Of a stretch of DNA of 64,000 bases, positions 1 to 64,000 are shown piece by piece (within the stretch, counting starts at the first letter, position 1; every line of letters starts with the position of its first letter). The position numbers and the translations under genes were made by a program. The notes under the pieces are model-generated. The model was not told the origin of the DNA and ran no database searches. It saw nothing but the letters and a program-made list of their open reading frames with translations. The DNA is from Planctomycetaceae bacterium (GTDB taxonomy: Bacteria; Planctomycetota; Phycisphaerae; Sedimentisphaerales; UBA12454): NCBI GenBank assembly GCA_021371795.1, contig JAJFVK010000019.1, forward strand, positions 62,001-126,000. The letters run 5' to 3'.

Positions 1-457
1 CCGACTGACTTGCGTAATCGGTGATGTATGATGTAAGCTCACGCGATTTCATTTCAACGACTTCGATAAGTTCGCCGCCGGATTTCGGCAGCATTTTGGC
101 AAGTCTGGTATTTGAAGGCCATGAGCTTACGGAAAGAATAAGCACGCCTTTTGGTGCGGGGTTTTCAAAATATTTTTCTAAAAGTTCGCGGTTATCGCTT
201 ACGAAATCGTCCGCACCGGCGATAACAACTACGCGTTTTTCCGCCAGAAAGGGCAGTGTTCGCAGTTCGTCGAAAACCTCTGCTGCCGTAATTTTGTCGG
301 CGTCTGCCCGCCAAAGGCTCATCTGCATTTGCTCCGGCGTAAGCAGTTGATTTACTAATGCGGTTACTTTCTCTGCGGAAAGAAATTCATCTTTGCCCGC
401 AACGACATATATTCGACAACCTGAAAGGTTTTGTTTTGTATTTTTATCTTTTGCCAA
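1..457 (-). CDS. holA: DNA polymerase III delta subunit (N-terminal part, runs off window)
   Basis: Delta loads the beta clamp as part of the clamp-loader complex. The minus strand reads without interruption from a TTG start to the window edge and contains the family's N-terminal pattern: YVVAGKDEFL, then a helix with SLWRADADK, then LPFLAEKRVVVIAGADDF and GVLILSVSSWP, as in HolA domain I. A TAA lies two codons upstream of the TTG and no ATG precedes the conserved block, so a TTG start is the only reasonable choice. It begins only about 10 bases after the DUF4861 stop codon, so the two may be cotranscribed. The C-terminal AAA+ and collar domains lie outside the window. Identification rests on remembered family patterns. 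Confidence 0.85.
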   Translation of the reverse strand, partial: MAKDKNTKQNLSGCRIYVVAGKDEFLSAEKVTALVNQLLTPEQMQMSLWRADADKITAAEVFDELRTLPFLAEKRVVVIAGADDFVSDNRELLEKYFENPAPKGVLILSVSSWPSNTRLAKMLPKSGGELIEVVEMKSRELTSYITDYASQS

Positions 458-467
458 TTTTTAAATC

Positions 468-1631
468 TTAATATCTTCTTTTTACAAATACTTCTTTGAC
501 ATCTATTTTGAGCGGACTTCCGACTATTTTCGAAGTTTTTCTGATTAACTCTTTCCAGTCTTTTTCGTATTTGTACCCTTTGGTTTGGTTCCAGCATGCA
601 CCGGCGTAATACGTTACGACATTATTACTTCGTGCGTTGGCCAGCAGCAGGTAATGTTCTCCGTCTTCGGCGGCTTTATACGTTATCGACTCTTTGTCCA
701 AAATAATGCCGCAGCCGATAGTTCCAAATTCTTTGTCCGGCTCCTGCCAGTAGCCGAGATATTCGTTAACAGTGCCGTAGGTTGGTTTGCCGCCTCGGTC
801 GCATTTTACGATTCCGATTGCGAAAACAACATTGCTCACATCGCCGTCGAATCTGCTTTCGATTTTGCAGAAGTTCCAGCCTTTATCAAGAGTGATTCTT
901 TTTATTTCCTGAAGTTTTCTGCCGTCGCCCATATCCCACGGCTTGTAGGATACCTCAAATATTGCTCTGATTGGTCCGTTGGCGATGACTTTGTGCTGGT
1001 CATAATTTTCCGACACCAGTAATTTGCCGTCAGCCCAAACGCCGATGCCTCCGCAGCCAAGCGTGTGAGCGACATTGAAGAAATCAATGGCATAAGGATT
1101 GTCAGAATGATAATAATCGTGTCCTTTTTTGTACAGGATGGGCATTACCGGCTTTGTGCTTTTCTTAACCCAAACGTCGATACCGCTGCTTGTAAGTTCG
1201 GTTCTTTGCAGTTCCTGACCGTAAATTCTGAACGCGATTTTGTCGTTCTCCCACGCAAAATCGTCTTTGCGTTGTGGAACGTAATAAGCTGCCGCACGGT
1301 CATAAACTTCGACTTTATTCGCCGCGTTTGCTTCGTAAACTGTGAAAGTTTGAGTTTGTCGTGCTCTGATGTCTGTCAGGAAAAGAATTTCATCATTTTT
1401 GCCGTCTTCATCTTTGTCGAGAAGCTGACTGGGCACGAATGTTTTTAGCGAGTCATTGTAAATCGCCGGCTTGACAGTCTCAAACATTGGCAGATCACCA
1501 AGATTAACCGCAACGACAGCAGAGTCTCTGCCAGTGTCGATTAGATTAGTTACAAATATTTTGGTATCTGCCTTTGCAGTTTGCACAAACGATAAAATTA
1601 CTGCAATCCATAAAACAACCAACTTATTCAT
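468..1631 (-). CDS. Secreted DUF4861 family protein
   Basis: 387 residues beginning with a signal peptide (MNKLVVLWIAVILSFVQTAKA). The body matches my recollection of DUF4861, a beta-rich domain common in Bacteroidetes and Planctomycetes next to polysaccharide lyases and glycosidases. Recognisable points are the LIDTGRDSAVVAVNL start, the DEDGKNDEILFLTDI segment, the WENDKIAFRIYG stretch and the Gly-rich LGCGGIGVWADGKL block. No enzymatic activity is firmly established for the family; a role in handling uronic-acid-containing glycans is suspected. It lies between gyrA (33 bases away) and holA on the same strand, so no carbohydrate operon is visible here. Family call fairly sure, function unknown. 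Confidence 0.72.
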   Translation of the reverse strand: MNKLVVLWIAVILSFVQTAKADTKIFVTNLIDTGRDSAVVAVNLGDLPMFETVKPAIYNDSLKTFVPSQLLDKDEDGKNDEILFLTDIRARQTQTFTVYEANAANKVEVYDRAAAYYVPQRKDDFAWENDKIAFRIYGQELQRTELTSSGIDVWVKKSTKPVMPILYKKGHDYYHSDNPYAIDFFNVAHTLGCGGIGVWADGKLLVSENYDQHKVIANGPIRAIFEVSYKPWDMGDGRKLQEIKRITLDKGWNFCKIESRFDGDVSNVVFAIGIVKCDRGGKPTYGTVNEYLGYWQEPDKEFGTIGCGIILDKESITYKAAEDGEHYLLLANARSNNVVTYYAGACWNQTKGYKYEKDWKELIRKTSKIVGSPLKIDVKEVFVKRRY

Positions 1632-1664
1632 AATAAATCCTTTTACAATAAGTGTTTATTCGTG

Positions 1665-4244
1665 TTAATTCGTGGTTGAATCCGTTTTTCCGTCGGTTTC
1701 TTTAGTATCTTCCGCCGGCGTATCATCATCTTTTTCTTCTTTGACGACACGTTCAACTGCGACAACTTTATCATCTTCATCGAGTTTAATCAGCCGAACG
1801 CCTTGGGTGTTTCTGCCGATTTCGCGCAGCTCATCCAGCCCTGTGCGGATGATGATGCCCTTTGCGGTGATAAGCATAATATCATCATCGCCCTTGACCG
1901 TTTTAATCGCGACAACGTTTCCGTTTCTGTCGGAAGTCTTGATATTAATCAGACCGATACCGCCGCGATTCTGCGACCTGTAATCTTCGAGTTCCGTGCG
2001 TTTGCCGAAACCGAGTTCGCAAACCGTCAGCAGCGAAGCGCCTTCTTCTGCGATAACCATATCGACGACATAATCGCCTTTCCGCAGCGAAATACCTTTC
2101 ACGCCGTGCGCCGAGCGACCCATTGGCCGGGCCTGTTCTTCGTCGAAACGAATCGCCATACCGTCTTTTGTTCCGAGGATGATATGGTTTTTTCCGTTTG
2201 TCATCGCAACGCCGATGAGCGCGTCGTCCGGGTCGATTTTGACAGCTATAATTCCGCTTGGCCGCGGATTGCTGTAAAGCGACAGTGCCGATTTCTTGAT
2301 AATGCCGTTCTTTGTCGCCATCACGAGATTGCGTTCGTCGAATGTGCTGACGTTGATAATCGACGTAATTTTCTGGTCGCCCATATCCAAAAGGTTCGCG
2401 ACGCTTCTGCCTTTGCTCTGCCGCGTAAGCGATGGAACATTATAAACCTTCAGCCAGTAGCATTTGCCGCGATTCGTGAACACCATCAGATAATCGTGCG
2501 TCGATGCGGTGAACATCGACTCGATAAAATCGCCTTCGCGCGTATCCGAGCCGATAATGCCTTTTCCGCCGCGACCCTGTTTGCGATAGGTATCAATCGG
2601 CATTCGTTTGACGTAACCGCCATGGCTCAATGTTACGAGTACCTCTTCGTCCGCGATGAGGTCTTCCATATCCATCTCTTCCATTTCTTCGGCGATTTCC
2701 GTCATACGTTTGTTGGCGTATTTTTCTTTGAGTTCGGTTAAATCCGCGACAATAATATCCAGCACTTTTCTTTCGCTGGCGAGAATTTCTTCATAGCCTT
2801 TAATTTCATTTACCAGGTCGGCGTATTCTTTGCTCAATTTTTCAATTTCAAGACCGGTCAGCCTTTGAAGCTGCATAGTCAGAATCGCGTCAGCCTGTGG
2901 TCCGGTCAGAAACTGCTCTTCGCTGGTTGCTCTGCTCATAAACTCTGTCGGCAGCAGTTTCTTCAGCGTTGCCGTTTCGATGAGTTTGAGCGCCTTGTTC
3001 ATCAAGTTGATTTTTGCTGATGGTGTATCAGGCGATTTCTTTATCAGTTCGATAATTTCATCGATATCGCTGATTGCCAGAATCAGACCTTCCAAAATAT
3101 GAGCGCGATTCTTGCACTTATTCAGCAGGAATCGTGTGCGTCTGCGAATCACAATTTTGCGATGCCCGATGAAATGTTCCATCATTTCACGGATATTCAG
3201 CGTCTCCGGCCTGTTATTAACCAGTGCTACGTTTGAAACCGCGAACGTAGATTGCAGCGGCGTGTATTTATAAAGTTTATTGAGTACAATCTGCGACTCT
3301 GCGTCTTTTTTCAGTTCAACGACAATTCGCATTCCGTTTCTGTCTGATTCATCTCGCACATCTGAAACTTCCGGCAGCAGATCGTTTTCGACAAGCTCGG
3401 CGATTTTTTCAACGATGCTTGTCTTGACGGTCATATACGGAATTTCGGTAACGATGATATGCGTTCGGCCCTTCTTGGTCTCTTCAAATTCGACTTTGCC
3501 GCGAACCCTCAAATGTCCCTTGCCGGTTGTGTATGCGTCGCGAATACCTTTGCGTCCGCAGATTATACCGCCCGTTGGAAAGTCAGGGCCGGGCAGGACT
3601 CGCATAATATCTTTGAACCCGCAGTTAGGGTCGTTGATGATAAGCAGCATGGCATCGCAAATTTCGCCCAGATTGTGCGGCGCTAAATTTGTCGCCATAC
3701 CGACCGCGATACCCGTCGAGCCGTTGACTAAAAGATTTGGAAACTTCGACGGCAGAACCAAAGGCTCTTCGCGTGTCTCGTCATAGTTCGGAACAAAATC
3801 TACTGTGTCGCGATTAATATCTTCGAGCATTTCCGTCGCTTCAGCAGACATTCTCGCTTCTGTATACCTCATCGCCGCCGGCGGGTCATTATCGATACTT
3901 CCGAAATTTCCCTGCGGGTCAACGAGCGTATGCCGCATATTCCAGTCCTGCGCCATACGTACTAAAGTGCCGTAGGTCGCCTGGTCGCCGTGCGGATGAT
4001 AGTTACCGCCGGTATCGCCGACGATCTTGGCGCATTTTCTATGCTTGCTGCGAGGCCCTAAGTTAAGGTCGTTCATCGCGACAAGCACACGTCTTTGCGA
4101 AGGCTTCAATCCGTCTCGTACATCCGGCAGTGCCCTCGATACGATAACGCTCATCGCGTAGTTCATATACGAATTCTTCATCTCATCGAGAATTCGTTGT
4201 TCTTCAACTCGTTCCGTTTTCTTTGGTTCCTGCGTTTCGCTCAT
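1665..4244 (-). CDS. gyrA: DNA gyrase subunit A
   Basis: 859 residues. The type IIA breakage-reunion domain is intact with catalytic Tyr127 in AAMRYTEARMS. The C-terminal wrapping domain holds a GyrA box (QGRGGKG), which favours gyrase over topoisomerase IV. The tail is acidic (DDDTPAEDTKETDGKTD). In the quinolone-resistance region the HGDSAVYD pattern of E. coli is HGDQATYG here: Gln88 stands at the Ser83 position and Gly92 at the Asp87 position. The last codons and stop lie in a dispersed motif (ACCACGAATTAACACGAAT) also seen in part near fhs. gyrB is not in the window. Confidence 0.97.
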   Translation of the reverse strand: MSETQEPKKTERVEEQRILDEMKNSYMNYAMSVIVSRALPDVRDGLKPSQRRVLVAMNDLNLGPRSKHRKCAKIVGDTGGNYHPHGDQATYGTLVRMAQDWNMRHTLVDPQGNFGSIDNDPPAAMRYTEARMSAEATEMLEDINRDTVDFVPNYDETREEPLVLPSKFPNLLVNGSTGIAVGMATNLAPHNLGEICDAMLLIINDPNCGFKDIMRVLPGPDFPTGGIICGRKGIRDAYTTGKGHLRVRGKVEFEETKKGRTHIIVTEIPYMTVKTSIVEKIAELVENDLLPEVSDVRDESDRNGMRIVVELKKDAESQIVLNKLYKYTPLQSTFAVSNVALVNNRPETLNIREMMEHFIGHRKIVIRRRTRFLLNKCKNRAHILEGLILAISDIDEIIELIKKSPDTPSAKINLMNKALKLIETATLKKLLPTEFMSRATSEEQFLTGPQADAILTMQLQRLTGLEIEKLSKEYADLVNEIKGYEEILASERKVLDIIVADLTELKEKYANKRMTEIAEEMEEMDMEDLIADEEVLVTLSHGGYVKRMPIDTYRKQGRGGKGIIGSDTREGDFIESMFTASTHDYLMVFTNRGKCYWLKVYNVPSLTRQSKGRSVANLLDMGDQKITSIINVSTFDERNLVMATKNGIIKKSALSLYSNPRPSGIIAVKIDPDDALIGVAMTNGKNHIILGTKDGMAIRFDEEQARPMGRSAHGVKGISLRKGDYVVDMVIAEEGASLLTVCELGFGKRTELEDYRSQNRGGIGLINIKTSDRNGNVVAIKTVKGDDDIMLITAKGIIIRTGLDELREIGRNTQGVRLIKLDEDDKVVAVERVVKEEKDDDTPAEDTKETDGKTDSTTN

Positions 4245-4389
4245 AAATCCTTTTATATCAATAAATTATGAATGTAGTGATATTTTAAAATTCCGACTTA
4301 TTTATAAACGCTAAAGTGTATTATCAAAGTGGTTTGAAGTCAAGAATTTTAAATCGTATCCGAGCTTTGAGCCGGATTGTCAAAAACAG

Positions 4390-5283
4390 TTATGTGGTGA
4401 AAATTGGCTGAAAATCTTTTGCCGCTTTTTCGAGCTGCGAGGTTTGTTCTGCTGTGATTGTTCTGTAATTCGGAGCCAGTTCCATTGCCAAACGGAATAA
4501 CTTTTCTTCTCCGGGCGGAAGGGCTGCTGTAATCCTCTGTGATAGTGTCCAGTTCAAAGCCAGTTTTGCCAACTCCGGGTCATCAAGCGGTTCATACCAG
4601 CATTTCGAATAGGCCTTCCTTTTCGGGGATTCGTCGTTATCCCACTTTTGTTTTGCCATCGCCTTAAGTGCAAGTATTCCCATATTGCGTTTTTTTGCTT
4701 CAGCCAGAACAGCCTGTTCGAATTTATTTCGAAAATGTGTGCAGAAATTGACCGGATAAAGAATCGTATCAAAATCAAATTCACGCATAGCCGTCAGAGC
4801 GGCTTGAGGTGAGTGAGCTGAAAAACCAATAAATCGAATTATCCCCGCCTTTTTGGCCTCAATAAACGTCTGAATCGCACCGTCTTTTGATAAGGCTCTT
4901 TTCACATCTTTTTCAACATCCGTCAGCGCATGTAATTGATAGAGTTCAAGATGATTTGTTTCAAGATGCTTTAGTGAATTATCCAGTTCCTCTTTCGCGC
5001 CCATGCGGTCCCGCAGAGCTGTTTTACAGGCAAGAAATACATTCTTGCGATGTGGTTTTAACGCAGGCCCAAGTTTTAGCTCGGCATCGCCGTAGGAAGG
5101 AGCAACGTCAAAATAATTAATCCCTTTTTCAATTGCTTCCTGCACAATCACCGCCGCATGAGCAGGTTCAGAATTCATTACAACAATTCCACCCATCCCA
5201 ATGATTGAAAGTTTAAAACCCGTCTGTCCAAGCAAACGTTTTGGCAGTTCTGTTTGAATGTTTTTGCTGAAAGGTTCTTCCAT
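4390..5283 (-). CDS. Aldo/keto reductase family oxidoreductase
   Basis: 297 residues with the AKR TIM-barrel signature: GINYFDVAPSYGDAE supplies the Asp and Tyr of the catalytic tetrad, FLACKT the Lys, and LYQLHAL the His. The second half (FIGFSAHSP, LYPVNF, GILALKAMAKQKW) matches the YhdN/PA1127-like bacterial group that uses NAD(P)H to reduce aldehydes or ketones. The C-terminus lacks the cysteine cluster of ferredoxin-fused AKRs. The gene stands alone, with about 145 bases separating it from the gyrA start, and its substrate cannot be predicted. Confidence 0.85.
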   Translation of the reverse strand: MEEPFSKNIQTELPKRLLGQTGFKLSIIGMGGIVVMNSEPAHAAVIVQEAIEKGINYFDVAPSYGDAELKLGPALKPHRKNVFLACKTALRDRMGAKEELDNSLKHLETNHLELYQLHALTDVEKDVKRALSKDGAIQTFIEAKKAGIIRFIGFSAHSPQAALTAMREFDFDTILYPVNFCTHFRNKFEQAVLAEAKKRNMGILALKAMAKQKWDNDESPKRKAYSKCWYEPLDDPELAKLALNWTLSQRITAALPPGEEKLFRLAMELAPNYRTITAEQTSQLEKAAKDFQPIFTT

Positions 5284-5402
5284 TTCTATTTTCTACTGTA
5301 TAACATCAAAAGTGTATTGCCAATACGGGTTATTGTCAAGGGTTTAAAACGATAAAACCAGTTTTTGAATTTGTGTTTCACATTTGAATATTATATTATC
5401 TT

Positions 5403-5507
5403 GTTTAGCCGTGGCCGGTACAGCCACGAGTAATTTATGTTTAGCGGTCGTCGGGACGACGACCAGTATTTTCGTGTTTAGCGGTTGCCGGTACGGCAAC
5501 CAGAGTG
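5403..5507 (+). repeat. Three REP-like palindromes with constant head and variable stem (upstream of RAYT)
   Basis: Three copies begin at 5403, 5439 and 5476. Each starts with GTTTAGC followed by a short hairpin: GTGGCCGGTACAGCCAC, GTCGTCGGGACGACGAC and GTTGCCGGTACGGCAAC. The stem sequences differ but each pairs with itself, so the copies covary. Tails such as AGTATTTTCG and AGAGTG are shared with the downstream copies. The third copy ends 5 bases before the transposase start codon. This is the expected layout of a RAYT gene and its own REP sequences. Confidence 0.85.
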
Positions 5508-5511
5508 TTTA

Positions 5512-6054
5512 ATGATTATTGCATATCATGCGATTTTTACGACTTATGGCACATGGCTGCCGAATGACCCGCGAGGTTCATATTCGAAGGAAATTTACAA
5601 TGATGACATTGAAAAACTGGGCGAAATAAAATACGGCAGACAAACACCGCCGCCGAAAAATCAGATTTTGAAATTTTATTCGCAGGCCGTTCCAACATTA
5701 GACAGAGATGCGTATTTGATTAACGATTATACAAGACCTGTGATTGCAGGCGCTTTCTCAAAAGTTGTTAAACGATTGAATATTGAGGTTCCCGCCTGTT
5801 CGATAATGAATGACCATGTGCATATACTAATTTTACGTTCAAGTTATAGTATTGAGTATCTTGTAAATCAATTGAAAGGTTCCGCCACCAAAGAGTTGAA
5901 TTTGAACGATAGTCCCTGGACTCGCGGATTTTGGAGAGTATTTATAGATAGTGAAGAGATATTAAAAGTTGCAATAAAATATGTGAACAATAATCCTGCC
6001 AAGTCCGGCCTTTCTCCTCAAATCTGGAGTTTCATCAAACCATTATCAATTTGA
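5512..6054 (+). CDS. REP-associated tyrosine transposase (RAYT, Y1/IS200-like HUH enzyme)
   Basis: 180 residues from the ATG just after the third palindrome; a start 27 bases earlier would lie inside the repeat and is less likely. The Y1 transposase fold is marked by the HUH motif NDHVHIL (His102, His104) and the probable nucleophile Tyr157 in KYVNNNP. The N-terminus YHAIFTTYGTWLPNDPRGS is typical of the subgroup annotated as transposase but lacking IS ends. RAYTs are thought to nick and join REP DNA in trans, seeding palindromes around the genome. Here at least nine GTTTAG-headed palindromes surround the gene and a tenth lies in dxr, so it has probably been active in this genome. Confidence 0.88.
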   Translation: MIIAYHAIFTTYGTWLPNDPRGSYSKEIYNDDIEKLGEIKYGRQTPPPKNQILKFYSQAVPTLDRDAYLINDYTRPVIAGAFSKVVKRLNIEVPACSIMNDHVHILILRSSYSIEYLVNQLKGSATKELNLNDSPWTRGFWRVFIDSEEILKVAIKYVNNNPAKSGLSPQIWSFIKPLSI

Positions 6055-6078
6055 TTTTTGTTTAGTTCCCGCATCCTC

Positions 6079-6363
6079 GTTTAGCGGTCGCCGGAACGGC
6101 GACCCGTAAATGTTTAGCCGCCTCCGGTACGGAGGCGAGTATTTTCGTGTTTAGCCGTGGCCGGAACGGCCACGAGTGTTTTCATGTTTAGTGGTCGTTG
6201 GCATTCTAATCCTCGCAGGGTACGGCCACGAGTGTTTCGTGTTTAGCCGCCTCCGAAATTTTAATCCTCGATTCTTTAGGATTTTTCTGCTTCAAAGGGA
6301 AAAATCAGAGAGGACGGAGGCGAGTATTTCCATGTTTAGCCGTCGCCGGCACGGCGATGTGTC
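6079..6363 (+). repeat. Six REP-like palindromes, two of them disturbed (downstream of RAYT)
   Basis: Copies start at 6079, 6112, 6149, 6186, 6241 and 6334, all with the GTTTAG head on the plus strand. Clean stems are GTCGCCGGAACGGCGAC, GCCTCCGGTACGGAGGC, GTGGCCGGAACGGCCAC and GTCGCCGGCACGGCGAT. The 6186 copy has a mosaic loop (GGCATTCTAATCCTCGCAGGG). The 6241 copy has a loop expanded by roughly 55 bases while the outer CCTCCG/CGGAGG arms remain intact. The insert is itself a hairpin (GATTTTTC/GGAAAAATC) and resembles a sequence near 9555. Confidence 0.85.
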
Positions 6364-6391
6364 CGGATGTATCTTATTCTCGTGTCATTCC

Positions 6392-6496
6392 AGACCTGTC
6401 CGGTCGAAGCGCAGCGTAGATCCCTGCGGGAAAAATCTAAATCATTTAAAATTTTAAATCGAAAATGTACCTGACACCGTTAATTTCCCATTAAAT
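6392..6496. repeat. Left member of a diverged direct repeat flanking the PEP-CTERM gene
   Basis: The order of short blocks here (AGACCTGTCCGGTCGAAG, TCCCTGCGGGAAAAAT, TTTAAAATTTTAAATC, GTACCTGACACC, TTTCCCATTAAAT) recurs in diverged form just after the gene, in the same orientation. The two copies enclose one secreted-protein gene and nothing else. No coding potential is visible. Confidence 0.6.
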
Positions 6497-6603
6497 ACGT
6501 AAGCTTCACATTTTTTTTAATTATTTGTTGAATATGCCGGTGAAGATTTTATAATACAGTAAGTTGTGCATAGAAAATGGTTGGGACTTTTTGGGAGAAT
6601 AAC

Positions 6604-7275
6604 ATGAAGTTAGGTTACACATTAATTTGTATTGTATTCAATTCATTGGTTTTTGGTGCATCTTTTTATGATATTGATTTTTCAGAAAGTACTCGGCCAT
6701 ATTCGGTTGTATTTGGTTCGCCGAGAATTCAAAATAGTTTTGGCCATATTTCAAATAACTGTCTTGTCTTCAATCCTAAAAGCAGCACATATGAGCAAAT
6801 TGAGCTTAAATTAGGCAAAGGACAGAAAACTTATCAATTGTCTTTTGATATCGAAACAAAAAAACTCACTAATTCCAAGTATGCATTTACAGTTTTATTT
6901 GATACGCCTACTGTACAAACATTTTCCCTTCATGGAATGCTGAATGATATATACATGTTTAATCCTTATGCCGGCGGATCAAAACGCACATTTTTCACCT
7001 TTTCAGATAATTCTTTGATGCATATCGATGTAGATATTAATTTGATGTCATCACGATGGTCTATTGCCGTCAATCAAAATGTGATTGGCAGCAGCGGATT
7101 TCATTCTGATACCGGTGATATCAGGTCTATACGTTTTGCTCTTTCGCCTTGGTCAGGCACAGCAGGTCTTGATAATAGTATTTATGTCGGAATTGATAAT
7201 ATTCTGGTTACGCCAGAGCCTGCAACACTTATTCTTATGTGCGCAGGAGCTTTCATTCTAAGAAAGAAACATTAA
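6604..7275 (+). CDS. PEP-CTERM sorting domain protein
   Basis: 223 residues from the ATG preceded by GGGAGAATAAC; an in-frame ATG 27 bases upstream has no such site. A signal peptide (MKLGYTLICIVFNSLVFGA) leads into a beta-rich secreted domain with no clear family. The C-terminus has the exosortase recognition pattern: PEPATL, a hydrophobic helix (ILMCAGAFIL) and the basic end RKKH. Such proteins are cleaved and probably attached by an exosortase; no exosortase gene is present in the window. The gene is bounded by diverged direct repeats and lies next to the RAYT array, so it may sit in rearranged DNA. Confidence 0.8.
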   Translation: MKLGYTLICIVFNSLVFGASFYDIDFSESTRPYSVVFGSPRIQNSFGHISNNCLVFNPKSSTYEQIELKLGKGQKTYQLSFDIETKKLTNSKYAFTVLFDTPTVQTFSLHGMLNDIYMFNPYAGGSKRTFFTFSDNSLMHIDVDINLMSSRWSIAVNQNVIGSSGFHSDTGDIRSIRFALSPWSGTAGLDNSIYVGIDNILVTPEPATLILMCAGAFILRKKH

Positions 7276-7301
7276 TTCTGAAAAATTCAATTTGGTACGT
7301 C

Positions 7302-7416
7302 CGACCTGTTCGATTGAAGTGTAACGAAAATCCCTGTGGGTTACAATCCCTGCGGGAAAAATACACACCGTTTAAAATTTGAAATCTGTACCGGACACCT
7401 TCATTTCCCTCTAAAT
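7302..7416. repeat. Right member of the diverged direct repeat
   Basis: Blocks CGACCTGTTCGATTGAAG, ATCCCTGCGGGAAAAATA, GTTTAAAATTTGAAATC, GTACCGGACACC and TTTCCCTCTAAAT follow the same order as the copy at 6392, with an extra partial duplication of the TCCCTGYGGG block. It abuts the stop codon of the convergent DUF3800-like gene. Confidence 0.55.
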
Positions 7417-8328
7417 TTAAAAAAGTTCATTCTGTTTTACAGTAGTTAATTTGTATTCTACTGGTTGGAATTTCCATTTACCATTTTCCAAACAACATTC
7501 ACTCATGCAAAATGCATTTTTCCATCGGCTATTTTGCATCCGTGCGTATCCCTCTCGATACCGTTTTATTAAGGCTTTTACGGGTTCTGCAACTATTTTG
7601 TGATAATTTTTATCCGTTGTCGTAAAACCATGTGCCACTCGAAACGAACCAATTAGTAAATCTGTTAATTGTAGGAATTGACAGTCATCATAAGACTGAC
7701 AATCTTTTGTTGTATGGTTGCCTGTTTTGTCATCTATCGAATAAAGACCGCCTTGTATTGAAAAATAATCTCTTAATCCTGACAGACGATCAACAATTCT
7801 CTCGTGGTCAAGATTTCTTCGCTGATGCTCACAACCGTCAAAATGCATCTTTGTTATTTCAATAGTATTTTCGTCGTTACCTAAAAAGTGAACTCCTCCT
7901 TTTAGTCCCATTCTAAATGTAGTTTCAACCTTTCCACCATAATCTAACGCATTAGACATGTTTTTAAAACTATCACGTTCTCTAAATACTATAAACTTGG
8001 CACCTATAGGTTGTTTTACGATATCTTCATAATTGCCATCCCATACGATTTTACCTTTTTGTTGTCTCCCCAGTCTGATTGTATATTTATCTTTACCAAA
8101 TTTGGTCATCATCGCACCAACTGCGAATAAAACCCATAATTCTGCACAAACAAAAGCCTTATCACGATATTTAATTTCTTTGATTCCAATCGGTTTCCTA
8201 TGATTTGTATTAGTGCGTATTTCTTCTAAATATTTAAGGAAAAGTGATTTAGTGGCCTCAGGGACCAAAAGCATTCCATGCCAATATCCATCTACTTTTG
8301 ATTCGTCATGATATAAATGGTATTTCAT
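7417..8328 (-). CDS. DUF3800-like protein (predicted RNase H-fold)
   Basis: 303 residues. The N-terminus (KYHLYHDESKVDGYWHGMLLV) and a late motif CQFLQLTDLLIGS match the two ends of DUF3800, whose YxDES and Q-x-x-D-x-x-x-G motifs place acidic residues as in RNase H-like nucleases. Other acidic candidates are HFDGCEH and SIDDKTG. DUF3800 proteins often occur in defence islands and beside toxins, but their activity is largely uncharacterised. It lies 12 bases after the membrane protein gene on the same strand, so the two probably form an operon. The pair is AT-rich and sits beside the RAYT array, which suggests acquisition. Confidence 0.6.
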   Translation of the reverse strand: MKYHLYHDESKVDGYWHGMLLVPEATKSLFLKYLEEIRTNTNHRKPIGIKEIKYRDKAFVCAELWVLFAVGAMMTKFGKDKYTIRLGRQQKGKIVWDGNYEDIVKQPIGAKFIVFRERDSFKNMSNALDYGGKVETTFRMGLKGGVHFLGNDENTIEITKMHFDGCEHQRRNLDHERIVDRLSGLRDYFSIQGGLYSIDDKTGNHTTKDCQSYDDCQFLQLTDLLIGSFRVAHGFTTTDKNYHKIVAEPVKALIKRYREGYARMQNSRWKNAFCMSECCLENGKWKFQPVEYKLTTVKQNELF

Positions 8329-8340
8329 TCTGTCTGAAGA

Positions 8341-8925
8341 TTATTTTCCCTGAATTGCTTGTGATAGTTCACTAATTCTTCCAAGTAATAAATACCAAAG
8401 CCAAGGTATTATTGTTAACGTTAAAAAAGTTCCCACAATAGTTCCAAAACAAGAGAGTATTGCAATTCCAATACCAAGAAAAATCCTTGAAGACGTGGTT
8501 TGAATTTGCCATTTTTCATTGCTTACTTCAAATCTAATATTCCACAAGTAGTCATCAAAGGCATATTGAGGAATTGGGTTTGATTCGCAGCGTATTAGTG
8601 CTTTTGCTTTAGCAATTTTTTCGTTTTGATATATAAGGGAATTAGTGATTTTTTCCAAATCTTTCCAAGAAAATGCGACAAGTATATCATCTTTCATCCA
8701 TTCTGGATTTCCCTTAATGTCCTGACTTTTTTTTCCAATATCAGCACATAATTTTTCTATTGCTATCTCAGTGTCTTTTATCTTTTGTGGCGTATCTCCG
8801 TTTGGTTCACTCCAAGATGCACAAAATCCTATGACAAGTCCTATGGTTCCTAATATAATCGAAACTATAACTCGTGTTTTTAATTTTATTTTCTTCTTTT
8901 CCACTTTTTCCCTTCGCCTAAACAT
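8341..8925 (-). CDS. Membrane protein of unknown function with periplasmic central domain
   Basis: 194 residues with one transmembrane helix near residues 17-37 (VIVSIILGTIGLVIGFCASW) and a long hydrophobic stretch near 145-180 (IFLGIGIAILSCFGTIVGTFLTL, then IIPWLWYLLLG). About 105 mostly polar residues lie between them. The N-terminus MFRRREKVEKKKIKLK is strongly basic, which suggests it stays in the cytoplasm. I recognise no family. Being the first gene of a pair with a DUF3800-like nuclease candidate, it could be a membrane partner or effector, but that is only context. Confidence 0.6.
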   Translation of the reverse strand: MFRRREKVEKKKIKLKTRVIVSIILGTIGLVIGFCASWSEPNGDTPQKIKDTEIAIEKLCADIGKKSQDIKGNPEWMKDDILVAFSWKDLEKITNSLIYQNEKIAKAKALIRCESNPIPQYAFDDYLWNIRFEVSNEKWQIQTTSSRIFLGIGIAILSCFGTIVGTFLTLTIIPWLWYLLLGRISELSQAIQGK

Positions 8926-9154
8926 TTATTCTTAAAATTTAATTTTTGATTTGTCATTTTGTATTTTGATATTTGATTTTTAAATTAGATAACTGCCTCC
9001 TGTTTTTCATTGTTGCTATTGCCTCAATGCCTTACACAAAATATCATATCCTAAATACCGAGCATTTCAAGTAAAATCCGCACATAATTTACCTGAAAAT
9101 TTTCTACGATAGCGAGTCAAAACCAGCGATTTTGGAGTGAAAAACATTATTTGT

Positions 9155-9479
9155 TTGATTTTCATCTAACTTTATGGTATAATACCCATATAAAATTACG
9201 GATATTTCCAATCCTATTGGCTAATGACTACTGAATATTGGCTACTAAAAACATCCTTAATTTTTTTGACGATTTCACTTCATTCCACTGCTGTTTTAGA
9301 TTTTTTTACTGCATTTCAGTGCGATTTAGTTACGTTTTAGTGTCAAAAAATGTTGAAAAGTGTCGTTTTCGGGGGTAAATGAACCGGAAAATTGGGGTTT
9401 TTCATTGAAAAGTTAATACTTTGAAGCACTTTATGAGGTGTTTTTTAAGGTTTTGGAACGCTTTTGAAGCGTTTTTTTT
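9155..9479 (+). ncRNA. Possible small RNA: sigma70-like promoter to intrinsic terminator
   Basis: In a 745-base gap without a convincing gene, TTGATT (9155-9160) and TATAAT (9178-9183) are 17 bases apart. About 275 bases later a hairpin, AACGCTT-TTG-AAGCGTT (9457-9473), runs straight into a T tract (9471-9479) in the same orientation. No plus-strand gene upstream needs this terminator. The transcript would be AT-rich and I do not recognise 6S RNA, tmRNA, SRP RNA or RNase P in it. A TTG-initiated 67-codon frame across the terminator is not credible as a gene. A candidate only. Confidence 0.3.
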
Positions 9480-9540
9480 AATAAATGTGCGCAAGAAAAA
9501 AAAACTTTGCGCAATTAATTCCGTGCGTCGAAGCGAAGCG

Positions 9541-9600
9541 GAGACCTCCGAATCTTCAGGTTTTTTTCTGCCTCGAAAGAAAAAAACAGAGGGGGTGATT
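9541..9600 (+). repeat. Second copy of the T-rich hairpin element found inside a RAYT palindrome
   Basis: The segment CCTCCGAATCTTCAGG, then GTTTTTTTC-TGCCTCGAA-AGAAAAAAAC, then AGAGGGG aligns with the insert at about 6255-6312 (CCTCCGAAA, TCTTTAGG, GATTTTTC-TGCTTCAAAG-GGAAAAATC, AGAGAGG). Both stems pair although their sequences differ, so this is another small palindromic family with compensatory changes. Confidence 0.5.
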
Positions 9601-9621
9601 TTTCAAAAACTTGTGAAATTT

Positions 9622-9646
9622 TAAAAATCATCCCTCGAAGAGGGAT
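9622..9646 (-). terminator. Intrinsic terminator of the folD transcript
   Basis: On the minus strand ATCCCTC-TTC-GAGGGAT is followed by GATTTTTAAAA, 25 bases past the folD stop codon. This is a compact GC stem with a T-rich tail, in the right orientation for the fhs-folD direction. Confidence 0.7.
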
Positions 9647-9670
9647 TCCTTATTTTTGCATTTTGATTTT

Positions 9671-10552
9671 TTATTTTTGATTTTGTGATGCAGATTCGAC
9701 TGTGTTGAAAAGCAGCATCGTAATTGTCATTGGTCCGACTCCGCCGGGGACGGGAGTTATCATTGACGCAACTTTACTGCATCCTTCGAAATCGACATCG
9801 CCGACAAGTCTAAAGCCGTTCTTCTTCGTCGCATCCTCAATTCGATTTACGCCGACATCAATAACCACTGCGCCTTCTTTGAGCATATCGGCGGTAATCG
9901 TGTTCGGCTTGCCTGCGGCGGCAATCACAATGTCAGCCTTCTTTGTGTGAGCTGCGATATCTTTTGTTCTTGTATGGCAGACGGTAACGGTTGCGTTGCC
10001 GATAGGGGACTTTTGAATGAGCATATTCGCAAGCGGTTTGCCAACTATATTGCTTCTGCCTACGATGACGACTTCTGCGCCATCAAGTTTCACGCCGCTG
10101 CGGATTAATAACTGAACGACGCCGTGCGGGGTGCAGGGCAGGAATGCTTTTTGGCCGACGCACATCTTGCCGACGTTCACCGGATGGAAGCCATCAACGT
10201 CTTTTGCCGGGTCGATTGCCAATAAAATTTTCTGTTCGTCAATTTGTTTCGGCAGAGGAAGCTGAACGAGTATGCCGTGGATTCGTGGGTCTTTATTCAT
10301 CTTCTCAACGAGGTTCAGCAGTTCTCTTTCCGTTGTATCTGCGGGCAGGCGGTTATCGCTTGAATACATTCCGATATCGTGGCAGGCTTTTTCTTTTGCG
10401 GTAACGTAAGATATGCTCGCGGGATTTTCGCCGACGAGAATCACGCCCAGGCCGGGTGTGATGCTTTTTGCCTTTAACGCTTCGACTTTAGTTTTAAGTT
10501 CCTGGCGGATATCCGCCGCTATTTGTTTACCATCAATAATCTTTGCTGCCAT
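9671..10552 (-). CDS. folD: Bifunctional methylenetetrahydrofolate dehydrogenase/cyclohydrolase
   Basis: 293 residues, the usual FolD length. It interconverts 5,10-methylene-, methenyl- and 10-formyl-tetrahydrofolate in the cytoplasm using NADP(H). The [12 protein letters not shown] block holds the active-site Tyr49 and Lys53; GRSNIVGKP marks the nucleotide-binding fold and [10 protein letters not shown] the C-terminal folate motif. It lies 64 bases after fhs on the same strand and is followed by an intrinsic terminator, so the two consecutive one-carbon steps are probably cotranscribed. Confidence 0.97.
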
Positions 10553-10616
10553 TTAAAATCCTTGGCCGAAGGCCTTTCCACAATTTTTATTTTTGATATT
10601 TGATTTTTAATTTTCT

Positions 10617-12377
10617 TTAGAATAATCCCTTTACTTTTCCGGTTTCGACATCTACGTCGATGTTTCTGAACGCCGGGTTTGATGCTGTTCCGGGCATTAG
10701 TTTAATATCGCCTGCGACCGGCACGATAAAGCCGGCACCTTTGTAAACCATAATATCGCGGACGGGTAAAGTCCAACCCTTTGGTCTGCCTTTGATATTC
10801 GGGTCATGCGACAGCGAAAGGTGTGTTTTAACCATGCACGTGCCGAGCGTTTGCGATTCAGGGTCGGCTTCAAGTGTCTTTGCTTTTTCCAGAGCGGCGG
10901 GCGAATATTCTACGCCGTCTGCGCCGTAAACTTCCTTCGCGATGAGTTCGATTCTCTGACGCAGCGGAGTTTTTAGGTCGTAGAGGAATTTGAAATTATT
11001 TTTTTCGTTCGCAGCGGCCATTACAGCTTCGGCAAGTTCGATTGCACCGGCTCCGCCTTTGAGCCAGTGTTCTGAAAGGGCGCAGTAAGCTCCGTTGGCT
11101 TCGGCGATTTTTTTAACGAGTGCGATTTCTGCTTTTGTGTCTGTGTAAAAGCTGTTTATGCAGACGACGGGGCGAACGCCGCTTTTCTTTACAATGTCAA
11201 TATGAGCTAAAAGATTTTCGCAGCCTTTTTCTACCAGTGCGAGATTTTCTTTTATGTAGGCTTCATCTAATGGTGCGCCAGGCTTAACGGCAGGGCCGCC
11301 GCCGTGCATTTTTAACGCGCGAATGGTTGCGACGATTACGACGGCATTTGGCACAAGTCCTGACATTCGGCATTTGAGGTTCCAGAATTTTTCAAAGCCG
11401 ATATCCGCTGCGAATCCGCTTTCTGTAACGTGATAGTCTGAAAGTCTTGTTCCAATTTCGTCGGCGATGATTGAGCTTTGGCCGATTGCAATATTTGCGA
11501 ATGGTCCTGCGTGTACGAAGACCGGCTGGCCTTCGATTGTTTGCAGTAAATTTGGATTAATCGCCTTCGTCATCCACGCAGTCATCGCTCCATCGACTTC
11601 GAGGTCGGCGGCGGTAACTGCTTTTCCGGATTTGCTGTACGCTACGACGATTTTGGCCATTCGTTTTCGCATATCGGCGAGGTCTTTTGAAACGGCCAGA
11701 ATCGCCATAACTTCACTTGAAACGGAAATTGCGAAGCCGGACTTCATTTCAAAGCCATCCATTTTTCCGCCGCGGCCGATTATAATATCTCGAAGCGATT
11801 GTGCACAAAAATCCATAACCCATTTCATCTGTACTGTATCGGGGTCGATGTCCAATCTTTTTAATCCGCTTTTTGCCAGTCTGGCGTCATCGTAATTATT
11901 TTCGTGCTGAAGTCTGGCTGTCAGCGCGACCATTGCGAGATTGTTGGCGTTTGTAATTGAATCGATGTCGCCCGTAAGGCCGAGTGAAAGCGGGGCGAGC
12001 GGAATACATTGCGCAAGTCCGCCGCCTGCTGCGGAGCCTTTAATGTTGAATGTCGGGCCGCCGCTGGGCTGACGAATCGCACCGGTAACTTTTTTGCCGA
12101 GTTTGCCGAGTCCCTGAACAAGGCCGATTGTCGTCGTCGTTTTGCCTTCGCCGAGCGGGGTGGGAGTTATCGCGGTAACGTCGATGTATTTTGCTTTTTG
12201 AGGTTTGCCGAGTCTGTTCAAAATCTTTTTGTAGTCAATCTTCGCCAGCAGTCTGCCCATCGGGATTATTTCTTCATCCATGATGCCAATTTCGTGAGCA
12301 ACCTGAACTATTGGTTTTGCGGATTCTTCTGACGCTTCGGCGATTTGCCAGTCTTTGAGTTTTGTCGGGTCGAGCAT
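10617..12377 (-). CDS. fhs: Formate-tetrahydrofolate ligase
   Basis: 586 residues, somewhat above the common ~556. It joins formate to tetrahydrofolate at the cost of ATP, giving 10-formyl-THF. The P-loop [11 protein letters not shown] lies at residues 71-81, followed by [20 protein letters not shown]; the C-terminal part has [13 protein letters not shown] and [16 protein letters not shown] as in clostridial enzymes. With folD just downstream it makes the formate entry of the folate C1 branch. Neither formate dehydrogenase nor CO dehydrogenase/acetyl-CoA synthase is in the window, so acetogenesis cannot be claimed. Confidence 0.97.
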
Positions 12378-12490
12378 TTAATTTCCTTTTTAAACCACGA
12401 ATTAATGCGAATGTTAATAACGTTGATTTTCTACTAAATACGTGGAATTAGATATAAAAAGCAAGCGTTTTTTTTGAACTATTGTGCTAT

Positions 12491-13588
12491 TCAAGCCGTT
12501 AAACTCTTCAAAATCACATCCATATCGACATTATCTTTGAGCAGTTCGTAAGTTCTTGCGATTTTGTGGTAGTCGTCGGAGCGGATTTTGAAATGCAAAT
12601 CCTTCATCTTCGACGTTACCGAAAACGTGTCTTCGGTAGTAAAAAGTACAGGAATAGTGCTTTTGAGCAGCAGCGACAAAATAGTCGTATCTGGTTTTAA
12701 GCCGCCGGTGAGAATGATTCCGCCACTGCACAGTTTTTCATGGTAGTCGCTCGATTCGGAAAGCGCAAGCGTGAGCAGGATATTGTCGATTCTATCGCCG
12801 GGGGTAATAATTAGCGTGTTTTTCTCGATGTATTTCAAAACGTTCTGTGGTTCCATCGCGGCGACAACGGTGTGCTCGATTTTGTTATGGAGAAACTCGC
12901 GACCGCTCAAGACCTGGAATCCAAATTCCTCTGCGACCTGACCGATTGAAAAAATAGATAAGTCCGATTCGAACGGAATTGTGCCGATGAGCTTCGAGCC
13001 GATAAGCTCAATGCCTTTTGCGCCGATGGATTTAATTTTTTGCAGCTTTTGCGGGAAAACTTTGTTCAGTATTACGCCGACGACGTTTACGTTATACTGT
13101 TTGAAAAGCGCAAGCGATAAAGTGATTTCATCTATTGGTTTTCCAATTCCGCCTGACGCGACGATTATTACATCCGCGCCGAGCATTTGCGCAACACGTG
13201 CGTTCGATAAGCCAAAGCAGCTTCCGACGCCTGCGTGGCCGGTGCCTTCGACGATGATTGTCGAGTGTTCCTTTTTGAGCCGTTCGTAACTTTCGAGGAT
13301 TTGTTTTTCGAGCGAAGTAACATTGGGGTTCATTATGAATTTTGTGGTGAAGCCCTCGGCGACCGCAATCGGACTCATATCCTGCGGCTGGTCTTTGAGT
13401 TTGAAAGACTGGAGCATAAGCACCGCGTCTTCGTCAACGCTGTGGCCTTCGTAAATAACATACCTTTGGCCGACGGGCTTGATGTAGCCGACATTGTGGC
13501 CGAGGTGGTGCAAATGCTGAATTAGACCGCAAATCACGGCGGTTTTGCCGCTGTCCTGTCCTGTTGCGCTGATATATAGTGGCTTCAT
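12491..13588 (-). CDS. P-loop AAA_26/DRTGG protein (phosphotransacetylase N-terminal-like)
   Basis: 365 residues. An N-terminal dethiobiotin-synthetase-like P-loop (ISATGQDSGKTA, residues 6-17) and the IIVEGTGHAG motif are followed by a DRTGG-like domain from about residue 210 (LSGREFLHN, VVAAMEPQNVL, LIITPGDR, GGIILTGGL). This is the layout of the regulatory N-terminal half of long phosphate acetyltransferases, without the catalytic PTA_PTB domain. It is not a true BioD: the DRTGG region is present and no biotin genes are nearby. It lies about 110 bases upstream of fhs on the same strand. A role in acetyl-phosphate or C1 metabolism is conjecture from neighbours. Confidence 0.75.
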   Translation of the reverse strand: MKPLYISATGQDSGKTAVICGLIQHLHHLGHNVGYIKPVGQRYVIYEGHSVDEDAVLMLQSFKLKDQPQDMSPIAVAEGFTTKFIMNPNVTSLEKQILESYERLKKEHSTIIVEGTGHAGVGSCFGLSNARVAQMLGADVIIVASGGIGKPIDEITLSLALFKQYNVNVVGVILNKVFPQKLQKIKSIGAKGIELIGSKLIGTIPFESDLSIFSIGQVAEEFGFQVLSGREFLHNKIEHTVVAAMEPQNVLKYIEKNTLIITPGDRIDNILLTLALSESSDYHEKLCSGGIILTGGLKPDTTILSLLLKSTIPVLFTTEDTFSVTSKMKDLHFKIRSDDYHKIARTYELLKDNVDMDVILKSLTA

Positions 13589-13770
13589 AAAAAATCAAAT
13601 GTCAAAAATTAAAAATCAAAATTTAGGAATCCGCCCATCTTCTTGCTTTTGCAGTATAGATTACAAAAGAGGGCTAACGGTATTTATATGCTATTTATAG
13701 TGAACAAACGCGGTTTTTACAAGTATAAACCTTGATTTGTAAGGCGTTATTTTTAAAATAATTATGGCGT

Positions 13771-13792
13771 TTTTAGCAGAATAGTGCTAAAA
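13771..13792. promoter_or_regulatory. Perfect 8-bp inverted repeat upstream of the PocR/AraC regulator
   Basis: TTTTAGCA-GAATAG-TGCTAAAA lies 35 bases before the regulator start in the divergent spacer between the DRTGG gene and the regulator. The two-fold symmetry and position suit a protein-binding operator, perhaps autoregulatory. AraC proteins more often bind direct repeats, so another regulator is possible. Confidence 0.45.
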
Positions 13793-13827
13793 TTCATTTT
13801 TCGTGTAGAAAATACCGAAGTATAAAA

Positions 13828-15090
13828 ATGGACAAACTGCTGTTTACAAAAGAAGAATTTTCGAAAATTCAGGCCGCATTCGCGGGCAATTTCGCTCTGC
13901 CGATTGAAACAACCGGTACGGATGGCAAATGCGTTTCTAATTTGTGCAGCAAAAATTGCAATCCTGAATTTTGCAAAATAGTACTCAAAAGCCCGGCCGG
14001 CGCCAAACGCTGCCATCAGGACAGACTCCGCAGTTTGAAAATGGCGTTCGAGACCGGTCAGCCTTATATAACAATTTGCCACGCGGGGATAGTTCTGGCG
14101 TGCGTGCCGATAATGGACAGGGATAAACCGCTGGGCGGAATATTCTTCGGCAAATGTCTGTGGAATGCTCCCGATGAAATCCTAATCGATGATATTGACA
14201 AACGCCTTAAAGGGATTCGCATCAACAGGCAAAAACTTCGGCAGGCTATCGAAAAACTTCCGATTCTGGCGGGCAGAAAAATTCACGAAGCAGCAGAATT
14301 CCTGTTCGTGCTTTTATACGAATCGACAGGACTCGACCCCTACGTCGTTCAGTGGCGAAGGCAGCGAAGCCAGCAGCAGTCTGAAATCGGCGAACTGATA
14401 AAAGAACACAAGGAAGAAACAGGAGCCGGTCAGTATCCGCTGGAAGCTGAAAAACAGCTTATGGAAAAAGTAAGAATCGGCGACCGAACCGGCGCAAAAG
14501 AAGTTCTGAATATGATTCTGGCGAGCATTATGCTCAAAGACCCAGGAAATATTTCGGTTCTCAAAGCACGAATGCTTGAGCTTTTGAGTATTCTCGGCAG
14601 AAGCGCAGTCGAGGGCGGAGTCGATATCAATTTTATGCTTGAAAAAAATCTGGATTACATAAATAAAGTTCTGCAAATCGACAGCCAACAGGATTTGTGT
14701 GCGTGGATAAGCAACGCACTGAACGATTTTGTCGAACTGGTCTATTCGATTCAGGATAAAAGGCGGGTGTCGCAAATCAAGCCGGCGACGGATTTTATCA
14801 GTCAGCATTTTAACGAACAAATTACGCTCGAAGACGTCGCACACAGCGCACATTTGAGCGTTTCTCGTTTGAGTCATATTTTTAAGGAACAAACAGGGCT
14901 GACGATTGTAGATTATATTACGAAGTCGCGAATTGAATACGCCAAGGAACTTTTGATTTCCACGAATAAAAACTGTACGGAAATATGTTTCGATACAGGT
15001 TATAATAATCAGAGTTATTTTACCAGAACGTTTAAAGAAGTTACAGGTATGACGCCCAGACAGTTTAGGGAAATGAACAGAAGAAAATGA
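13828..15090 (+). CDS. PocR-domain AraC family transcriptional regulator
   Basis: 420 residues. The N-terminal ~170 form a PocR-type sensory domain with its cysteines (NLCSKNCNPEFCKIV, KRCHQDR, ITICHAG) and the GGIFFGKC block. The last ~100 are a double HTH of the AraC/XylS type (ITLEDVAHSAHLSVSRLSHIFKEQ, then ICFDTGYNNQSYFTRTFKE ending in TPRQFR). PocR domains are proposed to bind small hydrocarbon derivatives such as propanediol. It is divergent from the DRTGG-fhs-folD run, which makes those genes plausible targets, and no microcompartment genes are present. Domain call firm, ligand and target inferred. Confidence 0.88.
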   Translation: MDKLLFTKEEFSKIQAAFAGNFALPIETTGTDGKCVSNLCSKNCNPEFCKIVLKSPAGAKRCHQDRLRSLKMAFETGQPYITICHAGIVLACVPIMDRDKPLGGIFFGKCLWNAPDEILIDDIDKRLKGIRINRQKLRQAIEKLPILAGRKIHEAAEFLFVLLYESTGLDPYVVQWRRQRSQQQSEIGELIKEHKEETGAGQYPLEAEKQLMEKVRIGDRTGAKEVLNMILASIMLKDPGNISVLKARMLELLSILGRSAVEGGVDINFMLEKNLDYINKVLQIDSQQDLCAWISNALNDFVELVYSIQDKRRVSQIKPATDFISQHFNEQITLEDVAHSAHLSVSRLSHIFKEQTGLTIVDYITKSRIEYAKELLISTNKNCTEICFDTGYNNQSYFTRTFKEVTGMTPRQFREMNRRK

Positions 15091-15102
15091 CAGAAAGATT
15101 AA

Positions 15103-16464
15103 ATGGGCAATAAAATATCAGATTCAAAAAGGCTGCATGTGATGATTGCCGAAGGTGAAGGCCTTACTGTCGAATTTAAGGAGCATTATACTTCTAAAAT
15201 CGACAAGGATATAGTTGCGTTTGCCAACACTAAAGGCGGCCATATATTGCTTGGCGTTGCGGATAATGGCAGAATAACCGGTCAAAAATTAAATAATAAA
15301 ATAAAATCTGAAATTCATAATATTGCCAGAAACTGCGAACCATCCATAAATATCAGCCGTATTTTACAGATTGATGAAACTGCCATTGTAGAAATTCCGG
15401 AAGGCGACGAAAAACCTTATAGTTGCAGTGGCGGGTATTTCCGCAGGCTTGATGCTGTAACGCAAAAAATGAGTCAAAGAGAAGTTCGAATTCTTTTTCG
15501 CCAGACCGATACTGTTTCTTTTGAATCACAGGTTTGCCGGAATTTGAACCTTAAGGATATTTCTCTTACCAAGGTCAGAACATTTTTAAAAGAAACAGGT
15601 ACGGCACTAAAGGTTGGCAAGACAGATTTGTCTTTGTTTTTTTCGAGTCTTGGCGTTTTAGATAAAAACAAGATAAATAATGCTGGTGCATTAATGTTTG
15701 CTTCGAAGATAGAAAAGTATATTCCACATTCCGAAATTATTCTTGGCGCATTTAAAGGAAATGATAAAACTCATATATTCGACAGAAAAGATGTTCGTGG
15801 GGACCTTTTTACTCAATTTAATGAGGCGGTATCATTTTTAATGAAGCATTTAAATATTCGCAGTGAAATTAAAGGCGTAAACCGTAACGATGTGTACGAG
15901 ATACCGTTGGAGGTTTTGAGAGAAGCTGTCATCAATGCGATAGTTCACAGGGATTATACTGTTAAAGGGACAAGCATCTATGTTATGGTTTTTGACGACA
16001 GGGTTGAAATAGAAAATCCTGGCGGCTTGCTTTCAGGGGTTACTATGCAGAGCCTAGGAAAGGCCTCTGTAAGGCGAAATCCTGTTATTGCGGATATGTT
16101 CCACAGGATGGGAATTGTTGAGCGTATGGGGTCAGGCATAGATAGGATGCGGAATGTTTTGCGCAATGCCGGTCTTAAGGAGCCGGTATTTGAGGCAGAT
16201 GAGTTTTTCCGTGTTGTATTTTTCCGTAATCCGCTTTATTCTCTCAAAAAGACTGGGGGAACTATGGAGAAAACTGTGGAAAAGACTGTGGAGAAAATTT
16301 TGGATTTGATTAAAAATAATCCTAATGTTACGCAAAAGATGATGGCCGATCAAACTGGTTTGACAAGGAGAGGCGTAGAATGGAATCTTCGGAAACTAAA
16401 AGCAGAAGGTTTTATTCGCAGAACAGGTTCTGTCAGAAAAGGATTCTGGGAAATTATAAAATAA
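15103..16464 (+). CDS. AlbA_2 (Schlafen-like) ATP-binding transcriptional regulator, COG2865 type
   Basis: 453 residues. The N-terminus has the Schlafen AlbA_2 pattern (EGEGLTVEFKEHYTSKIDKDIVAFANTKGG cut here at its core: VEFKEHYTS, AFANTKGGHILLGVADNG). The middle carries a GHKL-like C-terminal ATPase module (REAVINAIVHRDY, DDRVEIENPGGL, NPVIADMFHRMGIVERMGSGI). The end is a winged helix (TQKMMADQTGLTRRGVEWNL) after an unusual repeated TMEKTVEKTVEKI helix. Members are common, often strain-variable and mostly uncharacterised. It begins 12 bases after the PocR regulator and ends 25 bases before dxr. Confidence 0.82.
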   Translation: MGNKISDSKRLHVMIAEGEGLTVEFKEHYTSKIDKDIVAFANTKGGHILLGVADNGRITGQKLNNKIKSEIHNIARNCEPSINISRILQIDETAIVEIPEGDEKPYSCSGGYFRRLDAVTQKMSQREVRILFRQTDTVSFESQVCRNLNLKDISLTKVRTFLKETGTALKVGKTDLSLFFSSLGVLDKNKINNAGALMFASKIEKYIPHSEIILGAFKGNDKTHIFDRKDVRGDLFTQFNEAVSFLMKHLNIRSEIKGVNRNDVYEIPLEVLREAVINAIVHRDYTVKGTSIYVMVFDDRVEIENPGGLLSGVTMQSLGKASVRRNPVIADMFHRMGIVERMGSGIDRMRNVLRNAGLKEPVFEADEFFRVVFFRNPLYSLKKTGGTMEKTVEKTVEKILDLIKNNPNVTQKMMADQTGLTRRGVEWNLRKLKAEGFIRRTGSVRKGFWEIIK

Positions 16465-16489
16465 TAAAAGATTAGATTTTGATATAACA

Positions 16490-17665
16490 ATGAAGAAAAA
16501 AATAGCAATACTCGGTTCAACAGGCTCGATAGGCAGAAATGCCCTGAAAGTCATCGATGCGCTCGGTGATAAATACGAAGTGGTCGCTCTGACAGCACAT
16601 AATAATATAGAACTGCTCGCAGAGCAGGTGCAAAAATATCAGCCTAAAATAGCGGTTGTTACAAATGCGAAAAAGGTTGATGAATTTAAGAAATTACTGG
16701 AGAAAGACACATCGCCGTGCCGGCGACGGCTAAACGAGGGGTTTGAAATATATTCCGACCTGACGGCGGCGGCGTGTGATGCGGAAATAGACGTTGTTAT
16801 CGCGGCAGTTGTCGGTGCGGCAGGGCTTGAGGCGATATTAAACGCAGCCAGAGCGGGCAAGATTCTGGCAATCGCAAATAAAGAGCCGCTGGTTATAGCC
16901 GGTGCGCTTTTGACGAAAATAGCAAAAGAATCCGGCGCGAAAATACTGCCTGTCGATAGCGAACATTCGGCAATTTTTCAGTCTTTGCAGGCAGGAAATA
17001 TTAAAGAAATAAATAGAATAATCCTGACGGCAAGCGGCGGGCCATTCCGAGGTGCGACGAAAGAACAAATTCAAAACGCGACTCTCGAACAGGCTCTTGC
17101 GCATCCGACGTGGAGTATGGGAAAGAAAATTACGGTCGATTCGGCAACGATGATGAATAAGGCACTTGAAGTTATCGAAGCCAAATGGCTTTTCGATGTG
17201 CCTGTGGAAAAAATCGATGTTCTGGTTCATCCGGAATCGATTATTCATTCGATGGTCGAATTTATAGACGGCTCGGTGATTGCGCAAATGTCTGCGCCGG
17301 ATATGTGTCTGCCGATTCAATATGCCCTCACGTTTCCGAACAGAGTTAAAGGTATAACCAAACACCTGCGGCTTGAAGAAATCGGCAGGCTGACGTTTGA
17401 AAAGCCTGATATGGAAGTCTTCAAGGCTCTGAAAATCGGGTATGAGGTCGCCAAAACTGATGGGACGGCGGCGGCAGTGTTCAACGCGGCCAACGAAGCG
17501 GCGGTGAAAGAATTTCTGGAAGGAAAAATAAAATTTGTTAATATAGTCGAACTTATTGAGCGTTGTCTCGATAAACATAATGTTAAAATCAATGCGAGCC
17601 TGGAAGAACTGCTTTTGGCGGATAACTGGGCGAGAAATGAGGTAAGTAAATGGCTGAACAAGTAG
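16490..17665 (+). CDS. dxr: 1-deoxy-D-xylulose-5-phosphate reductoisomerase
   Basis: 391 residues. It converts DXP to MEP, the second step of the MEP isoprenoid route, using NADPH and a divalent metal. Visible motifs are LGSTGSIGRNAL at the N-terminus, AIANKEPLVIAGALL, PVDSEHSAIFQ with the metal-binding Asp and Glu, LTASGGPF, and HPTWSMGKKITVDSATMMNKALE. Residues near 73-82 (TSPCRRRLNE) are encoded by an exact inverted copy of a RAYT palindrome inserted in frame between secondary-structure elements. The stop codon overlaps the rseP start by 16 bases, the usual dxr-rseP order. ispF of the same pathway lies at about 40 kb. Confidence 0.96.
   Translation: MKKKIAILGSTGSIGRNALKVIDALGDKYEVVALTAHNNIELLAEQVQKYQPKIAVVTNAKKVDEFKKLLEKDTSPCRRRLNEGFEIYSDLTAAACDAEIDVVIAAVVGAAGLEAILNAARAGKILAIANKEPLVIAGALLTKIAKESGAKILPVDSEHSAIFQSLQAGNIKEINRIILTASGGPFRGATKEQIQNATLEQALAHPTWSMGKKITVDSATMMNKALEVIEAKWLFDVPVEKIDVLVHPESIIHSMVEFIDGSVIAQMSAPDMCLPIQYALTFPNRVKGITKHLRLEEIGRLTFEKPDMEVFKALKIGYEVAKTDGTAAAVFNAANEAAVKEFLEGKIKFVNIVELIERCLDKHNVKINASLEELLLADNWARNEVSKWLNK
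16706..16735 (-). repeat. RAYT-type palindrome inside the dxr coding sequence
   Basis: Thirty bases here are the exact reverse complement of the palindrome at 6334-6363: head GTTTAGC, stem GTCGCCGGCACGGCGAT, tail GTGTC. The copy spans ten codons' worth of sequence without breaking the frame, so the palindrome is translated as part of the enzyme. Confidence 0.9.
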
Positions 17666-19737
17666 TGGTTGAACAAAAAAATGTAAAAAACAAAAATTTG
17701 ATAAACGCCTTCATTCTGGTCGTTCTGGTCGGAATGATTGCGTATTTTATCTCCAAAAACTTTAATAAAAGCAGCAGTATAATCCTGTCGTTTGTCGGGT
17801 TGGGCGTTGTGATCTTTATTCACGAATTCGGGCATTTCGCGGCGGGCAAACTTTGCGGTATTAAAGTCGAGGCGTTCGCTATCGGCTTCGGCACGATTAT
17901 TATCGCTTTCAAAAAGATAGACAACTTTCTGCAAATACGAATTCTTCCGACGATTCTTGAAAAGCATAATGACCCCGACCAGGCGGGGCTGCTTTGCGTT
18001 AAGATTCCAATGAACTGCAAAGCGGGCGAAACGGAATATCAGCTTCGCGTTTTTCCGGTCGGCGGTTTTGTGAAACTTATGGGGCAGGAAGATTTGGGCG
18101 CGGACAAGAAATGCCAAGACCCGCGAGCGTTTACTAACGTTGCGATTTGGAAGCGAATCGTCGCGGTATCGGCAGGCGTTACATTGAATATCGTCCTGGC
18201 GGCGATACTTTTTGTAATCGTATTTATGCGAGGCATTAATCTTCCGCCTGCAATCGTCGGCGATGTGATGCCGGGGTATCCTGCTTATAATGCCGGTCTG
18301 AAAGTGGGCGATGAAATCCTTGCGGTCAACGGCAAAAGCAATCTTGATTTTATGGGTATCGCTTTCGAGGCAGCGCTTATTGGCAAAGACAAGCCGGTGA
18401 GTTTTAAAGTTAAACGCACTGATGGAAGCGTAGTCGATATGAATATTGTTCCGACGCGAATAGCTGAACTGGGCATCAAGGGGGTCGGCATTGGACAGCC
18501 GTCAACACTTGAGGTCGCAAAAGTTGCGGACGTAAACGCATTGGAAGCACAATACGGAGTGCTGCCGGGCGATGTTTTGGCAGCGGTTGACGGACAGCCG
18601 GTCGAACAGTTCTGGCAGTTCAGCGAAAAATTGGACAACAGTTTTGAACCGAATGTTACTGTCGCGTATAAAAGGGCGGGGCAGGATGCACTTATTGAGA
18701 AAAAATTATTGCTGGAATATTCGCCGGTGATTGTTTATCGCGAAGATACAGATGTTTATGTGCCGTCGCATATTTACGGACTTGTGCCGAGGCTGAAGAT
18801 TTACAGCGTTCAAACGCCTGAAGCAAATGAGGCGTTTCGGCAGGGCGATATTATTGTTCAAGCCGGCGAAATCGCGAATCCAAATTACAAGCAGCTTCGC
18901 GAACTGACGACGGCAAGTCTTGGTCAGGAAATGACGATGGTCGTTTTGCGGGGCGGCGAATCTGTTGAAGTGAAAATATCGCCGAAGAAAAGCAGTGACG
19001 GCAGAGCGGTGTTGGGAATTGTCGTGATGCTTGATGTTGAGAACGCTTTTGCGGCGCAGACGACAGACGCAAATACTTATGCCTGGTCGGGTGATTTAGC
19101 CAAAGGTGCACAGATATTGTCAATCGCGGGCAAAGATGTGAAAAATTATTTCGATATCGCAAACGCGCTTAACGCAAATTGCGGAAAAACGGTTAAAGTA
19201 AAATATGAAGGCGTTTTGGATAATGAGGAAACTTCGTTCGCGGTACCCGCTGACGGAAATCCGATACAGGCAAGATCGCAGATTGTCGATGCTCCGCCGT
19301 TTAAGATGCTCAAGACGCTTTATCGTGCGACAGGGCCTGGCGATGCGATAAAGAAGGGCAGCAGAAAAACGCTTGAGTTCGTCGGACAGACTTATATGAC
19401 AATCAAAGGTTTAATCGTGCGGGATATAAGTCCAAAGAGCCTGATGGGGCCGATTGGTATGATTGCGGCAAGTACGAAGATTATTTCCGACCGCGATTTT
19501 ATGCAGTACTTCTATTTTATGGGAATGATTAGCGCGTGTCTTGCGGTGATGAATTTTCTGCCGCTGCCGATTTTTGACGGCGGACTTGTTGTGCTTTTGA
19601 TAATCGAAAAAATTATCGGCAGGCCGGTGAATGAAAAGGTGCAGGAAGTTCTGGTCTATATCGGTCTGGTGGGAATAATCGGTCTGGTGATTGTTGTATG
19701 CTATAATGATATTTTAAGGTGGTTTTTACATAAATAA
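17650..19737 (+). CDS. rseP: RseP-like site-2 metalloprotease with several PDZ domains
   Basis: 695 residues, well above the ~450 of E. coli RseP. An extra N-terminal membrane helix (residues 20-34) precedes the zinc motif HEFGH (58-62). The C-terminal membrane part has FLPLPIFDGG, the second metal-binding motif, and three hydrophobic segments. The periplasmic middle holds a clear PDZ (MPGYPAYNAGLKVGDEILAVNG) and at least two further PDZ-like units (GVLPGDVLAAVDGQPV and EAFRQGDIIVQAG). Site-2 proteases cut membrane-bound anti-sigma factors and signal-peptide remnants. It overlaps dxr and lies 13 bases before a glycosyltransferase gene. Confidence 0.92.
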   Translation: MAEQVVVEQKNVKNKNLINAFILVVLVGMIAYFISKNFNKSSSIILSFVGLGVVIFIHEFGHFAAGKLCGIKVEAFAIGFGTIIIAFKKIDNFLQIRILPTILEKHNDPDQAGLLCVKIPMNCKAGETEYQLRVFPVGGFVKLMGQEDLGADKKCQDPRAFTNVAIWKRIVAVSAGVTLNIVLAAILFVIVFMRGINLPPAIVGDVMPGYPAYNAGLKVGDEILAVNGKSNLDFMGIAFEAALIGKDKPVSFKVKRTDGSVVDMNIVPTRIAELGIKGVGIGQPSTLEVAKVADVNALEAQYGVLPGDVLAAVDGQPVEQFWQFSEKLDNSFEPNVTVAYKRAGQDALIEKKLLLEYSPVIVYREDTDVYVPSHIYGLVPRLKIYSVQTPEANEAFRQGDIIVQAGEIANPNYKQLRELTTASLGQEMTMVVLRGGESVEVKISPKKSSDGRAVLGIVVMLDVENAFAAQTTDANTYAWSGDLAKGAQILSIAGKDVKNYFDIANALNANCGKTVKVKYEGVLDNEETSFAVPADGNPIQARSQIVDAPPFKMLKTLYRATGPGDAIKKGSRKTLEFVGQTYMTIKGLIVRDISPKSLMGPIGMIAASTKIISDRDFMQYFYFMGMISACLAVMNFLPLPIFDGGLVVLLIIEKIIGRPVNEKVQEVLVYIGLVGIIGLVIVVCYNDILRWFLHK

Positions 19738-19750
19738 AAGGAGCGGGCAA

Positions 19751-20707
19751 ATGATGCTTGTTGTAACTATACCGGCATATAATGAGCAGGCAACGGTAGG
19801 ACAGGTTATATCAGATGTTCCAAAGGCAATTGCCGGGATTGATGAGATAAAAGTTGTCGTAATCGATGACGGCAGCACGGATGCAACGGCACAAGTCGCT
19901 TCGCAGGCGGGTGCGTATGTGCATAGTCAGGGGCACAATAAAGGGCTGGGTGCAGCTTTTTCGCAGGGGATTCGGACGGCATTGTCGTTCGGCGCGGATA
20001 TTATTGTGAACATCGATGCCGACGGGCAATTCGATCCTAATGATATATCCAAGCTCGTCGAACCGATTTTGCAAAATAAAGCCGAGATGGTTACAGCCAG
20101 CAGATTCGCTGACGCTTCGCTTGAGCCTGAAATGCCGTGGATAAAAAAATGGGGCAACAGGCGGGTCGCGAATATTGTAAACAATCTGTGCGGCCTGAAT
20201 ATGAAAGATGTTTCGTGCGGATTTCGAGCGTACAAACGTGATGCCGCATTGCGTGTAACACTGCTGGGCGGACATACATATACGCACGAAGTGATTCTTG
20301 ATATGGCGTTTAGAGGTTTGCGGATTGTCGAGGTGCCTGTGAAGGTGCAAGGCGTTCGCAAATTCGGCCAAAGCAAAGTCGCATCTAATGTTTTCAGCTA
20401 CGGCTGGCGAAGTTTGTGCATTATGCTGCGGGCGTTCAGAGATTATAAACCGATGATGGTTTTCGGCGGCATAAGCGCGGTTTTTCTGATTCTGGCGATT
20501 CTCTGCGGCGGATTTGTTATGATACATTTTTTGCGAACCGGCGCGTTTTTTCCTTATGTGTTTGTTGCGTTCGCGGCTGCGGGGTTTGCTTTTATTGCTT
20601 TGATTTGCTATATCACAGCGCTTCTTGCGGGGATGCTGAACAGACTTCGGATTTTGCAGGATGAACAGCTTTTCCTGCTGCGAAAGAATGAGTACGAGAA
20701 AAAATAA
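19751..20707 (+). CDS. GT2 family glycosyltransferase, polyprenyl-phosphate hexose synthase-like
   Basis: 318 residues. The GT2 fold starts with VTIPAYNEQATVGQVI, with the nucleotide-sugar site VIDDGSTDATAQVA and the metal motif VNIDADGQFDP. The KDVSCGFRAYKRDA block is typical of dolichol/undecaprenyl-phosphate mannosyl- or glucosyltransferases. Two C-terminal helices (MVFGGISAVFLILAILCGGF, VFVAFAAAGFAFIALICYI) anchor it in the membrane. A Shine-Dalgarno AAAAGGAGCGGG precedes the ATG. It heads a run of surface-glycan genes; the exact sugar is not predictable. Confidence 0.88.
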   Translation: MMLVVTIPAYNEQATVGQVISDVPKAIAGIDEIKVVVIDDGSTDATAQVASQAGAYVHSQGHNKGLGAAFSQGIRTALSFGADIIVNIDADGQFDPNDISKLVEPILQNKAEMVTASRFADASLEPEMPWIKKWGNRRVANIVNNLCGLNMKDVSCGFRAYKRDAALRVTLLGGHTYTHEVILDMAFRGLRIVEVPVKVQGVRKFGQSKVASNVFSYGWRSLCIMLRAFRDYKPMMVFGGISAVFLILAILCGGFVMIHFLRTGAFFPYVFVAFAAAGFAFIALICYITALLAGMLNRLRILQDEQLFLLRKNEYEKK

Positions 20708-20728
20708 CTATCAGGACATTAATAAAAA

Positions 20729-21757
20729 ATGCGAGCCATAGTCGATATCAGCCATCCTTCGCAGGTTCATTTTTTCAAGAATCTCATTCTGCGATTCAGA
20801 AAAAATGGGGATAAGGTTCTTGTAACTGCACGCGGAAAAGATGTTACACTCGATTTGCTGAAAAATCTAAATATCAAGTATATCTGCCTTAGTCATCAGG
20901 CCGGCGGTATGCTTTCGATGCTGCGTGAATTAATTCTGCGTTATGTTCTGATGTGGATTATTGTCCGGCGTTTCAAGCCTGATATTCTGATTGCGGAAAC
21001 CGGCGTTACAATCGGACTGATTGGGATGCTGATGAGGATTCCGCGGATTGTCGAGGAAGATACAGAACACGCAAAATTGCAGCGAATGCTTGGGCTGCCT
21101 TTCGTTTCGATAATTATGACGGGGCTGGGGTATCTTGGCAATCACGGAAAGCGTGAGCGAAAATTTAAAGGCGTTTGGGTGCAATCGTATTTGAATCCTG
21201 AATATTTTTCGCCTGACGCTTCGATTCTAACTGATGCGGGGATTGAAATTGACAAACCCTTTATTGTGATGCGGATGGTTTCATGGTCGGCGGCTCATGA
21301 TAAAGGTCTGCATGGATACAGCGAATCGCAATATCTTGACATTGTTGAAAAGTTGTCGAAGTACGGCAGAGTTATAATCAGCTCGGAAGGACAGTTGCCG
21401 CTTTCAATGGCGAAATATAAAATCCCTGTCTCGCCGGAGAAGGTTCATCATTTGCTTGCGTTCGCAAAGTTGTATATCGGCGAAGGCGCGACAATGGCTG
21501 CAGAAGCGGCTGTGCTGGGAACGCCTGCGATATTCACTAATCCGCTGCCGCTTGGTTATTTGCAGGCAATGGAGCAGAAATATCAATTGATGTATAATTG
21601 CGAGGATTTCGATGCGGGGGTTGTAATCGCGGAAAAACTGCTGAATACTGATAATCTTAAACAGCTTTGGCAGCCAAGGCGCAAAAAACTATTAGATGAA
21701 AGCGAAGACATAAACGAATTTATGTTCCGTATAGCTGAAGAAGTTACCAGGAGTTAA
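20729..21757 (+). CDS. DUF354 family protein (GT-B fold, glycosyltransferase-like)
   Basis: 342 residues. The start MRAIVDISHPSQVHFFKNL and the late GEGATMAAEAAVLGTPAIFT block are characteristic of DUF354, which resembles UDP-GlcNAc 2-epimerase and GT-B enzymes and is found in archaeal and bacterial surface-polysaccharide clusters. It lies 21 bases after the GT2 gene and its stop codon overlaps the end of the convergent glycosyltransferase gene by 4 bases. Biochemical activity of the family is not established. Confidence 0.8.
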   Translation: MRAIVDISHPSQVHFFKNLILRFRKNGDKVLVTARGKDVTLDLLKNLNIKYICLSHQAGGMLSMLRELILRYVLMWIIVRRFKPDILIAETGVTIGLIGMLMRIPRIVEEDTEHAKLQRMLGLPFVSIIMTGLGYLGNHGKRERKFKGVWVQSYLNPEYFSPDASILTDAGIEIDKPFIVMRMVSWSAAHDKGLHGYSESQYLDIVEKLSKYGRVIISSEGQLPLSMAKYKIPVSPEKVHHLLAFAKLYIGEGATMAAEAAVLGTPAIFTNPLPLGYLQAMEQKYQLMYNCEDFDAGVVIAEKLLNTDNLKQLWQPRRKKLLDESEDINEFMFRIAEEVTRS

Positions 21758-22656
21758 TACAATTTTTCAATCTGCTCTATACATCGCCCCCATAAATCAG
21801 AATCGCCTGATTTAATGGTTTTGAATACCGCGGAATTAGTAGAGTATTTATGAGTGAGTATCGGTTCATTTCCGTGGCAATACAACTCAAAATATTTCGC
21901 CAAAATATCAAGCGGATTGTCTGCGGTGAAATTTTTTGATGATACTATTTTCGGGACAAACAGCGGCGTTTTGATATTGTTATTTTTTGCTTTAACGGCT
22001 CTGCGCCAGCCGGTGTCTCTGCTGCATACGCCGACGACTCTTTCGAGAAATGACCAGATTCTTCTTGCCAACGTGGAATTTTCATACAACTGTCTGTTGA
22101 TTAAAATTCCACACCGCAGCAGGTTTCTTCTTAAAAAATCCCAATATAAAATAATTTTGCTCACATCATAAGCAGACCATTCCGGCGCGAAACTGCGGTA
22201 CGCGGCGGTTTCGAGAAAACAAAAGACCGGATTTGGGAAATTGTGATACATTCCCAACTGCCAGGGCGGGAATGAAACGCCGGCGGCGAAAATATGGTTC
22301 TGATTCAGTAAATTTATTAAAAATTTATCCCATTCCTTTTTGAATACGTGGACATCGGGGTCAATTATCAGGGCATACGGTGTGTGAATATTCTGCATTA
22401 AGACGTTCAGGCCTGAAGAATGGGCTGCGGAGCCTTTTAAATTGCCGGGATTGTTTTTCTCGATGGTAATATTTTGAAATAACGATTTGAGCTTTTCAAT
22501 GTCCGCGTCTTTGCCGTTTGTATTGTCAATTATTAGAAATCGAATTTTTTCGGGACTTGCGGCCTTTTCCAGTAAGTTTTTGAATAACTTCTCCAGATAG
22601 TCAGATGAATACCAATTTACAGTTCCAACCGTGATTAGGCCATCAGAGCCGTTCAT
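21754..22656 (-). CDS. GT2-like glycosyltransferase
   Basis: 300 residues. It opens with LITVGTVNWYSSDYLEKLF, followed by FLIIDNTNGKDADIEKL in place of the usual DDGS and by ALIIDPDVHVFKKEWD, where DPDVH supplies the DxD metal site. This fits the rhamnosyl-type GT2 branch. It overlaps the end of the flippase-like gene by 14 bases, indicating translational coupling. Donor and acceptor are unknown. Confidence 0.75.
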   Translation of the reverse strand: MNGSDGLITVGTVNWYSSDYLEKLFKNLLEKAASPEKIRFLIIDNTNGKDADIEKLKSLFQNITIEKNNPGNLKGSAAHSSGLNVLMQNIHTPYALIIDPDVHVFKKEWDKFLINLLNQNHIFAAGVSFPPWQLGMYHNFPNPVFCFLETAAYRSFAPEWSAYDVSKIILYWDFLRRNLLRCGILINRQLYENSTLARRIWSFLERVVGVCSRDTGWRRAVKAKNNNIKTPLFVPKIVSSKNFTADNPLDILAKYFELYCHGNEPILTHKYSTNSAVFKTIKSGDSDLWGRCIEQIEKLY

Positions 22657-23764
22657 TGGTGATTTCCTTTAGCTTCTCTTTTGAGAATAAACCTTTGCCT
22701 CCGATGAGAATAGCGATGATGATTACTAACGTCGTGCCTAACACTCGCATAACGGTTGAGATTAAGATGCCTTCGGCCATTCCTGTTCCCATTTCGCTGC
22801 TCAAAAACCCGAACGCGATTTCCTGTATGCCAATATTGCCGGGGATGATGATGAATGCCGATGAGATTTTCAGCAGCGCATAGAAAAGCATCAACGCGGG
22901 GATATGCAGTTTGAAGTTAAAACTTATAAAGATTAAATAATAAACGAATAAAGTTTGGATTGTAACAAGCAGTCCCCAGGCAATGATTTTCGCAAGATAT
23001 TTTAAATCTTTTACGTTATTTAAAGTTGCAGATATTACCTGCGACAATTTAGATTTTGTCCAGACGAGCGTCTGCATTTTGACAGGAATCGCTTTTAGGA
23101 TAAAATATGCTGCGAGAGGCATGATAATAATAAGGGCGGTAATCACACCCACGACCTGATAAGCTTTGAATCCGATTAATTGGAAATCCGGTTTGGTGAA
23201 CAGAATAATCACGAACGCCAGAATCAAATCGAGAGTCAAATCCATCCATGTAAACGAAATGCCTGCGCTTATGTAATCAGTGTAAGATATTCCGAATTTT
23301 CTTTTGAGTTCTACGCCTCTGTAAATATTGCCGGATGGAGCGAAGAATGTATTATAAAATCTCGCCAGCAGAACTACGCTGAACCATTGCCAGAAGGGAG
23401 GATTAATGCCGCTGCACTTATGCGTTATTATTTTAAAGCGATAGCAATAAGTCAGCAGGGTGGTGAAAGAAAAAAATACGATGCCCAAAAAAGAAAATTT
23501 GTCGATTTTGAACGAAATTTGCAGCGAATCCCAATTGCTGTAAAAATACTTCGCTATAAATCCTGCACAAAGCAGAAATATGGCTGTTTTTATGATTTTT
23601 TTAATTTTGTTCAAATTATACCCTTCAGGGTAGTAAATTCCCGCGATTGAAAGAGTAAGATTCTCAAAGCACTTCCCCGCGGATTTGCGGAGAAATTCAA
23701 TTGCGATTAGTATAACAGTATCAAAAATCGGTTTCCATAAAGTATAATCGGATTTGTTTGACAA
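22643..23764 (-). CDS. Flippase-like integral membrane protein (LPG synthase TM/UPF0104)
   Basis: 373 residues with about eight hydrophobic helices. The pattern RFYNTFFAPSGNIYRGVELKR and the later IIPGNIGIQEIAFGFL followed by ISTVMRVLGTTLVIIIAIL is typical of the lysylphosphatidylglycerol synthase transmembrane family. These often sit beside glycosyltransferases and may act in lipid-linked sugar transfer. The first ~50 residues lack conservation I recognise; a start at a TTG codon giving LNKIKKIIKTAIFLL is possible. It is upstream of and coupled to the GT2-like gene. Confidence 0.75.
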   Translation of the reverse strand: MSNKSDYTLWKPIFDTVILIAIEFLRKSAGKCFENLTLSIAGIYYPEGYNLNKIKKIIKTAIFLLCAGFIAKYFYSNWDSLQISFKIDKFSFLGIVFFSFTTLLTYCYRFKIITHKCSGINPPFWQWFSVVLLARFYNTFFAPSGNIYRGVELKRKFGISYTDYISAGISFTWMDLTLDLILAFVIILFTKPDFQLIGFKAYQVVGVITALIIIMPLAAYFILKAIPVKMQTLVWTKSKLSQVISATLNNVKDLKYLAKIIAWGLLVTIQTLFVYYLIFISFNFKLHIPALMLFYALLKISSAFIIIPGNIGIQEIAFGFLSSEMGTGMAEGILISTVMRVLGTTLVIIIAILIGGKGLFSKEKLKEITNERL

Positions 23765-24068
23765 ACAACTGAAATTGTTTGCTTTTAATAAAAAGTACCT
23801 ATTATAATTACTTTTTGTGCAAAGACTTACCGATTTTAAAGTTTATTTAGACATTTTCATCGAAAAATAACTTGAATTGTTCTTTTTGTTCGATAGAATG
23901 GTTGAAAGGTTGCAGATGCAGTTTGGGAGTTAGGAATGAGAAAATCAGTAGTCTTCGGACGGTACGGTCTGGAGCAAATCTTCTTAATTTCCCATTGAAT
24001 TTCGACAAAACAATGTTTTCTATGTTGAAAAATTGGTAATTAAACAAATTTTTTTGGGAGACGAGAAA

Positions 24069-24776
24069 ATGAAAACGGGAAATTTAACAGTCTTAATTTT
24101 GGCAGTTGTATTATTTATTTCTTATCCTCTTGGGGCCGCAATCAGCGATAATTTCGATAATGGCGTTCTCGATTCTGCTTGGAATGTTGGATTTGCAAAT
24201 GCATCAGGTTGGACTTATAATGAAACAGGTGGTAAATTAAATGTTACTGCTGTTGATTTAATCAATGTCAATTATGATGGAGATGCATATATTAAACAGG
24301 CATTTTCGGCACCAGATGATTTTGAAGTTAAATGCGGAATCGCATGGACTTCAAATGCAGGGCTTTCAACAAGTCAAGCAATATCTGTCAGGCTTTATAG
24401 TGGTGCTACCATTGTAACGCAGGGAGGATATCTCGATTGGAGATCAAATGCTAACGGCCAAAGGCATGCAAGAATAATGGAACCATCGTATGTATATGAT
24501 TCAGGAGTAAATACAGTTGCTTCTTCCGGCAGTTCTCAAATAACTTTGAAAAGAACTGATGATGTAATTAGTGTTCTTTGGAATGATCAAGTGATGCTGA
24601 CAGCCAGCAACGATTTAGCTATCGATACGCTTTTGATATGCTTTTCAAGAGTAGATGAAGGTATTCCTCAATATTTCGGGGATTTATCAATAGATTATGT
24701 TACAGCTGTTCCTGAACCTGCAACAATGCTTTTTTTAGGTGTAGGCATAGCTTTAGCAAGAAGAATGAAAAAATAA
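24069..24776 (+). CDS. PEP-CTERM sorting domain protein
   Basis: 235 residues from the ATG preceded by GGGAGACGAGAAA. Signal peptide MKTGNLTVLILAVVLFISYP is followed by a concanavalin-like beta-sandwich pattern (FDNGVLDSAWNVG, YIKQAFSAPDDFEVKCGI, VISVLWNDQVML, LLICFSR). The C-terminal anchor is VPEPATMLFLGVGIALARR-MKK. It stands isolated between convergent glycan genes. About 85 bases upstream is TTAATTTCCCATTGAAT, close to a block upstream of the other PEP-CTERM gene. The 300-base gap before it holds nothing else I can support. Confidence 0.82.
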   Translation: MKTGNLTVLILAVVLFISYPLGAAISDNFDNGVLDSAWNVGFANASGWTYNETGGKLNVTAVDLINVNYDGDAYIKQAFSAPDDFEVKCGIAWTSNAGLSTSQAISVRLYSGATIVTQGGYLDWRSNANGQRHARIMEPSYVYDSGVNTVASSGSSQITLKRTDDVISVLWNDQVMLTASNDLAIDTLLICFSRVDEGIPQYFGDLSIDYVTAVPEPATMLFLGVGIALARRMKK

Positions 24777-24784
24777 AAATTTAT

Positions 24785-25633
24785 TTATATAGATATTCTG
24801 GTGGTCTTTACAATGGGATATACAATTTTTCGCAGAATAAAGCACAAGTCGAATATAAGTGCTAAAAAAGCAGAAAATATTCCATAGTTTTTTTTTACGA
24901 TATTGAATTTTTCAAAATTAATCGTACTGCTTATTCCGTGAGGTAAAGCGCCGGCTAAAAAGTTTTCGGCTTTTGTGAATTTATAATGCATTTTAAATAA
25001 ACGCTGATTGAAATCAAAATCAGCGTTTATTTTATAATTAATATTAAATGGCGGTTTAGTGTGGATGGATTTGTTGATTAATAAAGCCTGATGGTGTAAA
25101 GTATTGCGAAAACGAAGCCTACTGTCCGCAACAGATGTAAAAACTTTGTTTTCACTTAATATAACATTTCCATAAATGATTTCCTCTTTTTTATATACGG
25201 TCATGTCTGAAGGGAGTGATTTTATTGTATCACCAGAACCTAAAAATAAAATAAAAGCATGTTCGTTTGCAATATCCCAGCCCTTATTCATGGCATCGTA
25301 AATACCTCTATCGGGTTCACTCCTCCAATAATCAATTGCATGTTCATATTTTTTTAATACTTGAACGCTTTCGTCTTTTGAACCTCCATCGATTACAATA
25401 TATTCGATATTATCATATTCAAGCCGGAGGACGCTTAAAATTGTTTGCTCTAAATGTCTGCCATCGTTGAAATTTGCGGTTATGATGGTTATTAAAGGTG
25501 CTGTATTATTTGAGGATTTGCAAAAACCGGCTTTGCGTAACCCGCCGTCTAATTTAGCAGCATTTTTTGGCAGGGAGCTATTGCATTTTATTAATGTTTT
25601 GGTTGTAGAGTATTTAACGTTGCTATAATCCAT
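24785..25633 (-). CDS. GT2 family glycosyltransferase
   Basis: 282 residues. After a ~45-residue polar N-terminus comes LITIITANFNDGRHLEQTI, EYIVIDGGSKDESVQVL and RSEPDRGIYDAMNKGWDIA, the WcaA/SpsA-like GT2 pattern with the FLGSGD segment serving as the DxD region. A single C-terminal hydrophobic segment (IFSAFLALIFDLCFIL) may associate with the membrane. It lies 16 bases after the FkbM gene, in a three-gene run with the membrane glycosyltransferase. Confidence 0.82.
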   Translation of the reverse strand: MDYSNVKYSTTKTLIKCNSSLPKNAAKLDGGLRKAGFCKSSNNTAPLITIITANFNDGRHLEQTILSVLRLEYDNIEYIVIDGGSKDESVQVLKKYEHAIDYWRSEPDRGIYDAMNKGWDIANEHAFILFLGSGDTIKSLPSDMTVYKKEEIIYGNVILSENKVFTSVADSRLRFRNTLHHQALLINKSIHTKPPFNINYKINADFDFNQRLFKMHYKFTKAENFLAGALPHGISSTINFEKFNIVKKNYGIFSAFLALIFDLCFILRKIVYPIVKTTRISI

Positions 25634-25649
25634 TTTATTTCAAATTAAA

Positions 25650-26360
25650 CTATTGACGTACAAAGATACTATTGCACTGTAAAATTCTTCCGGTTTTGGG
25701 ATGGTATAATATGTCTTCACAGCCTTTGAAGGTAAAACCTTTAGAAGTTAAAAGCTCGTACATACCATTGAATAAGATTTGTCCCTTATAAAGAGGTTCA
25801 AAACTGGTTTCTACAATTAAAATTTTGGCGAGACTGATAGTTTTTTCGCCACCTAAAATTACCTTGTCCTCGAATCCCTGTACATCCATTTTGATAAGAA
25901 TGTTTTTATTGAGTTCCAGTGTCTCGGCCACGGAATCAAGCGTGCGAATTTCAATATATTCCTGTTTTACATTTTTTGTAAAAGGAAAAGCATCTACGTG
26001 CAATTGTTCCATAGGTAACAACGATGAGCTGTCACTGAATTCGTTATGATATATTAGTTGTCTGCCTTGTTCGCTGCCTAATGCGTAATTAAAACACAGG
26101 AACTTGGTGTTGTTTTTTGTTTTGCTGCAAAGTTTTTTGTAACAATCCTGAAGAGGTTCGAATGGATATATTTTTGCGTGGGGTAGAATTTTATGCATTC
26201 GAAATGCAAATTGTCCGACATTAGCTCCGATGTCCAGAATCGTTTTAATGTTCTCATCGACAAGCCAACCATATGACTGTGGCGCTTTTATGATTTCCAA
26301 TCCAAATCTATTTAAGACGCATCTTATCAAATGTTTAGGGTTTAGTATTTCTTTCAACAT
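25650..26360 (-). CDS. FkbM family methyltransferase
   Basis: 236 residues. The SAM-binding motif ILDIGANVGQFAFRM, the acidic YPFEPLQDCY, LDSVAETLELNKNILIKMDVQG (core IKMDVQGFEDKVILGG) and the VETSFEPLYKGQ ending match the FkbM family, which O-methylates sugars and polyketides. Its ATG follows directly on the stop codon of the preceding gene (TAAATG), so translation is coupled. Methylation of a surface glycan made by its neighbours is the likely job. Confidence 0.87.
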   Translation of the reverse strand: MLKEILNPKHLIRCVLNRFGLEIIKAPQSYGWLVDENIKTILDIGANVGQFAFRMHKILPHAKIYPFEPLQDCYKKLCSKTKNNTKFLCFNYALGSEQGRQLIYHNEFSDSSSLLPMEQLHVDAFPFTKNVKQEYIEIRTLDSVAETLELNKNILIKMDVQGFEDKVILGGEKTISLAKILIVETSFEPLYKGQILFNGMYELLTSKGFTFKGCEDILYHPKTGRILQCNSIFVRQ

Positions 26361-28019
26361 TTATTTTTTTTCAGTTAGATTAAAAATAATATACGGATAC
26401 ATTCCAGCTTTTAGGAATTTTCCGGATTTTGTTCTTTCGCCGTTAACGCCGTCGATAACTTCATACGGATAATCCTGCGAAAGCCTTGTTATTAAAGGTT
26501 TTAATTCGCCTACGGCGGGGCACAGATAATATGGATACCGACCCGTAACGGCATATTGCCTGACTTCTTCATAAGATTGAGCGGGCGTAATTTCCCTGTC
26601 GAGATACCAGGCGATTTCCGGCCTGATGAAGCCGCCTTTCGATTCGTTCTGATTTACAATAAAATCCTCAAAACTTAAAAGCGCTTTGTCCGGCGGAATT
26701 TGCATATTAAGTTTTTTGAAAAGTTCAATTTTTTGCGGCGCCTGCCAGCGGATATCATAATAATATTTTGTTCCGAAAAAGCAGGAAACCAATAATACGC
26801 CGAGCAGAATTGCCTGAACTGTAAGAGCGGCATATTTATTCGCAAGCAGCCGCAGAAACCAGCCGACGCTCAAAATCGCAAGGGCAATAGTGATGGCAAG
26901 AAACGGTGTCAAAGGCGTTTCCCACGTCTGATGCTGCCAGAGACAGCCTTTAAGAATGAAAAGCTGGAAGAATGGAATCAGGAAGAACAAGCCTAAACAT
27001 GGATATTTTAATTCTTTTTTGCCTGCTGAATTCTCTTTCAGCGATAAGATAAAAAGCGGACCAAATATGAAATAAACAATCGCGATGATAAGGCCTGGGA
27101 TGGTGAAGTTCGTCGAAGCGTGCTCCCACATCTTTGCGAACCACTTGCCCCAATCGAATCCCTGCTGCATTACTCCTTCCATTTCGCCTTTAGCGGCGCG
27201 CCATTTATAAAGCGCGGAAATTTTGCTAATGTCCCAGTTGTAACCAGCGGCCATAACGGTGAAATTCAGGCATACGCTTAATAGCGGCGCGGCGGCGAGT
27301 ATTATCACTAAAGGCCAATACGGCATCTTCTTTTTAAACATACAGCCGAGTACGTAATGGACGCCGATGCCCATCGCGAAGAAAAATCCAACCCAACTGA
27401 ACTGCACGCCGAGGAAAAGCGTTATCGCCAAAATTACATAATGTATTTTTCGTATCTTTCGCGGCGTATGGCCTGATACTATCAAATACATCCACATCGA
27501 AAGATACCCCATCAGCACAGGCCAGCCGCCCATACTGAAATAGCCGGTGAGCGGAAACGCCACATAAATAAATCCGGATAACAATGCGAGCGCACTGTTT
27601 GAAATATCCTTTATCATTAAAATGAAAACCAGCAGGGCAGGCAATGCTATAATTATATCCTCAACTTTCAAGCCCCATTCGTTTATGCCAAGAATTTTCA
27701 TGAAACCTGCCGCGACCAATACGTTCAATTGAGGATGATCCCAATAACGGTCTGGATTTTTGGTCGGCGGCATACCAACAGCCCATGTCGAACAAAATTT
27801 AGTGTATGCCAAACCATATTTTACGTGCGAACGTGCCGCCCATGCGCCGCTGGCCTGCGCCCAACTGTGCATTCCATACAAAGGCCTGGTAATATCGTGC
27901 AGGACAATCGCTGAAAATAATGCGAGAATTAAAACTGTGAAAAACCAGAACTTTTTTTTGTTTTCCGGTTTTATTGTTTCCTGTTTAATATTTTTTTGAG
28001 GAATATCTTTTTTGCCCAT
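26361..28019 (-). CDS. Polytopic membrane glycosyltransferase, GT39/ArnT-like
   Basis: 552 residues with roughly a dozen hydrophobic helices. The first periplasmic loop reads HDITRPLYGMHSWAQASGAW and is followed by DHPQLNVLVAAGFMKILG, the loop region that carries catalytic acidic residues in GT39/GT83 enzymes using polyprenyl-phosphate sugars. A ~110-residue soluble C-terminus (KALLSFEDFIVNQNES, RPEIAWYLDREITPAQSYEE) probably lies outside the membrane. It is the first gene of the minus-strand trio with FkbM and GT2. Confidence 0.72.
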   Translation of the reverse strand: MGKKDIPQKNIKQETIKPENKKKFWFFTVLILALFSAIVLHDITRPLYGMHSWAQASGAWAARSHVKYGLAYTKFCSTWAVGMPPTKNPDRYWDHPQLNVLVAAGFMKILGINEWGLKVEDIIIALPALLVFILMIKDISNSALALLSGFIYVAFPLTGYFSMGGWPVLMGYLSMWMYLIVSGHTPRKIRKIHYVILAITLFLGVQFSWVGFFFAMGIGVHYVLGCMFKKKMPYWPLVIILAAAPLLSVCLNFTVMAAGYNWDISKISALYKWRAAKGEMEGVMQQGFDWGKWFAKMWEHASTNFTIPGLIIAIVYFIFGPLFILSLKENSAGKKELKYPCLGLFFLIPFFQLFILKGCLWQHQTWETPLTPFLAITIALAILSVGWFLRLLANKYAALTVQAILLGVLLVSCFFGTKYYYDIRWQAPQKIELFKKLNMQIPPDKALLSFEDFIVNQNESKGGFIRPEIAWYLDREITPAQSYEEVRQYAVTGRYPYYLCPAVGELKPLITRLSQDYPYEVIDGVNGERTKSGKFLKAGMYPYIIFNLTEKK

Positions 28020-28059
28020 TTAAAGTATCCAAATCCGAACCAAAAATTTCAACCCCCGT

Positions 28060-28110
28060 TTTTCACGAGGGGTACTGGATACCCGCCTTTGCGGATATGA
28101 CATTTTACTA
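28060..28110. repeat. Degenerate dispersed hairpin repeat (CCCGCC/GGGTATGACA type)
   Basis: CTGGATACCCGCCTTTGCGGATATGACA resembles, with one broken pair, a hairpin found between genes in many bacteria (consensus about CTGGATNCCCGC...GCGGGNATGACA; only key parts given). A related fragment, ACCGCCTGCGCGGGAATGACA, is at about 52788-52808. It could also act as a weak terminator. Confidence 0.35.
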
Positions 28111-28193
28111 TACGAAACAAACTGGCCATAATTTACCCCAGAAAACATCTTTTTTCCATAAATTTTAAAATTTTCTAATTTTCACTTGAAAAG

Positions 28194-28226
28194 TTAGGCA
28201 TAACTAACTATATTAGACGTACCTAA
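28194..28226 (+). promoter_or_regulatory. Two DtxR-type boxes upstream of dtxR-feoA-feoB
   Basis: TTAGGCATAACTAA (28194-28207) and TTAGACGTACCTAA (28213-28226) are imperfect inverted repeats with TTAG/CTAA ends, 19 bases centre to centre, ending 11 bases before the regulator start codon. The TTAGG...CTAA layout is that of IdeR/DtxR iron boxes. The encoded DtxR-family protein probably binds here under iron and represses its own operon. Confidence 0.75.
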
Positions 28227-28237
28227 TAATATGGGGT

Positions 28238-28693
28238 ATGATAATGACTATAACTAAACAATTAAGTTCGTCGCTGGAAGATTATATCGAGGCGATTTAT
28301 AACTTGAGCCGGGAAGGCAAAGTCGCCAGAAGCAGGGATATTGCCGATATTCTCGACGTTACAAGAGCATCGGTAACAGGCGCACTTAAGTTGTTAAATG
28401 ACAAGGGTTTAGTTGATTATCGGCCTTACGGTTTTATTCATCTTACGGAAAAAGGCGTTCAAGAGGCCAAATCCGTTGTCAGCAGGCATAATATTATCGA
28501 ATCGTTTTTTGTTAATGTTCTTGGTGTTGACAAGCAGACTGCTGAACAGGCGGCCTGCAAGGCTGAACATGCTCTTGGACAGGTGGTTATTTCCAGACTG
28601 CTGGATTTCACCGAGTTTTCAACTAATTACAGCAAAAAAGGAACGGATATTATCGCTGATTTTCAGAATTATTGCCGTTCGAAAGAAGCATAA
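28238..28693 (+). CDS. DtxR/MntR family metal-dependent transcriptional regulator
   Basis: 151 residues. The winged-helix N-terminus (SSLEDYIEAIYNLSREG, ARSRDIADILDVTRASVTGAL, GLVDYRPYGFIHLTEKG) and the dimerisation half with metal-ligand candidates (RHNIIESFFVNVLGVD, EHALGQVV) match DtxR/MntR. No SH3-like third domain is present, as in MntR-size members. Association with feoAB and the TTAGG boxes favours iron sensing. An ATG two codons downstream is an equally possible start. Spacing to feoA is 5 bases. Confidence 0.9.
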   Translation: MIMTITKQLSSSLEDYIEAIYNLSREGKVARSRDIADILDVTRASVTGALKLLNDKGLVDYRPYGFIHLTEKGVQEAKSVVSRHNIIESFFVNVLGVDKQTAEQAACKAEHALGQVVISRLLDFTEFSTNYSKKGTDIIADFQNYCRSKEA

Positions 28694-28698
28694 TTTCT

Positions 28699-28953
28699 AT
28701 GGTTATACAGGAAAAAATTTTATTGAAAGACACGGTTGATGATTCGAAAGTCAAGCTTATAAAAATAGACGCAGGTCAGGCTCTTAAAGCAAGGCTTGCG
28801 GCGATGGGACTTTTGCCGGGCGTAGAATTCGGGATAATCAACAATGGTCATCCGGGACCTTTAGTTATTAATTTAAAAGGTACACGGATTGTTCTTGGAA
28901 GAGGTATGGCGGGGAAAATTTTTGTAAGGCCGGTGGAAAATTTAAAGCTATGA
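28699..28953 (+). CDS. feoA: Ferrous iron transport protein A
   Basis: 84 residues from the ATG 5 bases after the regulator stop; a start nine codons earlier would overlap it. The SH3-like FeoA fold is seen in KLIKIDAGQALKARLAAMGL, LPGVEFGIINNG, PLVINLKGTRIVLGRGMAGKIFV. FeoA helps FeoB, probably by contacting its cytoplasmic part. The stop codon overlaps the feoB start by 4 bases. Confidence 0.9.
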   Translation: MVIQEKILLKDTVDDSKVKLIKIDAGQALKARLAAMGLLPGVEFGIINNGHPGPLVINLKGTRIVLGRGMAGKIFVRPVENLKL

Positions 28954-31001
28954 TTAATGGGAAAGAAAAAATAACTGTCGCACTTGCGGGCAATCCGAAC
29001 TGCGGCAAAACAACTATATTCAATTCGCTGACGGGTATGCGTCAGCACGTGGGCAATTATCCCGGCGTAACAGTCGAGAAAAAGCAGGGCGTTTGTCGTT
29101 ATAAAGATTATGAACTTGAAATTACAGATTTGCCGGGGACTTACAGTCTGACGGCCTATTCGACAGAGGAAGTTGTTACGCGAAATTTCATAATCGAGGA
29201 AAAGCCCGATGTTGTGGTTAGCGTGGTTGATGCCTCGAATCTCGAACGCAATCTTTATCTGGCAGTGCAGTTGATGGAGCTTGATGTTCCGCTGGTACTG
29301 GCGTTTAATATGAGCGATTTGGCGAAGCACAAAGGGCTTGTTTTCGATATTGAAAAATTGTCCGTGCTGCTGAATGTTAAAATCGTTCAGACTGTAGGCA
29401 ATAAAAATCAGGGCATTAACGAGCTTCTCGACACTGTTATAAAGGCCGCGAATGAGCCTGCGAAAAATCTTGCGGGGCTGATTAAATACGGCAAAGAAAT
29501 TGAAAACGAGATTGAAAAACTACAGCAGAAGTTCAGCGAACTGCAAAACAACAGATGGCTTGTTATAAAATTGCTCGAACAGGACGCGGCGGTTTTGAAA
29601 GATATTCAGAACGAAGAAATTATTGTCTCTGTTCTCGAAAGCACTTTGCGTTTGAAGGATATTTTCGGCGAGGAGCCTGAAATTATTATCGCAGACCGGC
29701 GGTACGGTTTTATCTCCGGCGCTTGTCAGGAAGCGGTGAAAATTACCGCGGAAACCCGACATAATCACAGCGATATGATTGATTCGGTAATTATAAATAA
29801 ATTTCTGGGGCTGCCGATATTTCTGGCGATGATGTATATTGTTTTTGATTTGACTTTCCGCATCGGCGAATATCCAATGCACTGGCTGGAGTTTTTTTTC
29901 AGTTGGCTCGGCGATACTGTTACGCATTTTTGGCCGGCCGGCAGCGAGAGTATGATTAAATCGCTTTTGGTGGACGGGATTATCGGCGGCGTCGGCGGCG
30001 TTGTGGTGTTTTTGCCGAATATTCTGTTGTTGTTCGCGGCAATCGCGATTCTCGAAGATTCCGGATATATGGCGCGAGCAGCGTTTGTTACTGACCGGTT
30101 TATGCATAAAATCGGTCTGCACGGCAAGAGTTTTATTCCGATGCTTATCGGCTTCGGCTGTTCGGTGCCGGCGATTATGGCCTGTCGTATTCTTGAGAAC
30201 AAACGCAATAAAATTACCACGATTATGATTATGCCGCTGATGAGCTGCGGAGCGAGACTGACGATTTATGCTCTTCTTATCCCTGCGTTTTTTGCCGAAA
30301 GATGGCGTGGGCCTGTAATGTGGCTGATTTATTTTATCGGTATTGCGCTGGCGGTTATAGCGGCTAAAATTCTGCGGATTACATTATTAAAAGGCGAGAC
30401 GGTTCCGTATGTGATGGAGCTTCCGCCTTATCGAATGCCGACATCCAAATCTATTTTAATACACATGTGGGAACGCGGCGTGCTGTATCTGCAAAAAGCG
30501 GGCACGACTATTCTTGTGATTTCGATAATCCTTTGGGCGGCTTCGAAGTTTCCGCGAATCGACAAACAGCAGATTGCGAATATGGACCAATCGCAGGCAC
30601 AGACCGCCACGCTCAAGCACAGCATAATCGGCAGGACAGGAGCGATAATGGAGCCGGTTCTCAAGCCGCTCGGATTCGATTATAAAATTGCCACCGCACT
30701 GATAGGCGCTCTTGCGGCCAAGGAAGTTTTTGTCTCGCAGATGAGCATTGTTTACGCGATGAGCGAGCACGACGATGTGGCCGTTCTGCAGCAGAGGCTG
30801 CGAAATGATTATACGCCTTTGCAGGGATTTTGCGTGATGCTGTTTTGTCTTATCAGTGCTCCGTGTATCGCGACGACTATCGTTACCCGCACGGAAACCG
30901 GTGCGTGGAAGTGGGCGATTCTGCAATTTGCAGGTTTGACGGCGATGGCGTATATTATAACACTGATTGTTTATCAGGGCGGGAGATTTCTCGGATTCTA
31001 A
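28950..31001 (+). CDS. feoB: Ferrous iron transporter FeoB
   Basis: 683 residues. The N-terminal GTPase has G1 GNPNCGKTT (14-22), G3 DLPG (60-63) and G4 NMSD (120-123), followed by the helical GDI-like domain. The membrane half has two Gate motifs, including IPMLIGFGCSVPAIMACRIL and the later AKEVFVSQMSIVYAM. It imports Fe(II), usually under anoxic or low-iron conditions. It is translationally coupled to feoA and completes the operon. Confidence 0.96.
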   Translation: MINGKEKITVALAGNPNCGKTTIFNSLTGMRQHVGNYPGVTVEKKQGVCRYKDYELEITDLPGTYSLTAYSTEEVVTRNFIIEEKPDVVVSVVDASNLERNLYLAVQLMELDVPLVLAFNMSDLAKHKGLVFDIEKLSVLLNVKIVQTVGNKNQGINELLDTVIKAANEPAKNLAGLIKYGKEIENEIEKLQQKFSELQNNRWLVIKLLEQDAAVLKDIQNEEIIVSVLESTLRLKDIFGEEPEIIIADRRYGFISGACQEAVKITAETRHNHSDMIDSVIINKFLGLPIFLAMMYIVFDLTFRIGEYPMHWLEFFFSWLGDTVTHFWPAGSESMIKSLLVDGIIGGVGGVVVFLPNILLLFAAIAILEDSGYMARAAFVTDRFMHKIGLHGKSFIPMLIGFGCSVPAIMACRILENKRNKITTIMIMPLMSCGARLTIYALLIPAFFAERWRGPVMWLIYFIGIALAVIAAKILRITLLKGETVPYVMELPPYRMPTSKSILIHMWERGVLYLQKAGTTILVISIILWAASKFPRIDKQQIANMDQSQAQTATLKHSIIGRTGAIMEPVLKPLGFDYKIATALIGALAAKEVFVSQMSIVYAMSEHDDVAVLQQRLRNDYTPLQGFCVMLFCLISAPCIATTIVTRTETGAWKWAILQFAGLTAMAYIITLIVYQGGRFLGF

Positions 31002-31074
31002 ACATATTTGGAATAATAATAAACATACGCCCGATGCGACGATATTGGCAGTCAGGGTGCAGTTATCGCTTTAA

Positions 31075-31437
31075 TTACGCTGCGTAAACGAGCAGTGCGG
31101 CGATAAGCAAATATCCAATCGCAAAACACCGGATGGTTAAAAAACTTCTGTGTGCAAACCAGTTCGCCATCATTCTGGATTTCTGCGGCATAGCGACAAT
31201 AAAGACCGCACCGCCGATAGCGAGGATTCCAAATACAATTATCAGCCAGGGCAGTGTTGATTTGTCGGTTGCTCCGAACAGAAAAATTATTCCCAAAGCC
31301 GCTTTGATAACAGCCGCGATGTATATTTTCATGCCTTGTGAGAGCAGGCCGACATAATATTTTACGAAGTCCGGCCGGGTGATTATTATAATCGCGTCAA
31401 TGACAAGCAAAATCGCTATAAATTTCAGCCAATTCAT
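31075..31437 (-). CDS. Small four-helix membrane protein
   Basis: 120 residues from an ATG preceded by GGGAGTTTT; a longer frame would overlap the upstream NusG-like gene. Four hydrophobic helices are visible (FIAILLVIDAIIIITR, IYIAAVIKAALGIIFLFGA, LPWLIIVFGILAIGGAVFIVA, CFAIGYLLIAALLVYA). I do not assign a family. It follows the NusG-like gene by 16 bases and faces feoB. Confidence 0.65.
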   Translation of the reverse strand: MNWLKFIAILLVIDAIIIITRPDFVKYYVGLLSQGMKIYIAAVIKAALGIIFLFGATDKSTLPWLIIVFGILAIGGAVFIVAMPQKSRMMANWFAHRSFLTIRCFAIGYLLIAALLVYAA

Positions 31438-31453
31438 AAAACTCCCTTTCAGT

Positions 31454-32014
31454 TTAGATTGTGCTTTCGGATAAAACTTCAAGCAGAGAAGAATCAATCT
31501 CAAGACACGTCGCTTTGCCGAGCATATCGACCTGCAGAATAAGCTTTGTTTTGTTCTGGTCGTTCGACACTATACCCTCTGTTCCCATAAGCGGGCCTGC
31601 TATGACTTTGCAACGCTGGCCGGCCTTTATGTAATCATAAGGCGCCAGTTCGGCGCCGCTTTGAATAGCCTTTTCAATCGGAAGCAAATCGCTGATTAAA
31701 TGCTGCTGGTCTTTTACTTCGATAAGACCTGCGACGCGGTTTGTTTTCAGGACTTCAAGTCTTTGCGGTTCATCGCCGCAGAAAAATACATAACCGCTGA
31801 ATAAAGGCAGCATCGAGCGGAAAATTCTTCGACTTTTTTTGTAAACTTTTTCAGTCATCGGCAGAAAATAACTTATATTTTTTCTCTGCATCTGCCATGC
31901 AAGCGCCTTTTCATTTCTGCTTTTGGTATGTGCAACCCACCATGTCCCCTGAAAGTCTTGAATGCTTTTATCAGGGGGCCAAATTACCGGCGGATTTTCT
32001 TCAGGCTTTAACAT
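31454..32014 (-). CDS. NusG/RfaH-like transcription antitermination protein
   Basis: 186 residues from the ATG; a TTG start 14 codons upstream overlapping the manA stop is possible. The NGN domain starts at TWWVAHTKSRNEKALAWQM and includes YFLPMTEKVYKKSRR and LFSGYVFF, the RfaH/UpxY version. A KOW motif follows (AGQRCKVIAGPLMGTEGIV). Specialised NusG paralogues promote transcription of long polysaccharide operons. No such operon follows directly; the glycan cluster is 3-12 kb away. The start codon lies inside a strong palindrome. Confidence 0.85.
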   Translation of the reverse strand: MLKPEENPPVIWPPDKSIQDFQGTWWVAHTKSRNEKALAWQMQRKNISYFLPMTEKVYKKSRRIFRSMLPLFSGYVFFCGDEPQRLEVLKTNRVAGLIEVKDQQHLISDLLPIEKAIQSGAELAPYDYIKAGQRCKVIAGPLMGTEGIVSNDQNKTKLILQVDMLGKATCLEIDSSLLEVLSESTI

Positions 32015-32034
32015 AACAATATTGTATGTTAAAG
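32006..32034. promoter_or_regulatory. 10-bp inverted repeat over the NusG-like start codon
   Basis: CTTTAACATA and TATGTTAAAG are perfect 10-base arms around ACAATATTG, whose last eight bases are themselves palindromic, so the site is symmetric but for one base. It covers the ATG at 32014. It could be an operator or an mRNA hairpin hiding the start codon. Confidence 0.5.
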
Positions 32035-32052
32035 AGCACGAATTGTCAAAAG

Positions 32053-32991
32053 TCAAATTGTTGTCTGCAAATACTCGGTATTCTCTGCGAAAGTGATTTT
32101 GCCTTCAAATTCGGCGGGCAGCAAAATAGTTTCGCCTTTTGAAAAGTCAACAAACTCTGTATTGGCGGAAGTGATTTTGCCCTTACCTGCGATTATCATA
32201 AGCACTTTCATTCCACGGGGAACACTGTTTGATAAATTTGCTCTTGCGGTGATTTTATCGACTTTGAAATATTCGCAATCGACAAGTCTGCCCGATGATT
32301 TTACGGAAAGCTCATCCGCATTTTGTCCGAAGTGAATGCTTTCGAGTGCCTGCTCGATGTGCAGTTGTCGCGGTTTGCCGTTTTGCAGTCTGTTCCAATC
32401 GAAAACTCTGTATGTTGTGTCAGATGGCGTTTGAATCTCGGCAACAAGCAGACCTGCACCAATCGCGTGGACGGTTCCGGCAGGCAGGAAATGACACTCG
32501 CCGGGGGTTACGGGAATTTTGTTAAGAAGCTCGGCGCACGAGCCATCTTTTATTGATTTTTCAAATTGCTGTCTTGTTGTACCTTTTTTCAGGCCTTTGT
32601 AAATGCACGCGTCTTTTTCAGCATTGATAATATACCAACATTCTGTTTTCAGACTGCCGGAGCCGAGTTTTTTTACCGCTTCGTTGTCAGGATGAACCTG
32701 AACGCTTAAAAAATCAGCAGCATCGATAAACTTAATCAGCAGACCAAACGGCGGTGTGTATGGTCTGCCGAGGATTTGCTGCGGATATTTTTGCAGAACT
32801 TCGGAAATTGTCAGGCCGGCAAATTCGCCATTGGAAATATGCGATTTATCATTCGGCAAATCAACAAGCTCCCAGCTTTCTCCGATTTTTTTATCTTGTG
32901 GAAAATCTTTTTCGAGTATATTCACCAGTTTATGGCCGCCCCAGATGAGTTCTTTATAAATTGGTTCGAATTTCAATGGATACAGATTCAT
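32053..32991 (-). CDS. manA: Mannose-6-phosphate isomerase, class I
   Basis: 312 residues, the short Bacillus-type form. It interconverts mannose-6-P and fructose-6-P. Zinc-site motifs are FLSVQVHPDNE and LKTECWYI; the FLPAGTVHAIGAGLLVAEIQ and SDTTYRVFDWNR motifs hold the remaining His and Arg. It begins 9 bases after zupT and is followed by the NusG-like gene. It may feed GDP-mannose to the glycan genes, though the downstream enzymes are not in the window. Confidence 0.94.
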   Translation of the reverse strand: MNLYPLKFEPIYKELIWGGHKLVNILEKDFPQDKKIGESWELVDLPNDKSHISNGEFAGLTISEVLQKYPQQILGRPYTPPFGLLIKFIDAADFLSVQVHPDNEAVKKLGSGSLKTECWYIINAEKDACIYKGLKKGTTRQQFEKSIKDGSCAELLNKIPVTPGECHFLPAGTVHAIGAGLLVAEIQTPSDTTYRVFDWNRLQNGKPRQLHIEQALESIHFGQNADELSVKSSGRLVDCEYFKVDKITARANLSNSVPRGMKVLMIIAGKGKITSANTEFVDFSKGETILLPAEFEGKITFAENTEYLQTTI

Positions 32992-33000
32992 TTTCTTCCT

Positions 33001-33813
33001 TTATACAAACATTAATAAACTTACCGCCATTACAATCATACCTGCGACAAATCCGTAAATGGCGTAATGATGTTTGCCGTATTTTTCCGCCGCCGGCAGC
33101 AATTGGTCGATTGAAATGAAAACCATAATTCCGCCGACAGACGCGAAAATTATATTATTTAGTATATTGCTCATAAAATTGGCAAGGATAATATATCCTA
33201 TCAATGCCCCGACAGGCTCGGCCATACCTGAAAGGAAAGAGAGCCAAAACGCTTTCTTTCTGCTTCCTGTCGCGTAAAAGACAGGCACAGAAACGGCGAT
33301 ACCTTCGGGGATGTTGTGAATCGCGATTGCGATTGCAATAGGAATACCCAGACGAGTATTTTTTAATGCCGCGGTGAAGGTCGCCAGTCCCTCCGGAAAA
33401 TTGTGTATGCCGATTGCAAGAGCCATAAATAATCCGGTACGATAAAGGCCTTTGAAATTTTTTGCCGCTTTTACATCGCCGATACTTTCAATGTCTTTTA
33501 TTTCGTGCGGGTTGTCAATGCCGGGGATTAGTTTATCAATTGCCGCTATAATAAAGATGCCTGCGAAAAAAGCCGCCGCTGTGAACCAATAGCCTTTCGC
33601 TTCGCCCAGTTCGGCGATCAATCCGATTTTTGCTTTGTTGAAAATTTCGATAAGAGAAACATAAACCATCACGCCTGCGGAAAAACCCATTGATGTGGCG
33701 AGGAATCGCGTGCTTGTTTTTTTTGCCACAAGCGCCATATCACTTCCGATACCGGTGGCAAGACCCGCAAAAAGAGTTAAACCAAACGCGAATATAACGT
33801 TCTGTGTAAACAT
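33001..33813 (-). CDS. zupT: ZIP family metal transporter
   Basis: 270 residues with about eight helices. The two metal-path motifs, IGIHNFPEGLATF and IAIHNIPEGIAV, identify the ZupT-like GufA branch, which imports zinc and other divalent metals. A cytoplasmic loop (DNPHEIKDIESIGDVKAAKN) separates the third and fourth helices. One base lies between it and the upstream amidase gene. Confidence 0.92.
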   Translation of the reverse strand: MFTQNVIFAFGLTLFAGLATGIGSDMALVAKKTSTRFLATSMGFSAGVMVYVSLIEIFNKAKIGLIAELGEAKGYWFTAAAFFAGIFIIAAIDKLIPGIDNPHEIKDIESIGDVKAAKNFKGLYRTGLFMALAIGIHNFPEGLATFTAALKNTRLGIPIAIAIAIHNIPEGIAVSVPVFYATGSRKKAFWLSFLSGMAEPVGALIGYIILANFMSNILNNIIFASVGGIMVFISIDQLLPAAEKYGKHHYAIYGFVAGMIVMAVSLLMFV

Positions 33814-33814
33814 A

Positions 33815-34771
33815 TTATTTGTTCAGGTAATTTGTAATTCCATCAGCAATTGCCTGCGCGAGTTTTTTCTGCATAGCTGCGTTCTTAAGCTGCTTTGCTT
33901 CCCAATAGTTCGACAAATAACCGAGTTCAATCAAAACGGCAGGGCATTGAGTTTGCACAAGCACACGATAGTCGGCTTTTTTCACGCCATTACTGCTGAT
34001 GCTTGTTCGCGTCATACGGTCGTCAATCGATTCAGCCAGTTCTTCGGCAGCGCCCGATGCGCTGCGTGCGATATATACGGAAAAGCCGTTAGCGCTTTTT
34101 CTCGCAGCCGAGTCGGAGTGAATGCTGATGAAAACGTCTGCCTTGGCGCGATTGGCAACGCCGGCTCTTTCCTCGAGTTCGAGAAACGCATCGCTGTCGC
34201 GGGTCATTATGACGCGGTGTCCTGTTTCACGCAGCATATCGGCAATCTGAAGAGCGACGTCGAGATTTACCGTTTTTTCATAAAAGCCTTGAACGCTCTT
34301 GGCGCCTGGGTCCTGACCGCCGTGGCCGGGGTCGATAACGATAGTCTTGCCGGTAACTTTCTTCGGCTTTGGAGGTTCCGGCAACGTAATAACTTTCGGC
34401 TGTGTCGGCGCAACTACAACAGGTTTTTCAACTGGCTTGTTGAGTTTGGTCTTAATTTCGTTCAGCAGCGACATACGCACAAGAGTCATTCCATCGGCTT
34501 TTTTAGTTTTGCCGACCGGACCGATTGCTTTTCCGTTTACAACGACCTGATCATTTCTGAAATCAAGCACGACCTTGTTAAACGAATCGGCGAAACTGAT
34601 TTTTTCCTCGTCTGTGGACGTAACGTTCATATAGAGCTTGCCCGCGAGGTAGTAAGCATTTATTAGTTTTTCATCGGCGAGTTTGCCGGATGTTTTTGCG
34701 GCCTGCTGCTGACAGCCGGTAAGCGTCAACGAAACAAATGTTAGTAAAATTAGTGATACAATCCTTTTCAT
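33815..34771 (-). CDS. N-acetylmuramoyl-L-alanine amidase, lipoprotein
   Basis: 318 residues. A lipoprotein signal ends in LTLTGC (acylated Cys about residue 20). A ~110-residue N-terminal domain and a Pro-rich linker (KPVEKPVVVAPTQPK) precede Amidase_3: VIDPGHGGQDPGA, the catalytic-Glu region SVQGFYEKTVNLDVAL, FISIHSDSA and the final ELGYLSN. It cuts the peptide from peptidoglycan during cell separation, acting in the periplasm. It is cotranscribed with zupT. Confidence 0.92.
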   Translation of the reverse strand: MKRIVSLILLTFVSLTLTGCQQQAAKTSGKLADEKLINAYYLAGKLYMNVTSTDEEKISFADSFNKVVLDFRNDQVVVNGKAIGPVGKTKKADGMTLVRMSLLNEIKTKLNKPVEKPVVVAPTQPKVITLPEPPKPKKVTGKTIVIDPGHGGQDPGAKSVQGFYEKTVNLDVALQIADMLRETGHRVIMTRDSDAFLELEERAGVANRAKADVFISIHSDSAARKSANGFSVYIARSASGAAEELAESIDDRMTRTSISSNGVKKADYRVLVQTQCPAVLIELGYLSNYWEAKQLKNAAMQKKLAQAIADGITNYLNK

Positions 34772-34819
34772 TCTTATTCCCTTATTGTTTTATGATTCAG
34801 AGTTTTCATAGTTACAGAA

Positions 34820-35860
34820 TTAACTTTCAAAAAGTTCTGTGTCATTCTGTTGTTTTCTATTTTTTAACGTAATACGCAGATGTTCGCACGCCTGTTCGGT
34901 AATTTCTCTGCCGCGATTCGTTCTGCGCAGAAAACCGATTTGCAGCAGATACGGTTCGACAACGTCTTCCAGCGTGTCCTTTTCCTCGCCGAGCGTTGCG
35001 GCGATTGCTTCAATACCAGCAGGGCCGCCGTTATAGATATTTGCCAGCGCACGCAGGAACGACCTGTCTAATTCATCAAGGCCGAGTTCGTCGATTTGTT
35101 CCATCTTCAGCGATGCGGTAACAATATCAGTAGTCAGTTTGCCTTTGCCTTTTACCTGCGCATAATCGCGGACGCGTTTGAGCAGTCTATTCGCAATTCG
35201 AGGCGTGCCTCTGCTTCGTGCGGCGATGAGTTCCACCGCGCCGTCCTGACAGGCAAGATTTAAAAGTTTTGCCGAGCGGGCAATTATTTCGGCAAGCTCA
35301 CCAACGCTGTAAAAATCCATGTGATACAGCATTCCGAATCTGCTGCGCAACGGTGAACTTAAAAGGCCTGCGCGTGTCGTTGCACCGATAAGTGTAAATC
35401 TTTTCAGCGGGAAATTTATAGTCTTTGCGTGCATTCCGCTGTCAACGGTAAAATCCACGCGGAAATCTTCCATCGCCGGATAAATAAATTCCTCAACGAC
35501 AGTGCTTAGTCTGTGTATCTCGTCAATAAACAAAATATCGCCGGTATTTACATTGCTCAAAAGTCCCATCACATCGCCTTGCTTTACCAGTGCCGGGCCG
35601 GAGGTTGTTTTTATCTTCGCTCCCATTTCGTTGGCGATGACGTGTGCAAGTGTTGTCTTGCCAAGTCCCGGCGGGCCGTAAAACAATATATGTTCCAGCG
35701 GTTCGCCTCTTTTTTTCGCAGCCTCGATGGCAATGCCGAGTTTTTCCTTTACGCTCTGCTGGCCGATACATTCAGTGAAATTTACCGGCCGCAGTGAAGC
35801 GTTAAAGTTCTCTTCCTGCTCGTTCATAGAATCGCTATTTAAAACTCTGTCTATTGCCAT
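34820..35860 (-). CDS. ruvB: Holliday junction branch-migration ATPase
   Basis: 346 residues. Walker A is GPPGLGKTT (62-70), the sensor region has ILFIDEIHRLS, and GATTRAGLLSSPLRSRFG is the family signature. The C-terminal winged helix ends in EPYLLQIGFLRRTNRGR. RuvB hexamers drive branch migration with RuvA. The ruvA stop codon overlaps its start, giving ruvC, PLP enzyme, ruvA, ruvB in transcription order. Confidence 0.97.
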   Translation of the reverse strand: MAIDRVLNSDSMNEQEENFNASLRPVNFTECIGQQSVKEKLGIAIEAAKKRGEPLEHILFYGPPGLGKTTLAHVIANEMGAKIKTTSGPALVKQGDVMGLLSNVNTGDILFIDEIHRLSTVVEEFIYPAMEDFRVDFTVDSGMHAKTINFPLKRFTLIGATTRAGLLSSPLRSRFGMLYHMDFYSVGELAEIIARSAKLLNLACQDGAVELIAARSRGTPRIANRLLKRVRDYAQVKGKGKLTTDIVTASLKMEQIDELGLDELDRSFLRALANIYNGGPAGIEAIAATLGEEKDTLEDVVEPYLLQIGFLRRTNRGREITEQACEHLRITLKNRKQQNDTELFES

Positions 35861-36501
35861 TAAACTTCTATTCCTTGTTTAATTCTGTAAACCAATGGTA
35901 CAAGTTCTTCCGCCGATTTAATATTCGGATGCTTTTTGCACGCGAGATTAATTAATTCAGCCGCTTCGTTTCGTTTTTCGCCCCATGCGATTAGAATTTC
36001 CAACGCCTCAATCTGGAAGCCGGCAAGTGCGGTTTCTTCCTTCGTCGATGATGTCTGAACGTCAGTGGCATAACTTATCAATTTGCCTTTCAACTCGGCA
36101 ATGATATGCTGGGCGAGTCTGTTACCAATTCCCGGCAGGGCGGTGAGCGTTTTTTGATCGCCGTTTTCCACCGCGGCGGCAACTGTCGATATCGGCATTG
36201 CCAAAGATTTCAACCCTTTCTTAATGCCGATGCCTTTTACGCTTGTATATCGCTTGAAAAAATCCTTTTCGCCGCTGCTCATGAACCCGACCATTTGCGG
36301 TATTAAATTTCCTCCGCCCGGCGTTCCTTCGTAATATTCCATTGTCGAAAGAACAATCGGTTTGCCGATTCTGCCTGCGAGCAGACTTGCCAAATATCCC
36401 GGCACAAGAACCTCATAGCAAATCTGACCGACCTGTACGAGTGCCTTGTCGCTGTCCAAGTGAACGAGTTTTCCTTCTATTTGTGCTATCATTTTATGCA
36501 A
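35860..36501 (-). CDS. ruvA: Holliday junction DNA-binding protein
   Basis: 213 residues. An N-terminal OB fold (IAQIEGKLVHLDSDKALVQV), then helix-hairpin-helix motifs (TSVKGIGIKKGLKSLA and LTALPGIGNRLAQHIIAEL), then the C-terminal RuvB-contact domain (ALEILIAWGEKRNEAAELIN). It overlaps both neighbours by a few bases, so translation of the run is coupled. Confidence 0.95.
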   Translation of the reverse strand: MHKMIAQIEGKLVHLDSDKALVQVGQICYEVLVPGYLASLLAGRIGKPIVLSTMEYYEGTPGGGNLIPQMVGFMSSGEKDFFKRYTSVKGIGIKKGLKSLAMPISTVAAAVENGDQKTLTALPGIGNRLAQHIIAELKGKLISYATDVQTSSTKEETALAGFQIEALEILIAWGEKRNEAAELINLACKKHPNIKSAEELVPLVYRIKQGIEV

Positions 36502-37678
36502 GCGCCTGATTTAAATCTTCAATAATATCTTCTGCGTTTTCGATGCCGACCGCAAGCCGTATAAGTCCGTCTTTGATTCCCAGAGCCAAACGTTCTTCTC
36601 TGGTGCTTTTGTAATAACTTACTGTGGCAGGGTGCGTAATTAACGATTCTACGCCGCCCAGACTTGGCCCGATGCAGATAATTTTCAGTTTGCTCAATAT
36701 GTCCAGTACGTATTTGACGTCGTCTTTTACTTCGAACGTAACAACGCCGCCGAAACCTTTCATCTGCTTTTTGGCAATATTGTACTGCGGATGACTTTTC
36801 AGACCGGGATAATAAGCGCGTTTAACTTTCGGATGTTTTTCGAGAAACTCTGCGACTCTTTGGCCGTTTTCGTTATGTCTTTGCATACGCAGCTCGAATG
36901 TTTTCAGGCCGCGGATAAGAAAATACGATGAGTGCGGGTCGATGCAGCCGCCGGTGATTTTCAGATATTCACGAATAGAACTGGTCAGTTCTTTTCTTCC
37001 GAGTACAACGCCGCTAAGCAGGTCGTTGTGTCCGCCGAGATATTTTGTCGCGCTGTGGATTACCAAATCAATGCCGTATTCAAGCGGCTTTTGATTGTAG
37101 GGCGTTGCGAAAGTGCTGTCGGAAATTACAAGAATTCCTCTGTCTTTGAAAATTTTCATTAGTTTGTCTAAATCCATAATGTTCAGGTATGGATTCGTAG
37201 GCGATTCGGAGAAGAATATTTTTGTGTTTGGCGTTATCGCGTTTTTTATCGCTTCATAATCGCCCATTTTTACGACGGTGCAGTCGATGTTGAATCTTTC
37301 CAGGCATTTTAACGCGAAATCAAGTGTGCGTTTATAAGCGTCGTCAGTGAGAATGATGTGGTCGCCGGATTTAAGTATCGCAAAGAGCGTAGTTGTAATC
37401 GCGCTCATACCGGTCGAGAACAGAACGGCATCCTCGGCGTTTTCCAGTGCCGCCAGCTTCCGCTCGGCTGCGACCTGTGTGGGATTACCGTATCGTCCGT
37501 ATTCGAATCTGTCTTTTACGCCCTGTGCGAGTTGTTTTATCTCGTCAACGTTCTTGAAAATAAATGTCGATGTCTGAACAATAGGCGTTGTGATTGAGCC
37601 GTATTCGTTGTATCGTATCTCGCCGGCGTGAACAGCCGTTGTTGAAAAACCTGCTTTTTTATTAACTTTTTTCTTCAT
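36494..37678 (-). CDS. Cys/Met metabolism PLP enzyme (cystathionine gamma-synthase/lyase type)
   Basis: 394 residues starting at the ATG with AAGGATTTT before it; eight further upstream codons are unlikely to be used. The fold-type I signature is AVHAGEIRYNEYGSITTPI, YGRYGNPTQVAAERKLAALE, and SATKYLGGHNDLLSGVV with the PLP-binding lysine. The family includes MetB, cystathionine gamma-lyase and methionine gamma-lyase, which sequence reading alone does not separate. It is inserted between ruvC and ruvA; cysS two genes upstream is the only sulfur-amino-acid neighbour. Confidence 0.85.
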   Translation of the reverse strand: MKKKVNKKAGFSTTAVHAGEIRYNEYGSITTPIVQTSTFIFKNVDEIKQLAQGVKDRFEYGRYGNPTQVAAERKLAALENAEDAVLFSTGMSAITTTLFAILKSGDHIILTDDAYKRTLDFALKCLERFNIDCTVVKMGDYEAIKNAITPNTKIFFSESPTNPYLNIMDLDKLMKIFKDRGILVISDSTFATPYNQKPLEYGIDLVIHSATKYLGGHNDLLSGVVLGRKELTSSIREYLKITGGCIDPHSSYFLIRGLKTFELRMQRHNENGQRVAEFLEKHPKVKRAYYPGLKSHPQYNIAKKQMKGFGGVVTFEVKDDVKYVLDILSKLKIICIGPSLGGVESLITHPATVSYYKSTREERLALGIKDGLIRLAVGIENAEDIIEDLNQALA

Positions 37679-37705
37679 AAAATCCTTTTTAAGTCTAATC
37701 ATGCG

Positions 37706-38176
37706 TCAAATCGTATTCGCACAGCAAAGCGCCGCTGCGATCGCGTCGGCGACATCCGCCGGTTCGGGCACTTTCGCCAGACCCAGCAGACTTTTAATGC
37801 TGTTCTGCATCTGCAATTTCGATGCTCTTCCATTTCCTGTCAGCGACTTTTTTATTCTCGTCGCCGCGAAACTTTTGATGCTTGTGCCGTTCCTGCACGC
37901 CGCCTCAAGTATAACACCTCTTGCGTGTCCCATCAAGATTGCGGTTTTCGGATGGGCATAGTGCGAATACAACTCTTCGACCGATATATATTCCGGCCGG
38001 AACTTCGCCAGCAGCGAATTTATATCCTGCGCGATTTGCACGAGTCTTTTTTCTATAGGCAGTTTTGTATTTGTTCGGCAAATACCAGCCTCGAGCAGCT
38101 TCATATTGTTCCTGTCTGCGTCGATAACAGCATATCCGCAAATATGCAGGCCGGGGTCAATGCCGAGAATAATCAT
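37706..38176 (-). CDS. ruvC: Crossover junction endodeoxyribonuclease
   Basis: 156 residues. The RNase H-like resolvase acidic residues appear in ILGIDPGLH (Asp7), SVEELYSHYAHPKTA and the final VADAIAAALC. It cuts Holliday junctions symmetrically in concert with RuvAB. It overlaps the cysS stop by one base. Confidence 0.95.
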   Translation of the reverse strand: MIILGIDPGLHICGYAVIDADRNNMKLLEAGICRTNTKLPIEKRLVQIAQDINSLLAKFRPEYISVEELYSHYAHPKTAILMGHARGVILEAACRNGTSIKSFAATRIKKSLTGNGRASKLQMQNSIKSLLGLAKVPEPADVADAIAAALCCANTI

Positions 38177-39609
38177 TAATTTTCTCCGGCTTTTTTGAGT
38201 TTATAACCACCGCCGGGAATATCTGCGACCGTCCAGCCAAGAGCGGTAAGTTCGGCGCGGACAGTGTCAGCGGCTTTGAAGTCTTTTGCAGCTTTTGCGG
38301 CTTTGCGTTTTTCCGCAAGCTCTATGATATTCGCTGGAATTTCACTTTTGCCTGCCGCTTCGAGAATGCCAAGAACCGAATCGATTTTGTTTATGGTGTC
38401 CAGCAGGGCGGAAGCCTCGGCGGAATTTGCATCCTGTGCCTTGTTTGCTTCGCGAAGAAAATCAAACACAACTGCCAATGCTTTGGAGATATTCAAATCA
38501 TCAGACAATGCTTCATCGAAATCTTTCAGGCAATTATCAGACAAATCCTTTATCTGTTGGCTGACTTCGCCTGCTTTTGCGGTGCTTTTCAACTCGGCGA
38601 GTCTATTTGCGCATTGTTGAATCTTGTCAATTGCCTGCTCGGCGGCTTTTATGCCTTCGAACGTAAAGTTATAATTCTGTCTGTAATGCGACGAGATAAG
38701 AGAATATCTAATCGCATTCTTTTTGAATCCTTTTTCGACAAGCTCCTGAATCGTGTAGAGATTGCCTTTGGATTTCGACATTTTTTCGCCATCGAACATC
38801 AGGAATCTTGTATGCAGCCAGTAATGCACGAATTTTTTACCGCTCGCCGCTTCGGACTGCGCAATTTCGCATTCGTGATGCGGGAAAATGTTGTCTTCGC
38901 CGCCGGTGTGGATGTCGAATTCGGCACCGAGATATTTAGAACTCATCGCCGAACACTCGATATGCCAGCCGGGGAAACCATTGCCCCAGGGGCTCGGCCA
39001 CTGCTGTAAATGTTTCGGGTCGTGTTTCCACAATGCGAAATCCTGCGGATTTTTCTTTTCCTGATTTATTTCTATTCTTGCACCGGCGTTTACATCTTCA
39101 AGCGTGTTGCCGGAGAGTTGGCCGTAGTTTTTGAACTTCGTAACATCGTAATAAACGTTGTTTCCGACAACATAAGCATAACCCTTGTCAATCAGCGATT
39201 GAACCATCTCAATCATTTCTTTGATATGCTCTGTTGCTTTTGGATGTTTGTCAGGCGATTTAATATTGAGCAGTTTGCTTGCCTGCATGAATGAGTCTGT
39301 ATAAAACTGCGCGATTTCCAGCGGGTTTTTCTTCTGTTTTTTGGCGGCTTCTTCGAGTTTATCTGCGCCTTCGTCTGCGTCGTCAACCAAATGGCCGACG
39401 TCGGTAATGTTCATAATGTGCGTAACTTTAAAGCCTTTGAACTCGAGGAATCGCTTGAGCAGGTCAGCAACGAGAAAGCTCCTGAAATTGCCAATATGCG
39501 GATGCGAATAAACCGTCGGCCCGCAACTGTACATTCCGACACGGCCTTCCTGAAGAGGTTTAAATATTTCTATTTTTTTTGATAATGTATTGTAAAGTTT
39601 TATATCCAT
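38176..39609 (-). CDS. cysS: Cysteinyl-tRNA synthetase
   Basis: 477 residues. Class I motifs are [13 protein letters not shown] (residues 29-41, HIGH equivalent) and EKMSKSKGN. Zinc ligands are the Cys of MYSCGPT, the WHIECSAMS cysteine and [14 protein letters not shown]. The C-terminal anticodon domain ends with [23 protein letters not shown] (key part: [11 protein letters not shown]). It heads the ruvC-ruvA-ruvB run. Confidence 0.97.
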
Positions 39610-39618
39610 TCAAATACC

Positions 39619-39671
39619 TTTTGGGGATAGGGTTTAGGGGGTATGGTTCAGTGAACTGTACCCTATACCCT
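39619..39671. repeat. Long imperfect inverted repeat between ispF and cysS
   Basis: GGGATAGGG...GGGGGTATGG-TTCAGTGAA-CTGTACCCTATACCC...TTCCC forms a hairpin of about 25 imperfect pairs around a TTCA/TGAA tip, followed by another CCCTATACCCTATAAT. It fills the spacer and probably shapes or terminates the ispF transcript before cysS. Confidence 0.5.
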
Positions 39672-39683
39672 GTTCCCTATACC

Positions 39684-40196
39684 CTATAATGTTCTTTTTA
39701 TTCTTCTTCTCAAAAGTACGTTCGCCATCGCGGAAATTGCCAGGCCGTTGCCGACTTCGCCGAGGCCTTCGTTTGTTTTTGCTTTGACGTTTACATTCAC
39801 AAAATCAATGCCGAACAAATCCGCGATACATCTTTTCATCTGCATTTTGTATTGGCCGAGTTTCGGCTCTTCAGCGTTGACGATAATATCGATATTTACA
39901 ACTTCCCAATTTTTGGAAGCGATATAATCTCTCGTTTTGAGTGTCAGTTCCTTGCTGTCGATATTTTTAAACTGCGGGTCGCTGTCAGGGAAAAGCATTC
40001 CGATATCGCCCATACCGGCTGCGCCGACAACAGCGTCAATCAACGCGTGCAGCACGACATCGCCGTCAGAATGCGCAAGTAGCCCTCTGTCAAAAGGGAC
40101 CGTGACTCCGCCGAGCTTTAGTTCTCTTCCTTCGACGAGTCGGTGAATGTCGGTGCCGATGCCTGTTCGATATTCATAGTTTAAATCACTAATCAC
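39684..40196 (-). CDS. ispF: 2-C-methyl-D-erythritol 2,4-cyclodiphosphate synthase
   Basis: 170 residues. RTGIGTDIHRLVEG and LLAHSDGDVVLHALIDAVVGAAG carry the zinc-binding Asp and His residues; DIGMLFPDSDP and KAKTNEGLGEVG complete the family pattern. It makes the cyclodiphosphate of the MEP isoprenoid pathway, as dxr does earlier. It overlaps hisB by 4 bases. Confidence 0.96.
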   Translation of the reverse strand: MISDLNYEYRTGIGTDIHRLVEGRELKLGGVTVPFDRGLLAHSDGDVVLHALIDAVVGAAGMGDIGMLFPDSDPQFKNIDSKELTLKTRDYIASKNWEVVNIDIIVNAEEPKLGQYKMQMKRCIADLFGIDFVNVNVKAKTNEGLGEVGNGLAISAMANVLLRRRIKRTL

Positions 40197-40777
40197 AGAG
40201 AACCCTTTGTGCTTGGAATATCTTTGCCAACAATTTTAACGGCCTGGCCGAGCGCTTGGCCGATTCCCTTAAAAATCGCCTCGGCAATATGATGGCTGTT
40301 TGTTCCATGTGGAACAGTTATATGCAAATTAAACTTGCCGTGATTTGCGAAACTTCGCAGCAATTCTTCAACGCACTCGACGTCGAAATCGCCGATTTTT
40401 TCAGTTCTGTATTGAACGTTGTAAACGCAAAACGGTCGGCCGGACAAATCCAATGCGATGTTCGCCAGGGCGTCTTCCATCGGCACAGCACTGTTGCCGT
40501 AACGTGCGATGCCTTTTTTATCGCCGAGTGCCTGCATAAACGCTTCGCCCAGACAAATCGCGACATCCTCAACTGTGTGGTGCTGGTCAACTTCAAGGTC
40601 GCCTTTGGCTTTGAGCGTTATGTCGATTTTGCTGTGCTTGCTCAAGTGCGAAAGCATGTGGTCGAGAAAGCCTATGCCTGTGTTTAAATCGTATTTGCCT
40701 TGGCCATCAAGGTTGATTTGAAGATTGATATCCGTTTCGTTTGTCTTGCGTGAAATTTTTGCTTTTCTGTCAGCCAT
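40193..40777 (-). CDS. hisB: Imidazoleglycerol-phosphate dehydratase
   Basis: 194 residues, monofunctional (no phosphatase domain). The two Mn-binding repeats read GFLDHMLSHLSKHS and DQHHTVEDVAICLGEA, then the second half has SGRPFCVYN, VEELLRSFA and GTNSHHIAEAIFKGIG. It catalyses the sixth histidine-biosynthesis step. hisC lies 3 bases upstream, so the two are cotranscribed. Confidence 0.96.
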   Translation of the reverse strand: MADRKAKISRKTNETDINLQINLDGQGKYDLNTGIGFLDHMLSHLSKHSKIDITLKAKGDLEVDQHHTVEDVAICLGEAFMQALGDKKGIARYGNSAVPMEDALANIALDLSGRPFCVYNVQYRTEKIGDFDVECVEELLRSFANHGKFNLHITVPHGTNSHHIAEAIFKGIGQALGQAVKIVGKDIPSTKGSL

Positions 40778-40780
40778 TGC

Positions 40781-41830
40781 TCATTCCTTTGAAAGAATTT
40801 CCTCTAATGCTGTTATTAGTTTTTTGTTTTCTTCAGCCGTTCCGACTGAAATTCTCAATTTGTCTTTTATATCGGGATACGCCCAGTAGCGGACGTATAT
40901 ATTGCGCTCTTTTAATTTTTCGTAAACATCTATCGCACGCATTTTGACAGATTTTGCGAAAACAAAATTCGTCTGGCTTTGCGGCACTTCAAAACCAAGC
41001 TGTTTGAGCTTTTCGGTCAGTAACTTGCGTTCTTTTTTGACTTTCGCGATGGTTTCCTTGTGATATTTCTGGTCTTCAATAGCTGCCGTCGCGGCCGCAA
41101 TCGCCAAAGCATCGACGTTGTACGAATCCTTTACTTTCATCAAACCTTTAATCAGGTTCTTATTCGCGATGCCGAAACCGAATCTCAAACCTGCCAGCGA
41201 ATAGCCCTTGCTTAATGAACGAAGAATAATTACGTTTTCCAGATTTTTTGCAAGTTCCAGGCAATTGCTTTCGGCAAAATCGACATACGCCTCGTCTATC
41301 AGAAGCACGCCTTTAATTTCCTGCGCGAGCTGTCGCAATTCCTGCGCTTTAATAAATGTTCCGCTCGGCGCGTTTGGATTGCAAACAATAGTAAGTGCTG
41401 CGTCTGCGGAAACTAATTTCGGCGGAAGATTAAACTCACTGTCGAACGGAATTTCGATAGCAGGGCAGTTTTGTATTCTTGCCAGTTCCGGATACAGCGA
41501 ATATGTCGGAGTTGGGTATGCCACCGGACGGTTCTCATCGCAAATTGCGCGGATTGCCATATTTAATAAGTCGTCGCCGCCGTTTGTGCAGATAATATTT
41601 TCAGGTTCAACGCCGAAAAGTTTCGCGGCTGCCTGCCTGAACGTATCGCCCATCGGCTGCGGATACTTTCGCAACTGCGGCGGCAAAAGATCCCGGATTG
41701 CCTCAAGTACTTTCGGACTCGGAGGATACGGATTTTCATTGGTGTTAAGTTTGACGACTTCAGAGTCGGCAGGTTGAAAGCCGGGCTCGTAGCCGGTCAT
41801 TTTTTCTATATTTTCACGGAAATAACTCAT
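40781..41830 (-). CDS. hisC: Histidinol-phosphate aminotransferase
   Basis: 349 residues. LNTNENPYPPSPKVLEA, NGGDDLLNMAIRA, VCNPNAPSGT and the PLP-lysine segment RSLSKGYSLAGLRFGF identify the class II aminotransferase HisC. It lies directly upstream of hisB; no other histidine genes are in the window. Confidence 0.94.
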   Translation of the reverse strand: MSYFRENIEKMTGYEPGFQPADSEVVKLNTNENPYPPSPKVLEAIRDLLPPQLRKYPQPMGDTFRQAAAKLFGVEPENIICTNGGDDLLNMAIRAICDENRPVAYPTPTYSLYPELARIQNCPAIEIPFDSEFNLPPKLVSADAALTIVCNPNAPSGTFIKAQELRQLAQEIKGVLLIDEAYVDFAESNCLELAKNLENVIILRSLSKGYSLAGLRFGFGIANKNLIKGLMKVKDSYNVDALAIAAATAAIEDQKYHKETIAKVKKERKLLTEKLKQLGFEVPQSQTNFVFAKSVKMRAIDVYEKLKERNIYVRYWAYPDIKDKLRISVGTAEENKKLITALEEILSKE

Positions 41831-41896
41831 AGACAGGGAATTATACGCAGAAAAATGCCGTTTGGAAAGTGAGATTTTATGACGTTTTAAATGTTG

Positions 41897-42763
41897 TTAC
41901 TTCTTACAGCAATAATCAATCAGACGGGCGATTTCATTTCGCAGGTCTTTACGGTGTACAATCATATCGACAAAGCCATGTTCGAGCAAAAACTCGGCTC
42001 TCTGAAAACCTTCCGGCAGTTCAACCTTTATCGTTTCGTAAATCGTTCTTGGACCCGCAAAACCGATTAAAGCACCGGGTTCGGCTATGATAATATCGCC
42101 TAACATCGCATAACTTGCTGTCACGCCGCCAGTTGTGGGGTCTGTGAGCAGGGAAATGAACAGGCCGCCGTTGTCGTCTAATTTTGCCAGAGCGGCACTG
42201 GTTTTGGCCATCTGGGCGAGAGAAACGACGCCTTCGTGCATTCTTGCGCCGCCGGTCGCGCTTACGACTAAAAGAGGCAATTTGTCTTCTATCGCTTTTT
42301 CAATGGCAGAGCAGAGCTTTTCGCCGACAACCGCACCCATCGAGCCGCCAAGATAGTTAAAATCCATAACGGCCATCATAATTGGACGGCCTTTAATAAA
42401 GGCTTTGCCGACCAGCATTGCTTCTTTGCCGGCAGCGACTTTCTCGGATGCCTTTGCGCGTTCCTTGTATGTTGTGCCGCGGAATGTGAAATTCAGCGGG
42501 TCTGCTGTAACCATATTCGCCAAAAACTCTTCAAATGTGCCTTCGTCAGCCAAGTACGCAATGCGGTCCTTTGCGCCAACGCGGAAATGATAATTACACT
42601 CGGGACAAATGTCCTGATTTTCTGTAACTGCTTTTTTGAAAAGCATTTTCGAGCAGCCCGGACACTTAATCCAAAGGCCTGCCGGCATTTCCTTACGCGG
42701 CTTTAAACTAAAGCCATCCCATTGTGATTGTGGTTTTTTCGCCATTTTTTCCGTAATGTTCAT
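41897..42763 (-). CDS. accD: Acetyl-CoA carboxylase carboxyltransferase subunit beta
   Basis: 288 residues. A four-cysteine zinc ribbon (Cys34, 37, 53, 56 in CPGCSKM and CPECNYH) precedes the crotonase-like carboxyltransferase fold with VVSATGGARMHEGVVSLAQM and TDPTTGGVTASYAMLGDI. It transfers CO2 from biotin to acetyl-CoA with AccA, starting fatty-acid synthesis. About 65 bases separate it from hisC. Confidence 0.96.
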   Translation of the reverse strand: MNITEKMAKKPQSQWDGFSLKPRKEMPAGLWIKCPGCSKMLFKKAVTENQDICPECNYHFRVGAKDRIAYLADEGTFEEFLANMVTADPLNFTFRGTTYKERAKASEKVAAGKEAMLVGKAFIKGRPIMMAVMDFNYLGGSMGAVVGEKLCSAIEKAIEDKLPLLVVSATGGARMHEGVVSLAQMAKTSAALAKLDDNGGLFISLLTDPTTGGVTASYAMLGDIIIAEPGALIGFAGPRTIYETIKVELPEGFQRAEFLLEHGFVDMIVHRKDLRNEIARLIDYCCKK

Positions 42764-42914
42764 AGTTAATTAGGGTTCAGAGGTCAGGGGACAGCGTATA
42801 GTCCGCCTAAACAAACCGGCGAGATATTAACATAAAAACAACTTAAAATCGAGTGTAAATTTGCCGGAATACCAAAAGATCGATGAGTTAAATTGTTGGC
42901 CTTTTTCGGCACAA

Positions 42915-44609
42915 TTATTTTTTCGCGAGCATTTCCAATAACTGGCGGCGAGTTTGACGGAATGTCTTAATGTTCACGTTGTATTCATCAAATGCTGCAA
43001 CGTGCTTTGCGGCAAGTCTCATCGCGGCATCGGGATTCGATTCGGCTAACATACTCAAAAGCTCGTAATCGTCCACGCCGTCACGCAACGCCTCAAAACG
43101 AATCGAATCAAGCGGGCCATCTATGCCGGGGTAAACTATCCACTCGTCGCCGTCCGGCATTTTTGTGTGCTCAAAGCCAATGTTTTTATACGGATTGTTG
43201 TTCCAGAAATTATAGCCCCAGTGGAGATAGCCGGTAATGCCGTATCTGAAATTTATCCAGTGCAAAATCCGCGTCTTCAGTAACGGCAGTTCAAGGAAGC
43301 GATTGGCAAATTCGCCCTGCGGATACATGCACGTGTAAAACCAGACTTCATCACCTGAACGCTGACGTTGTTTATAAAAATCGAAATTCTGCTTGAGGTA
43401 ATTAAGCTGCGGAACCCATATATTAATCGGCTCGGTCAGCTTCGTGGTGTGGCAGGCTTCTATGATTTTAAACTGCGGAGCATATTTGCGAACCAGTTTG
43501 ACAAACGAGTCGTAACTTTTCGCATTTCCGACTATCGGTTCGTCGGCGATGTGCTGGTAGTAGATGTTCAGCCAGTTGTTCCGTTTGAGATGCTCGGCAA
43601 GTGCGGGCAGAAACTGTGAATAAAAATCAACGGCCTCGGCACTGGACGGCTCGGCGCCGGTTTTTATGAATTTGCCGAATTTTAATTTGTAAATATAAGT
43701 CTCGAACTGGTTCGTCCATTCGTTGTTTATCCTGCCGCCGAGATGGCCGCCTTCGATTCTGCCAATTACGCCTTCATTGATGAAAATTCTGACGGCACGG
43801 TCGAAATTAGTAAAATCAAACTTAAATCTGCCATCCGGTGCGAAAGAGTATTCTGTCATTTCAAGCGGCGAAATCAACGCCATATTCAGGCGATGCTGCG
43901 CCATATTGCGGGCGTACTTACGCATCAAATCCCAATATGTCGGCGAAAATTTTTCCAGTTTGGCAAGATTAGCGTCAGTGGATTCTGTCTGGCGGTACCT
44001 GCTCATATAAAACCAGTTCGTCAGCCAAAGACGCGATTTGCCGAGTGTAACATCGTAAACCTTTACGTGGATTGTAATGCTCGATGTGAGAGGTTGGCCG
44101 GCAGCTAAACCTGCGATTTTTATACTGCCTGTATAAATGCCTGGCGCGGTGTTTGTCGGGATTTCTATTGTGAGCCATATCGGCTGATTTTGATTTGGTT
44201 CAAGTGTTATCGTTTTGTCGTCGAGCAAAATGTCCGGACACATAGCAGGGGGACTAACGAGGCGATCTGAGGATGGTTCGGCGGCAGAGAGTTTGTAAGG
44301 GATATAGCCGACGAAACGTATTTTGATGTTTTCGAGTTTGTGAGTTTTGTTGAGCATTAACGGTTCAAGCGAAGCAGTTAATGATTCTACTTTTTTGTCA
44401 GAGCGGACGACGATTTGCAGCGTCGCGTATTCGCCGCGAGCGACTTCGGTAAATGGCACATCGGAATTAGTAAGCTGTGTGTCTTTAAAAACTTTTGTCA
44501 GAGGGTCGATTGTCCATGTTTGCAGATGTGGATTACAATGGGCTGTGGCAGTAAATAAAAATAGTAAAGCAAAAATTGATATCCAGTGGCATATTGATTT
44601 ATGCTGCAT
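42915..44609 (-). CDS. Secreted DUF4091/GH123-like glycan hydrolase candidate
   Basis: 564 residues. A signal peptide (HWISIFALLFLFTATAHC) is followed by a beta-sandwich domain (about 30-190; ARGEYATLQIVVRS, APGIYTGSIKI) and a TIM-barrel-like part ending in DUF4091 (LHWINFRYGITGYLHWGYNFW, YPGIDGPLDSIRFEALRDG). The adjacent acidic pair in YQHIADEPIVG matches the Asp-Glu pair of GH123 N-acetylgalactosaminidases. The specific substrate is not known. Tandem terminators insulate it from pgk. Confidence 0.75.
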   Translation of the reverse strand: MQHKSICHWISIFALLFLFTATAHCNPHLQTWTIDPLTKVFKDTQLTNSDVPFTEVARGEYATLQIVVRSDKKVESLTASLEPLMLNKTHKLENIKIRFVGYIPYKLSAAEPSSDRLVSPPAMCPDILLDDKTITLEPNQNQPIWLTIEIPTNTAPGIYTGSIKIAGLAAGQPLTSSITIHVKVYDVTLGKSRLWLTNWFYMSRYRQTESTDANLAKLEKFSPTYWDLMRKYARNMAQHRLNMALISPLEMTEYSFAPDGRFKFDFTNFDRAVRIFINEGVIGRIEGGHLGGRINNEWTNQFETYIYKLKFGKFIKTGAEPSSAEAVDFYSQFLPALAEHLKRNNWLNIYYQHIADEPIVGNAKSYDSFVKLVRKYAPQFKIIEACHTTKLTEPINIWVPQLNYLKQNFDFYKQRQRSGDEVWFYTCMYPQGEFANRFLELPLLKTRILHWINFRYGITGYLHWGYNFWNNNPYKNIGFEHTKMPDGDEWIVYPGIDGPLDSIRFEALRDGVDDYELLSMLAESNPDAAMRLAAKHVAAFDEYNVNIKTFRQTRRQLLEMLAKK

Positions 44610-44630
44610 TTTTTTTCTCCGTAATACAAT

Positions 44631-44664
44631 AAAAAAGGCCGATGGGTGAAATCAGCGGCCTTTT
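44631..44664 (-). terminator. Intrinsic terminator (second of two after pgk)
   Basis: AAAAGGCCG and CGGCCTTTT pair around a 14-base loop; on the minus strand the stem is followed by TTTTTT. The A-rich foot makes it potentially bidirectional. It stands between pgk and the DUF4091 gene. Confidence 0.75.
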
Positions 44665-44676
44665 GGGATTTATCAT

Positions 44677-44701
44677 AAAACCCCCGGCACGGGTCCGGGG
44701 G
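44677..44701 (-). terminator. Intrinsic terminator of pgk
   Basis: CCCCCGG and CCGGGGG pair around CACGGGT, with TTTT following on the minus strand, 15 bases after the pgk stop codon. Confidence 0.75.
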
Positions 44702-44715
44702 CCAAATAATTTATA

Positions 44716-45957
44716 TTATTTTTCGTCGAGAATTTCGATGGCTTTGAATTTTTTGCCCTCGAGAAATTCAAGGCTTGCACCGCCGCCGGTGGAGACGTGG
44801 GTAACCTTGTCAGAAAGCTTCATCTTCTTGATTGCGCTTGCACTGTCGCCGCCGCCAATGATGCTCTTTGCACCGTTTTTCTGTGTTGCATCTGCAACTG
44901 CCTGTGCGACTGCCTTTGTGCCTTCGTCAAACGGCTTCTTTTCGAAAACGCCCATCGGACCGTTCCAAACAACAGTTTTGGCATCTGCGAGTTTATCTAT
45001 AAACAGCTTTCTCGAAGCCGGTCCAATGTCAAGACCCATCCAGCCGTCTGGAATGTCGCCGGTAACAACTTTATTCTCGGCGCCTTCCTTAACCTCTGCG
45101 GCAATCACATCATCTATCGGAAGAATCAATTCGCAATTCGCGGCTTTTGCTTTGCCGAACAGTTCTTTTGCTTTTTCAATAAAATCGTCTTCGCAAAGGC
45201 TCTTGCCGATTTTTCTGCCATTTGCTTTGAAGAAGGTATAAGCCATTGCGCCGCCGATGATGATTCTATCAACTTTGCTCAAGAGATTTTCGATAACAGC
45301 GAGTTTGTCAGAAACTTTTGCGCCGCCAAGAATCGCAACGAATGGATGAACCGGATTATTAATTGTATCGCCAAGGAATTTAAGTTCTTTTTCAACGAGG
45401 AGACCGACAACCTTTGGTTTGCTGCCCATCATTTGTGGAACTGTGAGCATTGAAGCGTTGTCGCGGTGAGCTGTTCCGAACGCATCATCGACATATACAT
45501 CGCCAAGTTCGGCAATCTGTCTGGCGAAATCGTCTTTTGTCTTGCGAAGTGCGGCGTCGTCTTTTGCCTTTTTGTCTTTGATTTCTTCTGCCTTATAGAA
45601 GCGGACGTTTTCAAGAAGCAGAACTTCGCCATCTTTTAACGCCATTGCTTTTGCCTTTACGTTCGGGCCGATGCAGTCGTCAGCGAAAAAGACCTCTTTG
45701 CCAAGAAGTTCGCCAAGTCTTTTTGCGACGGGCTTCATTGTGAACTCGAGTTTCTTTTCGCCATCGGGTCTGCCGAGGTGGGACATAAGAATAACTCTGC
45801 CGCCTTTTTCGACGATTGTCTTAATTGTCGGCAATGCCATTACGATACGATTATCAGAGGTGATGTTTCCACTGGCGTCGATGGGGACGTTGAAATCGAC
45901 CCTCATCAAAACTCTTTTACCTTTTACATCAATGTCTGCTACTGTTTTTTTTGCCAT
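44716..45957 (-). CDS. pgk: Phosphoglycerate kinase
   Basis: 413 residues. RVDFNVPID and MSHLGRPDGEKK mark the N-terminal substrate domain; GGAKVSDKLAVIENLL and the final SIIGGGDSASAIKKM with STGGGASLEFLEG mark the nucleotide domain. It makes ATP from 1,3-bisphosphoglycerate in glycolysis. gap, which makes that substrate, lies two genes upstream with ndk between. Confidence 0.97.
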   Translation of the reverse strand: MAKKTVADIDVKGKRVLMRVDFNVPIDASGNITSDNRIVMALPTIKTIVEKGGRVILMSHLGRPDGEKKLEFTMKPVAKRLGELLGKEVFFADDCIGPNVKAKAMALKDGEVLLLENVRFYKAEEIKDKKAKDDAALRKTKDDFARQIAELGDVYVDDAFGTAHRDNASMLTVPQMMGSKPKVVGLLVEKELKFLGDTINNPVHPFVAILGGAKVSDKLAVIENLLSKVDRIIIGGAMAYTFFKANGRKIGKSLCEDDFIEKAKELFGKAKAANCELILPIDDVIAAEVKEGAENKVVTGDIPDGWMGLDIGPASRKLFIDKLADAKTVVWNGPMGVFEKKPFDEGTKAVAQAVADATQKNGAKSIIGGGDSASAIKKMKLSDKVTHVSTGGGASLEFLEGKKFKAIEILDEK

Positions 45958-46009
45958 AACAGTTATCCTTTCCTTGTTATTTTAGACACAGAATTCTCTA
46001 TTTATAGCT

Positions 46010-46045
46010 ACAGAGAACACAGAGAACACAGAGGCCACAGAGAAA
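46010..46045. repeat. Four tandem 9-bp units (ACAGAGAAC type)
   Basis: ACAGAGAAC, ACAGAGAAC, ACAGAGGCC and ACAGAGAAA follow one another in the ndk-pgk spacer. A short, probably neutral minisatellite; a preceding ACACAGAAT may be a decayed unit. Confidence 0.7.
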
Positions 46046-46059
46046 TTTTTATTTTAACT

Positions 46060-46797
46060 TTATATTCTGTTGATAAGATATTTCGCGGCGACGGTATTCA
46101 GTCTGCCTTTTTTGCATTCGCCATTTTCATAGCTCTTTAGGATTTCCAAGTCAGTCGTCCAGACCAAATCGCCGGGCGCCAAAAGCAGCATACTGCCGGG
46201 CTCATAATTATTATGCAGCCGGCCTTCCTTATAATAGTAATGCGTCGGGCAAGTCGCTGTCGGATATGCACGCATCATCGGAGGAATATCACTTGGCATA
46301 AACCAAAGCTTGATTTCTCTTTCAGCTTCGGGCAGTGAGGCGGATGTGTGAATCAGATTGTCCAATCTGTCTCCGATGTTGTTGCCTGCGATGTCTTTGA
46401 GATTTACAACAGTGCCGAGCGCACGAATGCAGCCGGGCTTTTCTTCCCTGGCTTTGTGCGGATTAGTGGGGCCGGCAAGCGCTCTTATTCTGTCCAGAAC
46501 GCCCTGGCCTTCGCCCTGATAAACAATCGCGATTACTCTGCGTTTCCATTTATTCTCTTCGGTATAATGTATTTGGCCCATAATATATTCGAGCAGGGAA
46601 TCAAAAAACGGTTTGCCGACGTGCTCGGCGTAATGCTCTTCGGCGAGCAATTTTGGGACGCTCACAACTTTGGCGGCAGCGAATCTTGCACCAGTGTGAA
46701 ACTCGGATAATTGAGAAAATATAAATCCAGTAATTGAGTTTTTAAGCGCATCCGGCTTGATGAGAACAAGTGTTTGTTCGAGCTGTTTATCGTTCAT
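46060..46797 (-). CDS. ndk: Nucleoside diphosphate kinase, long form
   Basis: 245 residues against the usual ~140-150. TLVLIKPDALKN has the P-site lysine, AGPTNPHKAREEKPGCIRAL matches the nucleotide-binding stretch, and DNLIHTSAS carries the phosphorylated His150. Extra material lies between residues ~65 and 100 and in a ~75-residue C-terminal extension (THYYYKEGRLHNNYEPGSMLLLAP core). It balances NTP pools. It lies between gap and pgk, separated from gap by a strong terminator. Confidence 0.88.
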   Translation of the reverse strand: MNDKQLEQTLVLIKPDALKNSITGFIFSQLSEFHTGARFAAAKVVSVPKLLAEEHYAEHVGKPFFDSLLEYIMGQIHYTEENKWKRRVIAIVYQGEGQGVLDRIRALAGPTNPHKAREEKPGCIRALGTVVNLKDIAGNNIGDRLDNLIHTSASLPEAEREIKLWFMPSDIPPMMRAYPTATCPTHYYYKEGRLHNNYEPGSMLLLAPGDLVWTTDLEILKSYENGECKKGRLNTVAAKYLINRI

Positions 46798-46822
46798 ACC
46801 GAGAAATCCTTTTTATGATATT

Positions 46823-46855
46823 AAAAAAAAGCCCTGTCCAAAATGAACAGGGCTT
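46823..46855 (-). terminator. Intrinsic terminator of gap
   Basis: On the minus strand AAGCCCTGT and ACAGGGCTT form a 9-pair stem ending in eight T residues, 13 bases after the gap stop codon. A textbook strong terminator. Confidence 0.9.
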
Positions 46856-46868
46856 GACTTGAGCATAC

Positions 46869-47909
<1,041 letters not shown>

Positions 47910-47933
47910 TTAAAACTCCTTTAAAAACAATGA

Positions 47934-47961
47934 TTTATAGTTTTTGAGACAAATGTCTCAA
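47934..47961 (-). promoter_or_regulatory. gap promoter with overlapping 18-bp palindrome
   Basis: On the minus strand TTGAGA (47961-47956) and TATAAA (47939-47934) are 16 bases apart, a good sigma70 pair, 25 bases before the ATG. The perfect palindrome TTGAGACAAATGTCTCAA (47944-47961 on the plus strand) covers the -35 and most of the spacer. A repressor bound there would block RNA polymerase. Confidence 0.6.
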
Positions 47962-48192
47962 TATTACGGACAAATTATGTATCGGATCGGTATAAATAGA
48001 GTCTGCTCCCTCTGTTATACTGTCCGGAGAGGGGATTTTATGGGGTAGGTAAAGTGCTGTCAAGCAGATATTTTAATGGTTTTTAAAAAATACCCCCTCG
48101 AATTATTGTTAACCCAAGGGGGAGGCTCCGAAGTAAGCGATCAAGTTATTAGCGAAAAATATTCAACGTCCTTTACGGAAAAGACAAAAAAA

Positions 48193-48297
48193 TCAAGGCA
48201 ACCTCTAAAAAAAGCCATTGCAAGGAGTTTTGTGCGGTTTTGCTATGCAAGACAAAGGGGCAATCTCAAGTTTTCATATTTTTAGAGGTTGCCTTGA
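48193..48297. repeat. MITE-like element with 19-bp perfect terminal inverted repeats
   Basis: TCAAGGCAACCTCTAAAAA and its exact reverse complement bound a 67-base interior that has no credible frame and some internal complementarity (TTTTGTGC near GCAAGACAAA). I see no target duplication. It lies in the 580-base gap between gap and the SIR2 gene. It could be a non-autonomous IS remnant or a very long terminator stem. The rest of the gap holds only a weak CCCCCT/AGGGGG hairpin near 48090-48122. Confidence 0.5.
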
Positions 48298-48488
48298 CTT
48301 TCGTACCTAATACAATATCGTCGTTTTAAACCAACCTACAATATAAGGAAAACCCTTGTTTTGATCTTCGTTTTCTCTCTAAAATACTAATTTGGTATTA
48401 GTACTTGTGTATCGAACGGTTGGTAAAGGAGACTGTGAAGGGGAAAAAGAACGTAATTTTGGCCACAGATATTCCTAAGTTGTCCATT

Positions 48489-51400
48489 CTAAGAGTTGAT
48501 TGAAATATCAGTAGCTACAGCCCCATGCATATTAAATGCTAACTTAAATTGCACGCGAGTTCCTACGGCCATATTCTTCCATGTTATCTCGTCCACATTA
48601 TCCTCATGGCAGTATATCCTATCGGAAATACCGTCTCTTGCGATAAAACAGTACGTTGATTCAATACGACATATTTCTCCTTGGTATATCGTTTCCAAAG
48701 GATATCGAGGCATATTTTTCAATTCAAACGATAATCTGACATATTTCAACTCCGCGAAAATATTTTTACTCTCTGGGTAATTACCATTTATAAACAACTG
48801 ACGAGCATATAACAACTGAGCATCATAATTTTTGTCTCCCGGAGAATAAGATCGCTTAAAATGATATTCTAAAATTTCACCAGATATATCCGGTGTCGTT
48901 AATAACGCTTTGCCATATGAATAATGAAGTTCTTTTTTACTGCTGTCTGCATCAAGTGCTTTTTTTAGTATCTCTATTGCTTTGCCATTATCGTTGTTTT
49001 CTTGATAACATCTTGCCAGCCTTGATGCTATGTAAACTTTTCGAGGATTCAACTCAAAAGACCGTTCTAACGCCTTAATAACCCTATCAGAATCAGATGT
49101 GAGTTTTGCTAAATCCGCTTCTAATGTCAATAAATAAGACTCGCCGGGGAAATTTTGTAAACCGTTCTCCAAATGTGTTTCAATGTTTTTTATGATTTCT
49201 CCTAACTCTTCGTCTGATACATGAGAAAGGTCAGATTTTAATTTTCTCTCCAACCTCATTAATTCGGATTTAATCAGAGTCGCGATACCATGAGAATCAA
49301 GAAAACGGGAGTTCTGTAAGCATATAGCCTCTGCATCGTCTAAACACTTATTGAATTCAAGTTCAGTTTTTGCTTGTTCTGCAATACGCAGTTTAAGCTC
49401 TGCTATAGAATGAATAACTGTGTAATTATTTGGATTTATTTCATATGCTTTGTCTATCAATTGTTTGGCTGTAACTAAACTGCCATTAGGTCTTTTCATC
49501 TCATAAATCGCCATCTGATGAAGCAGTTCTTGATTGTTAGGAGCAATTTTCTGAGCGATCTCATAAATCTGTTTGCCCATAGAATAATCACTAAAGTAAC
49601 TAAGAATTTCATTCGCTCGAATCAGATGGAAGAAAGCTTGTCTATCGGACTGGTATGAAATATTCATATGTTGTAAGTATTTAATGTATTCATGCAATTT
49701 GTCCTCAGCTTGATACAAAATATTTTCGAATATAATCTCAGCAATATGAGGGTGCCTGGCTGTATACTCATAATCCCTAATTACGGGATTCAACTTTGTA
49801 TTTACTATCTGTTCCAGTGGTGCAAAAAAACGTTTTTCAAAATCACTAAAACTTACTCCATATATTCGCGAAATTAGTCCCGCACGTACCGGAATATTTA
49901 ATCTATTCAAAACGCATATTGAAAGGTAGATTTTCTGAGCATCAAAAGGCTTAATCTTTTCATATTCATCTCGAATTATCTCAACAAAAGATTTGCCGAA
50001 AGTTGCTTCATGTAATGCAACTAATAATTGTCTTCCAGCTTGCTCAGTTAAAGCATCTTTACGTTTCTGAGGATTCAATCTCTCAAGTATTCCTAGTGCT
50101 TTATGTTTTTCTAAAAGTGATAATAAATTATCTATATCCTTATGTGATAAATATTTTAGTTCATATTCAGTAGTTACATATTCAGACAAAGTAGAACACG
50201 AAATATTCCACTCATTTGTTCGTGCGGTTGTTATTAATGTTACAAGGTTACCTGCTTCCCCTAAATTGTTAATCAAACCAATTAGTTCACGGACTCTGTC
50301 AGTAATTTCTTCAATGAACAAAAAAACTCTTTCCTCGGTTAAACTAATAATTTCTTTTAGGGCCGCTGAACTTACACACCCAAACTTTTTCATATACAAA
50401 CAGAGACATCCATAATCATGGGTGGCATCCCACGCGATTCGACGTAGTAATGTTTTTTTGCCTGCACCAGCATGAGCTCTAATTACTATAAATTGTAGCT
50501 TACTGAGTTTACCAGGTTTGTCTATGAAATGGTCTGTTAGTACTGAATCTACAAGTTTTCTTCGCACATCAAGGTTTTGAATAATTGGATACCAACCTAA
50601 ATCCATTCCTTTGTAAAAACTTCGTGGGTCTGTGATATTTTCAACTTTTACCGCCTTTACATATTCTATATCTGTCTTCAGAAATTGTTTTGCTGTCTCA
50701 CTAAGTACTATTTCTTTTTTGACGAATCTTTCAGAAATGGGAAATTCTTCAAGAGTGCTTTGTACTTTCAAGGCTCTAAAAGGAGAACTGATTTCCTTGT
50801 CTATAGTTGTCATAAACTCATTAAATGTACCTTGCATAACATCAATATTTTTCTTTGCCCACATGTTTTCTATAGGTTTTAGAACGTCAGGAGAAACAAT
50901 ATAATACTTTGGACGAGCTATGGAAATTTCCTTATTTATTTCAAGCAATATTTGCCTCAAATTGGGATCTTGGAAACTATAACCAACAAAGACTATTATA
51001 TGTTCGTAGCACCAGCATTTGAACATGTCAAAAACACGACATCTACCATCTCTGTATTGCACATATTGATCGGTGGTTAGAATTAAGGGCGCATCTGTAC
51101 TTGCCGTTCGAGTGATACAACCATGTAGTTTAAGGTATGGTATCGACTTTTGGTTACGTAGTTTATCATCAATACGATCAGTATTATCTATAAAAGGTAC
51201 GACTATTTGTAATGGATTTTGGTCGCTACTATAAGCTTTTTCTACAAGTCTATCAAAATTTGTTGTTGCAAGACCATACCAATTGAATTTGCTCAATAAA
51301 CGGTGTTGCTTTGTTGGCTCAAAAGGCTCGAATACTTTACGAATATATTCTTGTACTGTAACCAGATCCGATTCACTCATAGCTAATTCTGAAATCTGAT

Positions 51401-51581
51401 TAAGAGGATAATCCTTACAATCCAAGTTAAGAAATTCTTTTGCTAAAAGTTCTCCTAGTTTTTTACCAGAAGGTGCGGTTTCACCTTTATCGTTTTTGGC
51501 CTCCATCGAAGCACCCGCACCGAGCATTAGTACAACTTTACCTTCTTGTATATTAGATTTTAATTGCGGTGGTATTTCCAT
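48489..51581 (-). CDS. SIR2-STAND NTPase-TPR protein with C-terminal cold-shock-like OB domain; probable antiviral NADase
   Basis: 1030 residues from the ATG with GGAG 8 bases before it; a GTG three codons upstream overlaps that site. Residues 1-260 are a SIR2-like domain: LMLGAGASME, TTNFDRL (Asn108) and YLKLHGC (His153) hold NAD-binding and catalytic residues. A STAND-like ATPase follows with Walker A AHAGAGKKT (369-377) and Walker B VFLFIEE (419-425). From about 600 to 940 are TPR-like helical repeats. Residues ~963-1030 resemble a cold-shock/OB domain (GEICRIESTYCFIARDG, IYCHEDNVDE, VGTRVQFKLAF). SIR2-STAND proteins such as Avs5 deplete NAD on phage sensing. It stands alone, AT-rich, between gap and an amidohydrolase. 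Domain calls for SIR2 and ATPase firm, OB domain likely, function inferred. Confidence 0.8.
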   Translation of the reverse strand: MEIPPQLKSNIQEGKVVLMLGAGASMEAKNDKGETAPSGKKLGELLAKEFLNLDCKDYPLNQISELAMSESDLVTVQEYIRKVFEPFEPTKQHRLLSKFNWYGLATTNFDRLVEKAYSSDQNPLQIVVPFIDNTDRIDDKLRNQKSIPYLKLHGCITRTASTDAPLILTTDQYVQYRDGRCRVFDMFKCWCYEHIIVFVGYSFQDPNLRQILLEINKEISIARPKYYIVSPDVLKPIENMWAKKNIDVMQGTFNEFMTTIDKEISSPFRALKVQSTLEEFPISERFVKKEIVLSETAKQFLKTDIEYVKAVKVENITDPRSFYKGMDLGWYPIIQNLDVRRKLVDSVLTDHFIDKPGKLSKLQFIVIRAHAGAGKKTLLRRIAWDATHDYGCLCLYMKKFGCVSSAALKEIISLTEERVFLFIEEITDRVRELIGLINNLGEAGNLVTLITTARTNEWNISCSTLSEYVTTEYELKYLSHKDIDNLLSLLEKHKALGILERLNPQKRKDALTEQAGRQLLVALHEATFGKSFVEIIRDEYEKIKPFDAQKIYLSICVLNRLNIPVRAGLISRIYGVSFSDFEKRFFAPLEQIVNTKLNPVIRDYEYTARHPHIAEIIFENILYQAEDKLHEYIKYLQHMNISYQSDRQAFFHLIRANEILSYFSDYSMGKQIYEIAQKIAPNNQELLHQMAIYEMKRPNGSLVTAKQLIDKAYEINPNNYTVIHSIAELKLRIAEQAKTELEFNKCLDDAEAICLQNSRFLDSHGIATLIKSELMRLERKLKSDLSHVSDEELGEIIKNIETHLENGLQNFPGESYLLTLEADLAKLTSDSDRVIKALERSFELNPRKVYIASRLARCYQENNDNGKAIEILKKALDADSSKKELHYSYGKALLTTPDISGEILEYHFKRSYSPGDKNYDAQLLYARQLFINGNYPESKNIFAELKYVRLSFELKNMPRYPLETIYQGEICRIESTYCFIARDGISDRIYCHEDNVDEITWKNMAVGTRVQFKLAFNMHGAVATDISINS

Positions 51582-51952
51582 ATCAAACACTCCAAAATTT
51601 TACGCAGGTGGCAAGCGTTGGTTTGTTTTAGTTTTACCTACGAGTATTTTATTAATTAATCCCAACATTGCCTCATCAAAGACCTGATGAAATTATATCC
51701 CTGTTTTTAGCAAAAACAATAGGTTTTAGGTTTTTTGGTCGCAAAATTAGGCAGAAATCGTCCTGATGAGACGGTCGAAGCGGTGTCTTACGGGGTGACC
51801 GCCGTTCACAGAGACATTTAACCACAAATCGCCATCGCCCCGGCCGAGCAATACACTCTTGCAGAAAATACTTTTTTGCTATATGTTATATCTCTGCCTT
51901 GTCGAAGTTACTTAGGAACGAAGACGGGTGTTTTAAAAAAGGATTTTTTTCT

Positions 51953-52753
51953 ATGGCTGATAAAATCATCGATTTTCATACCCATGCGTTCAGCGATGAA
52001 TTCGCACCCAAAGCGATGCAGGCTTTGACCAGAGATCATCCGGAAATACCATATTTTCTCGACAGCACAATCGGTGCACTGCTTAAATCCATGGATAACG
52101 CAGGTATCGAAAAAAGCGTTATATGCTCTATCGCAACCAAGCCCAAACAATTTCAAACTATTCTCGACTGGTCATTGCAAATCCAGTCTGACAGGATTAT
52201 TCCGCTTGGCTCGGTTCATCCGACTGACCCGCAGCGCGATGAACATATAAAACAAATCGCACAGGCCGGCCTCAAGGGAATCAAGATGCATCCTTACTAT
52301 CAGGATTTTGATCTTGACGCTGATTCAATGTTCGGGCTGTATGAGCAGCTATGCAAATACGATTTGTTTCTCGTTATGCACACCGGTTTCGATGTGGCGT
52401 TCGAGTTTATCGACAGGGCAGGGCCGACAAAAATTCTCAATGTCGTAAATAAATTTCCGGAGCTGAAATTAATCACTACGCACTTCGGAGCCTGGCAGCA
52501 GTGGGAAGCGGTTGCAAACGAACTCATCGGCAAAAATATTTATATGGAAATATCGTTCGCACTGGATTATTTGCAGCCGGCAGAGGCAAAGAGACTTTTA
52601 GAATCGCATCCGGCCGATTATATTTTATTCGGCACGGACAGTCCGTGGCGAAAACAGGACGGCACACTTAATCTGCTGCGAAAATTGAATCTCGAGCCGG
52701 AGAGAATGGATAAAATTCTCTACGGCAATGCGAAACGATTATTAAATATGTAA
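51953..52753 (+). CDS. Amidohydrolase family 2 metal-dependent hydrolase
   Basis: 266 residues from the ATG after AAAGGATTTTTTTCT; an upstream frame extension lacks a ribosome site. The barrel carries metal ligands in IDFHTHAF, GIKMHPYYQDF, LVMHTGFD, LITTHFGAW and LFGTDSPW. Family members are decarboxylases or hydrolases of small molecules. The substrate is not predictable. The 370-base gap before it, adjoining the SIR2 gene, holds nothing I can support beyond low-complexity and repeat-like sequence. Confidence 0.85.
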   Translation: MADKIIDFHTHAFSDEFAPKAMQALTRDHPEIPYFLDSTIGALLKSMDNAGIEKSVICSIATKPKQFQTILDWSLQIQSDRIIPLGSVHPTDPQRDEHIKQIAQAGLKGIKMHPYYQDFDLDADSMFGLYEQLCKYDLFLVMHTGFDVAFEFIDRAGPTKILNVVNKFPELKLITTHFGAWQQWEAVANELIGKNIYMEISFALDYLQPAEAKRLLESHPADYILFGTDSPWRKQDGTLNLLRKLNLEPERMDKILYGNAKRLLNM

Positions 52754-52992
52754 ATATGGTATAGATTCCACCACAAGGGTTTCTGCTAATGCTCCAACCG
52801 CCTGCGCGGGAATGACAAGTGGAGTTTCCGAACACAAGAAACAATTAAAACAGACGGCTAAAGTGTTACTCATTTATGTATAATGTGTCAAGAGGCTGGT
52901 CAAAAACGCGCAAAATATTCCTGTCAGTTGATTGACTTTATGGGTAAACAGGGATATATTCTAAACAAAGGGCGTTTTTTGGGAGTTCCCGA

Positions 52993-54210
52993 GTGAAGAT
53001 TTCAACAATGCGTTCAATCGACCGCTGGGCTGGAAAGCCATTGTGTTTTGTTTTGACGGTCTTTTATAAAGCTTTCAGCCTTTTTAGTCGGCCCAAGCCC
53101 GCTTCTAAAATTGAAAGCGTTCTTTTCATCAAACTTGCCGAACAGGGGGCGACGGTTCTTGCCGATGGCGCAATTCGAAAAGCCATACAAATCGCGGGAA
53201 AGACAAACGTATATTTTCTCGTTTTTAAACAAAACCGTTTCATCCTTGACGTAATGAATCTTGTCCCGCCGGAAAACGTGATAACCATAGATGAAAAAAG
53301 TTTGTTTTCCATTCTTGTCGATACGGCCAAAGCATTGCGGCGCATTCGTAAACTTCGTATCAGTGCGGCAATCAATTTTGAATTTTTTGCGAGAAGCGCG
53401 GCAGTTTTAACATACCTTAGCGGCGCAAAAGTACACGCGGGACTGCATAGTTTTTCTGACGAATCGCCGTATATCGGGGATTTAATGACGCATCATCTGG
53501 TCTATAACCCTCACCTGCATACGAGCCAAATGTTCGAGACGATGGTTGACGCGATTGAATTGTCATCGAAAGATTTGCCGAGACTGGATATCGAATCGCC
53601 CATGCTTCGACCTGTCGAATCGCGTTTTGTGCCGAATCCTGAAGAATTAAAAGCGTTTAAAGCAGTGCTGGAAAAAGAGGCCGTGACAAGTAATTATACG
53701 CCTCTGGTACTAATAAACGCAAACGCATCCGATATGCTTCCCTTACGGCGATGGCCGAGTGAAAGATATGAAGAGCTTGCGAAAAAATTAATCGAAAAAT
53801 TTCCACCCTTGCATATTGCGTTTACAGGCTCATCTGATGAATCAGCCCAAGCTTCTGAAATCGTCAAAGCCGTTGGTTCGCCGAGATGTTTTTCAATGAC
53901 GGGCAAAACGACCTTAAAGCAGTTGATGATGCTGTATGTGCTGTCTGATATTTTGATAACAAACGACAGCGGGCCGGCTCATTTCGCGGCGCTGACTGAT
54001 ATAAAAGTTATCACATTGTTTGGGCCTGAAACGCCGAAATTGTTTGGCGCTGTCGGGCCTAACTCAAATATTATATGGAAGAATATTCCATGCAGTCCGT
54101 GTGTAAGCGCATATAATAACCGTTATTCAGTGTGCACAAACAATGTTTGTATGCAGCGAATCAGTGTCAATGAAGTTTTCGATTTGGTGTGTCAATTGTG
54201 CAAAATGTAA
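52993..54210 (+). CDS. GT9 family glycosyltransferase (heptosyltransferase-like)
   Basis: 405 residues from a GTG after GGGAGTTCCCGA. GT-B architecture: the acceptor domain begins at SVLFIKLAEQGATVLADGA, and the donor domain has PLVLINANASDMLPLRRWP and DILITNDSGPAHFAALTDI, matching ADP-heptose:LPS heptosyltransferases. CSPCVSAYNN and CTNNVCMQ near the end are the usual Cys-containing tail. It overlaps the next gene by 22 bases. Confidence 0.88.
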   Translation: MKISTMRSIDRWAGKPLCFVLTVFYKAFSLFSRPKPASKIESVLFIKLAEQGATVLADGAIRKAIQIAGKTNVYFLVFKQNRFILDVMNLVPPENVITIDEKSLFSILVDTAKALRRIRKLRISAAINFEFFARSAAVLTYLSGAKVHAGLHSFSDESPYIGDLMTHHLVYNPHLHTSQMFETMVDAIELSSKDLPRLDIESPMLRPVESRFVPNPEELKAFKAVLEKEAVTSNYTPLVLINANASDMLPLRRWPSERYEELAKKLIEKFPPLHIAFTGSSDESAQASEIVKAVGSPRCFSMTGKTTLKQLMMLYVLSDILITNDSGPAHFAALTDIKVITLFGPETPKLFGAVGPNSNIIWKNIPCSPCVSAYNNRYSVCTNNVCMQRISVNEVFDLVCQLCKM

Positions 54211-55760
54211 AATTAATTCTTCTGGTTGCTTTTATCGCAGCAATTCTATACCTGCCTATTTTGTCCGCAGATTTTGTTTACGATGATATTCTGCAGATAA
54301 AAATCGATCCTTATATTCACCAGCATGAACATTTTGCTGACGTACTAAGCTTAAAGGTGATGGCCAAGGGTGCTCTTGATAATAATCGGCCTGTAATGCT
54401 GCTGTCGCTAATGACCGATTCGATGCTGTGGAGCATGATGCCGTGTGGTTATCATCTGACAAATCTGCTGCTTCATTCATTATGTTCGGCTATGGTATTT
54501 GTAGTTTTATATGCTTTTCTGAAGCGATTGTATGTTGCAAAGGAACAAGACGCCAGACTGTTATGGGCGGCTTTCATCGGCGCAATACTTTTCGCAATAC
54601 ACCCTATCAACAGCGAAGCGGTGTGTGTAATATCGTTCAGAGAGGATTTGCTGGTAACGGCATTTGCACTGCTCGTTTTGTTATTGGCGGGATTTTTTCC
54701 GGCAGAACGAAAGATTGTTAATGTCTTTCTTGGAATTGGCATAGTAGTTTCAGTTTTTGCGGCATCAGCAACAAAAGAAAATGGCGCGGCTGTTCCATTT
54801 TTCCTTCTGCTATATTGGTTATTTATTCGCAAAGCGTCCGAGTGGCAAAAATGGGTGCCTCTTGTAATGGCCGGATTTACCGCAACTTTGACATTTATGA
54901 TTTTACGTTTTACGATTGTGGCTCCGCTTGCTTATGCGGAAATTGAAAAACCATCTTACATCGGTGGTTCTTTTTTACAAATGCTTCTGGTTCAGCCCCG
55001 AATATGGACATATCAATTGTTCGAGCTTTTTTGGCCGAATTTGATGTGTGCCGACATTACCGCGTATTCATTAAGAAATATTTCATTCTTAACGGCATTA
55101 ATATTGTTAATCCTTATAATTTTCATTTCAATAATTGTCAGCCGAAAAAATTCAGGGTTTGGCATTGGATTAACATTTTGTGTTCTGGCGATGCTTCCGA
55201 CGTCAAATTTTGTTCCAATATTCAGGCCTATTGCTGACAGGTATTTTTATCTTGCAATGTTTGGGCTGTGTCTGGCGATTAGCGCGATAGTCTGCCGGGC
55301 GGCTGTCCAAAAAAGACTTTATCGCATTTTCCTGATAATTGCCGCGTTTATAATAGGGTTTAATTTGTGCTGTTTTACTATCGAACGTGAATTGGTTTGG
55401 CGTAACAGTCTTTCGCTTTGGCAGGACACTGTAAATAAAAATCCCTGTTCATTCTTAGGTAATTTAAATTTAGGTTTTGCACTTTTCAATGAAGGTGAAT
55501 ATCAGCAGGCGTTATCGTCTTTCGCCAAGGCTTCGGAAATTAACCCGTATAGTCCCGCGGTCAAAGCGACTCTTGCGATGACTTGCGAATCGCTGGGGCA
55601 AACCTATGATGCTGAAAAATACTTCGAGCAGGCAGTTTCACTTAATAATCCTAATGGCGATTCAGACCGCCTTATAGGTTCACTTCTTTGGACAAAATCA
55701 CAAATACAAAAGCTTCAAATAATAGCCGACAGAATCACAGAGCAAAAGAAAATGAAATGA
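54189..55760 (+). CDS. TMTC-like membrane protein with C-terminal TPRs (putative O-glycosyltransferase)
   Basis: 523 residues from a GTG inside the end of the GT9 gene. ADFVYDDILQIKIDPYI and FAIHPINSEAVCVISFREDLL resemble the first loops of TMTC/DUF1736 O-mannosyltransferases. About ten hydrophobic helices run to residue ~410 and end with RELVWRNSLSLWQDTVNKNP, after which at least two TPR units appear (LGNLNLGFALFNEGEYQQAL, AEKYFEQAVSLNN). Its role in protein glycosylation is inferred. The stop codon overlaps the start of a decayed gene. Confidence 0.75.
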   Translation: MSIVQNVKLILLVAFIAAILYLPILSADFVYDDILQIKIDPYIHQHEHFADVLSLKVMAKGALDNNRPVMLLSLMTDSMLWSMMPCGYHLTNLLLHSLCSAMVFVVLYAFLKRLYVAKEQDARLLWAAFIGAILFAIHPINSEAVCVISFREDLLVTAFALLVLLLAGFFPAERKIVNVFLGIGIVVSVFAASATKENGAAVPFFLLLYWLFIRKASEWQKWVPLVMAGFTATLTFMILRFTIVAPLAYAEIEKPSYIGGSFLQMLLVQPRIWTYQLFELFWPNLMCADITAYSLRNISFLTALILLILIIFISIIVSRKNSGFGIGLTFCVLAMLPTSNFVPIFRPIADRYFYLAMFGLCLAISAIVCRAAVQKRLYRIFLIIAAFIIGFNLCCFTIERELVWRNSLSLWQDTVNKNPCSFLGNLNLGFALFNEGEYQQALSSFAKASEINPYSPAVKATLAMTCESLGQTYDAEKYFEQAVSLNNPNGDSDRLIGSLLWTKSQIQKLQIIADRITEQKKMK

Positions 55761-56022
55761 TGTCAAATATGCAGATTATAAAGTTTGCTTTTATTGTTTT
55801 TTCCGCGGTCGCGGTTTTATGCATGGTGTGAACTGCACAGACCCGACTTACGGCGATAAGGAAATTCCAATTCCGTTCGGCGGCAGTGCAGGCGGATGGG
55901 GCAGCACCGCGGCAGGTTGCGGCGGCGGTCGAGTAGCAATGTATTGGCGGTACTTTTACTAATACAGGTTCCATTACTGCCGATGGCGGACTTAAAGGCG
56001 TTTATACTTCCAGTGCCGACAA
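55757..56022 (+). pseudogene. Remnant of a secreted beta-helix-like protein gene
   Basis: A signal-peptide-like start (MQIIKFAFIVFSAVAVLCMV) stops after 24 codons. Another frame then reads GVNCTDPTYGDKEIPIPFGG, GGWGSTAAGCGGGRVAM, and a third IGGTFTNTGSITADGGLKGV. The Gly-rich and NTGSITADGG patterns are typical of large planctomycete surface proteins. At least two frame breaks and an abrupt end at the GH43 remnant show decay. Confidence 0.65.
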
Positions 56023-56601
56023 GTTTTTTTTTGCGACGGGGTCATATTGCTGAATTACAATGCCGGCAAAAAACGTCGGCCTGCCGTAGCGGAAATCCCA
56101 CAGCATATTCAGCAGCCATTTTTTCCCGTCGTCATCGTGGAACATCGAAGCATCGAAACCTGAACTGTTCAGGAAAATCGGGTCTGACCACGGGCCGTTA
56201 ATGTCTTTTGCGGTGATTAAGTAATTGTTCTGGTCCTTGTAAGGGCCTTTCTGGTTTTTGACATCCGAATAGACGAGATAAAATAATCCGTCAGAGTATG
56301 TCAGGCAGGGTGCCCATACACCGCCGGAAGTTGGATTGCCGCGCAAATCAATATATTTAGTTGAATTCAGAGTGTAACAGGCCAGCTCCCAGTTAACGAG
56401 GTCTTTGGAATGATGAATCGCCACGCCGGGGAACCATTCGAATGTAGAAGTAGCGATATAATAATCATCATTTACGCGAACAATAGAAGGGTCTGGATTA
56501 AAACCTCGCAGAATTGGATTTTCAATCATTTCAGCGTCTTTCACAAACCCGCAGCAGAAAAGAATCAAACATATAGCCAATACGGTATATGCTGTTTTCA
56601 T
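56002..56601 (-). pseudogene. Truncated GH43 family glycosidase
   Basis: 199 codons where GH43 xylosidases/arabinofuranosidases usually have 300-550. The signal peptide, PILRGFNPDPSIVRVNDDYY (base Asp), the WFPGVAIHHSKDLVNWEL block and FDASMFHDDDGKKWLLNM (modulating Asp) are present. Similarity ends at QQYDPVAKK; the last seven codons are antisense of the neighbouring remnant. The catalytic acid Glu and the rest of the propeller are missing, so no activity is expected. Confidence 0.8.
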
Positions 56602-56638
56602 TTTTTTTCTCTCCCAAATTTATTTGCATACCGGCAAT

Positions 56639-56685
56639 AAAATGCGCCCGAGGGGATTCGAACCTCTGACCTTCGGTTTAGGAAA
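56639..56685 (-). repeat. attL: partial copy of the tRNA-Arg 3' half
   Basis: Identical over 47 bases to 62570-62616. After the shared GGTTTAGGAAA the sequence leaves the tRNA, so this copy cannot fold as a full tRNA. Confidence 0.9.
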
Positions 56686-56916
56686 TCGCTGTTAAGTAAT
56701 TGCAAGGACTGTAAACACAAGGACTTAGCCCTATCCGAGTCGGGAGCTTACAAACCAGCTTACAAAAATAATCCAGAAAACGCCGAAAAGCAAGCCCAAA
56801 ACCTGCCGGAGGAGTTAGCGGAAATTATAGGGGCTTGGGAGAGATTGCCTCAGCCTATCCAAGCGGCAATACTAACCCTTATTAGGACAACTCAATCTGG
56901 AACCGCAATAAAATAA
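56641..56916 (+). pseudogene. Stranded 3' end of the element's integrase gene
   Basis: In the frame that int uses across its own att core, this stretch is open for 91 codons: the shared [15 protein letters not shown], then SLLSNCKDCKHKDLALSESG, then AYKPAYKNNPENAEKQAQ, then LPEELAEIIGAW, ERLPQPIQAAILTLIRTTQS and a TAA. The hydrophilic linker plus two amphipathic helices looks like the usual tail of planctomycete integrases. When the element is circular the two ends meet here and the integrase would be 566 residues. Confidence 0.82.
56746..56768 (+). repeat. Arm-type-like repeat, right of the core in the circular form
   Basis: Two tandem GCTTACAAA units, 14 bases apart start to start. The same 23 bases occur at 62388-62410, on the other side of the core when circular. 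Confidence 0.6.
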
Positions 56917-57061
56917 CAAGTGTTCTGTCCCCTGTAAGCAGGCAGTAATAATTTATTTGTTAGATTTTTTTCTCCTGAAAAACTACCCCCCCCAAGACCC
57001 CCCAGACAATTTCGGGTAATCAGGCCAAAGACCCCAAGCGTATTTAAAATGTTTACGGTCA

Positions 57062-57955
57062 TTATTTCCAGCAGGCTTCTGACGAATCAAAGCCGCAGTC
57101 AAGCCAGTTTGAAACAAGCAGGGCTAAGTCTAACATATTTACTTTGCAATCGTAGTTAATATCGCCAATAGGCCTATTTATGCAAATAGGTGGTATTGAT
57201 ATATTGCTGTGAAAAATTAAATATTTATAAGTGTCTGAAGCAAGTAAACATGCGGTTATTGTTGTGCCATTATTAAAGATTCCCGTCATTTCACCGAAAC
57301 CATTACATCCCCCCATATAAGAGATTTGAAAATCACTGCCATAGAAATTAATTTTGCCGCCGCCGGAACTTGCTAACTTTTGTATTGACCCGCCATATAC
57401 ATTTGGACTTGCGTTCCAATCCTGACTTGCATTCAACAATTCAATATTTCCTCCTAATATATTCATAGAGACTAAACTTGAGGCACTTAACTGATTTGTT
57501 ATTTGGCCACCAATAATATTTACACTTGCAGAATATCCAGAACTCAGCCGATATACAGCACCACCTGAAATATTCACATAGCTTGAATCCCATGCGTTAA
57601 TTTCATGTATATCAGCCTCTCCAGAAATATTCAGTTTGCTATCATTATAAGCATATATATAATATGGGTAAATTCTGCCCCCTGAAATGTTAATTGAACT
57701 TGAATGAAATGTTTTAACGTTTTGGGAAATAGTGCCACCTGAAATATTCACAGTACTTGCATTATAAGCGAATAGGCCTCCTGTTATTTGTCCTCCTGTC
57801 ATTTCAACAACTGTATTATTGCCAGTAACAACAACTACATCATAAATATTACCATCTTGTATGGTTACATTATGGTCAAAAGTTGTGGTTCCGGCCTGTA
57901 CTTGGCAAAGGAACGATACGAATACCGTTATCAATAGTACAATTTTATTTTTCAT
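57062..57955 (-). CDS. Secreted beta-solenoid protein with dockerin-like C-terminus (element cargo)
   Basis: 297 residues. A signal peptide (MKNKIVLLITVFVSFLCQVQA) is followed by about ten short repeats around NISGGxI (VNISGGTISQ, INISGGRIYP, VNISGGAVYR, VNIIGGQITN, MNILGGNIEL), likely a right-handed beta-solenoid. The last 34 residues, from GDINYDCKVNMLDLALLVSN, look like one calcium-binding dockerin repeat ending in WLDC, a pattern frequent in planctomycete exoproteins. It has no evident role in mobility. It is 25 bases downstream of the other cargo gene. Confidence 0.75.
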   Translation of the reverse strand: MKNKIVLLITVFVSFLCQVQAGTTTFDHNVTIQDGNIYDVVVVTGNNTVVEMTGGQITGGLFAYNASTVNISGGTISQNVKTFHSSSINISGGRIYPYYIYAYNDSKLNISGEADIHEINAWDSSYVNISGGAVYRLSSGYSASVNIIGGQITNQLSASSLVSMNILGGNIELLNASQDWNASPNVYGGSIQKLASSGGGKINFYGSDFQISYMGGCNGFGEMTGIFNNGTTITACLLASDTYKYLIFHSNISIPPICINRPIGDINYDCKVNMLDLALLVSNWLDCGFDSSEACWK

Positions 57956-57980
57956 TTTTATCCTCTTAAAAACATGGATT

Positions 57981-58658
57981 TTATTTATTGTTACTATCGG
58001 AAATATTTTCTTTAGGCGAAGAATCTTTAGGATTAGCGGCTAAATAATCATTGCAAAATTCAGCTAATTTGTTTCTGACTTCTTCTCTGATTCCTTTTTC
58101 TAAATCTGTAGATTCATAAAACGCTATTGGCACACTTGGTTTTAATGAACTATATGGCCAAGTTATGGCAAATGTACGAATTTTCTGGTTTCTAACTAAA
58201 GAAACAAGCTGAGAAAAATTTATATCGGTGCGAACTTCATATGATTCCCAGGCCGGACTACCAGAACGACGAACACATACTTGAATATCGAGAGTACCAA
58301 AATCCATACCCAAATTGTGTTTTAGTGCAAAAGCGTTGGCCTCATTTTGGTCTGCTACGAACCCTTTTTCCTTATGATTTTCCATAGTTCCAGAAGTGGT
58401 TACAAAAAATGGTATTCCATTACGCCTTAAATATAATTCTATTTCAGTTTGTATGTCATTTAGTGGTAGATTACAGTTTACGTTTTCTGCTTTGAGAAAA
58501 CTTATTGATACAAGAATTCCTTTTAATCCTGTTAATGTAGATGTCCCAAAGAATTGGGTTTGCACTTTTTCTGGCTTACTTATGGCAAAAATATTCACAG
58601 TGAATAATAGAACATAGAAAATAGATATTGCGGTAAAACTAATTTTTTTCGTTTGCAT
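57981..58658 (-). CDS. Secreted protein of unknown function (element cargo)
   Basis: 225 residues with a signal peptide (FTAISIFYVLLFTVNIFA). The mature part has LTGLKGILVSISFLK, IQTEIELYLRRNGIPFF, and a C-terminal helix RNKLAEFCNDYLAANPKD with an acidic/Ser-rich end. The pattern of short beta strands with NGIPF resembles secreted proteins encoded singly in planctomycetes, but I assign no family. A Shine-Dalgarno TAGGAGAGA precedes the ATG. It is cotranscribed with the beta-solenoid gene behind a structured leader. Confidence 0.65.
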   Translation of the reverse strand: MQTKKISFTAISIFYVLLFTVNIFAISKPEKVQTQFFGTSTLTGLKGILVSISFLKAENVNCNLPLNDIQTEIELYLRRNGIPFFVTTSGTMENHKEKGFVADQNEANAFALKHNLGMDFGTLDIQVCVRRSGSPAWESYEVRTDINFSQLVSLVRNQKIRTFAITWPYSSLKPSVPIAFYESTDLEKGIREEVRNKLAEFCNDYLAANPKDSSPKENISDSNNK

Positions 58659-58692
58659 GATTCTCTCCTAAAAAATAACTCTCTGATTCAAT

Positions 58693-58787
58693 AAAAAAGG
58701 GCATCACTATATTGTACCCCTGTTGAGGCCTGCGAAGGCCTAAGCGGAAGCACGCAAGCAATGCCCGATTTGCCATAAGCAAACGGA
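58693..58787 (-). promoter_or_regulatory. Structured leader with intrinsic terminator upstream of the cargo genes
   Basis: On the minus strand, in order: hairpin CCGTTTGC...GCAAATCGG (one bulge); GGGCAT pairing over 56 bases with ATGCCC, followed by TTTTTT; and, inside that span, AGGCCT-TCGC-AGGCCT. The T tract is about 35 bases before the cargo start codon, so this could be an attenuator or riboswitch. I match it to no known class. Confidence 0.45.
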
Positions 58788-59123
58788 CACTAACTCTCGT
58801 GCGTTTCCACTTTTGTATTTTTCGCAGTTTCAACAGGAACGCTAAAAGAACAGTGCTAAATTATTTAATTGTCAATTTACTAAAAACAGAACTCCTTAAA
58901 GGTGTAGAAAATAAATTTACTCTATACTGATGATAGCAAATTTGTCATTAAAACACAAGGAATTTAGGGGGGGGGAGAATAGGACAGTAAAAGGAGGTGA
59001 GCGGGCAGGTGAAAGTGCAGCATTTTTACCCGTCAATTACAGGAATAAATCCGAAATTTCAATGAAAATGGCACAATGTCAAGGGGGCTGCATTTTTCAT
59101 GCTTCCAGATTTTTCATTTTCAA

Positions 59124-59250
59124 CCTACAGGGGACAAGTGAAAAAAACGCCCTAATTGGGAACATATAATAAGGCCTAACAAGGAGAGTAGGCATTTGTC
59201 CTGTCCACATGTTATATATCTCTTTAGCAGGAGCAAATATCCCCTGTAGG
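59124..59250. repeat. Two inverted copies of the element motif CCTACAGGGGA(C)
   Basis: CCTACAGGGGAC at 59124-59135 faces CCTACAGGGGA on the minus strand (59250-59240). Further copies lie at 62485-62496 and, as TACAGGGGAC on the minus strand, at 56936-56927. I noticed none outside the element. The 718-base gap holding the first two also has a run of nine G (58967-58975) and a weak 79-codon frame that I do not accept. Confidence 0.55.
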
Positions 59251-59377
59251 GCTACATGAATAGGGAGCTGGTATCGCAGGAGGTCTTTTCGACCATCTAA
59301 CTGATGTTATTGGAGGTATCGAACCGCTTACATATTATAGAGGCCGTTATTTTTTTGTTCTTTGGAAAGGATGAGCG

Positions 59378-59593
59378 ATGACAGAAGATGCGGAAAACCT
59401 TTTAACTGCAAAAACAGTTGGTGAAAGGTTGTCGTTGAGTAAGCGGCAAATTTTCAGATTAAACAGCAGCGGCAAAATTCCTGCTCCGATACGCATTGGC
59501 GGTAGTGTGCGATGGAGACAGTCTGATATAAAGCGATGGGTAGATTTAAATTGTCCAGAAAGAAAATTTTTTGAATTAAAGAAAGGGAATTAA
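59378..59593 (+). CDS. AlpA-like/MerR-type HTH protein, probable excisionase
   Basis: 71 residues. LLTAKTVGERLSLSKRQIFR, NSSGKIPAPIRIGGSVRWR and SDIKRWVDL match the AlpA/HTH_17 winged helix used by phage and island excisionases and activators. GGAAAGGATGAGCG precedes the ATG. It lies two bases before the RepA-like gene. In this setting it probably bends DNA for excision or switches on the operon. Confidence 0.82.
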   Translation: MTEDAENLLTAKTVGERLSLSKRQIFRLNSSGKIPAPIRIGGSVRWRQSDIKRWVDLNCPERKFFELKKGN

Positions 59594-59595
59594 CA

Positions 59596-60699
59596 ATGAC
59601 AGATAATACTGAAAACAAAGTTGTCATTAAAAGTTTTGCAGAAATAGAAGCAAAGAAAACGGAATGGTTATGGCCTGATAAAATCCCATTAGGGACACTA
59701 TCCCTAATAGTAGGCTATCCCAATTCAGGCAAAACATTTTTAACAATGTTTATTGCCTCGCGTGTAACCACTGGGGAATCTTGGCCTGATATTGTAGGAG
59801 ATGGTAATATAGCGAGGTCAGTAATTATTTTTACGGCAGAAGACGATTTAAATCGAACAGTACGAATTAGATTAGAAGCAGCAGGAGCAGATTTAAATCG
59901 AGTAAAAATAGTTTTCAGGAGCATTGAACATGGTAACGAGAAATGTAATGTCGAGATTTTAAATCTTTCAGAAAATATACCGCTTTTAGAAAAAAGCATC
60001 CAAGAAGTAGGCGATGTCGGATTGGTTATAATTGACCCGATAACTGCCTATATGGGGGGCAAAAACCAAAATAGTAATTCGGAAGTTCGGGACTTTTTAA
60101 CGCCTTTGACTAAGTTAGCTGAAAAACACAATGTAGCAATAATAGGGTTAAGTCATTTCAACAAAAATTTTGAGAGTAAAGCGATTTATCGTGCAATGGG
60201 GTCTGTTGGCTTTATAGCAGCAGCAAGGGCAGTGTGGGCTGTTGTATTAGACCAAAATAATAAAGACAGGCGACTTTTTCTGCCGGTCAAACTGAATTTA
60301 GCTAAAGAACCGAAGGGGTTAGCGTATAGATTGGTTGATACTGAAATTTCTAAAGAGGATAACATTTTCAAAACTGCTCTTTGTGAGTTTGAATCTGGGG
60401 CAGTAGATATTACTATTGAAAGTATTCTTGATATTGAAAACAGCCAAAAAAAAACGACGTCTTGTATTACAGAGGCTACGGAATTTTTGACTAATATATT
60501 ATCCGAAGGCAGTAAACCTGCTAATGAGATAGTAGAACAGGCAAAAAATGCTGGGATTTCAGGACGTACGTTAGGTAGAGCAAAAGCAAGACTTAATATT
60601 AAATCTGAACAGAAACGTACAGAAGGACAAATTGAAAGTTGGATATGGTCATTACCAAAAGAATTGACGAAACAGATAAATATTAACGAAGAATCCTAA
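59596..60699 (+). CDS. RepA-like AAA ATPase (AAA_25)
   Basis: 367 residues. Walker A is GYPNSGKTF (40-48), Walker B VGLVIIDPITAYMGG; the IIFTAEDDLNRTVRIRLEAAG and IGLSHFNKN segments are typical of RepA/KaiC-like hexameric helicases on plasmids and islands. The C-terminal ~90 residues contain a likely winged helix (SEGSKPANEIVEQAKNAGIS, TLGRAKARL). It may permit replication of the circular form. It is coupled by TAATG to a small frame. Confidence 0.85.
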   Translation: MTDNTENKVVIKSFAEIEAKKTEWLWPDKIPLGTLSLIVGYPNSGKTFLTMFIASRVTTGESWPDIVGDGNIARSVIIFTAEDDLNRTVRIRLEAAGADLNRVKIVFRSIEHGNEKCNVEILNLSENIPLLEKSIQEVGDVGLVIIDPITAYMGGKNQNSNSEVRDFLTPLTKLAEKHNVAIIGLSHFNKNFESKAIYRAMGSVGFIAAARAVWAVVLDQNNKDRRLFLPVKLNLAKEPKGLAYRLVDTEISKEDNIFKTALCEFESGAVDITIESILDIENSQKKTTSCITEATEFLTNILSEGSKPANEIVEQAKNAGISGRTLGRAKARLNIKSEQKRTEGQIESWIWSLPKELTKQININEES

Positions 60700-60851
60700 T
60701 GGGATATTATGGTATTCTTGGCTATGAAGGTGTACTGATAATGAAATGGAATATCCCAGAATGTCAAGATTGCCAATATTCTCGATTAGAGATAATTATA
60801 AGTGGTAATTCTTTGAATACACAAGAGGGTTATCAAATAGCAAATAGTTAA
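60699..60851 (+). CDS. Small 50-residue protein coupled to the RepA-like gene
   Basis: The start codon overlaps the preceding stop (TAATG). The product MGYYGILGYEGVLIMKWNIP continues with ECQDCQYSRLEIIISG and has a CxxC pair. An internal ATG 14 codons in gives a 36-residue alternative. No family is recognised; the coupling is the main support. Confidence 0.4.
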   Translation: MGYYGILGYEGVLIMKWNIPECQDCQYSRLEIIISGNSLNTQEGYQIANS

Positions 60852-60930
60852 TTTTGCAAGACGTTGATGATAAGGTACATGAATTAAATTGTACTTGACT
60901 TGGTGTTGTAGAGTAATTACTCTATAGTGC

Positions 60931-61143
60931 ATGGCAAATATAATAAGACAAGCGATATTGAAGGAAATAAAAAACAGAGGCTGGACGGTTTACCGCTTTG
61001 GCAAGGAGCTAAAAGGCAAGGTGAATATGCGTGTTGTTTATCAGTATCTTAGCGAAGGGCAGGACACTGGAACAGAGGCAGCCTCCAAAATGTTGAATTT
61101 TTTAGGGCTGAAACTATCAGAGGCAAAGAAAAAGAAAAGGTGA
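60931..61143 (+). CDS. Small Cro/XRE-like HTH regulator
   Basis: 70 residues: AILKEIKNRGWTVYRFGKEL, MRVVYQYLSEGQDTGTEAAS, MLNFLGLKLS. The arrangement is a compact XRE helix-turn-helix with the recognition helix at VVYQYLS. It ends 3 bases before int. A TTGACT (60895-60900) and TATAGT (60920-60925) pair 19 bases apart may be its promoter. It probably controls int or lysogeny-like maintenance. Confidence 0.7.
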   Translation: MANIIRQAILKEIKNRGWTVYRFGKELKGKVNMRVVYQYLSEGQDTGTEAASKMLNFLGLKLSEAKKKKR

Positions 61144-61146
61144 TTT

Positions 61147-62763
61147 ATGGCAAGTATCTTTAAACAAATGTACACGGTTAAAGACGAGAACGGCAAGTCT
61201 ATACCCAAGTATTCTCAATTTTGGTACATAGACTTCAAAGCTGTAGGCGGAATAAGAAAACGTGTAAAAGGATTTAAGGATAAAACGGCAACAGCACAAT
61301 TAGCCGCCAAGCTGGAAAAGGAGGCGGAACTTGCGGAATCTGGTGTTGTGGACAAATACAAAGAATATCGCAGAAAGCCGCTAACAGAGCATTTAGAAGA
61401 TTTTGGGAAATCATTACTTGCAAAAGGAGGAACCGCTAAAAATGCTGTACAAGTGAAAACAAGAGTAGGGCGAATACTCAAAGAATGTAAATTTATACTT
61501 TGGGATGATATTCAAGCCAGCAAGATACAACAGGTTATTTCCGGATTGCGAATACAGGTATTAACGGTAAAAAAGGAAGTAGTCAACGGCAAGATTGCAA
61601 AGAAAAAAGAATTCAAGGACATTGGCGAAATATCGGCACAGACATATAATTTTTACCTGAAAGCGCTCAAGCAATTTTGTAAATGGATGGTACAGGATGG
61701 GCGTGCAAGTGAATCACCGGTTCAGCACCTGCAAACCAAAAACGTTAAAATGGATAGGCGGCATGATAGAAGGCCTCTTGAGACAGAGCAAATACGGGCG
61801 TTATTAGAGGCAACAAAAGCCGCACCAGTGCGTTTTGGAATGGCAGGGGTGCAAAGGGCTATGCTTTATCGTTTGGCGGTTGAAACAGGTTTAAGAGCAT
61901 CTGAACTACGAAGTTTAAAAGTATTGTCTTTTGATTTTGAAAATCGTACTGTGAAAGTTGAGGCCACATCGACAAAGAATCGTACCGAGTGTGTTTTGTC
62001 TTTGAAAAAGAATACGGCAGAAGAACTAAAGAGCTTCATATCCGGAAAAATGCCTAACGCAAATGTTTTCAATATGCCGGAAAAAACAGCAGAAATGCTT
62101 AAAGCAGATTTGGAAATGATAGGGATTCCATATATTGATGATTCAGGGCGTTATTGTGATTTTCATTCTCTCAGGCATTCGACCGGTTCGCTTTTGGCGG
62201 CAAGTGGTGTACATCCTAAGATTGCTCAGGTTCTTATGAGGCATAGCGATATAAAGCTGACAATGAATCGATATACACATACTTTAATCGGTCAAGAATC
62301 TGAGGCTGTAGAATCCCTGCCTGATTTGTCCTTGCCAAGCAAGGAATCGCAGAGAATGACTGGAACAGATAATTTAGCAACAAAAGCGCTTACAAACCAG
62401 CTTACAAAAAATTCTTGCTCTGATAGTAATTGCTTGTCTGCGAATGGCAATGATGAAGAGGCAAAAACAGTATCTTGTAACAAACCTACAGGGGACGATA
62501 AGTGTTTACAAGTGGGAGAGTTAGGCAATGAAAAAGAATCATTGGCAGCGGTTGTCATTGATTCAAATAAAAATGCGCCCGAGGGGATTCGAACCTCTGA
62601 CCTTCGGTTTAGGAAACCGACGCTCTATCCTACTGAGCTACGAGCGCAAGTATTTGCAATCAAAGCAATTATGCTTTCGGCAATTGTAACAGGTTTTAGT
62701 GCCTTCTGCAACAGTCAACACGTATTATATATAAAATTTTTGCTTATAAAAGTGAGAAATTAA
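61147..62763 (+). CDS. int: Tyrosine integrase (integrated-state form, C-terminus exchanged at att)
   Basis: 538 residues as read here. A basic AP2-like/SAM-like N-terminal DNA-binding part leads to the catalytic domain with Arg250 (ETGLRASEL), Lys277 (TSTKNRT), His340-Arg343 (FHSLRHS), His366 (LMRHSDI) and Tyr376 (MNRYTH), all present. The linker after the active site holds arm-site repeats, then the 47-bp core, read as [15 protein letters not shown]. Beyond the core the frame leaves the element, crosses the rest of the tRNA in antisense ([10 protein letters not shown]) and ends 48 codons later in host DNA. The element's own tail is at its other end. Whether this form is active is unknown. 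Confidence 0.92.
62388..62410 (+). repeat. Arm-type-like repeat, left of the core in the circular form
   Basis: Exact copy of the 23 bases at 56746-56768: two GCTTACAAA units. It is within int but read in a different frame from the other copy, so protein constraint does not explain the identity. Confidence 0.6.
62570..62616 (-). repeat. attR: core shared with attL, forming the 3' half of tRNA-Arg
   Basis: The 47 bases serve as tRNA 3' half (minus strand), as recombination core, and as 15 in-frame integrase codons (plus strand). Confidence 0.88.
62574..62647 (-). tRNA. tRNA-Arg (anticodon CCT)
   Basis: 74 bases. Acceptor GCGCTCG pairs with CGGGCGC (one G-T), D arm GCTC/GAGC, anticodon stem TCGGT/ACCGA around TTCCTAA, T loop TTCGAAT, discriminator A and no encoded CCA. 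The T stem AGAGG/CCCCT has one A-C mismatch (51-63), present in both att copies. A TTTT follows the 3' end. It lies antisense within the integrated int frame. Confidence 0.93.
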
Positions 62764-62960
62764 TTTAGAAACAAGTACACTATATATGCGGCATTTTCAT
62801 ACAATACACACAAGGGGAAAATATTCCAAAATCACTGCGTCAGCAATTTGCTTGACAAAATTCGAATATCTTTTTAATCATAGAACGAAAGTGTAGTTTG
62901 AAAACTTCAATTGCAAATAATTATAGTTTTTCTTAAAATTTTAAGAACGGGATAAATTTA

Positions 62961-64000
62961 ATGTCGGAAAAAATCGAAGAAAAATATATACGTAAAATCG
63001 CAGAAGAGTTGAAAATCAGTGCCAGACAGGTGATCGCGGTTGCCGCGTTACTGGCTGAAAAAGCGACGGTGCCTTTCATAGCCAGATACCGCAAGGAAGC
63101 AACAGGCAGCCTTGATGAAGTTGTGATAACTAATATTCGCGACCGGCTTGAGCAGCTTGCCGAGCTTGACAAAAGACGCGATGCGATTCTCGAATCGCTC
63201 GAAAAGCAGGGGCATCTCACGCCGGAACTCAAAGACAAAGTTATGGCTGCCGAGACAATGGCTGTGCTGGAAGATATTTACCTGCCGTTCAGGCCGAAAA
63301 AGAGGACTCGCGGTACTATGGCAAAGGAAAAAGGACTTGAGCCTTTGGCGAAATTAATCTTCGAGCAGGGCAATTTCGACCTTCAGAAAGAAGCGGAAAA
63401 ATTCATCAATGCCGAAAAGAGCGTGGATTCAGCCGAAACCGCTCTTACCGGCGCACGAGATATAATTGCCGAATGGGCCAGCGAAGACCAGCAGGCACGA
63501 GCCGCTATGAGATCGCTTTATCAAAATAAAAGCCAATATGTCTGCAAGGTTGTACCCGGCAAAGAAGAAGAGGCGATTAAATACAAGGATTATTACGACT
63601 GGTCTGAAGCGATGACGACCGCACCGTCGCACCGTGTACTTGCGATGCGCCGCGGAGCCAAAGAAGAGCTTCTCGTTCTGCGTGTAATCGTCGAAGAAGA
63701 CGAAGCAGTATCGATATTGAATTCCATATTTATCAAAACTGAAAATTCCGCATCGCAGCAGGTCAGACTTGCGATCAAAGACAGTTTCAAGAGGCTGATA
63801 ATGCTTTCGATGGAAACGGAAATGCGACTTGAGAGCAAAAAGAAATCGGACGAGGAAGCGATAAGAGTTTTTGCGGAAAACGTCAGACAACTGCTTTTAA
63901 GCTCGCCGTTGGGCGAAAAGGGCTTATTGGCAATCGACCCGGGTTTCCGAACCGGCTGCAAGGTTGTATGTCTGGACAAGCAGGGCAAACTGCTTTACAA
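62961..64000 (+). CDS. tex: Tex family transcription accessory protein (N-terminal part, runs off window)
   Basis: About 346 residues are visible. The N-terminal helical domain has VPFIARYRKEATGSLDEVVI, LEDIYLPFRPKKRTR and ALTGARDIIAEWASED, then the RNase H-like (YqgF) domain begins at LAIDPGFRTGCKVVCLD. The helix-hairpin-helix and S1 domains lie outside. Tex binds RNA and contacts the transcription machinery. It lies about 310 bases beyond the tRNA, outside the element. Confidence 0.93.
   Translation, partial: MSEKIEEKYIRKIAEELKISARQVIAVAALLAEKATVPFIARYRKEATGSLDEVVITNIRDRLEQLAELDKRRDAILESLEKQGHLTPELKDKVMAAETMAVLEDIYLPFRPKKRTRGTMAKEKGLEPLAKLIFEQGNFDLQKEAEKFINAEKSVDSAETALTGARDIIAEWASEDQQARAAMRSLYQNKSQYVCKVVPGKEEEAIKYKDYYDWSEAMTTAPSHRVLAMRRGAKEELLVLRVIVEEDEAVSILNSIFIKTENSASQQVRLAIKDSFKRLIMLSMETEMRLESKKKSDEEAIRVFAENVRQLLLSSPLGEKGLLAIDPGFRTGCKVVCLDKQGKLLY

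Follow-up and report, generated by a model that had tools for sequence, protein, structure and literature searches.

A RAYT gene and the hairpins surrounding it, its likely substrates, most plausibly form a REPtron with an atypical head (GTTTAGC), in which the stem would mainly have to pair. The system was found in a 64,000-nucleotide stretch of planctomycete DNA (hereafter the window), and its hairpin family is not confined to the array in this window but also occurs in related Planctomycetota. The enzyme would bind single-stranded DNA, namely the folded GTTTAGC strand, in which it would read the head and a CG-GNA-CG cap, with a weak base preference in mid-stem. Compensatory substitution, with G.T wobbles on the head strand as intermediate steps, would underlie most stem changes; in addition, hairpins would be exchanged between copies as modules, which would account for neighbours sharing a spacer but not a stem, or the reverse. 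With 24 perfect stems and numerous wobbled or mismatched variants, such a system amounts to a natural in-genome collection of paired stems next to a single enzyme, allowing direct questions on which hairpin bases the RAYT reads, on whether stems drift by wobble, module exchange or template switching, and on how long hairpins stay paired after RAYT loss.

The hairpin array and its RAYT gene

Nine hairpins in a single orientation occupy positions 5403-6359 of the window, three before and six after the RAYT gene, with eight exact GTTTAGC heads and one GTTTAGT:

5403-5428, + strand: hairpin 1, head GTTTAGC, CGTGGCCG-GTA-CAGCCACG, C-A mismatch at pair 7
5439-5464, + strand: hairpin 2, head GTTTAGC, GGTCGTCG-GGA-CGACGACC
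5476-5501, + strand: hairpin 3, head GTTTAGC, GGTTGCCG-GTA-CGGCAACC
5512-6054, + strand: RAYT gene, 180 aa, Y1 HuH transposase (HVH at residues 102-104; Y157, N161, P162)
6079-6104, + strand: hairpin 4, head GTTTAGC, GGTCGCCG-GAA-CGGCGACC
6112-6137, + strand: hairpin 5, head GTTTAGC, CGCCTCCG-GTA-CGGAGGCG
6149-6174, + strand: hairpin 6, head GTTTAGC, CGTGGCCG-GAA-CGGCCACG
6186-6230, + strand: hairpin 7, degenerate, head GTTTAGT, arms paired, short loop insert with TTCTAATCCTCG
6241-6322, + strand: hairpin 8, head GTTTAGC, arms CGCCTCCG (6248-6255) and CGGAGGCG (6315-6322) perfectly paired around a 59-nt loop
6256-6314, + strand: palindromic insert in the loop of hairpin 8, TTTTAATCCTCG...AGGATTTTT...AAAAATCAGAGAGGA, which forms a separate repeat family
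6334-6359, + strand: hairpin 9, head GTTTAGC, CGTCGCCG-GCA-CGGCGATG, G.T at pair 2, the most frequent stem type in the genome

The seven clean copies follow one geometry (7-nt head, 8-bp stem, 3-nt loop), while those at 6186 and 6241 have loops made long by their inserts. In the clean copies, 98.2% of stem cells are paired and two-sided changes affect five of the eight pairs; their covariation score of 0.56, against 0.19 for arm shuffles, was reached by none of 500 shuffles, and the signal is lost when the partner is slid by one base. The preliminary description, which had reported at least nine copies with stems differing in matched pairs, is confirmed on this point. It had also considered both head and tail as constant: the head is indeed fixed, but the constant tail (spacer) is confined to the array, only a weak T-rich bias being seen genome-wide. 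Besides the common head, an invariant CG-GNA-CG cap is found in six of the seven clean copies (one mismatch in the seventh), and the mid-stems differ yet pair. What goes beyond chance in the window is the clustering of GTTTAGC and its hairpins, not the word count (10 found, 8.7 expected). Folded as single strands, eight of the nine copies gave z-scores of -2.2 to -4.9; the fold of the copy at 6186 was not significant, but it was computed on a shortened stretch.

The array is neighboured by gyrA and an aldo-keto reductase-like gene on one side and by an unassigned gene on the other. Positions 6380-6500 and 7290-7410 look by eye like copies of one intergenic repeat (GACCTGTCCGG..., ATCCCTGCGGGAAAAAT..., AAATCG...ACCTGACACC or ACCGGACACC). 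An open frame at 6577-7275 has a signal-like start and an end, TPEPATLILMCAGAFILRKKH, that resembles by eye a PEP-CTERM sorting signal; a Pfam search with this frame gave no match.

The window gene is a RAYT-type enzyme. Its product matches PF01797 (Y1_Tnp, 2.2e-9) and the NCBIfam equivalog REP_Tyr_transpos (NF047646) with 51.9 bits (E 7.1e-14), under the cut-off of 80. The top Foldseek PDB match of its AlphaFold model (mean pLDDT 79.8) was 4er8 (E 3.2e-6, TM 0.49), the E. coli RAYT-REP hairpin complex. The HuH and Y---NP residues (H102, H104, Y157, N161 and P162) are invariant in 15 aligned relatives of 38-87% identity. Among the relatives that carry a name, nearly all are Planctomycetota MAGs, two of them labelled Sedimentisphaerales, and one label, Nealsonbacteria, is probably a binning error. 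A single RAYT was found in the genome of origin at E<=1e-10, i.e. a low-copy gene flanked by repeats and not several near-identical transposase copies moving as a unit, as in IS200/IS605. In 15 other records, whose RAYTs go down to 37-38% identity, GTTTAGC hairpins likewise lie near the gene. A plasmid search with the protein gave no match. An integron attC site, suggested by the GTT-rich head, was dropped as a candidate given the absence of integrase and cassettes and the presence of the RAYT.

Pairing and anatomy of the hairpins across genomes

A covariance model built from the seven clean array copies retrieved 39 dispersed copies in the genome of origin, and copies in 21 of 59 related genomes and in 34 of 89 in another family of the same order. 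Family members with matches hold at most 37 copies each, except G008 (40 copies). As the covariance model favours paired stems, pairing was evaluated with a pattern restricted to head and cap, thus blind to pairs 1-6; this cap-anchored pattern replaced a first one with fixed spacing, which returned chance matches only. Among 180 copies from 12 genomes, 1052 of the 1080 cells at pairs 1-6 were paired (97.4%), against 85.9% when arms were shuffled within genomes (largest value 88.0%), so that the covariation proposed from the array also holds for GTTTAGC hairpins collected beyond it. For the genome of origin, whose copies come from loci gathered by pattern search and covariance model and form a less strictly blind subset than the rest, the corresponding values were 97.2% and 75.1% (largest 81.7%).

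Outer and middle pairs of the stem vary with pairing kept, both within one genome and across genera. Twenty different 5' arms were counted in 30 unbiased copies of the genome of origin (arm-sharing probability of two copies 0.05), which does not agree with a single conserved stem genome-wide and the array as an exception. Other genomes are less diverse and in part approach that situation, with one arm in 13 of 19 copies in G009, two arms in 29 of 33 in G048 and one arm in 13 of 22 in G008.

Stems had been suggested to be free to drift or to be rewritten in pairs. Their variation is indeed paired, but they are not free: pairs 7 and 8 hardly vary, nor does the GNA form of the loop, and transitions make up almost all changes at pairs 2, 3 and 6. 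In the 180-copy set, in which changes at these last three pairs are mostly transitions, pair 1 is C-G, A-T or G-C, four pair types occur at pair 4, and pair 5 is G-C in 168 of 180 copies, with some T-A; mid-stem bases are thus not random and still reflect some base reading or mutational bias. In this set the search pattern itself imposes pairs 7 and 8 and the GNA loop of the head strand, the middle base of the loop being free (C, T, A or G). Both pairs are also mostly kept in the copies found by the covariance model, and the loop is GNA or GNG in most copies found without the GNA pattern.

Six copies of a further hairpin class, found by pattern search at loci L018, L061, L163, L234, L239 and L249, combine the GTTTAGC head with a CACT or CACC loop and a GGGTTC tail; they have five different stems, all paired.

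The palindromic element TTTTAATCCTCG...AGGATTTTT...AAAAATCAGAGAGGA and shorter forms of it occupy the same place in the loop of about 11 copies with different stems in G000 and G001 (window 6256-6314 and 6200-6222; L236, L238, L242, L244, L247, L234, L237, L239, L241), and the element also stands alone (L245, L246, L248). It may be a second repeat targeting hairpin loops. Other palindromes, CGTCATCCCGCC...GGGCGGGAT and ATTCCCGC..GCGGGAATGACA, CGTC/dRS3-like by eye, adjoin some GTTTAGC hairpins (L014, L058, L096), and GTCAT lies within 3 nt of the stem in 17 of 138 GNA copies.

Genomes G001, G002, G005, G008 and G048 carry up to 40 hairpin copies, yet no RAYT was found in them at E<=1e-10; most genomes are draft MAGs, and this absence may reflect incompleteness or loss. 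As many copy-bearing genomes have no detectable RAYT, pairing may persist there for another reason. At L026, a RAYT with an in-frame stop at residue 44, which may therefore be a pseudogene, lies beside a 41-bp tandem array of hairpins.

Stem changes and their alternative explanations

The data fit compensatory drift under selection for a folded head strand. Non-Watson-Crick pairs of the 180-copy set, read on the head strand, comprise 43 G.T, 9 A.C and 19 other mismatches. When each distinct arm pair is counted once, there are 24 G.T for 8 A.C (p=0.007), or 17 for 5 if pair 2 is left out (p=0.017). An A.C would be a wobble if read on the opposite strand; it is therefore the fold of the head strand that is maintained, unless the bias results from strand-biased deamination, and the G.T excess could also stem from C deamination of an exposed head strand. 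Single-pair steps (24 transitions and 14 transversions) join 23 of the 24 perfect stems in one network.

Among the few orthologous sites found, the dispersed ones show more single wobble steps than two-sided changes, and every single-sided difference is a G.T step (G.T to G-C, or C-G to T.G): G.T/G-C at pair 2 for the dxr site and for a G002/G009 site, and C-G/T.G at pair 7 for a G108/G109 site. Hairpins flanking the RAYT differ between G006 and G012 by a two-sided C-G/T-A change at pair 4, at both ends, and an A.C mismatch at pair 5 was found for the RAYT-flanking pair of G034 and G037. RAYT flanks of distant genera were left uncounted, their arrays being unmatched copy to copy.

The dxr gene (TIGR00243) of G000 (L050, 1283-2455) and G001 (L096) contains an in-frame GTTTAGC hairpin, with the head strand antisense and the reading frame intact. 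Between the two copies, pair 4 has changed on both sides (C-G/T-A), which corresponds to S/L and R/Q in the protein; two amino acids being altered, the protein alone does not account for the paired change. The dxr hairpin of G006 (L076) is near the same place but in another reading frame, for which reason it may be an independent insertion; it was set aside as an ortholog. Rickettsia palindromic elements are palindromic repeats that lie in frame inside coding genes, as the dxr copy does, but their tag differs, and dxr is the one such case examined here. Two of them, RPE-4 and RPE-6, have been linked to CGTC repeats (PMC3733652).

Within the array, units 5439 and 6112 have an identical head and 11-nt spacer and differ at four of eight stem pairs, and units 5403 and 6149 have their 5' arm in common and differ at five of 11 spacer bases. 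Stems and spacers of the array thus have discordant histories, which makes an exchange of some stems as modules probable. Taken together, wobble pairs, orthologous sites and array favour compensatory drift with some module exchange. A further-reaching version is rather doubtful, namely that the stems accepted by a single RAYT form an open-ended set and that hairpins are rewritten in place as pairs or swapped whole, even in a coding gene at an amino-acid cost, while a second palindrome enters the loops. If it were true, the stem would serve as an almost neutral spacer separating the head from the cap, the two signals that are read.

The hairpin-templated repair invoked in the preliminary description is not required, because ordinary compensatory drift accounts for the single-arm G.T intermediates, which are common. 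In its replicative form, template switching at a quasi-palindrome would transfer a mutation of one arm to the other immediately, with no need for selection or RAYT activity. This is a published source of paired stem changes (PMC8794818), and it would agree with paired changes persisting where no RAYT was found, with the transversion steps (14 of 38 network edges), which have no wobble intermediate, and with arms still perfectly paired around a 59-nt loop. It is nevertheless unlikely, though least so for the transversion steps, as such a correction should remove G.T and A.C alike, whereas G.T prevails on the head strand; wobble steps prevail over two-sided changes at the dispersed sites; and loop inversions, its tell-tale, were not seen, the loop being GNA and not TNC.

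We also consider it improbable that the stem types are old hairpin subfamilies, separately inherited and brought together by transfer with little change in place. Several stems do recur across genera (CGTCGCCG in 7 genomes; CGCCTCCG in 2, and also beside the RAYT of GWC2_45_44), but two-sided differences separate species at the same flanks and the single-step network of stems is nearly complete. Maintenance of the hairpins for an RNA function (as terminators or mRNA stabilisers), with an incidental RAYT, is very unlikely: pairing at old sites and G.U tolerance would fit RNA, but positions 5300-6600 gave no Rfam match, copies lie on either strand, a conserved head lies outside the stem, copies cluster at RAYT genes in many genomes, and in dxr, where the head strand is antisense, a G.T of that DNA strand would appear as A.C in the mRNA.

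Relation to described repeat systems

The system is REPtron-like with an unreported head and not a new principle, since a constant head with a variable palindrome, stem sub-families and stem tolerance are already published. A fixed head followed by a variable palindromic part is in the REP definition (PMC3686654), and repeat sub-families with complementary stem changes have been described (PMC3733652). Swapped stems are still cleaved in vitro and mismatched ones are not, the Stenotrophomonas and Marinomonas RAYTs tolerating many stem changes, failing on mismatches and needing particular loop bases (PMC8266576). In view of these three studies, the contrast initially drawn with known REPs, considered to have largely fixed stems, was overstated. 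What is new is GTTTAGC as a head, the variety of stems around a single RAYT and the presence of a second palindrome in the loops; in open-access text, no report of GTTTAGC with a palindrome and a transposase was found. REPtron-like systems are thus extended to a new head in an under-studied phylum.

Strictly defined REPs begin with 5' GT(A/G)G, in place of which GTTTAGC is found in eight of the nine array copies and in the relatives; the downstream palindrome of variable composition and the dispersed multicopy occurrence (39 copies) are both present. By this definition the system is not a REP, but its sequence features suggest that it works like one. As in the REPtron of E. coli and Stenotrophomonas (where the RAYT is TnpA-REP), a single HuH-Y gene with Y---NP is flanked by dispersed hairpins of the same kind, each with a fixed unpaired 5' head, a short GC-rich stem and a small loop, whose first G is fixed as in the Stenotrophomonas REP (PMC8266576). 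It differs from the REPtron by the GTTTAGC head, by one unpaired base between AG and stem, and by the large number of stem types that accompany a single RAYT within a genome.

The GTAG- and CGTC-tagged families (Di Nocera 2013, PMC3733652) are likewise tagged stem-loops with complementary-stem sub-families and noted G.T pairs, and GTAG repeats were reported in the PVC superphylum (PMC3733652). The seven-letter head matches neither tag, however, and GTTTAG was not found in the text of that study. TnpA-Y1 class 3 and subclass 2.6 (Quentin 2018, PMC6006769) also comprise Y1 proteins whose flanking hairpins are atypical. Mainly found in Planctomycetes, class 3 has the foot CnGA and the motif Y----Q (PMC6006769), unlike the present system with Y---NP (class 2) and the GTTTAGC head. 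At L033 (1392 and 2052), hairpins carry a head at either end (GTTTAGC...GCTAAAC), an arrangement that recalls the 'double foot' REPs described in PMC6006769.

Follow-up and report, generated by a model that had tools for sequence, protein, structure and literature searches.

A single long gene lies between gapA and an amidohydrolase gene in the window (the whole 64,000-nucleotide stretch of Planctomycetaceae DNA analyzed here), and it raises the question of what its product does and what the C-terminal end of that product is for. An earlier note had read the protein as a SIR2 effector, a STAND ATPase, TPR-like repeats, and a terminal OB domain resembling a cold-shock domain (CSD), in that order. 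The open reading frame at 48489-51581 on the minus strand is intact, with a GGAG at 51590-51593, 8 nt upstream of the ATG, and the proposed order is confirmed by Pfam (SIR2_2, nSTAND_NTPase5, and TPRs) and, for the last domain, by a CSD profile and structure. The features are as follows.

48489..51581, minus strand: SIR2-nSTAND5-TPR-CSD protein, 1,030 aa; ATG at 51581, stop at 48489-48491
50772..51581, minus strand: SIR2 NADase domain, residues 1-270; PF13289 (SIR2_2) 1e-22, VIA Z 26 to ThsA
51258-51260 (N108) and 51123-51125 (H153), minus strand: predicted SIR2 catalytic residues, 45/45 rows
50190..50624, minus strand: nSTAND_NTPase5 domain, residues 320-464; PF25199 1.4e-22
50451..50477, minus strand: Walker A, residues 369-377, AHAGAGKKT; K375 invariant
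50307..50327, minus strand: Walker B, residues 419-425, VFLFIEE; E424 where 40/45 rows have D
48714..49751, minus strand: TPR-like alpha-solenoid, residues 611-956; Pfam TPRs, continuous helix pairs in the AlphaFold2 model
48492..48692, minus strand: C-terminal cold-shock/OB domain, residues 964-1030; family profile, AlphaFold2 model, fold match
48079..51932, no strand: inserted low-G+C segment (approximate limits) between gapA and the amidohydrolase gene; no counterpart in two congeners

Within the protein, the SIR2_2 match spans residues 105-248 (about 1e-22) and the TPR matches fall around residues 832-880. nSTAND_NTPase5 scores over its own Pfam cut-off, whereas nSTAND3, at 15.7 bits, stays under its cut-off of 27.2. 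PADLOC matched ThsA-type SIR2 models, and Pfam gave no AlbA_2 match in the window protein, whose SIR2 domain starts at residue 1. The full-length AlphaFold2 model (pLDDT 86.6) ends in a five-strand OB fold, and its pTM of 0.55 places the domains relative to one another with low confidence.

The gene had been described as a single-gene system inserted between housekeeping genes, and two congeners support this: no gene of the family lies between their gapA and amidohydrolase genes, and the interval measures 0.7-0.9 kb there versus 4.0 kb here. The G+C content of the inserted segment is about 30%-41%, compared with 43%-48% around it, and that of the gene 34%-36% in a neighborhood of ~45%; homologous genes likewise lie below their flanks in G+C in nearly all loci. 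Some relatives sit in prophages, beside a phage portal/terminase, integrase, or Mu-like gene, and restriction or restriction-modification genes occur near others. Full-length relatives are found on plasmids of Vibrio, Klebsiella, Methylobacterium, Psychrobacter, and Acinetobacter, and six IMG/VR contigs carry relatives; a tblastn search of INPHARED phages gave no match. The gene is thus a single, horizontally acquired, mobile one. Just downstream of it, at 48189-48301, is a 113-bp element with 23-nt inverted ends (96%), full or partial copies of which (72%-93% identity) occur elsewhere in the genome and in four congeners; it resembles a MITE or another kind of small palindromic repeat. An Rfam scan returned tRNA only. 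Elsewhere in the window, five open reading frames of 225-552 aa (26364-28019, 57065-57955, 57984-58658, 7420-8328, and 24033-24773), most of them in low-G+C stretches, had no Pfam or PADLOC match at 1e-5.

Relatives were collected by tblastn and profile scans, and all counts given here are lower bounds. Among the matches listed, genomes with full-length relatives belong to Pseudomonadota, Bacteroidota, Planctomycetota, Acidobacteriota, Chloroflexota, Armatimonadota, and Sumerlaeota, that is, to at least seven phyla. The search for homologs with the identical domain order, proposed in the earlier note, yielded 44 full-length relatives once two duplicate loci had been removed, all ending in a CSD/OB domain, and these were aligned with the window protein in 45 rows. 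In a tree of SIR2 plus STAND (66 rows, built by a quick method with SH-aLRT support only, and without EfAvs5 or SAMD9 sequences), the window protein groups with sequences from Planctomycetota, Acidobacteriota, Armatimonadota, and Sumerlaeota, a pattern of transfer between phyla. Replacement of the effector was looked for with a profile of residues 310-1030 in 396 genomes of the Mycolicibacter locus's phylum, 391 genomes of the Gemmobacter locus's order, and IMG/VR; none was seen in that sample, as every full C-terminal half was either joined to SIR2 or part of a truncated or frameshifted gene. A further group of ~810-aa SIR2-nSTAND5 proteins (loci L053-L091), also spread across phyla, has no CSD tail. 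These shorter proteins were first taken as possible Avs5, an idea dropped because, of those tested, some gave no match to the PADLOC Avs5 model and the others gave a weak one confined to SIR2.

All 45 rows share N108, D110, H153, G372, G374, and K375, in keeping with the earlier note, which had singled out Asn108 and His153 for mutation. The window copy itself has K at position 376 of Walker A, where all 44 relatives have S or T, and with K376 and E424 it could be weakened or contain a base error. Its departures from conserved columns are nevertheless normal in number (5/98, against a range of 1-15 among relatives). These two substitutions would also suit a gene that is not for defense at all, whether it encodes an NAD-dependent protein of stress or regulation or is a decayed copy; we consider this very improbable given that same departure count, the patchy distribution across phyla, the carriage on prophages and plasmids, the low G+C content, and the empty site in congeners. 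Copies that are frameshifted, split, or broken at the 5' end were seen on Klebsiella and Acinetobacter plasmids and on one IMG/VR contig (L007 5998-9018, L011 5977-9082, and L163 4782-7199), which suggests recurrent inactivation of the gene.

The closest solved comparison is Avs5, the plan that the earlier note had assigned to the protein. The top Foldseek match of the full model is the EfAvs5 helical structure (PDB 9jap; 6e-26), followed by human SAMD9 (PDB 9zjs; 7e-18 over 1,214 columns), the AVAST5 filament (9nc9), and DSR2. VIA aligned 764 residues to EfAvs5 at an overall rmsd of 21 Å, so it is the domains that agree rather than the overall pose, and the family profile finds both the SIR2 (i-Evalue 3e-14) and the STAND (4e-10) of EfAvs5. 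Like Avs5, this is a single gene encoding an N-terminal SIR2 NADase, a central STAND NTPase, and C-terminal helical repeats, and the catalytic Asn and His of the SIR2 effector are present in the window protein too. However, the PADLOC Avs5 profile PDLC02170 gave no match to the window protein at E up to 1, and the NTPase is nSTAND5 rather than the nSTAND3 reported for PaAvs5. The protein also exceeds the solved Avs5 chains in length by ~160-260 residues, and it carries a terminal CSD, of which the Avs5 paper makes no mention (PMC12931631). The Avs5-type assignment therefore stands for plan and fold and fails for membership: the protein is Avs5-like, and the PADLOC model does not class it as Avs5.

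PaAvs5 hydrolyzes NAD+ on infection and requires its Sir2, NTPase, and repeat domains (PMC12931631). Because of this activity and the fold and profile match to EfAvs5, a course from closed monomer through trigger binding and oligomerization to NAD+ loss can be proposed. The TPR solenoid and the CSD would keep the resting protein closed until, during infection, this C-terminal half engages a trigger. NTP binding at the STAND domain would then lead to oligomerization, probably as a filament of the kind seen in the EfAvs5 and AVAST5 structures, packing the N-terminal SIR2 domains into active NADases, and the resulting collapse of NAD+ would leave the infected cell unable to support the phage. The gene product is probably an anti-phage suicide enzyme of this kind, an NAD+ destroyer governed by an NLR-like switch. 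That it is, more fully, a single-protein NLR-like abortive-infection system, an NTP-gated oligomerizing NADase with a CSD likely contacting single-stranded nucleic acid, we think somewhat better than an even prospect. We infer NAD+ depletion, oligomerization, and defense by analogy with Avs5, ThsA, and DSR2, and, more weakly, nucleic-acid binding by the CSD and such binding as the trigger.

The SIR2 domain can also be compared with that of ThsA of Thoeris (VIA Z 26, 252 residues, 2.5 Å), a system that likewise works by NAD+ depletion; ThsA, however, carries a SLOG domain, and a cyclic ADPR signal serves as its switch. DSR2 resembles the window protein in its SIR2 domain and works by the NAD+ depletion proposed for the window protein, but it is not known to be a STAND NTPase or to contain a CSD. 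The earlier note had called a CSD-like end after SIR2-STAND-TPR unusual, and here it must be corrected, as SAMD9-family proteins, those of bacteria among them, have already been reported to share a SIR2-STAND-TPR-OB core whose OB most resembles cold-shock proteins (PMC5445408). Human SAMD9 and SAMD9L share the identical order with the window protein. They differ in that the window protein has no AlbA_2/tRNase, SAM, death-fold, or kinase domain (AlbA_2 being lost in some family members; PMC5445408) and in that the effector of SAMD9/9L is a tRNA nuclease. SAMD9 further has a P-loop Gly (GGT/S) in place of the K375 that is invariant in the window's family (45/45), and its SIR2 is a variant, whereas the catalytic residues of the window protein are canonical. 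By sequence profile, the link to SAMD9 is weak, with a match at 0.008 in part of STAND only, no better than NLRP14. CoCoNuTs and other conflict systems have CSD or S1 OB folds fused to an NTPase, with predicted RNA binding (PMC11090510, PMC7159879). CoCoNuTs thus share with this protein a CSD-like OB fold and an NTPase in prokaryotic defense; they are McrBC-type GTPase and nuclease operons, however, without SIR2 or STAND. Literature searches on nSTAND5, and on SIR2-STAND with cold shock in a phage context, found no paper in the collection searched. What is already published, then, is the domain order with a cold-shock-like OB (PMC5445408); what the analysis adds is a widespread mobile clade that joins canonical SIR2 catalytic residues and a P-loop Lys with an RNP-bearing CSD and is set apart from both Avs5 and SAMD9 by its defining features.

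Identification of the CSD draws on several signals. The window sequence alone matches Pfam CSD (PF00313) at residues 974-1027 with E 0.008, at 21.6 bits against a curated cut-off of 27, and NCBIfam CspD at 6e-4; taken singly, 31 of the 42 members of the window's clade match PF00313 (E up to 0.1). A profile of the family's last ~90 residues matches solved structures of the UNR CSD (2e-11), CspA (7e-10), CspE, and CspB. Structure prediction and a fold search of the C-terminus, suggested at the outset as a check, gave for the domain alone a five-strand OB fold (AlphaFold2, pLDDT 92.1) closest to the RNA-bound YB-1 CSD (Z 10.8, 1.7 Å over 70 residues) and close to CspA (Z 9.8), with CSDs filling the top of the list. 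The OB of SAMD9 is absent from the fold lists of the lone domain, which excludes nothing, these being dominated by cold-shock proteins. Chance is excluded because all 44 distinct full-length relatives aligned carry this C-terminal domain at the same position, and the tail is certainly a cold-shock fold.

The aromatic residues of RNP1 and RNP2 are normally the surface on which nucleic acids stack. In the window's clade, F or Y is found at RNP1-like Y977 in 41/42 members, at RNP1-like F979 in 40/42, at RNP2-like Y990 in 41/42, and at F1016 in 42/42, so that the F-x-F-I of RNP1 and the first RNP2 aromatic are retained; mapped by eye, Y977, F979, and Y990 correspond to F15, F17, and F27 in CspB numbering. 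Other parts of the face are altered: the CSD Trp equivalent is mostly lost (972 is mostly K or S), as is the last RNP2 aromatic (R, E, or K at 993), and the RNP2 His equivalent is H in only 17/42; these positions correspond to Trp8, Phe30, and His29 in the same numbering. The net charge of the window CSD is -3, which counts against a nucleic-acid reading. Judging from these residues, nucleic-acid binding by the CSD is nevertheless likely, with an altered face.

The architecture itself does not require such binding, because the OB fold survives without RNP1 in relatives that branch more deeply. In the SIR2+STAND tree, all RNP1-bearing members fall on one side of a single branch (support 99), and the RNP1 aromatics are missing from the related OB tail found at loci L050, L051, L060, L062, L071, L100, L043, L045, and L052, the first six of which are SIR2-nSTAND5 proteins of ~1,060-1,110 aa and represent a sister variant. 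Since the fold can persist in these long relatives without its binding face, the CSD could bind no ligand and simply cap the solenoid as a structural element, but exactly the RNP1/RNP2 aromatics are retained in the window's clade while much of the remaining domain drifts, and we regard a cap as decidedly improbable. Under the preferred reading, the CSD would most likely touch single-stranded nucleic acid through those aromatics, and this contact would be the trigger, or part of it, or would bring the sensor to sites of transcription or replication.

Characterized Avs triggers are phage proteins, which counts against nucleic-acid sensing, and it is a possible, if minority, alternative that the same NADase-STAND defense recognizes a phage protein with its C-terminal half, the CSD being a protein-binding face or docking on a nucleic-acid-bound phage protein. 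PaAvs5, for instance, senses JADA, an early phage protein with predicted DNA binding (PMC12931631); CSDs can also take part in protein complexes, two of which, PlyGRCS-CspC and Unr-pAbp RRM3, came up in the fold search, and the canonical binding face is incomplete here. However, this leaves unexplained why 40-41 of the 42 members keep F or Y at RNP1/RNP2 when they are only 27%-55% identical to the window protein. We consider it improbable that the CSD is instead a device for autoinhibition or self-tolerance, holding host RNA at rest until infection-driven loss of RNA or competition for it frees the switch. C-terminal halves of STAND proteins do autoinhibit, disease-causing gain-of-function mutations of SAMD9/9L fall in the NTPase and C-terminal half (PMC13245274), and host RNA would be a universal ligand across at least seven phyla, but the model places the domains relative to one another with low confidence (pTM 0.55).

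The strongest form of the nucleic-acid reading, in which a widespread prokaryotic NLR-like NADase clade senses phage RNA or ssDNA directly through its C-terminal CSD, is offered tentatively, as a rather unlikely proposal when taken whole. If true, it would mean that a bacterial STAND receptor senses nucleic acid and that the SAMD9 core has a live counterpart in prokaryotes, and it would indicate a role for the OB end in SAMD9/SAMD9L. A clade spanning at least seven phyla with a cold-shock face at its sensor end offers a direct test of whether bacterial NLRs sense nucleic acid, and, being catalytically intact by its residues, a bacterial model for the SIR2-STAND-TPR-OB core common to human SAMD9/SAMD9L. 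Separately, the C-terminal part of a ribosome hibernation promoting factor (PDB 9t0z chain 9) matches the CSD profile (E 3e-4) and is possibly an HPF-CSD-like fusion.
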